Of a stretch of 30,841 nt of DNA, positions 1-30,841 are shown one piece after another. The position numbers and the translations under genes were made by a program. How positions within the stretch are numbered: position 1 is the first letter of the stretch; the number at the start of each line of letters is the position of its first letter. Origin of the DNA: a virus. The notes under the pieces are model-generated. The model was not told the origin of the DNA, ran no database searches, and saw only the letters and a list, made by a program, of their open reading frames with translations. Location of the stretch: IMG/VR virus record IMGVR_UViG_3300033149_004666, positions 1 to 30,841 of that record, one strand, 5' to 3'.

Positions 1-1
1 C

Positions 2-451
2 TATATCGACCGATCACTCTATTTCTACCAGAAATGCCCCAAAAACAGAGGTTGGTTTTTCTGTACCCATAAGGAAATTGTCGAGGTATTGGGCATTAAA
101 GAGTATTCGGTAAGGAAGAATAAGAACACTCTTAAAGAAATGGGGATCCTACAGATCAAAACCCGTGGAATGCCTGCTAAGGAATGGATGAAAATCAACA
201 CCGACGTGCTCTTAGAATTCGTAGGTCAAGACCTTTTGCCGACTAAAGGGCAAGACCTTTTGCCGACTAAAGGGCAAGACCTTTTGCCGACTGTAGGTCA
301 TATATATAAGAAGACTTTAAATAATAAGACTTCGAATAATAGTAATATAGACCCCCAGAAAATGCTTGAACACTTCCCTACATCCTATCAACAAGAGTTC
401 GTGATTTCATCCTACATCGAAAACAGATCAAAAAACCCCTCACCCCTATAG
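2..451 (+). CDS. Replication initiator (lambda O-like winged-helix), N-terminal part, 5' end outside window
   Basis: The frame is open from base 2, so the true start lies upstream; the first ATG at 89 is not the likely start because the codons before it read sensibly (YIDRSLYFYQKCPKNRG). The N-terminal part looks like a helix-turn-helix DNA-binding domain (HKEIVEVLGIKEYSVRKNKN, then a 'wing' rich in K/T). It is followed by three copies of the octapeptide GQDLLPTK and an Asn/Thr/Ser-rich linker. The frame stops at 449-451, but the expected C-terminal domain continues in another frame to 660. The gene precedes a DnaC-type loader and a DnaB-type helicase, which is the usual O/P-like phage arrangement. 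I infer that it binds the origin and recruits the loader. The repeats inside the gene are probably its binding sites. The name is from context and motif; the family call is moderately sure. Confidence 0.7.
   Translation, partial: YIDRSLYFYQKCPKNRGWFFCTHKEIVEVLGIKEYSVRKNKNTLKEMGILQIKTRGMPAKEWMKINTDVLLEFVGQDLLPTKGQDLLPTKGQDLLPTVGHIYKKTLNNKTSNNSNIDPQKMLEHFPTSYQQEFVISSYIENRSKNPSPL
224..295 (+). repeat. Three tandem 24-bp iterons inside the initiator gene
   Basis: Three directly adjacent 24-bp units start at 224, 248 and 272, and a broken fourth begins at 296 (GGTCA). Units 2 and 3 are identical except for the last three bases; unit 1 differs from unit 2 by one base (GGT for GGG). Units 2 and 3 hold the interrupted palindrome GGCAA-N6-TTGCC. 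Because 24 is a multiple of three the repeats also encode the octapeptide GQDLLPTK three times. In-frame iterons within an initiator gene are the arrangement of the lambda origin. Confidence 0.9.
224..352. other. Candidate phage replication origin (iterons plus AT-rich unwinding tract)
   Basis: The iterons at 224-295 are followed at 299-352 by a very AT-rich stretch (for example TATATATAAG, TTTAAATAATAAG, AATAATAGTAATATAG), much richer in A+T than the flanking genes. Iterons followed by an easily melted tract, both inside the initiator gene and just upstream of loader and helicase genes, reproduce the lambda ori layout. Direct proof of origin activity is not possible from sequence. Confidence 0.55.
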
Positions 452-660
452 CCCTAAAGAGACTGTGTCGTAAGCTCAGGAAATATGACCTTCCTACCTG
501 TACAGAGGCCTTGTCCTTGTCGGTGGAGAATGGATGGACCGGGGTGTTTCCGGAGTCAATAAAGAAGTCGGGTTCGAACAACGAAAGCGGAAGCCACCAC
601 TTCCAATCTGCTCTCACCTACCCAGAGGGGGAGCCCTTTGATCCGACCTCGGATGATTAG
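370..660 (+). pseudogene. C-terminal domain of the replication initiator in a shifted frame
   Basis: In the frame that opens at 370 and ends with TAG at 658-660, the translation reads DFILHRKQIKKPLTPIALKR followed by a helical stretch and ENGWTGVFPES. This matches the usual C-terminal domain of phage winged-helix initiators (a basic KKPLT motif, then E..ENGW.G.FP). There is no plausible start codon or ribosome binding site for it, and it overlaps the preceding frame by about 80 bases, so it is best read as the continuation of the initiator after a -1 frame change near 370-400. A natural frameshift mutation, a sequencing error or recoding could all explain it. An AGGAGG for the next gene lies right at its end. 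Confidence 0.6.
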
Positions 661-669
661 GAGGATCCG

Positions 670-1338
670 ATGAAGAAATGCGATGAATGCGGAATGGAGT
701 ACGAACACCCCAGACATTGCGAGTTCTGTGCGAGGCGAAATCAGTGGGATCGTCATGTGAAAGGACCTTTCTTAGAAAGTCTCTTCTCGCCACGGATCGT
801 GAGGGACCTTGCCTTGGTCTCTATCCCCGGGGGCAAGCTGAAACAGGACCTCGAATGGGTCTCGAAGACATCGGGAGGTTTGTACATCCACGGCCCCGTG
901 GGATCGGGCAAGACCCTGTACGCCGCCGCCTTAACGGCCTACGCGGCCGAGCATAGTTTTGTGGTCAAGGACGAGGGGTGGAAGACCTTCTCCTTTATCC
1001 CCGTGTCTCAGTTATTGTTCGATATCAAGTCCACCTTTGGCCACGACCGAGATCTGGATGAATCCTCCATCGTTGACGAGTATAGTGAATGCGATTGGTT
1101 GGTCTTGGATGACCTTGGGGCGGAGAGGGCTAGTGAGTGGACCTTCCAGACCCTTTATTTGATAATCAACCGAAGGTATGAATCTTTGCGGACGACCCTG
1201 TTCACTTCTAATCTGTCCTTGACTTCCTTGGCTCAGAAGCTCCAGGATGATCGGATCGTTTCCCGGATTATGTCTATGTGCCGGACCCGTTCCTTTCGAC
1301 AGACTCTGCGAAAGCCCATAGGTGATGTCAATGAGTGA
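670..1338 (+). CDS. dnaC: DnaC/IstB-type AAA+ helicase loader
   Basis: This 222-residue protein should load the adjacent DnaB-type helicase onto DNA. Four cysteines near the N-terminus (C4, C7, C17, C20) form a likely zinc-binding site, as in many DnaC/DnaI loaders. A Walker A motif, GPVGSGKT, lies at 75-82, a Walker B motif, WLVLDDLGAE, at about 143-152, a sensor-1-like TSN at 179-181 and an arginine-finger region (DRIVSRIM) near 190. The length fits the DnaC/IstB family. The start is an ATG eight bases after a TAGGAGG. It ends with an overlap into the helicase gene, which suggests translational coupling. The motifs are unmistakable; only the choice between DnaC, DnaI and IstB subfamily naming is open, and the helicase neighbour favours a loader. 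Confidence 0.9.
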   Translation: MKKCDECGMEYEHPRHCEFCARRNQWDRHVKGPFLESLFSPRIVRDLALVSIPGGKLKQDLEWVSKTSGGLYIHGPVGSGKTLYAAALTAYAAEHSFVVKDEGWKTFSFIPVSQLLFDIKSTFGHDRDLDESSIVDEYSECDWLVLDDLGAERASEWTFQTLYLIINRRYESLRTTLFTSNLSLTSLAQKLQDDRIVSRIMSMCRTRSFRQTLRKPIGDVNE

Positions 1339-3022
1339 TTTCATAGAACGCCGCATCGCAATCGGGACTATCGTCTCCACGGAATATCTGAGGCGGTTTC
1401 TGCCTTTGTACCGCAGTGAGTACATCGAGGCGGATTCGGTTCGCATTATCATCGGTTGGTGTCAGGAGCATTTCGAAAGTTACCAACAGGCCCCGGGTAA
1501 GGACATAGAATCCATCTTTCGCAGGCACATAAAATCTCTGCCCGAAGACAAGATGGAACGGATCGAGAGGATCCTACAGAGTTTGTCCGACGAGTTTTCC
1601 CGGGATAAGTTCAACGCTCAATATCTGTTGGATGAGACGGAGAAATATTTTCGGTCCCAATATCTTGAGGACCACATCGAGTCTATCCAGCAGGCCCTTT
1701 CCGATGGGGATATATCGGAGGCGGACAATCTGGCAAATAGCTATCAATTCGCGGGGGTACCCGATTCCCAGACGGTGGACCCTCTGGTGGAAGACGGAGG
1801 GGAATTGGTGGAACGGGTTTTCGCTGAATCCGCGGAATCCCTGGTCAAGTTTCCGGGGGCTCTCGGCCAGTTCTGGAATGCGGAGATGACGCGGGATGCT
1901 TTTGTGGGTATCATGGCCCCGGAGAAGAGGGGAAAGAGTTGGATGTTGATGGAGTTCGTCTTCCGGGCCGCTCGCTCCGGCAATAACGTAGCCTTGTTCC
2001 AAGCGGGAGACATGTCCGAGATTCAGCAATTGCGCCGAATGTACGTTTACCTTGCCCGCAAGAGTTATCGGAAAAAATACTGTGGGTCGATCTTGATCCC
2101 TGTTCTGGATTGCGAGAAGAACCAAAAGGATTCTTGTATGAGGGAAGAGAGGGAGTGCGATTTCGGTCTGCCTTTTCAAGGGGACCAAGACATCTTTTCT
2201 ACCCCCTTTGACAAAATAATCGAATGGTCCAAAGAGCTGGACGACTACCGCCCTTGTCGTAACTGTAAAGGGGGGTTTGAGGGGTCTTTCTGGTTTACGG
2301 AGCGCCCGCCTTGCCGCCCCCTCTCCTCCCGTCAGGCTTACCGTAAAAGCCAAAAAATGCTCCGCACCTATGGCCATCGAATTCGGATATCGACTTGGAG
2401 TAACAGAACCTTGTCCGTCCAGGGGATTGAGCAACAATTGGATTCTTGGGAGCATCAGGAGGAGTTCGTCCCCGATGTGATTGTCATTGATTACGCTGAT
2501 TTATTGGTACCGAGCACGAGGATAGATTTTCGTCACCAGCAGAATTTCATCTGGATGGATCTCCGGGGGCTCTCTCAAAAAAGACACTGTCTCGTCGTCA
2601 CTGCCACTCAGGCGGACGCGCAGAGTTACGACCAGAACCGTCTAAAACTGTCCAATTTCAGCGAAGACAAAAGAAAGTACGGCCACGTAACGGCCATGTA
2701 TGGGCTTAACCAGACGTGGGAAGAGAAAAGGAAAGGGATCATGAGGATAAACCAATTGGTCGTGCGCGAAGACGACTTTGATATCAGTAATGAAGTCCAC
2801 GTGTTACAGCGTCTTCAGATTGGACGGCCTTTTATTGGATCTTTTTTCCGTATCAAAACATCGAGGCTAACTGAACAAGGAGGATACAATGACCGAAGGA
2901 AAGAGCAATGTCAAGACGATCAAGGAATACTTCGAGTCGGGCCCCTGGGGCCGGAAGGTCGATCTCAAGGAACTCAAGGCCCTGGATCCCCAGGAGAGAG
3001 CATCCCTCGGGGCCATGTGTGA
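1331..3022 (+). CDS. dnaB: DnaB-like replicative helicase with a cysteine-rich insertion
   Basis: The protein is the likely replicative hexameric helicase. The N-terminal part (to about residue 170) is helical, as in the DnaB N-domain. A Walker A-like motif APEKRGKS lies at 196-203, with Ala replacing the first Gly, and Walker B is VIVIDYAD at 383-390. Between them lies an insertion of about 100 residues with seven cysteines (251, 261, 269, 276, 309, 312, 328), including a CRNC pair, suggesting one or two zinc sites. Start choice: ATG 1331 sits six bases after AGGTG; GTG 1322 and ATG 1325 are alternatives. The helicase-like sequence ends near 2870. The last 45 or so codons are Gly/Pro-rich and run out of frame over the next gene, so they may be read-through of a lost stop codon. 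Confidence 0.85.
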   Translation: MSDFIERRIAIGTIVSTEYLRRFLPLYRSEYIEADSVRIIIGWCQEHFESYQQAPGKDIESIFRRHIKSLPEDKMERIERILQSLSDEFSRDKFNAQYLLDETEKYFRSQYLEDHIESIQQALSDGDISEADNLANSYQFAGVPDSQTVDPLVEDGGELVERVFAESAESLVKFPGALGQFWNAEMTRDAFVGIMAPEKRGKSWMLMEFVFRAARSGNNVALFQAGDMSEIQQLRRMYVYLARKSYRKKYCGSILIPVLDCEKNQKDSCMREERECDFGLPFQGDQDIFSTPFDKIIEWSKELDDYRPCRNCKGGFEGSFWFTERPPCRPLSSRQAYRKSQKMLRTYGHRIRISTWSNRTLSVQGIEQQLDSWEHQEEFVPDVIVIDYADLLVPSTRIDFRHQQNFIWMDLRGLSQKRHCLVVTATQADAQSYDQNRLKLSNFSEDKRKYGHVTAMYGLNQTWEEKRKGIMRINQLVVREDDFDISNEVHVLQRLQIGRPFIGSFFRIKTSRLTEQGGYNDRRKEQCQDDQGILRVGPLGPEGRSQGTQGPGSPGESIPRGHV

Positions 3023-3050
3023 AGAGGCCCTGGAAAAGGGATGGAAGTGA
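2889..3050 (+). CDS. Small conserved-type phage protein, 53 aa, unknown function
   Basis: A 53-residue ORF beginning MTEGKSNVKTIKEYFESG and ending EEALEKGWK. Its ATG follows AAGGAGG at 2877-2883 with a five-base gap, the strongest translation signal in the area, which makes it more believable than the overlapping tail of the helicase frame. Short phage proteins with a KTIKEYF...G.R.V...E.K.L layout occur beside replication genes, but I know no function for them. It is mostly helical and charged, with no membrane segment or cysteine pair. Confidence 0.75.
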   Translation: MTEGKSNVKTIKEYFESGPWGRKVDLKELKALDPQERASLGAMCEEALEKGWK

Positions 3051-3090
3051 TGTTTCAGCCTGTGCGTCTAAGGAGGATACGAAACTACAA

Positions 3091-3501
3091 ATGCCAGCCA
3101 TAATAATACAACATGATCCCGATCCAAGAAAGATGGTAGCCGAGATTCTCAGGTCGATCCCCTGCCTGGAGTACTGGTCGGACGATGCTTTGAGAAAGCT
3201 GTATAAGGGGTCTTTCCTTTTGGTTCGAGACCATATCCACACTCTGGAAAGGGAAGGGATCAAGGTCAAGAAATCCTCCTTTTCCCGAAGAATGGGCCAA
3301 GTCCTGAGAAGCAGGGTTCCGCAGCCTGTCAGGTCGATTTTTGAGGAGATTCTATCTGTAGAAAAACTTTCGGTTCTTCATGGGTATGGTCTTTCCAATC
3401 GTTTTGGCGACCGGCTTTATGGAAATCCAGAGAAGCAGAGTATCGTCGAGATCTTGCCATCTCCTCAGAGAACCTACTACAGTAAGAAAGGAACGAAATA
3501 A
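3091..3501 (+). CDS. Hypothetical protein, 136 aa
   Basis: I do not recognise this protein. It starts MPAIIIQHDPDPRKMVAEIL and is a soluble, basic, mostly helical protein with RMGQVLRSRVPQPVRSIFEE in the middle. The ATG at 3091 is preceded by AGGAGG at 3071-3076, an unusually long gap of 14 bases. The same frame is open further upstream to 2908, but that part is an arginine/serine-rich shadow of the neighbouring gene and has no ribosome binding site, so I prefer 3091. It ends by sharing one base with the QueD-like gene (TAATG), so the two are probably co-translated. Its position between replication genes and QueD gives no clear functional hint. Confidence 0.7.
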   Translation: MPAIIIQHDPDPRKMVAEILRSIPCLEYWSDDALRKLYKGSFLLVRDHIHTLEREGIKVKKSSFSRRMGQVLRSRVPQPVRSIFEEILSVEKLSVLHGYGLSNRFGDRLYGNPEKQSIVEILPSPQRTYYSKKGTK

Positions 3502-3851
3502 TGCTCACAGTCACGCGAGTTTTTTGGTTCGAAGCAGCCCATCGTCTCGATGGATACCCTGGGAATTGCCGGAATCTCCACGGACATTCCTACAAGGTGG
3601 AGGTGGAAGTAGGACCGACTCGACTGAATGCCCCTCCTCTACCTTCGATGGTTGTGGATCTGGCTGACCTCAAGAAAGTCGTTCAGCTTGTGATTGATAA
3701 GCTGGATCATTCCTTTCTCAATAGTATTCTGCTCGAACCTACTGTAGAGAATCTTTGTATCTTTATCAAAGATAGTCTTGCACTGGATCTGAATGTGGTT
3801 CGTGTTCGTGTATGGGAGACCCATAGCAGTTATGCCGAATGGAGAAGGTAA
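3501..3851 (+). CDS. queD: 6-carboxytetrahydropterin synthase (QueD/PTPS family)
   Basis: QueD converts 7,8-dihydroneopterin triphosphate to 6-carboxy-tetrahydropterin, an early step toward preQ0 and 7-deazaguanine bases. The 116-residue length is normal for the family. Recognisable features are the zinc histidines in FEAAHRL and NLHGHSY, the preceding cysteine in NCRNLHGH, the VDLADLKK segment, LDHSFLN, PTVENL and the terminal VRVWET..SYAEW with the conserved glutamate. All catalytic elements I expect seem present, so the gene looks intact. It shares the TAATG junction with the following queE remnant. In phages this pathway can supply modified tRNA or 7-deazaguanine DNA bases. FolE, QueC and a DpdA-type transglycosylase are not visible in this window. 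Confidence 0.9.
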   Translation: MLTVTRVFWFEAAHRLDGYPGNCRNLHGHSYKVEVEVGPTRLNAPPLPSMVVDLADLKKVVQLVIDKLDHSFLNSILLEPTVENLCIFIKDSLALDLNVVRVRVWETHSSYAEWRR

Positions 3852-4066
3852 TGGACATCTACATCAAAGAAATATTCCAGTCCATCAGTGGCGAGATTGG
3901 TGAGGCCCTTCTGGCTCAGAGGAACTACACTGGACATCCTCGCATTGCTATGTCCCCGGTTTACGGAAAACTAGATCCGAAGGAATTGTTTAGTTGGATT
4001 GTGGAAGTAGGTCAATTCCATATAATCCTTAATTTGCAGATCCATAAGGTGTTTGGATTTGCATAG
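3851..4066 (+). pseudogene. queE: queE remnant (7-carboxy-7-deazaguanine synthase, radical SAM core deleted)
   Basis: The first ~15 residues, IYIKEIFQSISGE, match the QueE N-terminus (EIFxSIQGEG). The last 40 or so, SPVYGKLDPKELFSWIVE through LNLQIHKVFGFA, match the QueE C-terminus (SPV.G.LDP..LA.WIL...LQLHK). The middle is absent, including the CxxxCxxC cluster motif, and the protein has 71 residues instead of 200 or more. An in-frame internal deletion is the simplest explanation, so this product cannot be a radical SAM enzyme. GGAG at 3841-3844 places the start at ATG 3851 rather than 3839. The family call rests on both ends fitting in the right order next to an intact QueD. Confidence 0.7.
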
Positions 4067-4099
4067 GCGCAACATCTAACCAAGAAGAAGGAGGAGAAA

Positions 4100-4795
4100 A
4101 TGGATAGGGAGAAATTGGTGAAAGTCGCCAAGGAGATGAACGAAGTGATGGGCCTGGATCCGGCCATTGACCTGGACCTCGAAGAGGATGAGCTGTATGA
4201 ACTCGTTCTCGAATCGGTCGGAATGGTGGAGCCCGATGATGAATTTTCCGACGAGGTTTGGGAAATTATCAATGACATCGAGGCGGGTGCGGGCAAGCCC
4301 GCCGCCGAACCCGAGCCCAAGAAAGAAGAGAAGGTAGATTTGGCCAAGCTGGTGGGGAACGCCAAGAAGCTCAAAGATCTCAAAGCCCTGGTCGAATCCC
4401 ACGATGAGTTCGCCCCCCTTCGGGACAATCTGGATTCCTATTCGGGACTCCATGGCCCTCGCAAACTCAAAGAAGACATGCTTCGGAAGATCGAAACCAA
4501 AGGGGCCCCCTCCCCCCCGACAGCTTCGGCGAAAAAAAGCTCCTTTCCCGGGACTTCTGCCGGAACGGGACAAAAAAAGAAGTACACTCGAATTATGTCC
4601 GTTTGTGATGTCTTGAAGAAAGGGGGAATTTCTGAGGGGGACCTCGCTAAGGAAGCGGACCTTTTGTATTCTTCCAAGGGACGGGGGAAAGAGAATCTGA
4701 AAGAGTCCCGGTATTTCTGCAAGAGAATCGTGTCTTCCTTGAGATATTTGGGGTATCTCCGGGAAGAGGACGGAAAGTTGTTTTTGGATCGGTAA
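4100..4795 (+). CDS. Acidic protein with C-terminal winged-helix-like domain, unknown function
   Basis: A 231-residue protein of unknown function. The first 75 residues are strongly acidic (for example DLDLEEDELYELV and EPDDEFSDEVWEIIND). An Ala/Pro/Lys linker and a middle helical part follow (about 80-135), then a Ser/Pro/Gly-rich linker. The last 75 residues look like a winged-helix fold: TRIMSVCDVLKKGGISEGDL, a helix containing LKESRYFCKRIVSSLRYLGY, and a hairpin LREEDGKLFLDR. Acidic tail plus wHTH suggests a DNA- or protein-interaction partner, possibly a regulator, but that is inference. The ATG follows AAGGAGGAG with a short gap. It ends one base before the first radical SAM gene. Confidence 0.8.
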   Translation: MDREKLVKVAKEMNEVMGLDPAIDLDLEEDELYELVLESVGMVEPDDEFSDEVWEIINDIEAGAGKPAAEPEPKKEEKVDLAKLVGNAKKLKDLKALVESHDEFAPLRDNLDSYSGLHGPRKLKEDMLRKIETKGAPSPPTASAKKSSFPGTSAGTGQKKKYTRIMSVCDVLKKGGISEGDLAKEADLLYSSKGRGKENLKESRYFCKRIVSSLRYLGYLREEDGKLFLDR

Positions 4796-4796
4796 G

Positions 4797-5888
4797 ATGA
4801 AAAAAAGGTTGAAAAACGCATTGACAGTACGGGGGGACAGTTTGTATTGCCCCCTCAGTCTGTCTTTGGATTCTTATTGGAATTGTTTGAACGATTGTTG
4901 GCACTGTTGGTTGAGGAAGTTGAATTATGTTTGGGGACAAGATCTTCGCCCGGCCGATCCACAACAAGTGGAAAGAAAATTGGTGAACGGATTGAAAAAC
5001 CGAAATCCTCGGACCAGTTTGGCTTGGGCCTTGAAGCAAAAAAAGACTATTCGATTTGGGAACAAATCAGATCCCTTTCAGAAGGCGGAAAGACGGCATC
5101 GAGTGTCCCAAGAACTGATTCGGATTCTATTGGATTTGGATTGGGAATTCGTGGTACAGACCATGTGTTCTGAGATTCTCATGGATTATTCCGAGGATTT
5201 GGTCCGATCGAAGGAGGGGTGGATATTTCAACCTATCATTTCCCCCGGGGCGGAGGACGATTGGGAAATATTGGAGCGAAGAAGGACCACCCCCATAGAT
5301 CTCCGATTTAAACATTTGTCTTTTTTTAAAAAAAGAGGGGTCCGCGTAGCTGTCAACGGGGAACCTTTCATCCCGGGCTATCATACAACGAAACAATTCG
5401 AAGACCTTGTGAAACGGTTGAAGTCAGGGGGGATAAAAAACTACAACACTTATAATTTTCATTTCAACGATTTCGTTGCGAAGAGACTCCATTCGATTGG
5501 CGTCGATATCCTTAAAATTTGGGAATACAATCAAGACAGAAAATGGAAGTCTATTCAACAAAAGTTGATAGACATATGTAAGAAATATGATATCATTCTC
5601 GGGTGTCCCGATTTTGTTAATTCCGGAAAAGACTACCTCCAGCCCACAAACACTTGTTGCGGAATAGACGTAAGGAACCCTACTACGTTCAACACTCATC
5701 ATTTCAAAAAGGCTTTTCAAGAAGGGCTCCCCCCAGATCGAATTTTGGAACGTTGTTGGGACCATATAGGGGATTTCGAAGATGGGAAAGCTGTCCTTTT
5801 TGGGGAATCGGAGGAGATGTATACGATGAAAGATGCCGGTTTCTCGGTTCCTCGGTCGAAGGACGACAAGGTCGGGTTTTTCCTGTAG
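4797..5888 (+). CDS. Radical SAM enzyme 1 (distantly spore photoproduct lyase-like)
   Basis: A 363-residue radical SAM protein. The cluster motif is C30-x3-C34-x2-C37 (NCLNDCWHCWLRK), which should bind the [4Fe-4S] cluster that cleaves S-adenosylmethionine; C18 lies just before it. Further on come a GNKSDPFQ..E segment, like the NTDPYQ..E element of spore photoproduct lyase-type proteins, and FVVQTMCSEILMDY, FQPIISPG and GVRVAVNGEPFIPG, which fit successive strands of a partial TIM barrel. Later cysteines (NTCCGID) might bind an auxiliary cluster. The substrate is unknown. It is the first of two radical SAM genes followed by a transferase-like gene and a DNA methyltransferase, so nucleic-acid modification or repair is a plausible role. 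Upstream SD is weak (GGTAAG). Confidence 0.85.
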   Translation: MKKRLKNALTVRGDSLYCPLSLSLDSYWNCLNDCWHCWLRKLNYVWGQDLRPADPQQVERKLVNGLKNRNPRTSLAWALKQKKTIRFGNKSDPFQKAERRHRVSQELIRILLDLDWEFVVQTMCSEILMDYSEDLVRSKEGWIFQPIISPGAEDDWEILERRRTTPIDLRFKHLSFFKKRGVRVAVNGEPFIPGYHTTKQFEDLVKRLKSGGIKNYNTYNFHFNDFVAKRLHSIGVDILKIWEYNQDRKWKSIQQKLIDICKKYDIILGCPDFVNSGKDYLQPTNTCCGIDVRNPTTFNTHHFKKAFQEGLPPDRILERCWDHIGDFEDGKAVLFGESEEMYTMKDAGFSVPRSKDDKVGFFL

Positions 5889-5909
5889 ATTGAAAAGAGG
5901 AAAATAATA

Positions 5910-7313
5910 ATGGATTATTGGGAAGTGAGAAAAAGGGCGTCGAAGATAATCCCCCGATTAACCCTATTGGTGAGGGGGGAAAAGAGTGAAGATTATGTGA
6001 AGGAGAAAGGACGAAAGGCGAATTATTCTCAGTTCGATCTTATTCAAGGGAAGTGGGAAAGCAAAAAGAGACTCCTCAATCCCAAAGAGATAAACTCCTT
6101 TTTGGAGATATCAGTAAGAGCAGCCGCGTGTCCTCTGCCTTTCAACATGGATATTTGGGATGGGCTAGTCTGTCCCTTTAATTGTATCTATTGTTATGCT
6201 AATTATTTTCGGGCATCTTTGTATACTTCTTTTTTCGATAATTCTAAGGCAATTGGTTTAAGGCACTGTAACCCTGATTTTTACCGACGAGAAATGGACA
6301 AAATGCTGTATCTTCGGGAGTTGCCCAAAGAGAAAAAAGAGAGTCTCTCGGGGATCAGAAAGGCCTTCTCTTTGGAGATTCCAGTTAGAATGGGCATTCG
6401 GTTCGAGGATTTTTTGCACGTGGAAAGATCTAAAAAGGTAAGTTTGGCGATGATAAAATATTTGTCCGAAATAAATTATCCTCTCATGATAAACACCAAA
6501 TCGGACGTTGTGGGGGAAGAAGAATATGTAGAGGCCCTGTCTTCGATTTCCTCGGGGGCGGCGGTTCACGTAACTGCCCTTACTTCGGACGAAGGCCTTG
6601 TCCGAAAAATAGAACCAGGGGCGCCTTCTTACAAGAAACGGTTAACAGCTATTCGTAATTTGACCCAGGCGGGGGTTCGCGTGGTGGCGCGGATAGAACC
6701 TTATTTGATATTTTTGGTGGATGATCCGGGCAAAGTGGAAGAATACATCGAGACTATGTGGGAGGCCGGGGTCCGCAACATAACTTTCGACACTTATTCT
6801 TATACAGCCATGAGTTCCGGGATTCGGACTTCTTTTCTCAATCGGGACATAGATTATGACCGGTTGTGTCTTTTGGGTTGCGATAGCCAGTTGTTGGGGT
6901 CGTTGTTGTTGGGTCGGTTCATGGAATTATTTAGAAATCGAGGATTTTCTTGTTCCACTTTCGACATGGGGAATGTCCCGAATAACGATCAATCTGTTTG
7001 TTGTGAGGTGGGCGATTGGTTTTCGGGGGGGTTCAATTATGGGTGCTCGGTGATGGCTGCCCGTTTTGTAAAGGAGAGGAAGGGCCCTGTCTCATGGAAA
7101 GACTTTTTTGATTATGTTAAGGACAGAGGGGGGTTTTTGTCCCCGTCATTGGAGGTCGAAGTCCATAGACAGTGGAATTTAGGGGGGAACTCTGCCTATA
7201 GCCATGGTTGGGCTTCGGGGATGGTCCCCTGCGGTTGGGACGAATTCGGGTTGATTTGGAGGTGGGAAGACACGCTCGATTCCCGCAAAGATCTTTTGGA
7301 GGATTTGGTATGA
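5910..7313 (+). CDS. Radical SAM enzyme 2 (SplB/Rv2578c-like)
   Basis: A 467-residue radical SAM protein with a canonical cluster motif C88-PFN-C92-IY-C95-Y, the CxxxCxYCY pattern typical of spore photoproduct lyase-like enzymes. An N-terminal extension of about 85 residues precedes the barrel; downstream strands include PVRMGIRFEDFLHVER, YPLMINTKSDVV, AAVHVTALTSD, VRVVARIEPYL and VRNITFDTYSY. A cysteine-containing tail (NDQSVCCEVGDW..GFNYGCSV) could hold another metal site. It differs clearly from the preceding radical SAM protein, so the two are not a simple recent duplication. An AGAGGAAA lies upstream of the ATG. It overlaps the next gene by ATGA. Substrate unknown; a DNA or nucleotide target is inferred from the neighbours only. 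Confidence 0.88.
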   Translation: MDYWEVRKRASKIIPRLTLLVRGEKSEDYVKEKGRKANYSQFDLIQGKWESKKRLLNPKEINSFLEISVRAAACPLPFNMDIWDGLVCPFNCIYCYANYFRASLYTSFFDNSKAIGLRHCNPDFYRREMDKMLYLRELPKEKKESLSGIRKAFSLEIPVRMGIRFEDFLHVERSKKVSLAMIKYLSEINYPLMINTKSDVVGEEEYVEALSSISSGAAVHVTALTSDEGLVRKIEPGAPSYKKRLTAIRNLTQAGVRVVARIEPYLIFLVDDPGKVEEYIETMWEAGVRNITFDTYSYTAMSSGIRTSFLNRDIDYDRLCLLGCDSQLLGSLLLGRFMELFRNRGFSCSTFDMGNVPNNDQSVCCEVGDWFSGGFNYGCSVMAARFVKERKGPVSWKDFFDYVKDRGGFLSPSLEVEVHRQWNLGGNSAYSHGWASGMVPCGWDEFGLIWRWEDTLDSRKDLLEDLV

Positions 7314-8092
7314 AAATAAGTTCACGGGTGGAGGCCATTTTTTCTCAGGCGGTGGCGTTGGATCAGGGGGGTCGATTCAAAAACAGCATACACGTGATCC
7401 GAAATTCGGTATTTATACTGAATTTCGACCATACCGTGTTATTGAGATTTCGTTTAGGTAAAGGGGAGAATCCTTTTTCACAATCGATCTCTTTTTACGC
7501 TAATGACTATGATGGAAGGAAATTCTACGAGGAAGAAGGGAGGGTGGTTTTTGAAAAAGAAGAGGGGGGATATTTGAGGAAGAAGAGTTGCGGAAGGGCG
7601 GGATTTTCTTCCGAAGAGGTTTTCTCGGTTTTCCGGAAACGACGCTCCGATTTTGAGAAGGAGAAGGAAAAGGCAGTCGTTTCTTTTTCGCCGTCCATTT
7701 TGGGACTTTTGGATCTTAGTTTGAGCCATCTGGAATTTTCGGGGAAAAAGGGGGGATCCATTAGGATGATCCAAAGGGATATTTATACGGGAAGTGTGAT
7801 AGAGGTAGCCCCTTCGGAAGAGAAGGGACTCATGGGAAGTTCTTTGGAAAAGAAATTGGATTTTGATGTGGGTCCTTTGGGTTTGCGAACTGTCGATTTT
7901 CAGGCGTTGTTCTCTTTTCAGAAAACGTTGGAGTTTAATTTTAGCCCGGATTGTGTTTTCGTGAAAAGTTTGGGTCTTTCGGGGATCGATTTTTCTGGAT
8001 TCGTTTCTTGTTGTATGTACGATGAGTTGATTCAGATAAAGGAGGTGGGGGAAGATGGGAGGAAAAAGCCGAAAATCGGGAGGGGTAAGTAA
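7310..8092 (+). CDS. Unknown protein of the radical SAM cassette, 260 aa
   Basis: I do not recognise this 260-residue protein. It begins MKISSRVEAIFSQAVALDQG at an ATG that overlaps the stop of the radical SAM gene (ATGA) and follows TGGAGGA at about 7297-7303. Longer readings of the frame upstream only shadow the preceding gene. The sequence is rich in Phe, Ser, Lys and Glu, with alternating hydrophobic residues that suggest a beta-rich fold. No metal-binding or nucleotide-binding motif is visible. It is coupled to the genes on both sides, so it probably works with them, perhaps as a partner or specificity subunit. That is inference only. Confidence 0.75.
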   Translation: MKISSRVEAIFSQAVALDQGGRFKNSIHVIRNSVFILNFDHTVLLRFRLGKGENPFSQSISFYANDYDGRKFYEEEGRVVFEKEEGGYLRKKSCGRAGFSSEEVFSVFRKRRSDFEKEKEKAVVSFSPSILGLLDLSLSHLEFSGKKGGSIRMIQRDIYTGSVIEVAPSEEKGLMGSSLEKKLDFDVGPLGLRTVDFQALFSFQKTLEFNFSPDCVFVKSLGLSGIDFSGFVSCCMYDELIQIKEVGEDGRKKPKIGRGK

Positions 8093-8210
8093 GGCTTTGG
8101 TAGAGGCTTTGATGAAGGAGAAAAGATCAAAAATTCGCGGGAAGAAGTCCGAGAAGAGAAAACGGAGATTGGGAACCGAGGGATTTGGGTTGATAAAGGA
8201 GTCGGAATGA
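8055..8210 (+). CDS. Tiny highly basic protein, 51 aa
   Basis: A short gene running from ATG 8055 to TGA 8208-8210. The product is 51 residues with about a third Lys/Arg, including KEKRSKIRGKKSEKRKRRLG, and few hydrophobic residues. A strong AAGGAGGTG lies eight bases upstream, and the stop overlaps the next ATG as ATGA (8207-8210), both signs of a genuine translated gene. It overlaps the end of the preceding gene by 38 bases in a different frame. The composition suggests nucleic-acid binding, for example delivery of the cassette's enzymes to DNA or RNA, but no family is recognised. Confidence 0.65.
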   Translation: MGGKSRKSGGVSKALVEALMKEKRSKIRGKKSEKRKRRLGTEGFGLIKESE

Positions 8211-8992
8211 TTTCTCCCCCATTCGCTTTATTCGATTCAATTTTGGAAAGGGGAAAAATCTCCCCTAATTTTTGGTGCTCCTCCGAATATTTCGAAAAAG
8301 CAAATTTTCGGATTGAGATAATAGAAGGGAAGTGGATAGAGGTTTGGGAAGGGGATCAACTAATTTTTCCCGCAGTATCCGACCGTTATCCTTTTCAAAA
8401 GGAGGTGATCGGGGAAGTGTCGTGGTCGGATTTCGAAGAATCTTTCTTCTTTGTAGGGCATCGGGTCTTTTTGGATTATGAGTACATCTATGATCCTAAT
8501 TCTTTTTCGGATTTGTCCGGGGGGAAATGGAAGGTTTTTCGGAAGAATCTGAAAAAGTGGCCTTCCTTGAATCCGGGTTGGAAATACGAACGGTTGTCAG
8601 GGGGTTCTGAGGAAATTTTTGAGGTGGCCCTAGATTGGGCAGAATCTTTGGGGGAGGAAAATATTCATGATCATGAACTTCTTCTGAAATATTTGGAATT
8701 TGGCGAGAACAAAAAGGGGGTACGGGACGGAAAAGGGATTCTTCGAGCAGTAAATATTTGGGATTCTAATTGGAAATATATCAATTTTCGATATTGTTTA
8801 TGTAAATCAGAACCTTTTTTGAGCGAATTTGCCCGATATCTGTTTTATACCGATCCCGAGATTTTGGAGAAAGGGAAAAAGGTGAATGATGGGGGAACTC
8901 TGGGGCGGGATTCTTTGAAACGATTTAAGGACAAATTGAATCCTTATCGCGTGAGAAAAGTTTTTTCTTGGGATTGGTCCAAACAAGAATAG
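8207..8992 (+). CDS. DUF2156/GNAT-like transferase
   Basis: The 261-residue protein resembles the DUF2156 / phosphatidylglycerol lysyltransferase C-terminal fold, a tandem GNAT-type domain. The supporting segments are EYIYDPNSFSDLSGGKW (family: DYIY....L..L.GKKW), followed by a basic FRKNLKKW, and the C-terminal VNDGGTLGRDSLKRFKDKLN (family: N.GG.LG..GL..FK....P). Members of this fold transfer acyl or aminoacyl groups. The order of radical SAM genes, this gene and a DNA methyltransferase suggests it may act on a base or nucleotide intermediate; that is inference. It has no membrane segments, so a lipid-lysylating role is unlikely. The ATG overlaps the stop of the basic protein gene. The family call is moderate because it was made by eye. 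Confidence 0.6.
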   Translation: MISPPFALFDSILERGKISPNFWCSSEYFEKANFRIEIIEGKWIEVWEGDQLIFPAVSDRYPFQKEVIGEVSWSDFEESFFFVGHRVFLDYEYIYDPNSFSDLSGGKWKVFRKNLKKWPSLNPGWKYERLSGGSEEIFEVALDWAESLGEENIHDHELLLKYLEFGENKKGVRDGKGILRAVNIWDSNWKYINFRYCLCKSEPFLSEFARYLFYTDPEILEKGKKVNDGGTLGRDSLKRFKDKLNPYRVRKVFSWDWSKQE

Positions 8993-9032
8993 ATTAAAGA
9001 AACCTGTGGTTTTTGGGATATAGGAGGCGGTT

Positions 9033-9989
9033 TTGGTATTTGACCAGGAAATACAGGATGAAGGTTTTGGGTTTCACACAATGCGCTTCCTCCCCGGTTT
9101 ATCGGGGAAGTTTGGGGTGCCCCCATTTTCGGTTCTGAGAATGGAGGGTTTAGAATGGAAGAAACGGAAAAAACAATGGTTGTCTTTAGGGATTCAGAGC
9201 GAAATCGGCCGATCTAACCAGTTGACTTTTCGTTCAACCGGGTGGTTTTCCCAAGAGATCGAAAAGAGAGGCGGCGGCGTCTCCATTTTTGACCCGGTCT
9301 TATGTGAATTGATGTATTCGTGGTTTTGTCCTTCTGGTGGACGAATAATAGACCCGTTTGCGGGGGGATCGGTGAGGGGGATCGTTGCGGCCGTTTTGGG
9401 ACGAGGATATTGGGGCTGTGATCTCAGAAAAGAACAAATAGAATCCAATAATATTCAGGCAGAAAAGATACTTACGGAGACGATGACCGCCCCCGTTTGG
9501 GTATGTGGGGATTCTTTTAATGAGGCGAAAAACGCACCATTGTCCGATTTTGTTTTTAGTTGCCCGCCATATGGTGATTTAGAAAGATATAGTGATGTTT
9601 CGGGAGATTTAAGCAATTTTTCTGATTATTCAAGTTTTCTCAATCGTTACGAAAAAATAATTTACAGAACCCTAAAGCGTTTGAAAGATAATAGGTTTGC
9701 TTGTTTTGTAGTGGGGAATTATCGGGATAAGAAATCTGGTAAATTGAGGAATTTTGTTGGGGATACGGTGCGTATTTTTGATGAGTGTGGGGCATATTTT
9801 TATAACGAGATGATTCTGGTTAGTCCGGCCGGAACATTGCCAATTCGTGTTGGAAAACAATTTGAAAAAAGCAGAAAGATAGGAAGATGCCATCAGTCTG
9901 TTTTGGTTTTCTTTAAAGGGGATTTGAAGAATGTCAGCAAAATAGTGGAGGGATTAAATGAAAAAGGCGATAGAGGCGAAAGAAAATAG
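9033..9989 (+). CDS. Phage DNA methyltransferase (N6-adenine / N4-cytosine type)
   Basis: A DNA methyltransferase using S-adenosylmethionine. The N-terminal region carries FGVPPFSVL, KKQWLSLGIQSEIGR, a signature shared by a large group of phage methylases. The SAM-binding motif I is DPFAGGSVRG at 107-116, and the catalytic motif IV is SCPPY at 176-180, followed by GDLERYSD. Downstream are FACFVVGNYRDKKSG, RNFVGDTVRIF and HQSVLVFFKGD, all typical of this group. The catalytic residues are intact. The start is TTG 9033, five bases after AGGAGG; an ATG at 9081 is a weaker alternative. It ends 32 bases inside the clamp gene. The target base and recognition site cannot be read from the sequence. 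It could protect phage DNA or finish the cassette's modification. Confidence 0.9.
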   Translation: MVFDQEIQDEGFGFHTMRFLPGLSGKFGVPPFSVLRMEGLEWKKRKKQWLSLGIQSEIGRSNQLTFRSTGWFSQEIEKRGGGVSIFDPVLCELMYSWFCPSGGRIIDPFAGGSVRGIVAAVLGRGYWGCDLRKEQIESNNIQAEKILTETMTAPVWVCGDSFNEAKNAPLSDFVFSCPPYGDLERYSDVSGDLSNFSDYSSFLNRYEKIIYRTLKRLKDNRFACFVVGNYRDKKSGKLRNFVGDTVRIFDECGAYFYNEMILVSPAGTLPIRVGKQFEKSRKIGRCHQSVLVFFKGDLKNVSKIVEGLNEKGDRGERK

Positions 9990-10641
9990 GAAGTCTTTTT
10001 TGGAATGTATTGAGAAGATTAAACCAGGGGTATCTGACAAGGTTTTTTTGGATCAATCAGATCATGTGGTTTTCCTAGGCGGCCGGGTATACTCCTACAA
10101 TGATGAAATTTCGGTGAGTGCCCCCTTATCGTTATCCGGTGCGACGATAGAAGGAGCTGTGGTGGCGAAGGAATTACATGGGATCTTGAAACGAATGAAG
10201 GGGGAGACCGTAGAGATATTATTGAAAGAGGATGAATTAATCCTGTCGTCCGGTAAGTTTAGGTCTGGTTTGAAATTCAACAGAGACCTGCGTCTGCCCC
10301 TAGAAATGTATCAAGAAGAAGAGGATTGGGAATGGACCTCCCTTCCCTCAGATTTTCTTCAGGCGGTTTCTTTCGTCCAATTTTCTGTTTCGCGGGATCC
10401 GAGTTATCCCATCTTAAATTGTATATATGTCCATGAGGATTGCGCCGATGCCACGGATAATTATCGGATTATTCGATATCGGACGAAGAAAAAAATCAGC
10501 ACTCCCTTCTTGTTGCCGGGCCACGTGGTGAGGGACATGAAGAACGGGGATTTCCGGGAGGTTTGCGTTCATGATTCTTGGGTTCATCTTCGGGCCCGGC
10601 CCAGGAGAGGAGGCGAAAGGCCGTTTGATTCTGCCTCGTAA
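9958..10641 (+). CDS. dnaN: DnaN-like beta sliding clamp, domains I-II (frame broken)
   Basis: This is the N-terminal two thirds of a sliding clamp that would tether the polymerase. Domain I is seen in FLDQSDHVVFLGGRVYSYND, GAVVAKELHGILKRMK and LLKEDELILSSGKFRSGLKF. Domain II is seen in DFLQAVSFVQFSVSRD, LNCIYVHEDCADATDNYRI and STPFLLPGHVVRDMK. From about 10590 the frame turns into Arg-rich sequence and stops at 10641, while domain III continues in the +1 frame. A stretch of roughly 20 residues that normally lies between HDSWVHLRA and the domain III start also seems missing, so a deletion with frame change fits better than a single-base slip. GGAGGG seven bases upstream supports ATG 9958. Confidence 0.8.
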   Translation: MKKAIEAKENRKSFLECIEKIKPGVSDKVFLDQSDHVVFLGGRVYSYNDEISVSAPLSLSGATIEGAVVAKELHGILKRMKGETVEILLKEDELILSSGKFRSGLKFNRDLRLPLEMYQEEEDWEWTSLPSDFLQAVSFVQFSVSRDPSYPILNCIYVHEDCADATDNYRIIRYRTKKKISTPFLLPGHVVRDMKNGDFREVCVHDSWVHLRARPRRGGERPFDSAS

Positions 10642-10942
10642 GATTGCGGATATGATAGAGAGAAGCTCGGTGTTTTTTTCTTCGACTGATTCCAAGTTTG
10701 ATCGTGAGGTTGAGGTGGAAGTCGAGAAAGGCAAATTCATTCTAAAAGGAAAGAGTGAGGCGGGATGGAGCGAGGAGGAAGCTAATGTGAGATATGAGGG
10801 GGTGCCTGTGTCTTTTCGGATTAATCCGGATTTTCTGAGCGAGATTTCCAACGAAATTCGTGAATGCGTAGTAGGGGAACGAACTATTCTGTTTGAGGGG
10901 GATAATTGGACTCATGTGATCGCTTTGAGGAAGGCGGGATAG
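10571..10942 (+). CDS. dnaN: DnaN-like beta sliding clamp, domain III (shifted frame)
   Basis: The frame continues the clamp from about 10595: EEAKGRLILPRKIADMIERS, VEVEVEKGKFILKGKSEAGW, then VSFRINPDFLSEIS and GDNWTHVIALRKAG at the end, which is the domain III pattern. It has no good ribosome binding site at ATG 10571. A TTG at 10626 does have AGGAGG about 11 bases upstream (near 10609-10614), so a separately translated domain III cannot be excluded. The natural reading is the second half of a gene broken by a frame change. It ends immediately before the glycosylase-exonuclease gene (TAG then ATG). Confidence 0.75.
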   Translation: MILGFIFGPGPGEEAKGRLILPRKIADMIERSSVFFSSTDSKFDREVEVEVEKGKFILKGKSEAGWSEEEANVRYEGVPVSFRINPDFLSEISNEIRECVVGERTILFEGDNWTHVIALRKAG

Positions 10943-12178
10943 ATGGAAGGATTTTTCGATTCCAAAGGCATTGCCCCTGCCTATGTAGGGGGTCTTCTCC
11001 ATTCTTGTTCCCGTTGCGGGTTGTACCGACATGTCCTCAACCCCCGAATTGAGGCCTATGGCAAAGGGGAAAAGGGGATCCTAGTCATAGGCGAGGCCCC
11101 GGGGGAATGGGAGGATAAGAAGGGTAAGCCTTGGCAGGGGAAGATAGGGAGGAAACACCGGCGCAAATTGGAATCCCTCGGGATCGACCTTTTCCGGGAT
11201 TGTGTTAGCATCAATTCGGTCAATTGCCGCCCCCCACGCAATCGAACCCCTCGGCCTAATGAAATTGATTGTTGTCGTCCTCGGGTTTGGAAAGTCATCC
11301 AAGAAACGCAACCTCGTCTTATCTTATTGGCAGGAAATGCGGCTATTCAATCCTTCTTAGGGCATCGCTGGAAGAAAGACCTAGGCGGGATCACAAAATG
11401 GCGAGGGTGGACTATTCCCGATAGGGACGTGAAAGCCTGGGTTTGTCCCGTTTTCCACCCTTCTTACGTAGGCCGATCCGACAACAGAGGAAGTCCTCAT
11501 GAAACGATATGGACGCAGGATCTGGAAAGGGCCTTGGGTTGTTTAGGCCAAGACTTTCCCTATTTCAAAGATGAGGAATCATGCGTTGAGATCCTTCTTG
11601 AATCTGATCGGATCCGGGCGTTTCTGAAACAATTAGCTCAGGACGCCGAAGAACTTCCTGTTCATGCCCCCACACCCTTGGTCGCCTTCGACTACGAGAC
11701 TACGGGCTTGAAGCCGCATTCCGAGGGCCATGAAGTGGTATGCGTCTCGGTGTCCCCTTCCCCCGACGAGGTGGTTGCCTTTCCCGTAACGAGGGGGATC
11801 AAAGGGATCTTCCGCCGTCTTTTCCTAGCCAACCCAACTATAGGCAAGATGGCACATAGTATGAAGTTTGAGGACACGTGGAGTCGTTTTTTCTTCAATA
11901 CCCATGTCCAGGGGTGGAAATGGGACAGCATGCTGGCCGCCCACATCTTGGACAATCGTGATGGGGTCACGGGACTGAAATTTCAGTCATACGTCCATTT
12001 TGGCTTGGTGGATTATGATAGCGGCATCGCCCCTTTCCTTAAGAGCAATTCCAAATCCGCCAATGCCATGAACAGAGTTAAGGAAGTCCCGTTGGAGGAT
12101 CTCTTAACCTATTGTGCGATGGATTCCTTGTTAGAGCACCGTCTCGCCCTTCTACAGATGGAGAAAATACTGAAATGA
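10943..12178 (+). CDS. Family 4 uracil-DNA glycosylase fused to a DEDD 3'-5' exonuclease
   Basis: A fusion protein of 411 residues. Residues 1-205 form a family 4 uracil-DNA glycosylase: cluster cysteines C22, C25, C95 and C110/C111, the uracil-pocket motif GEAPGEWED at 50-58 with KGKPWQG, the strand LILLAGNAAIQSFLG, and HPSY at 172-175. Residues 240-411 form a proofreading exonuclease like the PolA 3'-5' domain: Exo I VAFDYETTGL (D250, E252), Exo II HSMKFEDTW, Exo III TYCAMDSLLEHRLALL. The gene precedes the polymerase core and overlaps it by ATGA, so the exonuclease probably acts in trans as proofreader. Fusing uracil recognition to proofreading suggests recognition or removal of uracil during replication, which is inference. 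Both active-site sets look complete. Confidence 0.88.
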   Translation: MEGFFDSKGIAPAYVGGLLHSCSRCGLYRHVLNPRIEAYGKGEKGILVIGEAPGEWEDKKGKPWQGKIGRKHRRKLESLGIDLFRDCVSINSVNCRPPRNRTPRPNEIDCCRPRVWKVIQETQPRLILLAGNAAIQSFLGHRWKKDLGGITKWRGWTIPDRDVKAWVCPVFHPSYVGRSDNRGSPHETIWTQDLERALGCLGQDFPYFKDEESCVEILLESDRIRAFLKQLAQDAEELPVHAPTPLVAFDYETTGLKPHSEGHEVVCVSVSPSPDEVVAFPVTRGIKGIFRRLFLANPTIGKMAHSMKFEDTWSRFFFNTHVQGWKWDSMLAAHILDNRDGVTGLKFQSYVHFGLVDYDSGIAPFLKSNSKSANAMNRVKEVPLEDLLTYCAMDSLLEHRLALLQMEKILK

Positions 12179-13530
12179 AAGTATACGCGACCACTGGGGA
12201 CGCTTATCAATTGTTCCATGACGGGATCTTGGCTTTCTCGGAGGCCGAATCTGTCGGTCTCAGAATCGACGTTTCTTACTGCGAGGAGAAGAAGGAGGAA
12301 TTATCTGACCGAATTTCGGAGCTGGAATCCGAATTTGGAAAGACCGACGTGGCCAAACAGTGGAAACGGATTTACGGGAGGCGGGCAAATTACAATAGCA
12401 ATGACCAGTTGGCCAAGATTCTCTTTGACCACATGGCGATACGTCCGGTTAGTTACACCGAGAAAGGCCGCCCTTCTACCAATAACGAGAGCCTTCAGCA
12501 GTTACAGGTCCCTGGTCTGGGTTTGGTCCTCAAATCCAGAAAGTTGAAGAAGATCCGAGACACCTATCTGGATGGCTTATTGAGAGAACAGGTAGATGGG
12601 ATTTTACGACCTTTTTTCAATCTTCATTTGGCGCGCACCTTTCGTTCAAGCTCCGACCACATAAATTTCCAGAACATTCCTAAGCGGGACAAAGAAGCGC
12701 AGGAAATCGTCCGCCGCGCCATCCTCCCCCATGAAGGATGCCAATTGATAGAGGTGGACTTCTCGGGCATCGAGGTTCGAGTTTCGGTTTGTTACCACAA
12801 AGATCCGGCAATGATTGTCTATATCAACGACAAGACCACTGATATGCACCGGGATATGGCCCAGCAGATCTATATTTTGTCGGAAGACGAATGGACGGAC
12901 GACACTCGGTTCTACGCCAAAAATGGTTTTGTGTTCCCCGAGTTCTATGGGGATTACTACGTGAGTTGTGCCCGCGCCATGTGGAAGGCCATTGAAGATG
13001 CCCACCTGGAAACTCGACAAGGGATCCCCTTAAAGAGGCATTTGCGGTCCAAAGGGATTCGGTCTTACGATGATTTCGAAGACCACATGAAAAAGGTGGA
13101 GGAACATTTCTGGGGAGAGCGATTCCCTGTATACAATGAATGGAAAGAAAGGCAATGGAAACGATATCTCAAACGCGGATATCTCGATCTGTACACTGGA
13201 TTCCGTTGTTCGGGGGTGATGGGCAGGAATGAAACTTCCAATTATCCAATCCAAGGTTCTGCCTTCCATTGCCTACTCTGGTCTTTCATCGAAGTCCAAC
13301 GAATATTGGTCGCCGAGAGATGGAAGAGCCGTCTAGTGGGCCAGATTCACGATTCGATGGTAAGCAACACCCATCCAGATGAACGAGAGGATCTATTAGC
13401 GTTGATCAAAGAGATTACTTGTAAAAGGTTGCAGGAGCATTGGCCGTGGATAATCGTTCCCATGGAGGTGGAGGCGGATTTGTGCCCCGTTGATGCCCCC
13501 TGGAATGAGAAACAGAAGGAGCCTATCTGA
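12175..13530 (+). CDS. polA: Family A DNA polymerase, polymerase domain only
   Basis: The 451-residue protein carries the Klenow polymerase fold without its own nuclease domains. Motif A is LIEVDFSGIEVRVSVCYHKD (catalytic D195). Motif B, the O-helix, is RFYAKNGFVFPEFYGDYY (K249), a phage variant with one extra residue between K and YG. Motif C is VGQIHDSMV (H392, D393). The thumb region contains the RPSTNNESLQQL segment, matching the usual K..STN..L pattern. It should be the replicative polymerase, with proofreading and uracil recognition supplied by the preceding gene and 5' nuclease by the gene at 17175. The start ATG 12175 overlaps the upstream stop; a longer frame upstream has no support. 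The stop overlaps the DnaX gene start (TGATG). Confidence 0.93.
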   Translation: MKVYATTGDAYQLFHDGILAFSEAESVGLRIDVSYCEEKKEELSDRISELESEFGKTDVAKQWKRIYGRRANYNSNDQLAKILFDHMAIRPVSYTEKGRPSTNNESLQQLQVPGLGLVLKSRKLKKIRDTYLDGLLREQVDGILRPFFNLHLARTFRSSSDHINFQNIPKRDKEAQEIVRRAILPHEGCQLIEVDFSGIEVRVSVCYHKDPAMIVYINDKTTDMHRDMAQQIYILSEDEWTDDTRFYAKNGFVFPEFYGDYYVSCARAMWKAIEDAHLETRQGIPLKRHLRSKGIRSYDDFEDHMKKVEEHFWGERFPVYNEWKERQWKRYLKRGYLDLYTGFRCSGVMGRNETSNYPIQGSAFHCLLWSFIEVQRILVAERWKSRLVGQIHDSMVSNTHPDEREDLLALIKEITCKRLQEHWPWIIVPMEVEADLCPVDAPWNEKQKEPI

Positions 13531-14447
13531 TGTCTTTGTATCTGAAGTATCGTCCCCGGAGTTTTCGTAGGTTTGTAGGCAATAAAGAGGTGGTTTCCAG
13601 TTTGAAAGAGATCCTATCTCGTCCTGATCCGCCCCATTCTTACCTTTTCATCGGCCCTACAGGATGCGGAAAGACGACTCTAGCCCGGATAACCGCGCGC
13701 CTGTTAGGGTGTAAAGGAGGGGATTACAGAGAGATAGATTCGGCCAGTTTTCGGGGAATTGACACCGTGAGGGAGATCCGAAAAAACATGGGCTATGCCC
13801 CGATGGAGGGCGAATGCCGAGTCTGGGTTATAGACGAGGTCCACGGCCAGACCCGTGACGCTCAAAACGCCTTCTTAAAGGCATTAGAAGACACCCCTTC
13901 CCATGTTTACTTTATATTATGCACAACCGATCCACAGAAACTCCTCCCGACTATTCGCGGCCGATGTCTCCAGTACGAGGTCAAGCCCTTAAAGGACAGT
14001 GAAATGAAGGTCCTTCTGGGGAGAGTATCGAAGGCGGAGGGGAAAGAAGTTCCTGAGGAAGTGATAGATCAAGTAATAACGGACTCGATGGGCCATCCGA
14101 GAAATGCCCTACAAATTCTCGATAAAGTGATCAACCTTCCCCCCGATGAGATGTTGGATGCGGCCAAGAAGGAAGCCGAACGGAAAGACGCTGTAATTGA
14201 CTTCTGTCGGGCTATTTTCAAAGGGGCTGGGTGGAAACGGGTTTCCCAGATCTTAAAGAACCTCAAAGAGGATAATGAAGACCCCGAGTCTATCAGAAGA
14301 ATGGTTATGTCTTATTGTAGCTCCCTCCTTCTATCGGGAAAGAAAAATGATCGGGCTTTTGACTTGATGGATGTATTCGAAGAGCCTTTATACAATAATG
14401 GATGGCCGGGGCTGGTACTCTACGCCTACCAGGCGTGTTCATCTTAA
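13530..14447 (+). CDS. dnaX: DnaX-like clamp loader ATPase
   Basis: A 305-residue AAA+ protein matching the gamma/tau clamp loader subunit. The N-terminus LYLKYRPRSFRRFVGNKEVV is the DnaX/RFC signature. Walker A is GPTGCGKT at 42-49, Walker B VIDEVH at 100-105, sensor 1 is ILCTTDP, followed by TIRGRCLQYEVKPL and sensor 2 in GHPRNALQILDKV. The zinc-binding cysteines usual in bacterial DnaX are absent, as is common in phage versions, and there is no tau-like C-terminal extension. It should load the sliding clamp encoded at 9958-10942. No separate delta-like subunit is apparent nearby. ATG 13530 overlaps the polymerase stop. Confidence 0.9.
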   Translation: MSLYLKYRPRSFRRFVGNKEVVSSLKEILSRPDPPHSYLFIGPTGCGKTTLARITARLLGCKGGDYREIDSASFRGIDTVREIRKNMGYAPMEGECRVWVIDEVHGQTRDAQNAFLKALEDTPSHVYFILCTTDPQKLLPTIRGRCLQYEVKPLKDSEMKVLLGRVSKAEGKEVPEEVIDQVITDSMGHPRNALQILDKVINLPPDEMLDAAKKEAERKDAVIDFCRAIFKGAGWKRVSQILKNLKEDNEDPESIRRMVMSYCSSLLLSGKKNDRAFDLMDVFEEPLYNNGWPGLVLYAYQACSS

Positions 14448-14474
14448 CCCGAAAGGGGGGGTTCCTAGTATAAT
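14444..14474 (+). promoter_or_regulatory. Possible sigma70-type promoter with perfect -10 and weak -35
   Basis: TATAAT at 14469-14474 lies in the short gap between the clamp loader and the following gene, which is one of the few intergenic gaps in the replication half. The best -35 candidate is TTAACC at 14444-14449 with a 19-base spacer, which is poor. A small CCC-GAAA-GGG hairpin occupies the spacer. Confidence 0.35.
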
Positions 14475-14500
14475 AATATGAAGGAAGGAGGTATATAGCA

Positions 14501-14983
14501 ATGAAGAAGGACGATGAATACCACGGTGATTATTACGCGGATATCGAGATCGAAAAAGATGCTCTCGATGAGGAATGGATCAAGCAACCCATGCTGTTTT
14601 TTCGGTATTCGGAAAAATGTAGTGAAGCCCGGCATGAAATGGACCTTGCTAAAGAAGAGCTTGATTTAGTTCGGGCGGATCTTGACCGGCGAATAAGGGA
14701 GGCTCCGGGTGATTTCGGGTTGGCGAAGGCGACTGAGACGGCCATATCCAACGCCATTCTTTTGCATGAGGATTATAAGGTGGCTAGCAGGAAGCTCATC
14801 AAGGCGCGCCACACTTGGGATCTCCTCTCAAAGGCGGTCCAGGCGTTTGACCAAAAAAAGGCAGCGTTGGAAAACTTGGTCCGTCTCCTTTCCTTGGGGT
14901 ATTTTGCTGACCCACAGCAGCCCGAGGGGTCCGAATGGAATCGCCATGTATCAAATTCCCGAGTTCGGCGAAAGGGACTATAA
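14501..14983 (+). CDS. Coiled-coil protein, possible recombination mediator, 160 aa
   Basis: The protein has 160 residues, an acidic N-terminus and a long helical, coiled-coil-like middle (about 40-135) with repeated charged and leucine positions, such as MDLAKEELDLVRADLDRRIR, followed by VQAFDQKKAALENLVRLLSL. A short LGYFADPQQPEG segment follows. Proteins with this EELD..RADLDRRIRE...A...L pattern and a GYFA ending often stand just before ssDNA-binding protein and recombinase genes in phages. Context suggests a UvsY-like mediator role, but I have no direct evidence for it. The ATG follows AAGGAGG with a ten-base gap. The gene may head a transcript starting at the TATAAT upstream. Confidence 0.75.
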   Translation: MKKDDEYHGDYYADIEIEKDALDEEWIKQPMLFFRYSEKCSEARHEMDLAKEELDLVRADLDRRIREAPGDFGLAKATETAISNAILLHEDYKVASRKLIKARHTWDLLSKAVQAFDQKKAALENLVRLLSLGYFADPQQPEGSEWNRHVSNSRVRRKGL

Positions 14984-15025
14984 GAAGTATCCTTGAAGAA
15001 CTCAGAAGAAAAAAGGAGGAAAGAA

Positions 15026-16072
15026 ATGGCGAGAAAAAGTAGAAGATCATCAATGAGGGACAGGGTAAGAAAGAATTCCGCAGAGGCCCCAAAAAGGGGA
15101 CAAGGGGGAAGCCTTAATCTGCCCGATGGGGTGGAATGGTTCGAGGAGAAGAAACGGATCAAGATTGACATCCTCCCTTATGAGGTCTCTGTCCCGAACC
15201 ATCCCGATGGAGTGGAGCCGGGGGAGCTTTGGTACAAGATGCCGTACAAAATCCACTTCAATATCGGGTCGGATAATTCTGCTTTTGTGTGCCCCGGGAC
15301 TTTTCGGAAGAAGTGCCCGATATGCGAATACCGAGCCCAGTTAGCCCGAAAGGCTGATGCGGATGAAGATATCTTGGCGGCCCTGAAGCCCAAGGATCGG
15401 GTCCTTTACAATGTGATAAGCAGGCAAAGGGACGACGACCCCGACATCCGGGTTTGGGACATTTCTTATTACAATTTCCAGGAGATGCTCGATGAAGAAA
15501 TCGCGGAAGGAGACGAAGAGAACGCGGCCTTCCCTGATCTGGAAGGCGGGAAGACTCTCCGTGTTCGTTTCTCCCAGGAAACCTTCAAGAAGGGCAAATT
15601 TTTCCGTGCCTCTCGGATCGATTTCGACGACAGGGACGATTACGACGAGTCCATTCTGGACGAAGTGGTGCCTCTCGACGCTGAACTGAACGTTCTCCCC
15701 TACAAGGAATTGGAAAAGCGGTTTCTTGAATTGGATGAGGGGGACGAAGATGAACAGGAGGAAGAAAAGACGACCTCGCGTGGCAGAAATCGGCGAAGAA
15801 GGGGAAAACAGGAGGATAAGGAAACCAAGGAAGCCGAGGGCGGCCAGGAAAAGGATACTTCTGGAGACGAGGAAGATCCCGAACCGAGTCGCTCACGGCG
15901 ACGCGGGCGGGGCCGTTCCAGGAATGGGAAGGACGAAGAGAAAGGCAAGGAAAAGGAATCCAAGAACAAGTGCCCGGCCGGGTTCCAGTTCGGCGAAGAT
16001 TTTGATGACCACGTGGAATGCGATGACTGCGACGTCTGGAAAGAGTGCATGAAAGAGGCGGAACAAGGATGA
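15026..16072 (+). CDS. gp32-like single-stranded DNA-binding protein with charged linker and Cys-rich tail
   Basis: A 348-residue T4 gp32-like ssDNA-binding protein. A zinc-site pattern H77-x11-C89-x7-C97-x2-C100 closely parallels gp32 (H-x12-C-x9-C-x2-C). Basic N-terminus (ARKSRRSSMRDRVRK) as needed for cooperativity. From about 238 to 310 the chain is low-complexity, alternating acidic and Lys/Arg-rich runs. The end (CPAGFQFGEDF, then HVECDDCDVWKECMKE) carries four cysteines in a pattern seen at the C-terminus of related phage proteins. AGGAGG at 15014-15019 fixes the start at ATG 15026; TTG at 14993 is unlikely. It overlaps the RecA-like gene by ATGA, consistent with joint function in recombination. 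Confidence 0.85.
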   Translation: MARKSRRSSMRDRVRKNSAEAPKRGQGGSLNLPDGVEWFEEKKRIKIDILPYEVSVPNHPDGVEPGELWYKMPYKIHFNIGSDNSAFVCPGTFRKKCPICEYRAQLARKADADEDILAALKPKDRVLYNVISRQRDDDPDIRVWDISYYNFQEMLDEEIAEGDEENAAFPDLEGGKTLRVRFSQETFKKGKFFRASRIDFDDRDDYDESILDEVVPLDAELNVLPYKELEKRFLELDEGDEDEQEEEKTTSRGRNRRRRGKQEDKETKEAEGGQEKDTSGDEEDPEPSRSRRRGRGRSRNGKDEEKGKEKESKNKCPAGFQFGEDFDDHVECDDCDVWKECMKEAEQG

Positions 16073-17178
16073 GAAGAACGAGAACGCGATCATCCAAGTT
16101 GGCCGAGTCAGTTAAGCGGGGCATAGTCCGACGTTCGACTGAGAAGACGGACGAAGATGCCCTAAAAGGTCACATAAGTTCGGGCTGTGCCTTGCTTAAC
16201 CTGGCTCTTTCCGATAAGGTGGAAGGCGGATTCGGTCTCGGGAAAATGACCAATATCATTGGGGACAGCAGTAGTGGGAAGAGTTTTTTGGCGTTGTCCT
16301 TATTGGCGGAGTGCGCGAACTCGCCCCGTTTCGATGACTACATCTTGGTGTATGACGATGTAGAGCAAGCCTGCGAGTTTGATATCAGGAAGTTGTTCGG
16401 TTCTCGCGCCGCCCAGAAAATCGTTCCCCCCGTATCGGACCCTGACGAGGACGAACCCGCCTATTCGGAAACTATCCAAGATTTCCACGCTAACGTGTTT
16501 CGTTACCTCGACCGAGGGGACCCTTTCATCTATGTCCTCGACTCCTTAGACGCCCTGGATGCGGAAGAGGACCAGAAGAAGGCCCGGGAAATACTGAAAG
16601 CCCGGGAAACGGGAAAGGACATCACTGGGACCTATGGGATGGCCAAGCCAAAGGCCATGAGTTGGCTTCTGCGGCAGATCGTTTCCAAGGTGAAGAGGAC
16701 CGAATCTGCCTTGATAATAATTTCCCAGACTCGCGATAACATCAATCCCATGTCTTTCACTAAGAAGACCCGTTCAGGCGGGCGGGCCTTAAAGTTCTAC
16801 TGTACCCACGAAATTTGGTTAGCAGTAGCTTCCACGATCAAAAAAAAGGACCTCCCTGTCGGGGTTAATGTGCGGGTGAAGATTTCCAAGAACAAGTTGA
16901 CGGGAAAGATGAGACAGGTCGAGTTTCCATTGTATTATTCTTATGGGGTGGATGATATAGGGGCCTCAGTTGATTGGATGATCAAAACGAAAACATGGAA
17001 GAAAAAAGGGGGAAAATATGAGGCCCCGGGTCTCGGTCTGTCCGCAACTAAGAAAGGCTTGATCCGCGCCATTGAAGACGATCCGAATTTGAAGAAACGA
17101 CTGGACCGAGAACTCCAGGAAACTTGGGATGAGATTGAAAGGAGCTTGGATCTCGGAAGAAAGCCGAAATACTCATGA
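16069..17178 (+). CDS. uvsX: RecA/UvsX-like recombinase
   Basis: A 369-residue RecA-family ATPase that should form filaments on ssDNA and promote strand invasion. Walker A is GDSSSGKS at 65-72, after the typical GFGLGKMTNIIG. Further features are the YDDVEQACEF segment, which corresponds to the RecA YIDAE strand, and Walker B FIYVLDSLDAL. The segment SALIIISQTRDNI corresponds to the RecA INQ strand that senses nucleotide. The loop between them (KPKAMSWLLRQIVSK) resembles phage UvsX-type proteins. Start ATG 16069 overlaps the stop of the SSB gene; a GTG at 16045 is less likely. The neighbours (SSB, 5' nuclease, SbcCD) suit recombination-dependent replication. Exact subfamily (RecA, UvsX or Sak4-like) is not certain, hence the cautious name. 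Confidence 0.85.
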   Translation: MRRTRTRSSKLAESVKRGIVRRSTEKTDEDALKGHISSGCALLNLALSDKVEGGFGLGKMTNIIGDSSSGKSFLALSLLAECANSPRFDDYILVYDDVEQACEFDIRKLFGSRAAQKIVPPVSDPDEDEPAYSETIQDFHANVFRYLDRGDPFIYVLDSLDALDAEEDQKKAREILKARETGKDITGTYGMAKPKAMSWLLRQIVSKVKRTESALIIISQTRDNINPMSFTKKTRSGGRALKFYCTHEIWLAVASTIKKKDLPVGVNVRVKISKNKLTGKMRQVEFPLYYSYGVDDIGASVDWMIKTKTWKKKGGKYEAPGLGLSATKKGLIRAIEDDPNLKKRLDRELQETWDEIERSLDLGRKPKYS

Positions 17179-18047
17179 CCACACTTGTTATCGATTGCAA
17201 CAATCTGGGGCACGCGGCGGCCTACACAACGGGATCCTTTTCCTTTGGGGGCCACCCCACCGGGGTTATCTATGGGTTCTTGTCTCAAATCTTATCCTTG
17301 AGCGGTCGATTTCAGACTTCCCGTTTTGTGTTTTGTTGGGACTCCCGCCAGTCTTACCGAAAGTTGATCTATCCCAGATACAAGGAAAACCGCCACAGAA
17401 AGGACCTGTCCGAAGAGGAGCAGGAGAATCTTCGAATCATATTTCACCAATTCCAGCAGCTATATCGAGAGATTTTGCCCAGACTTGGTTTCAAGAATAA
17501 CTATCGACAGACTGGGTATGAGGCTGATGATTTGATCGCTCACGTTGTCCAGAGATTCCCAGGCAACCACGTCATAGTCAGTTCGGACAACGACCTTTGG
17601 CAGTTGATCAATCTGGGACATGGCACTTCCACAGTTATTTTCAATCCCAGGAAGAAAAACATCCTTGACCACGAGCGTTTTATGTCCTCCTTTGGGATCC
17701 CTCCTCGAAAATGGGCGGAGGTCAAGGCCATTGCCGGGTGCTCCTCGGACAACGTTGAAGGGATTCCGGGGGTCGGGGAAAAGACCGCCATCAAGTACCT
17801 TACAGGGGGCTTGACCAAGGGAAAGGTGTACCAGAAAATCGTGTCTTCCGATCCGATTATTCGAAGGAACAGGGAATTGGTCTATCTGCCTTTCGCCGCA
17901 AAGGTCCCTATCAAAATCAAGAGGCTTTACCATCATGAGGTTTTTTCTCCTGATAGGTTTGTCGAAGTATTTGATCAGTTTGGGTTCGAGTCCTTCTTGG
18001 AAAGAGACAAATTCAGAAGATGGGTTAGGGGGTTTTGTGATGCCTAA
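17175..18047 (+). CDS. 5'-3' exonuclease / flap endonuclease (PolA N-terminal type)
   Basis: A 290-residue FEN-family nuclease that removes RNA primers and flaps. Metal-binding acidic motifs are LVIDCNNL near the start, GYEADDLIA and SSDNDLWQL. The helix-three-turn-helix DNA-binding motif is CSSDNVEGIPGVGEKTAIKY. The FVFCWDSR segment and RYKENRH correspond to the usual F(D)...R..Y..YK..R pattern. The length equals the 5' nuclease domain of PolA, so together with the genes at 10943 and 12175 it completes a PolA set in three pieces. It overlaps the gene before it by ATGA and the next by eight bases. Confidence 0.92.
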   Translation: MTTLVIDCNNLGHAAAYTTGSFSFGGHPTGVIYGFLSQILSLSGRFQTSRFVFCWDSRQSYRKLIYPRYKENRHRKDLSEEEQENLRIIFHQFQQLYREILPRLGFKNNYRQTGYEADDLIAHVVQRFPGNHVIVSSDNDLWQLINLGHGTSTVIFNPRKKNILDHERFMSSFGIPPRKWAEVKAIAGCSSDNVEGIPGVGEKTAIKYLTGGLTKGKVYQKIVSSDPIIRRNRELVYLPFAAKVPIKIKRLYHHEVFSPDRFVEVFDQFGFESFLERDKFRRWVRGFCDA

Positions 18048-18429
18048 AGGAAAGAGGATTTTGGTGTCTAGTGCGAAGGCGAAAGGAAGGCATCTTCAGA
18101 GGATGGTAGCGGCCAAGATCTCGAAGTTGACGGGCCTCACTTGTGGGAGAGACGAACAGATTGCCCCTCGGGAAATGGGCCAGAGCGGGGTGGACATCCG
18201 TCTAGTCGCCGATGCTAAGTATCGTTTTCCCTGGTCGGTGGAGTGTAAATTCCAGGAGACTTGGTCGGTCCCCGCTTGGATTCAGCAGGCCAAGACTAAT
18301 AGAATGCCGGGCACCGACTGGCTGTTGGTGATGAAGAAGGCGCGAAGGGATCCCGTGGTCGTTCTCGATATGGATGTTTTCTTTGATCTCCTGCGCCTTA
18401 TACCTGGAGAAAAGAAGGGGCGTAAATAA
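18040..18429 (+). CDS. PD-(D/E)XK nuclease, Holliday junction resolvase-like
   Basis: A 129-residue small nuclease. The catalytic pattern is SGVDIRL (D52) followed by VECKFQE (E68, K70), the PD-(D/E)XK signature, with an upstream helix GRHLQRMVAAKISKL carrying the usual acidic/basic face. Following helix WIQQAKTN and strand DWLLVMKK, then VVVLDMDVFFDLL, complete the minimal fold. Size and neighbours (RecA-like protein, SbcCD) suggest a branch-resolving or recombination nuclease; a VRR-type or resolvase label cannot be chosen by eye. Start ATG 18040 overlaps the end of the 5' nuclease gene; readings that begin earlier shadow that gene. Confidence 0.8.
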   Translation: MPKGKRILVSSAKAKGRHLQRMVAAKISKLTGLTCGRDEQIAPREMGQSGVDIRLVADAKYRFPWSVECKFQETWSVPAWIQQAKTNRMPGTDWLLVMKKARRDPVVVLDMDVFFDLLRLIPGEKKGRK

Positions 18430-19493
18430 TGATTGAATCAGTCAGGATCAAGAATTTCCAAAGCCACGAGGATACCATTCTCCATTTCTCTAGCGGCGTT
18501 AATGTGATAGTGGGGTCCTCCGATTCGGGCAAGTCCGCCATATTGAGGGCGATGATCTGGGTGGCACAGAATCGACCTTCGGGGGATTCTTTCATGTCCT
18601 GGGGCCAGAAGGAAACCTCCGTAACTCTAGGGGTCGGCCATTTCCAGGTAACACGATTGAAAGGGTCTAGTAAGAACGAATACCGGATCGAAGGGCAAGA
18701 AACGAATCAGGTTTTCACTGCCTTTGGCCAAGATGTGCCCGATGATATACCCCGAATTCTGGGAATTGAAGATCTCAACATCCAAAGACAGATGGATGCC
18801 CCCTTTCTGCTCTCTGATTCTTCGGGGGGGGTTGCCCGGCGGTTAAATTCTGTGGTCAATTTAGACAAGATTCACACCAGCCTGTCCAATATCGCCGCAA
18901 TTAAGAGGGAAGAGACACGCGAATTGTCTTTTGTGGAAGAAGAACAGTCTAGGGCGCAAGAAGAGACAAGACAATATTCTTGGATTCCGGACTTCGAGGC
19001 CAAGTTAGGCGTAGCCTCTCACGCGTTTCAGGCACTGAAAGGCGTCTCGCTCAAGCTATCCGAATCCAAATCCTTGTTAGATGACTGGGAGGGTTTGATC
19101 ACTCAGTTGGAAAAATTCGACGAAACAGAGCGCCTCGCCGCAAGAGTGGACAAGGCCATGTCCCATCTTAGCCACATCGAGCGCACCAGAAAGCAGTTGG
19201 GCGAGATCAATTCATTAACACAAGAATGGACCAGGGCGAAGAATCAAAAGAAAAAACTGACCTACATATCCCGGCTCAAGGACAAGATCGAAAAGGCTCT
19301 CGGGATCCACGGTGAACTGAAACAGGTTATCCGGAAAGAAAAGCAAGCCACTTCCCTGATCGATCAGGTGAAAGAAGTCAGTGATGATCTACGGGTGGCG
19401 AAAACTGACTACGAGCAAGCTAGTCGGGAGTTTGATGAGAAGATGAGCGGTCTTCGCGAGTGCCCCTTGTGCGGTTCGGTTTTGGAGGTTTAG
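18429..19493 (+). CDS. sbcC: SbcC/Rad50-like ATPase, N-terminal half ending in a zinc hook
   Basis: A 354-residue half of an SMC-like ATPase. The N-terminus IESVRIKNFQSHEDTILHF with Walker A GSSDSGKS at 29-36 is the SbcC/Rad50 ABC head. A long charged coiled coil follows (about 160-335). The protein ends RECPLCGSVLEV, a CxxC zinc hook placed exactly at the end of the ascending coil. The signature motif, Walker B and H-loop are missing here and are supplied by the gene at 20711. With SbcD at 19495 it should form the MR-like nuclease that processes hairpins, branched ends and stalled forks. ATG 18429 overlaps the preceding stop. Confidence 0.88.
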   Translation: MIESVRIKNFQSHEDTILHFSSGVNVIVGSSDSGKSAILRAMIWVAQNRPSGDSFMSWGQKETSVTLGVGHFQVTRLKGSSKNEYRIEGQETNQVFTAFGQDVPDDIPRILGIEDLNIQRQMDAPFLLSDSSGGVARRLNSVVNLDKIHTSLSNIAAIKREETRELSFVEEEQSRAQEETRQYSWIPDFEAKLGVASHAFQALKGVSLKLSESKSLLDDWEGLITQLEKFDETERLAARVDKAMSHLSHIERTRKQLGEINSLTQEWTRAKNQKKKLTYISRLKDKIEKALGIHGELKQVIRKEKQATSLIDQVKEVSDDLRVAKTDYEQASREFDEKMSGLRECPLCGSVLEV

Positions 19494-19494
19494 G

Positions 19495-20460
19495 ATGAGG
19501 AAAAGGACCAGACGAACTAAGCAGAACGAGATTGGAAGAGTGGATTGTATTTTCACAGCAGACTGGCACTTGCGCCTATCCACACCATCATGCAGAACGG
19601 ATGAAGACTTCTTTTCCAACCAGATTTCCAAGGTCGACCAAATCTTGGAATTATCTTGCGAATATGGTTATTGTCCTGTTGTAGTTGCAGGGGATGTGGG
19701 CCATAGGCCTCAATGGGAAAACCTCCTCCTTACTGAAGTTCTTGGACTGTTACGTGAGTATGAAGAAGTTTCCCTCTGTCTTCTTCCCGGTCAACACGAC
19801 CTGCCTTACCATGTTTTGGCCCACTGGCGAAAGGGAGGTTTAGGTGTTTTGGACACCCTTTTGAATGTATTGGTCTTCCATAATCCGGGACAGGTAAGAA
19901 TATGCCCCGGTTATGATCTTTATTTCTTCCCTTTCGGTTGTGAGATTCGTCCCCCGAAGGTCGAAAGCGGTAATCATAGACGAGTAGCGATAGCACATAC
20001 AATGGTGTACAAGGGGAGGCCCGAATGGCCGGGGCAAGACAAACAAGGAAACACGGCCAAGAACCTCCTGAAAAATCACCCCGAGTACGACCTGATCGTC
20101 ACCGGCGACAACCACGTGACGTTCGTGGAGACTTACAAGGACAGACTCTTGGTCAATCCAGGATCTTTATTGAGGGCGACAGCGGATCAAGCCAATCACC
20201 GACCTTGCGTCTTCTTGTGGGATGCTGAGAGGAACCAAGTGATGCAAAAATTCTTAAAGGTCAAGAAAGGAGTGATAGAGACGAAACGAGTGGAAAGGGA
20301 ACAGAAACGGAATGAGAGAATTGAGGCATTCGTCGCCCGCTTGGGTCAGCAGGAGAAGGACGTGAGCCTGTCCTTCGAGGACAATCTCAAGAAGTACCTA
20401 TCAGAGAACAAGGTGCCCAAATCAGTTTCCAGAAAGGTTTGGAACGCAGTGGAGGACTAA
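19495..20460 (+). CDS. sbcD: SbcD/Mre11-like exonuclease
   Basis: A 321-residue calcineurin-like metallophosphoesterase. Metal ligands appear in order: FTADWHL, VVVAGDVGHRPQW, PGQHDLP (for the usual GNHD), the histidine in VAIAHTMVY and GDNHV (for GHxH), followed by LVNPGSLLR. The segment from about 235 to 321 is helical and basic and would contact the ATPase. It lies between the two halves of its SbcC-like ATPase. GGAGG precedes the ATG. It overlaps nothing and is followed after two bases by a coiled-coil gene. Confidence 0.9.
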   Translation: MRKRTRRTKQNEIGRVDCIFTADWHLRLSTPSCRTDEDFFSNQISKVDQILELSCEYGYCPVVVAGDVGHRPQWENLLLTEVLGLLREYEEVSLCLLPGQHDLPYHVLAHWRKGGLGVLDTLLNVLVFHNPGQVRICPGYDLYFFPFGCEIRPPKVESGNHRRVAIAHTMVYKGRPEWPGQDKQGNTAKNLLKNHPEYDLIVTGDNHVTFVETYKDRLLVNPGSLLRATADQANHRPCVFLWDAERNQVMQKFLKVKKGVIETKRVEREQKRNERIEAFVARLGQQEKDVSLSFEDNLKKYLSENKVPKSVSRKVWNAVED

Positions 20461-20462
20461 AA

Positions 20463-20714
20463 ATGGATCAGATCGCCGACGAATTGATCAGGATGAAGAA
20501 GAAAGTCCAGAAAAGCCTCATCGAGAAGGCCGAACTGGAAGGCCGTCTCAAGGGAGTGAAAGACCAAGCCAAGGAGAAGTTTGGCGTGAACAACATCACT
20601 GAACTCAAGGAACTCCGGAGTCAGTTAGAAGAACAGGTGGATAAATTGGTCGATGAGGTGGAGGGAATGGTCGAGGAACTGAAAGAAGAATTCGAAAGGA
20701 TCCAACAGCCATGA
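20463..20714 (+). CDS. Small coiled-coil protein between the SbcCD genes
   Basis: An 83-residue protein that is almost entirely heptad-like helix: IADELIRMKKKVQKSLIEKA, LKGVKDQAKEKFG, LKELRSQLEEQVDKLVDEVE. It has the length and character of a piece of the Rad50/SbcC coiled coil, but no CxxC hook. GGAGGA precedes ATG 20463, and its stop overlaps ATG 20711 of the C-terminal ATPase half as ATGA. It may extend or bridge the split coil, or simply be an independent small partner. Function is inferred from position. Confidence 0.75.
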   Translation: MDQIADELIRMKKKVQKSLIEKAELEGRLKGVKDQAKEKFGVNNITELKELRSQLEEQVDKLVDEVEGMVEELKEEFERIQQP

Positions 20715-21337
20715 ACCTCGAAACGGAATTGAAGGAACTGAGGACCGCCCTGGAGCAAGAAAAGGGGAAGTTCGCCGAAATACAACGCCGCCTGGACCAG
20801 CTTCGAGACCGAGCCGTGGGGTTGGAAAGAGAAGTGATGAGGACCTTAAAGGCCCAAGCCATCCTTCAACAAGTGGCCCAGAAGACTCAACAGGAGCTCC
20901 AGTACCGAATATCCGAGTTGTGCTCCTTGGCCTTGTATGGAGTGTTCGAGGAGCCGTACGAGTTAGTGCTGGAATTCGTGGTCCGAAGAGGGAAGACGGA
21001 AGCCGATATCTACTTCCTGAGGGATGGGGAGAGGGTAGACCCCTTGACAGCCGCAGGGGGAGGGGTAGTGGACGTGGCGTCCTTCGCCCTACGGATGGCC
21101 CTGTGGACATTGAAACAACCCAGGAGTCGCAATGTGATCCTCCTCGATGAGCCGTTCCGGTTCGTGTCCCGGGAACTACAACCCAAGGCTAGTGCAATGC
21201 TCAAGGAACTATCCAGAAGGCTGGGCGTACAGTTCATCATGGTTAGCCATAGCACCGATCTGGTCGCGGCGGCAGACAAAGTGTTCGAATGCGCCCAGAA
21301 CTCAAAAGGAATCAGCATCGTCAAAGAAGCGGAATGA
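20711..21337 (+). CDS. sbcC: SbcC/Rad50-like ATPase, C-terminal half
   Basis: The 208-residue protein supplies the second half of the SbcC head. It opens with a coiled coil (about 1-65). The ABC signature region is TAAGGGVVDVASFALRMAL at 113-131, Walker B NVILLDEP at 141-148 and the H-loop IMVSHSTDL at 176-184. No Walker A is present, so it must pair with the protein at 18429 to make a working ATP site. Split SbcC-like ATPases occur in phage genomes. Here the two halves flank SbcD and a small coiled-coil gene. The start ATG 20711 is coupled to the upstream gene. Confidence 0.88.
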   Translation: MNLETELKELRTALEQEKGKFAEIQRRLDQLRDRAVGLEREVMRTLKAQAILQQVAQKTQQELQYRISELCSLALYGVFEEPYELVLEFVVRRGKTEADIYFLRDGERVDPLTAAGGGVVDVASFALRMALWTLKQPRSRNVILLDEPFRFVSRELQPKASAMLKELSRRLGVQFIMVSHSTDLVAAADKVFECAQNSKGISIVKEAE

Positions 21338-21620
21338 TGCCCACCTCTCCCCGCATGATAGGCCGCTGCGAACACTGTGGCCGAACGTACCCGAAAACCT
21401 CCAATACTCCCTCCAATGGCGGAGCCTCCGGCGCACGAGAACAAAGGGGAACCTCCGCCCCTGTCGCTCCAAGGACCTCCTCGGCTACAGCCACCCCGAG
21501 TGCGACGGCTACATCCACAATGACAATTGGTGGTTCTGTTCCCTGTGCATCACAAAACGAAATGAGGTCCTGGCCGACAAAGATGAAAGAACGGACGGAG
21601 AGTATCTCTTCTGGACATAA
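21334..21620 (+). pseudogene. Small zinc-finger protein broken by a frame change
   Basis: ATG 21334/21337 overlaps the stop of the preceding gene. The first frame encodes MIGRCEHCGRTYPK, with a CxxC zinc pair. After that it becomes an Ala/Thr/Ser-rich string with no sense of structure. The frame ending at 21618-21620 instead encodes SKDLLGYSHPECDGYIHNDN, then WWFCSLCITKRNE, with the second cysteine pair of a zinc domain, but has no start codon of its own. A frame change between about 21385 and 21470 joins them into a plausible 90-residue zinc-ribbon-like protein. Function unknown. Confidence 0.5.
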
Positions 21621-21638
21621 AAATTCCCACCATAAAAT

Positions 21639-21667
21639 TTGACCCATCCCCCCGAATTCATTATAAT
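21639..21667 (+). promoter_or_regulatory. Near-consensus sigma70-like promoter for the packaging/head genes
   Basis: TTGACC at 21639-21644 and TATAAT at 21662-21667 are separated by exactly 17 bases, which is the optimal spacing. The -10 is perfect and the -35 has five of six consensus bases. It lies in the largest gap near the switch from recombination genes to terminase, 41 bases upstream of ATG 21708. It is the best promoter seen in the window. Confidence 0.75.
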
Positions 21668-21707
21668 ACCTCCTAATACTATACAACGGAAGCGTGGTAA
21701 TGGGGAA

Positions 21708-21875
21708 ATGACCAGAACTAAGAAAAACGGAAACAACAAGAAAAACAACACCTTAGCCCCGAAAGATGCCCGAGGTAAATACTACCTTACCGAGGAACAG
21801 GTGATACAGGTAGAAGCCTTGGCCGCTGCGATGCCATTACACTTTATTGCGGATTACTTTGGTCAATGGGGATAA
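21708..21875 (+). CDS. Terminase small subunit-like, N-terminal HTH fragment
   Basis: A 55-residue product with an Asn/Lys-rich start and then YLTEEQVIQVEALAAAMPLH plus FIADYFG, the first helices of a phage HTH protein of the small-terminase type (LTEEQ...VEALAA....IADYFG). It ends abruptly three residues later. The remaining part of such a protein is encoded in the next frame. The stretch that should contain the recognition helix and following helices (roughly 35-40 residues) is missing, so a deletion with frame change is likely. Start ATG 21708 is chosen because earlier in-frame codons run into the promoter; no clear ribosome binding site is seen. Small-terminase identity comes mostly from its position before the large terminase. 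Confidence 0.5.
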   Translation: MTRTKKNGNNKKNNTLAPKDARGKYYLTEEQVIQVEALAAAMPLHFIADYFGQWG

Positions 21876-22086
21876 GGTGGCCCGCATGTTCTGGCTCAAG
21901 ACACGGGCCGGATTCCGTGAGACAAACAAGGTGGAAGTTACGGGACAGGGCGGAGGCCCCGTGCAGGTGGATGTGGGGGTGAAGTTACGGTCCCTGGACC
22001 TATCGGACTTTACGGACGAGGAGTTGGCCCTAGCGGAAAAGTTGGGCCTACAGGTTAAACAGAAAGACAAGGCGGACGAAAACTAG
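21847..22086 (+). CDS. Terminase small subunit-like, C-terminal fragment
   Basis: The frame encodes NGDKVARMFWLKTRAGFRET followed by a hydrophilic, acidic tail (SDFTDEELALAEKLGL). NGD...MFWLKT.AGWRE is the usual second half of phage small terminase/HTH proteins whose first half is at 21708. A TTG at 21847 and an ATG at 21886 could start it, but neither has a convincing ribosome binding site. It most likely represents the rest of one gene after a frame change near 21860. It ends two bases before the large terminase. Confidence 0.5.
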   Translation: MRITLVNGDKVARMFWLKTRAGFRETNKVEVTGQGGGPVQVDVGVKLRSLDLSDFTDEELALAEKLGLQVKQKDKADEN

Positions 22087-22088
22087 AC

Positions 22089-23642
22089 ATGCCCCACACA
22101 CAGACAAAAAGAAAACCCATTTGTATGATGCGCAGGACGCGTTTCTCGTCTGCTATGGAGAAAAGGCGCAAGTTCAAACTCCTCGTCTCCCACCCGGAAC
22201 GCGCTATGGCAGAAAGATGCCGAAGATCCTTCCCTCACTTCATCCGTACCTTCTGGGATGAGGTTTCCCCCGATACATTAAAATGGAATTGGCACATAGA
22301 CGTGTTGTGTGAGGAGTTGACCGGGTTGGCTGAACGGGTGGCGAAAGGCCTGCCCAAGAAACATGACCTGGTCATAAACGTCCCCCCGGGCACTACGAAA
22401 TCCATCACCTGTAGCATCATGTTTCCTGTATGGTGTTGGACGAGGTGGGAATGGATGCGGTTCATCACCTGTAGCTATTCGGGCGCTCTGTCCTTGGAGC
22501 ATGCAGAGTATAGCAGGGAGTTGGTTCGTTCCGATACTTTCCAGAAACTCTTCCCCGACCTCTCTATTAAATATGATAAGGATACAAAGTCGAATTTCCG
22601 TATCCAGAGAAAAACCCTGGACGAGAATGGGCAGGAGAAGATCATAATCGGGGGCAACCGTTACAGTACCTCAGTGGGGGGCACCTTGACAGGATTCCAT
22701 GGCCATGTGTTGATTGTGGACGACCCCCTAGACCCACAACGGGCTGTCAGTGACGTGGAGGTCAAGAAAGCCAACCGATGGATCGAACAAACCCTCAGCA
22801 CCCGTAAAGTGAACAAGGCCGTCACCCCGACCATCCTTATCATGCAGAGGCTTCACCAGAACGACCCCTCGGGCCACCTGTTGGCGAAGGAGAAGAAGAA
22901 CCTTCGGCACGTCTGCCTTCCTGGGGAGATTCGCCATTATCGCGAGGAGGTCAAGCCCGCCCACCTAGTAGAGCGGTACGTGGATGATCTCCTCGACCCG
23001 GTGCGGATGGATTGGGATGTTTTGGAGGAGATGGAACAAGACTTGGGACAGTACGGTTATGCGGGCCAAGTGGGCCAACGCCCCACGCCCCCCGGTGGCG
23101 GCATGTTCAAGGTGGATATGTTCGAAGTCGTCGATCACATCCTGTCCCCGCCCGTGAAGACGGTTCGCTATTGGGACAAGGCAGGGACGCAGGACGATGG
23201 GGCTTTCAGCGTGGGCGTTAAGATGTCCCAGTTGAGAAACGGTAAATTCCTCATCCACGATGTCAAACGCGGCCAATGGTCATCGGACATAAGGGAACAG
23301 CACATCCGTAGCAGGGCGGAAGCGGATGGACGGGACGTGACGGTGTGGATTGAGCAGGAGCCCGGCAGCGGGGGTAAGGAGAGTGCAGAGAGCACCATTA
23401 AGAACCTGGCCGGTTTCGTGGTCTACGCGGACCGCCCCACGGGGGACAAGGTCTACCGCGCCGACCCATACAGTGTCCAGGTCAACTCCGGGAATGTCCT
23501 CTTGCTGAGAGGGGACTGGAACAGGGACTTTATCGAGGAACACCGTTTCTTCCCCTTCAGCACATACAAGGACCAGGTGGACGCGGCCGCAGGGGCCTTC
23601 GCCAAGTTAACGAGCAAGAAAAAGCGAGTGGGTACATTCTAA
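22089..23642 (+). CDS. terL: Terminase large subunit (packaging ATPase-nuclease)
   Basis: The 517-residue motor protein pumps DNA into the prohead and cuts it. Walker A is NVPPGTTKS at 97-105, an unusual but known terminase variant. Walker B is VLIVDD at 207-212. Motif III is presumably PTILIMQRLHQND. The RNase H-like nuclease has RYWDKAGTQDDGAFS, IEQEPGSGGKESAES and the final DQVDAAAGAFAKL, each holding one catalytic acid. The first 25 residues are basic and variable; ATG 22089 has no obvious ribosome binding site, so a later start (ATG 22125 or 22158) is possible. It overlaps the portal gene by TAATG. The gene appears intact, unlike its neighbours on both sides. Confidence 0.93.
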   Translation: MPHTQTKRKPICMMRRTRFSSAMEKRRKFKLLVSHPERAMAERCRRSFPHFIRTFWDEVSPDTLKWNWHIDVLCEELTGLAERVAKGLPKKHDLVINVPPGTTKSITCSIMFPVWCWTRWEWMRFITCSYSGALSLEHAEYSRELVRSDTFQKLFPDLSIKYDKDTKSNFRIQRKTLDENGQEKIIIGGNRYSTSVGGTLTGFHGHVLIVDDPLDPQRAVSDVEVKKANRWIEQTLSTRKVNKAVTPTILIMQRLHQNDPSGHLLAKEKKNLRHVCLPGEIRHYREEVKPAHLVERYVDDLLDPVRMDWDVLEEMEQDLGQYGYAGQVGQRPTPPGGGMFKVDMFEVVDHILSPPVKTVRYWDKAGTQDDGAFSVGVKMSQLRNGKFLIHDVKRGQWSSDIREQHIRSRAEADGRDVTVWIEQEPGSGGKESAESTIKNLAGFVVYADRPTGDKVYRADPYSVQVNSGNVLLLRGDWNRDFIEEHRFFPFSTYKDQVDAAAGAFAKLTSKKKRVGTF

Positions 23643-24793
23643 TGACGACGAGACGAGTGACGGATTTATCGGCAGAGAGGCGGCGGAAGTTGACCAGGGA
23701 ATTGTTCAAGATCGCCTCAGTCATTTCCAAACGGTCGGACCTCGCGGGTCGCCTCGGCAAATCTTTCATGAAGACTACCGGGACCTTTGCTCGCGAACTG
23801 TACACGGCCCTTGGCTACCTGGTCAACCCTACGTATGAGGACTACGAAGCATGTTACTCCAGGCAGGACATCGCCTCGACCATCGTGGACATCCCCGCAG
23901 AGGGGAGTTGGGAACTGGAGCCGGTCATCACGGACAGCGTAGACCCGGGGCAGAGCGTCTTCGACAAAGCATGGGTGGAGTTGAATTCTCGCGTTGGCGT
24001 TATCCAAACCCTGGTCAAGGCGGACAAGCTCGCGGGCATCGGTTGTTACGGGGTGGTTCTGTTGGGATTCTCGGACGGGGCGGAATTGAGCCAACCGATT
24101 ACGCTCAACAAGAATAACGACCTGCTCTTCTTGCGGCCTGTGAGCGAAGGCGATGCCATGATAAAGAAACTGGAGACGGACACAACCGACCCCCGCTATG
24201 GGCTGCCCCTTTACTATGAGATCAACCTCGGGGGCAGCACGACCAAGAGCACCAACGTGAGGGTCCACTGGTCACGGGTGATCCATATTGCGGAAGGGGC
24301 ACTGAAGGACGAGATTTACGGAACGCCACGGTTGAAGAAGGTTTTGAACCGTCTACTGGACCTGGAGCGGGTCGCGGGCGGCTCCAGTGAGATGTTCTGG
24401 CAGGGGGCCTTCCCCGGGTTCGGGATCATTGCGGACGCCGATGCCGAGTTCGACTCCGACGCCAAGGAGGACATCGAGGACGAACTCGAAGAATATGTCC
24501 ATGGGCTCAAGCGTTACCTCAAGCTCCAGGGGGTCAAACTGGAGAGCCTCACCCCCCAGGTCGAGTCTCCGAAGGATCACGTGGACATCCAATTGACCCT
24601 CATCGCGGCCGCCACGCGAATCCCGAAACGGATATTGATAGGGAGCGAGAGGGGGGAGTTGGCTTCCTCCCAGGATGAACGCGTAAGTTCGTGGAACCCC
24701 GCATTCTGCGGCCCTTTATTGATCGGTGTATTGAGGCGGGGGTCTTGCCCGAGCCCGAGGGCGGGGAGTACCGCGTGGAATGGCCGGAGATAA
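23642..24793 (+). CDS. Portal protein (DUF1073-like), main part, frame broken at the C-terminus
   Basis: Portal of the DUF1073-like group. It would form the dodecameric ring through which DNA enters. Evidence: ACYSRQDIASTIVDIPAEGS, then WVELNSRVGVIQTLVKADKL and GIGCYGVVLLGF, followed by RPVSEGDAMI, VHWSRVIHIAEGAL and the strongly conserved RILIGSERGELASSQDER at the end of the good region. From about 24684 the frame reads non-conserved sequence and stops at 24793, while the conserved continuation lies in the next gene's frame. About a dozen residues normally found after SSQD also look absent. ATG 23642 overlaps the terminase stop. Confidence 0.85.
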   Translation: MTTRRVTDLSAERRRKLTRELFKIASVISKRSDLAGRLGKSFMKTTGTFARELYTALGYLVNPTYEDYEACYSRQDIASTIVDIPAEGSWELEPVITDSVDPGQSVFDKAWVELNSRVGVIQTLVKADKLAGIGCYGVVLLGFSDGAELSQPITLNKNNDLLFLRPVSEGDAMIKKLETDTTDPRYGLPLYYEINLGGSTTKSTNVRVHWSRVIHIAEGALKDEIYGTPRLKKVLNRLLDLERVAGGSSEMFWQGAFPGFGIIADADAEFDSDAKEDIEDELEEYVHGLKRYLKLQGVKLESLTPQVESPKDHVDIQLTLIAAATRIPKRILIGSERGELASSQDERVSSWNPAFCGPLLIGVLRRGSCPSPRAGSTAWNGRR

Positions 24794-25002
24794 TGGTGTT
24801 GACCGAGGAGGACAGAGCGAAGATCGGGGAAAAGAAGGCCAACGCCCTCGCCAAGTACGCCTCCGCGCCCGGGGCGGATATGGTGATGCCCCCGGATGTG
24901 TTCTTGAAAGAAATCATGGAACTGGACGATGATCAGATAACCGCCATTATGGAAGAGCTTGCGGGGCAGTTGAAAGAAGAAGAGGAGGTCCTGGAAGAGT
25001 AA
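24691..25002 (+). CDS. Portal protein C-terminal part (shifted frame)
   Basis: The frame, open from just after 24676, carries KFVEPRILRPFIDRCIEAGV, followed by VEWPEIMVLTEEDRAKI and an acidic Glu-rich end (AGQLKEEEEVLEE). This is the normal continuation of a DUF1073-type portal after GSERGELASSQD. The GTG at 24691 has no ribosome binding site, so separate translation is doubtful. It shares TAATG with the MuF gene. Most likely it is the rest of the portal, split by a deletion with frame change near 24684. Confidence 0.75.
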   Translation: MEPRILRPFIDRCIEAGVLPEPEGGEYRVEWPEIMVLTEEDRAKIGEKKANALAKYASAPGADMVMPPDVFLKEIMELDDDQITAIMEELAGQLKEEEEVLEE

Positions 25003-27038
25003 TGGAAGCCCTGGCCCACATACATAACCATGGAACCACCGGGGGCATGTCCTTTAACAGCGTCCTCCGCCAGGACCCCACTCGCACCACTCAACTCCGT
25101 GCCCAGTTCATGGCGGATGTGAACCGCAGGTTCCGCGCCCTTCAGAAGCTCATCCGCCTAGTTGTCGGGGAGCGGGATTGTTTCGGGCTAGGGAACATGA
25201 GGGCCCTGGCTCTGGACCCGCAGGAGGCCGCCCGTTTAGTACAAACGAGGGCCTTCGCTTTTGGCACCTCACGGGAGAAGGTCGAGAGGTTCATGTCTTG
25301 GCTCCAGGAGCAGGAGAAGTTAGGCATTCTCGAAGTAGTCACCCGCCCCGGCACCCGCCCCGGAGTGGAGGAGGCGTGGACGGACAAATACCTCCAGACG
25401 GCTTACCAGAAGGGCATCATCCGCGCGAGGAAAGAACTGGAGAAGGCGGGCTACACAGTGGGCCCGGCGGAGGTGGAAGGGCTGCCCGGGAGGATCTCCG
25501 GGGCCTTCCTGCAACCGATCCACGCGGACAAGGTCGGCATGTTGTTCTCCCGTACCTTTTCGGAGCTGAAGGGGATCACGGCGGCGATGGATCAGTCGAT
25601 TTCCCGCATCCTCGCTACTGGTATAGCCGAGGGGCGCAATCCCATGGAGTTGGCCCGGGATCTCAACGCGCAGGTCAAGAAGATCGGGATAAACCGGGCG
25701 CGCACCATGGCGCGGACGGAAGTGATCCGCGCCCATCACGTGGCCACTGTCCAAGAGTACCGCCTCGCGGGTCTCGAAGGGGTGCAGGTAAGGGCCGAGT
25801 GGGCGACGGCGGGCTACGACGTATGCCCGATATGCGAAGCATTGGAAGGGAAGGTGTTTTCGTTGGATGAAATTGAGGGGATGATCCCTGCGCACCCAAA
25901 CTGCCGATGTGTTGCCCTTCCCTTAACCAGACATACGCCGAGAGAAAAAGAGGGGCGGGCCAAGGCCCCTTCGAGCAAGAAGAAAGAAACAGTGTTGAGT
26001 CCTCTGAGTCCTCAACGGAAAGAAGCCCTATCCCGGTTCGTGGCCAAGATGGAACAGGAGCAGGCCGCTGCTAAGGAAATATGGGATTCTGTGTCCCCCG
26101 CAGTACGTAGGCAAGTTAAGAAACAGATCGATCAAATGGAGTTGATGGTTGCCCGCAGATTCGGACCAGATTCTCGATCTTTCTCTTCTGTGATGGAAAC
26201 GGGGGAGTTGAAGAATCAATATCAGATCGTGGCAAAAGGCGGAGAGAGAACGAGCGGCGGGTCCCATTCCGCCTATAAAGGAGGGGCAAGGGATCGATGG
26301 GAAAAAGATCTGTTTGGAAGGGTGTTTCAGGAAGCCCCTGAATATCGGGCATTGAAGGTGGAGGAGAATCTCCCCCTGAGCTTAGCGAATGAAAGACCCC
26401 AATATGGATATCTGTGTAATCCTGTGACAGATGAGTTTAACAATGCTAAGATGTATGGAAGGGTCAATCTGGTGCTCAAGGACGAGGTCAAAGAGAGATG
26501 CACCTTCACTCTAAATAATTCCAGCATAAGCTCTACCCAATCCGTAGATTGGTTTACCAAGAAGAACGTCAAGAATGTCTTTCAGCGATCCGTTTCTAGG
26601 TCCGTAAGACACCCAAAGGACTTGCCCGATGAAGAAGTGATGGAAATGTTTTCCAATTTTCTGTCTAACCATGAGAGCTATTTAGAAGCACAGATACACG
26701 AGAATATATCTCTTGCTAGGCACGTTAAACGCATAGAATTGAGAAAACCCCAATCATTGTTCAAACAAGCCGCTAGGGCTATTGAGGAAGGCAAGCAGGA
26801 GGAAATTCTAGATATCTTGGTTCCTGGTGAAAAGCACATATTGAAATTGGCCGATAAATACGATCTGGAGGTGTGGGTAAGGCCCGAAACCCGGCCCCCT
26901 AACCCTAATCAGATGATGGAGGACCTATTTGGGCCAATGGAGAGAGAACCCGAAACCTATTTTCCGTATGAGAAAAATAAGATCCGGATTAAGGCCGGGA
27001 AAATAAAGAAGATAGAAACGGAATCGGTCACGGAGTAG
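25002..27038 (+). CDS. MuF-type minor head protein with toxin-like C-terminal extension
   Basis: A 678-residue protein. Residues 170-307 form the Mu gpF head-morphogenesis domain: NRARTMARTEVIRAHHVATV, then DVCPICEALEGKVF and IPAHPNCRCVALP. A linker follows (308-335), and then a C-terminal region to 678 that is foreign to plain MuF proteins. In it, RPQYGYL, then MYGRVNLVLKDEVKERCTFT (484-503) and YLEAQIHENISLARHVKRIE (560-579) resemble the DUF3626 pattern (YG..HLVLK..V..R.TFT.GDS; EAQ.HG...L..DV). Toxin domains fused to MuF proteins are known in phages. DNA composition also changes inside the gene: GC-rich to about 25.85 kb, clearly more AT-rich afterwards. The head-domain call is firm; the toxin reading is inferred. 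Confidence 0.88.
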   Translation: MEALAHIHNHGTTGGMSFNSVLRQDPTRTTQLRAQFMADVNRRFRALQKLIRLVVGERDCFGLGNMRALALDPQEAARLVQTRAFAFGTSREKVERFMSWLQEQEKLGILEVVTRPGTRPGVEEAWTDKYLQTAYQKGIIRARKELEKAGYTVGPAEVEGLPGRISGAFLQPIHADKVGMLFSRTFSELKGITAAMDQSISRILATGIAEGRNPMELARDLNAQVKKIGINRARTMARTEVIRAHHVATVQEYRLAGLEGVQVRAEWATAGYDVCPICEALEGKVFSLDEIEGMIPAHPNCRCVALPLTRHTPREKEGRAKAPSSKKKETVLSPLSPQRKEALSRFVAKMEQEQAAAKEIWDSVSPAVRRQVKKQIDQMELMVARRFGPDSRSFSSVMETGELKNQYQIVAKGGERTSGGSHSAYKGGARDRWEKDLFGRVFQEAPEYRALKVEENLPLSLANERPQYGYLCNPVTDEFNNAKMYGRVNLVLKDEVKERCTFTLNNSSISSTQSVDWFTKKNVKNVFQRSVSRSVRHPKDLPDEEVMEMFSNFLSNHESYLEAQIHENISLARHVKRIELRKPQSLFKQAARAIEEGKQEEILDILVPGEKHILKLADKYDLEVWVRPETRPPNPNQMMEDLFGPMEREPETYFPYEKNKIRIKAGKIKKIETESVTE

Positions 27039-27041
27039 AGG

Positions 27042-27335
27042 ATGAAATTAGTAGGCATGGAAAGACCCACGGAACAGAATATAATTGGTTATGTTGAGGA
27101 TCACGGTCAATATAAGTCTTTTCAGTTGTCCTCTCAAGACGTATTCACTCTGTCCCACGGGGCGGATGAGGTGTTGCCCAAAGACCGTTTTACGAATTAT
27201 GCGCATTTCCGTGATATGATGGGTAAATGGGATCCCTATGTGTTCTTCTTTAAGCGACCGCGGACGATCCCCGTGCCTATTACCTATGAATGGATGAGAG
27301 AACAAGCGAAAGATCTATTCGGAGATGAGGAATAA
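27042..27335 (+). CDS. Unknown 97-aa protein, possible immunity protein of the MuF extension
   Basis: I do not recognise the family. The product begins MKLVGMERPTEQNIIGYVED and contains aromatic-rich WDPYVFFFKRPRTIPVPITY, with an acidic end (LFGDEE). It follows the MuF-extension gene after three bases and shares the AT-richer composition of that extension, while the next gene returns to the GC-rich style. A small acidic protein immediately downstream of a toxin-like domain is where an immunity partner would sit; this is inference. Alternatives are a head-completion accessory protein or an unrelated moron. The ATG is preceded by GGAG and TAGAGG. Confidence 0.7.
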   Translation: MKLVGMERPTEQNIIGYVEDHGQYKSFQLSSQDVFTLSHGADEVLPKDRFTNYAHFRDMMGKWDPYVFFFKRPRTIPVPITYEWMREQAKDLFGDEE

Positions 27336-27341
27336 CACACA

Positions 27342-29066
27342 ATGCCTATACCGAGACCAAGAGCAGGAGAGGCCAAGGATGAGTTCATCTCTCGTTGCAT
27401 GTCTAACGCGACGATGGTGGATGAGTACGGACAGGATCAACGGTACGCCATCTGTAACCAGGCGTGGGAAGACCGCCGCTCCGTCTCTTCCAGTATGAAA
27501 ATCATCCCGACCGCCCATGCCAACGTGAGAACCCGGATGGAGTCCCTCGATGGCCGCTCCCACGTCGTCGTCCCTATGGTGGCGATGGTGGAGGGGGTCC
27601 ACTGCGGATCCAAGGGCTGCGATTTGTACCTCAAGGAGGAATTAGGCAAGTTTGTCGAGGCGTGGAACGGGGTACCTATCCCCGTGATGCACCCACAGAG
27701 GGGGGACGAGTACATCTCCGCCAATATCCCCGAGGTGTTAGAGACACAGGTGGTCGGTCGTTTCTTCAACGCCCGTTTCGAGGAAGGCAAACTCAAGGGC
27801 GAGGCATGGATAGACATCGAGAAAGCTAAGTCGATTTACCCCGATCTGTTGACGATGCTAAACTCCTCGGCCCGCCTGGAGGTGTCTACGGGGCTGTGGT
27901 CCGATGATGAGGTGGTCGAGGGGGAGTGGAACGGGGAGCGTTACGAGGCGATAGTAAGGAATATCCGTCCTGACCACATTGCCCTTTTGCCGGGCGCGGA
28001 AGGGGCGTGTAGTTGGGAGGACGGATGCGGGGTCAGGGCAAATCAGGACAAGAAAGGAGGGGAAGGCATGAATGTAGATGAGGTGGTCGGTGAATTGGAA
28101 AATAAGGCCGGGGGCAAGGGGAAGATCCGAGAATTCTTCGGGATCCTTGCCAAGAAACTAGGATTCCGCGCCCAGGAACTTTCCCATGACGAGATCCGGT
28201 CGAAGCTCCAAGAGGAGGTAGACAAGTTGGATGTACCCCCGTCCGAATCCCCGTCCATTCTCCATTATGTGGTGGACGTGTTCGACGATTATTTCGTGTA
28301 CGAGAAGAGGCAGAGTGATGGGGATTCGGAATTGTACAAACAGGAGTTCGAGGTACAGGAGGATGGATCGGTCGCGCTCAAGGGCCAGCCCGAGAAGGTG
28401 ATGAAGAACGTCGAGTATGTCCGAGCGCAAGGCAAGGTAGTGGCGAACTTTGACAAGAAACCGAAAACTGGACAAGGAGGAGAACAAATGGGATGTTGTG
28501 AGGAGAAGATTCAGGCATTGATCGAAAGCGGCAAGTTCGCGGAGGAAGAGCGCGAGTGGCTGTCCACCCTGGAGGAGGACAAGATTGATAAGTTGCTCGC
28601 CCTGGCCGAGGAGAAGAAGGACGACGCGGACCCTGCGAGTCAGCCCAAGGACGAGCCCAAGGACGATCCCACGGCTAATCAGCAGCAGGCCACGGGCGAC
28701 GGCGGGGACTCGGCTACCGGGGACGCCGAACCCAAGGACAAGAAGCCCCTGGACGTTAACCAGTTCCTGGAGACGGTTCCGGCGGAATTTCGTGAGGTTC
28801 TTGAGTCGGGGGTCAAGATGCACAGGGAGAGAAAAGAATCCTTGGTCAAAGCCATTCTGGCCAACGAACGGAACAAGTTCACTCAGGAGTACCTCCAGGA
28901 GCGCTCCATCGATGAGCTTGAGGCCCTCGCGGCCCTCGCCGTCAGGGACTATTCCGCACGCGGCATCGCGGAACCCCCGGACGATGGGGCCAAGGTCAAC
29001 GTCCGCAGGAATGATGGAACGGGTGTCCCGGAGATGCCCAAGATGTTTGCGCAGGACAACAAGTAA
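27342..29066 (+). CDS. DUF2213-like prohead protease/scaffold polyprotein
   Basis: A 574-residue head-assembly protein. Residues 1-45 form a short RPRAGEAKDEFISRCMSN domain seen at the start of related phage proteins. Residues 50-240 are DUF2213-like: VVVPMVAMVEGVHCG, WNGVPIPVMHPQ, LEVSTGLW and RPDHIALLPGAEGACSWEDG. A middle domain (243-382) has HDEIRSKLQEEVDKLD and VVDVFDDYFVYEK. From 383 on comes a scaffold-like region: helical start, a disordered Asp/Lys/Pro/Gln-rich stretch (about 428-465) and a helical end. Two in-frame ATGs (28068, 28488) each follow AGGAGG at a seven-base gap, suggesting shorter products. Position before decoration and capsid genes fits. The main ATG has only a weak ribosome binding site. 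Confidence 0.85.
   Translation: MPIPRPRAGEAKDEFISRCMSNATMVDEYGQDQRYAICNQAWEDRRSVSSSMKIIPTAHANVRTRMESLDGRSHVVVPMVAMVEGVHCGSKGCDLYLKEELGKFVEAWNGVPIPVMHPQRGDEYISANIPEVLETQVVGRFFNARFEEGKLKGEAWIDIEKAKSIYPDLLTMLNSSARLEVSTGLWSDDEVVEGEWNGERYEAIVRNIRPDHIALLPGAEGACSWEDGCGVRANQDKKGGEGMNVDEVVGELENKAGGKGKIREFFGILAKKLGFRAQELSHDEIRSKLQEEVDKLDVPPSESPSILHYVVDVFDDYFVYEKRQSDGDSELYKQEFEVQEDGSVALKGQPEKVMKNVEYVRAQGKVVANFDKKPKTGQGGEQMGCCEEKIQALIESGKFAEEEREWLSTLEEDKIDKLLALAEEKKDDADPASQPKDEPKDDPTANQQQATGDGGDSATGDAEPKDKKPLDVNQFLETVPAEFREVLESGVKMHRERKESLVKAILANERNKFTQEYLQERSIDELEALAALAVRDYSARGIAEPPDDGAKVNVRRNDGTGVPEMPKMFAQDNK
28055..28070 (+). promoter_or_regulatory. Internal in-frame ribosome binding site and ATG (nested product 1)
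   Basis: AGGAGG at 28055-28060 is followed after seven bases by ATG 28068, in frame with the DUF2213 gene (residue 243). Translation from here would give a 332-residue protein starting MNVDEVVGELENKAGG and lacking the protease domain. The boundary coincides with the end of the DUF2213 domain. Confidence 0.65.
28475..28490 (+). promoter_or_regulatory. Internal in-frame ribosome binding site and ATG (nested scaffold product)
   Basis: AGGAGG at 28475-28480 is again seven bases from an in-frame ATG at 28488 (residue 383). The 192-residue product would begin MGCCEEKIQALIESGKFAEE and consist only of the scaffold-like region, as lambda Nu3 is nested in gene C. Confidence 0.7.
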
Positions 29067-29104
29067 ACCCAACCCGAGAGAAAGAGAGAAGGAGGTAACT
29101 AAAC

Positions 29105-29557
29105 ATGGCTTTCAGGACTATTGTATTGAAAGGTGATCCGATCAGGAAAGAGGCCAAGGCTGGTGGCACCATTACCCCTGGGCACCTCTTGTATTACAGC
29201 GCGGCGGACACGGTGAAGGTCCATGCCAGTTCGGGCCAGCCCACAGGGGCTATGTTCGCCATCGAGAATTCCCTGGAAGGTGGCGAAATCGGGGACGATT
29301 ACTCCACCGGGGACCGCGTCCAGTACGTCCACGCGAGGCCGGGCGATGAGATCTACGCTTGGCTCAAGGATGGCGAGAACGTGTCTGTCGGGGACTATCT
29401 CCAGAGTGGGGGCAACGGGGACTTGATCAAGTACGTGGCCTCCTCGGCTGGTAAGATAGAGTACCCGAACAGCATCGTGGCGGTGGCGTTGGAGGCGGTG
29501 GATCTGTCGGCTTCCTCGAACACGGCCCACGGAAGGATCAAGGTTGCAGTAGTGTAG
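29105..29557 (+). CDS. Capsid decoration / head-stabilising-like protein
   Basis: A 150-residue beta-rich protein just upstream of the major capsid gene, where head-decoration proteins usually lie. The sequence ITPGHLLYYSAADTVKVHAS, RVQYVHARPGDEIYAWLKDG, VSVGDYLQSGGNGDL and SIVAVALEAVDLS has the small-barrel pattern (gPG.L.......V.......G.......G..V......G......L..G..V..GD.L...G.G) seen in phage capsid-stabilising proteins. It is rich in Gly, Ala and Val with no cysteine or catalytic motif. GAAGGAGG precedes ATG 29105 with a suitable gap. The assignment is based on position and pattern. Confidence 0.7.
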   Translation: MAFRTIVLKGDPIRKEAKAGGTITPGHLLYYSAADTVKVHASSGQPTGAMFAIENSLEGGEIGDDYSTGDRVQYVHARPGDEIYAWLKDGENVSVGDYLQSGGNGDLIKYVASSAGKIEYPNSIVAVALEAVDLSASSNTAHGRIKVAVV

Positions 29558-29608
29558 TTGCGGTAACGAATAACTGAATCTCATATATGTGGAAAAGGAG
29601 GAATGAGA

Positions 29609-30580
29609 ATGGATTATTTTATTGAAGGCAAAGCTCATGGCCCTGTGGCCCATAGGCTTCTTGCGAACGGAATGAACGTGAATGCCTTGCGGACCAACGA
29701 CACCTTGCTCTATGATGAGTGGAAGCAGATCGACAACGCCGTTGTCAAGGCCGCTCTCCGTAGGGCGGTAGGTGTCGCGGATCTCCAGGCCGCTGGTTTG
29801 ACTTATGGCGGGTTCAACGGGATGGCGAAGACCGTCCTCGGGTATCAGGATGCGAGCGATATCTCCGACGCCAACATGAACATGGACGGCGTCACCGAAG
29901 GGGATCGTGATCGGATGGAATTCGATATTCATTACCTCCCGTTGCCCATCATCCATAAGGATTTCTCTTTCAGCATTCGGGAGATCAATGAGAGCCGCAA
30001 CGGGTCCATGCCTCTGGACACCAGTATGGCGGAAATGGCCGCTACCAAGGTGATCGAGAAGGTGGAAAGCATCATCTTCGCCGGGGCCAGTTCGTACAAG
30101 TTCGGCGGCGGGACCCTCTATGGCCTGTCCGACTACACCAACGTGAACTCGGTTTCCCTGTCGACCAATTGGGACGCGAGCGCCAAGACCGGAGCGGATA
30201 TCGTCGATGATGTTCGGTCCATGAAACAGGCGTCGATCAACGACCGTTTCTTCGGCCCCTGGAACCTGTACGTGCCCACGGCCTACGAGACGGTGCTGGA
30301 TGATGATTACGCCAGCGGCTATCCCAAGACCATCCGGCAGAGGATCCTGGAGATTGACGGCATCCAGTCGGTTAAGGTTTCTGACTTCTTGGCGGCCAAT
30401 ACCGTGATCCTGGTCCAGATGACCCCGGACGTGATCCGCCTTGTTGAAGGTCTGCCCATTACCACGGTTCAGTGGGATACCGAGGGCGGAATGAAGGTGC
30501 GGTTCAAGGTCATGGCCATTATGGTCCCGCAGATCCGGGCTGCCCAGGATGGCAAGTGCGGCGTCGTGAAATTGGCTTAG
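29609..30580 (+). CDS. Major capsid protein (HK97 fold, encapsulin-like)
   Basis: A 323-residue major capsid protein. It resembles the encapsulin-like/Linocin-type HK97-fold group: TNDTLLYDEWKQIDNAVVKA near the N-terminus (E-loop and A-domain helix region follow), MEFDIHYLPLPIIHKDFSFS and IREINESRNGSMPLDTSMAE, then KVESIIFAGASSYKFGGGTL and LYGLSDYTN, an A-domain stretch GPWNLYVPTAYETVLDDDYA and end KVRFKVMAIMVPQI. No N-terminal delta domain is present, matching a separate scaffold. AGGAGG at 29596-29601 leaves seven bases before ATG 29609 but only one before ATG 29603, so 29609 is the better start. High expression is likely. Confidence 0.88.
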   Translation: MDYFIEGKAHGPVAHRLLANGMNVNALRTNDTLLYDEWKQIDNAVVKAALRRAVGVADLQAAGLTYGGFNGMAKTVLGYQDASDISDANMNMDGVTEGDRDRMEFDIHYLPLPIIHKDFSFSIREINESRNGSMPLDTSMAEMAATKVIEKVESIIFAGASSYKFGGGTLYGLSDYTNVNSVSLSTNWDASAKTGADIVDDVRSMKQASINDRFFGPWNLYVPTAYETVLDDDYASGYPKTIRQRILEIDGIQSVKVSDFLAANTVILVQMTPDVIRLVEGLPITTVQWDTEGGMKVRFKVMAIMVPQIRAAQDGKCGVVKLA

Positions 30581-30622
30581 TGCTTAAAGCCTTTGTCCTA
30601 ACCAAGGAAGGAGGTTTTCGCA

Positions 30623-30841
30623 ATGCCTATTTGGAGAGTGAAGAGTGGTAAGTATTACAGGCGAGGAGAGGTAGATGGACAGACTCAGTTAATATGCTAT
30701 CGTCCTGGGGACACCTTCGAGGCGGAGGAGTGGGAAGTGAAAGGGGTGTTGTCTCAGTTAGAAATGGTAACGCCCCCTTCCCCTCCCCCCGCCCCGGAAC
30801 CCGGCCTCGTGAAGAGGGAGATCGAGGAGGACCAAGGGGAC
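30623..30841 (+). CDS. Partial gene after the capsid gene, unknown function (runs off the window)
   Basis: ATG 30623 follows AAGGAGG at 30607-30613 and opens a frame that runs to the end of the window. The first 73 residues begin MPIWRVKSGKYYRRGEVDGQ, then a Pro-rich stretch (PPSPPPAPEPG) and an acidic part. In this position phages often carry a small head-completion or Pro-rich head protein, but nothing in these residues identifies a family. Confidence 0.65.
   Translation, partial: MPIWRVKSGKYYRRGEVDGQTQLICYRPGDTFEAEEWEVKGVLSQLEMVTPPSPPPAPEPGLVKREIEEDQGD

Follow-up and report, generated by a model that had tools for sequence, protein, structure and literature searches.

A block of closely packed genes in the IMG/VR virus record IMGVR_UViG_3300033149_004666 raises the question of what two radical SAM enzymes, a transferase and their small neighbours are doing amid the replication genes of a phage. 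The whole stretch of DNA analysed, 30,841 bases long, is referred to as the window. A preliminary description had proposed six open reading frames here, all of which are found, with their starts correctly given (Table 1). The close packing that it pointed out is real, RS2/UNK and MIC/GNAT being joined by ATGA overlaps and UNK and MIC overlapping by 38 nt, as is the distinct composition, with a GC content of 0.42-0.46 across positions 5000-10000 and of 0.47-0.52 in the flanks. There is also a strong bias of G over C (GC skew 0.33-0.37 over 7000-10000). The setting is a replication module on both sides: DnaB-like and DnaC-like genes, named by sequence and position, lie upstream, while genes for a beta-clamp-like protein, a UDG-exonuclease, a family A polymerase, a clamp loader, RecA and a 5'-3' exonuclease lie downstream. 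The beta-clamp-like gene, a single ORF in relatives, is divided into two overlapping frames in the window, apparently through a frameshift or a sequencing error. The uracil-DNA glycosylase, fused with a 3'-5' exonuclease domain (10943-12178), adjoins the polymerase gene, and in several relatives this fusion ends in an LPF C-terminus resembling clamp-binding tails.

Table 1. Positions of the genes of the block and of the adjoining clamp gene in the window.
Feature	Positions	Strand	Basis
RS1, radical SAM protein, SPL/PA0069-type	4797..5888	+	profile matches, alignment
RS2, radical SAM protein, SPL/Rv2578c-type	5910..7313	+	profile matches, alignment
UNK, predicted PCNA-like two-domain clamp protein	7310..8092	+	AlphaFold2 and Foldseek
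MIC, basic protein, 51 aa	8055..8210	+	alignment
GNAT, DUF2156/LPG-synthase-C/FemX-type transferase	8207..8992	+	weak PF09924, AlphaFold2 and Foldseek
N6/N4 DNA methyltransferase, outside the conserved core	9033..9989	+	PF01555; phrog_12517, phrog 498
Beta-clamp-like processivity factor, flanking replication gene	9958..10942	+	phrog_947

Whether these genes form a system was judged from their distribution. Scanning IMG/VR with RS2, GNAT and RS1 as baits, with the addition of GTDB contigs, gave 82 non-redundant groups, and the core was counted on the 43 non-redundant phage contigs that span DnaB to the clamp gene. RS1, RS2, UNK, MIC and GNAT are all present in 42 of these, nearly always in the same order, although the force of this co-occurrence is weakened by the contigs also sharing the replication module, which partly reflects the descent of one phage group. 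RS1-RS2-UNK-MIC-GNAT (4797-8992) is hence a fixed core, and the proposal of an undescribed modification cassette, which would have suffered had the genes been found apart, is supported. RS2 is the best-conserved core protein, with a median pairwise identity of 0.55, against 0.40 for the polymerase and 0.29 for DnaB. The sole exception (L081, 2306-8885) retains GNAT and is missing RS1, RS2, UNK and MIC; in the interval from DnaB to GNAT it encodes a TET-associated glycosyltransferase, and a TAGT glycosyltransferase is found above the cut-off in four records. Other insertions are an RtcB-type RNA ligase gene between RS2 and UNK (L022:9401-10579) and an amidoligase-like gene (PF12224) between a PLP gene and RS2 (L026:6523-7440).

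The sixth gene does not travel with the other five. Its identity as a DNA methyltransferase is upheld by PF01555, with a TTG start codon, but a methyltransferase of the window's type is carried by only 5 of the 43 relatives, and relatives about 45% identical occur in ordinary phages; it was therefore rejected as a core member. A QueD gene followed by a QueE frame (3501-4066) was likewise set aside, as the pair is confined to the window and QueE is broken, its N-terminal start and C-terminal end remaining around a missing radical SAM core. The window thus has QueD without the intact QueE that would accompany it in queuosine or 7-deazaguanine synthesis, and no PTPS (PF01242) was detected in 34 relatives.

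The core is found in no cultured phage. By tblastn against 50,697 cultured-phage records, RS1, UNK and GNAT give no match and RS2 just three partial matches (23-35%), none of them convincing. The whole block or part of it occurs on three contigs from GTDB, binned as Thioalkalivibrio, Bacteroidota and Bacillota, which may represent hosts or mis-binned phages. In the literature open to searching, most subscription papers and preprints lying beyond reach, no description of the five-gene core was found.

Both radical SAM proteins carry the CX3CX2C motif and match phrog_13321 and the NCBIfam rSAM_PA0069/Rv2578c models, in agreement with the two enzymes originally claimed; as the scores for these models are far under the equivalog cut-offs, the assignment is to the superfamily only. 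Matches to PF04055 are 2.4e-5 for RS2, under the curated cut-off, and a weak 0.21 for RS1. The two proteins do look dissimilar, as had been noted, but profile comparison finds them to be homologous (hhalign 99.7%, E 4e-27), and their sequences place them as distant paralogues within the SPL/Rv2578c/PA0069 type. In alignments they share an invariant extra cysteine upstream of the motif and an invariant CC pair downstream: in RS1 the motif is at C30/C34/C37 and C18, C287 and C288 are also invariant, and in RS2 it is at C88/C92/C95, with C74, C120, C364 and C365. The extra cysteine cannot serve as a phage-specific mark, because archaeal radical SAM proteins with 24-27% identity to RS2 (contigs L049, L050 and L051) have it too, as does gp12 of phage YuA. 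Orthology of RS2 and YuA gp12 also found no support, since the RS2 profile does not match gp12, to which RS2 is no closer than it is to the archaeal proteins. Nor do RS1 and RS2 qualify as spore photoproduct lyase proper: Pfam SPL (PF20903) has no match in the window, and one relative reaches 12.9 bits where the cut-off is 27. PDB sequence searches with RS1 and RS2 returned no match.

Structure prediction provides candidate roles for the other core proteins. UNK, listed in the preliminary description as an unknown protein, now models as a PCNA-like two-domain clamp (AlphaFold2 pLDDT 86.6, pTM 0.84). Its best 50 Foldseek matches in the PDB are all PCNA or 9-1-1 clamps (best E 6e-8), with TM-scores near 0.5 for a monomer model, which makes this an assignment of fold and not proof of a ring. 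The beta-clamp-like gene of the same phage is separate from UNK. MIC begins with MGGKSRK in nearly all copies, GGKSRK being invariant, and is variable thereafter; its tail is hydrophilic except for a hydrophobic LF/LL/GLGF patch at the C-terminus in 53 of 59 sequences (shuffled mean 13, maximum 22), which could be a clamp-binding tail. A common C-terminal clamp-binding motif over RS1, RS2 and other proteins was sought and rejected, as only MIC and, more weakly, the variable c9 family beat shuffled sequences. In c9 (e.g. L040:4589-5305), which is possibly methyltransferase-like, a MIC-like patch is present in 10 of 14 sequences, the shuffled maximum being 8.

For GNAT, the DUF2156/GNAT-like transferase originally suggested is borne out by PF09924 at 0.0093, a Pfam score below the cut-off, and by the fold search. 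The predicted model (pLDDT 90.8, pTM 0.89) has the double-GNAT fold of DUF2156/LPG-synthase-C/FemX transferases, its Foldseek matches being the DUF2156 protein 2hqy, LPG synthases, MprF, FemX and Sbb17. From this modelled fold we infer that GNAT would draw on aminoacyl-tRNA.

The genes that vary around the core tie it to known DNA chemistry. In thymidine hypermodification, amino acids are put on 5-hmdU and then trimmed by radical SAM isomerases, PLP decarboxylases, flavin lyases and acetyltransferases. Among the 43 contigs, all but one with radical SAM genes, PLP genes accompany RS1/RS2 in 20, c9 in 13, aldo/keto reductases (AKR) in 10, DUF362 in four and flavin oxidases in two. The window itself has no PLP, flavin, AKR, c9 or DUF362 gene and, of tailoring-type enzymes, the radical SAM proteins alone. 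The cassette PLP protein is homologous over its full length to YuA gp11/SN1_023 (38%, 266 bits), and the cassette flavin (FAD) protein to PaMx11 gp47 (133 bits). Adjoining gp11 is YuA gp12, an SPL-like radical SAM protein that matches phrog_13321 as RS1 and RS2 do. YuA, SN1 and PaMx11 are phages carrying thymidine-hypermodification gene sets: Pfam ADDT, HMUDK and Nmad5 all have matches among the proteins of YuA, and the SN1 annotation includes alpha-glutamyl/putrescinyl thymine enzymes, a radical SAM protein, a kinase, Nmad5 and a pyrimidine hydroxymethylase. The distance from thymidine hypermodification that had been suggested for the cassette does not stand, about half of the relatives having a YuA gp11-like PLP gene and a few a PaMx11 gp47-like oxidase.

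What did stand is the observation that neither a hydroxymethylase nor a kinase can be seen, which holds for nearly the whole group. The amino acid:DNA transferase ADDT (PF18724) and the 5-hmdU kinase HMUDK_hel (PF18723) are found in none of 58 cassette records, and the 5-hmdU kinase HMUDK_HMUD1 (PF18748) in none of 51; the controls are positive, YuA and SN1 for ADDT and HMUDK_hel, and YuA for HMUDK_HMUD1. Members of the thymidylate-synthase family (PF00303), to which dUMP hydroxymethylases belong, occur in three of the 58, none in the window. The records searched include some of 60-172 kb; most of the records are fragments, which leaves such absences incomplete. The combination of hydroxymethylase, kinase and ADDT that marks 5-hmdU-derived hypermodification is accordingly not seen. 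A search for Tet_JBP (PF12851) was negative and had no positive control.

The tailoring genes have also changed repeatedly. A tree of 41 RS2 sequences shows at least 14 changes for PLP, 10 for c9 and seven for AKR. Such exchange of tailoring enzymes around a constant core is the pattern that would be expected of a chemical camouflage system. RS1 exists in two variants in the relatives, the divergent one about 22% identical to the RS1 of the window (three DUF362 loci aligned), and on four of four independent occasions this variant and DUF362 change together, a number of pairs with which a sign test cannot reach significance. The pattern is a hint that RS1 determines which chemistry is passed on to DUF362 or PLP.

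Taken together, the content, order and conservation of the genes, the predicted folds, the YuA/PaMx11-type tailoring genes, the missing starting enzymes and the repeated gene swaps make it reasonably probable that the five genes are the core of a pathway by which phages hypermodify DNA bases, of the amino-acid type and entered by a new step. The best reading of that step is that it is hydroxymethyl-independent, and the module is probably attached to the replisome. PCNA-like UNK would sit on the phage DNA, with MIC helping to keep the enzymes there, and the FemX/LPG-synthase-like GNAT would bring an aminoacyl (or acyl) group. RS2 and one of the two kinds of RS1 may activate a C-H bond of the base, most likely thymine for SPL-type enzymes, and fix or rearrange the group, which could then be trimmed by enzymes that differ between lineages: PLP, flavin oxidase together with aldo/keto reductase, c9 or DUF362. 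A more specific version, offered tentatively, is that the phage's own PCNA-like clamp holds the machine on DNA, the SPL-type radical SAM proteins functionalise a standard base directly and the FemX-like enzyme adds an amino acid taken off an aminoacyl-tRNA, which would make a hydroxymethylated precursor unnecessary.

Some of the same observations can be read differently. The homology of the PLP and flavin genes with YuA and PaMx11 genes would suit conventional thymidine hypermodification by way of 5-hmdU, with starting enzymes that are encoded at some other place in the genome, have diverged beyond detection or are supplied by the host, and many records are indeed fragmentary. This is unlikely given the absence of ADDT and both kinases and the rarity of the thymidylate-synthase family despite the longer records; moreover, the YuA, SN1 and PaMx11 regions have no detectable counterpart of UNK, MIC or GNAT. 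Membership of the SPL superfamily, a PCNA-like partner and the replication-module setting would also be consistent with DNA repair, with RS1 and RS2 guided by a clamp to undo base lesions in the manner of spore photoproduct lyase. Such a function would leave unexplained the FemX-like transferase and the exchange of genes for PLP, flavin, AKR and DUF362 proteins, and with the SPL Pfam match under its cut-off it is quite unlikely.

Two further alternatives change the substrate. FemX-type enzymes aminoacylate peptides, and MIC, short, placed between UNK and GNAT and with an invariant N-terminus and variable remainder recalling a leader and core, might be what GNAT and the two radical SAM proteins modify, either as something like a RiPP precursor or as a modified replisome peptide. 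The sole conserved C-terminal feature of MIC is a hydrophobic patch, however, and the YuA-type PLP and flavin genes derive from phages with DNA-modification gene sets, making this very improbable. Modification of host tRNA or rRNA seems more remote still: the fold relatives of GNAT use aminoacyl-tRNA and an RtcB gene interrupts the block in one relative, yet the block lies between DnaB and the clamp and polymerase genes, and the clamp-like UNK, TAGT and the YuA-type partners point to DNA.

If the hypermodification reading is true, a diverse group of uncultured phages can put amino acids on DNA bases without hydroxymethylation, by a second route in which the core is constant and the tailoring enzymes are interchangeable. 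DNA modification would then be linked to a clamp of its own, and SPL-like radical SAM proteins would gain a new function. Bases altered in this way might serve in evading restriction and be a source of new DNA chemistry. Cultured phages are known to have radical SAM genes, two Campylobacter phages, for example, carrying 11 or 12, and the DNA of many Campylobacter phages is resistant to standard restriction enzymes (PMC2853527).

Among known systems, the Yuavirus/Abidjanvirus sets of YuA, SN1 and PaMx11 resemble the cassette in having an SPL-like radical SAM gene beside the gene for a PLP enzyme of which cassette relatives have a homologue, in the flavin oxidase homologous to PaMx11 gp47 and in tailoring genes that vary between phages. 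By contrast, the cassette phages lack the 5-hmdU kinase and ADDT and have almost no thymidylate-synthase family members, while possessing a different transferase and the additional clamp-like UNK and MIC. The aminoacyl-tRNA transferases MprF/LPG synthase, FemX and Sbb17 share the predicted fold of GNAT at an identity of just 9-16%. To our knowledge, Mom of phage Mu acts without radical SAM partners. Its likeness to GNAT lies in belonging to the GNAT superfamily and in modifying a base of DNA (PMC7824862). Amino acids reach phage bases by another route in the carboxymethylcytosine pathway CmoA/CmoX/CmoY, where, as proposed here, a handle is made first and the amino acid follows, on phage DNA; that pathway differs in using a C5-methyltransferase and an ATP-dependent ligase, radical enzymes being unmentioned in the text of its description (PMC12783734).
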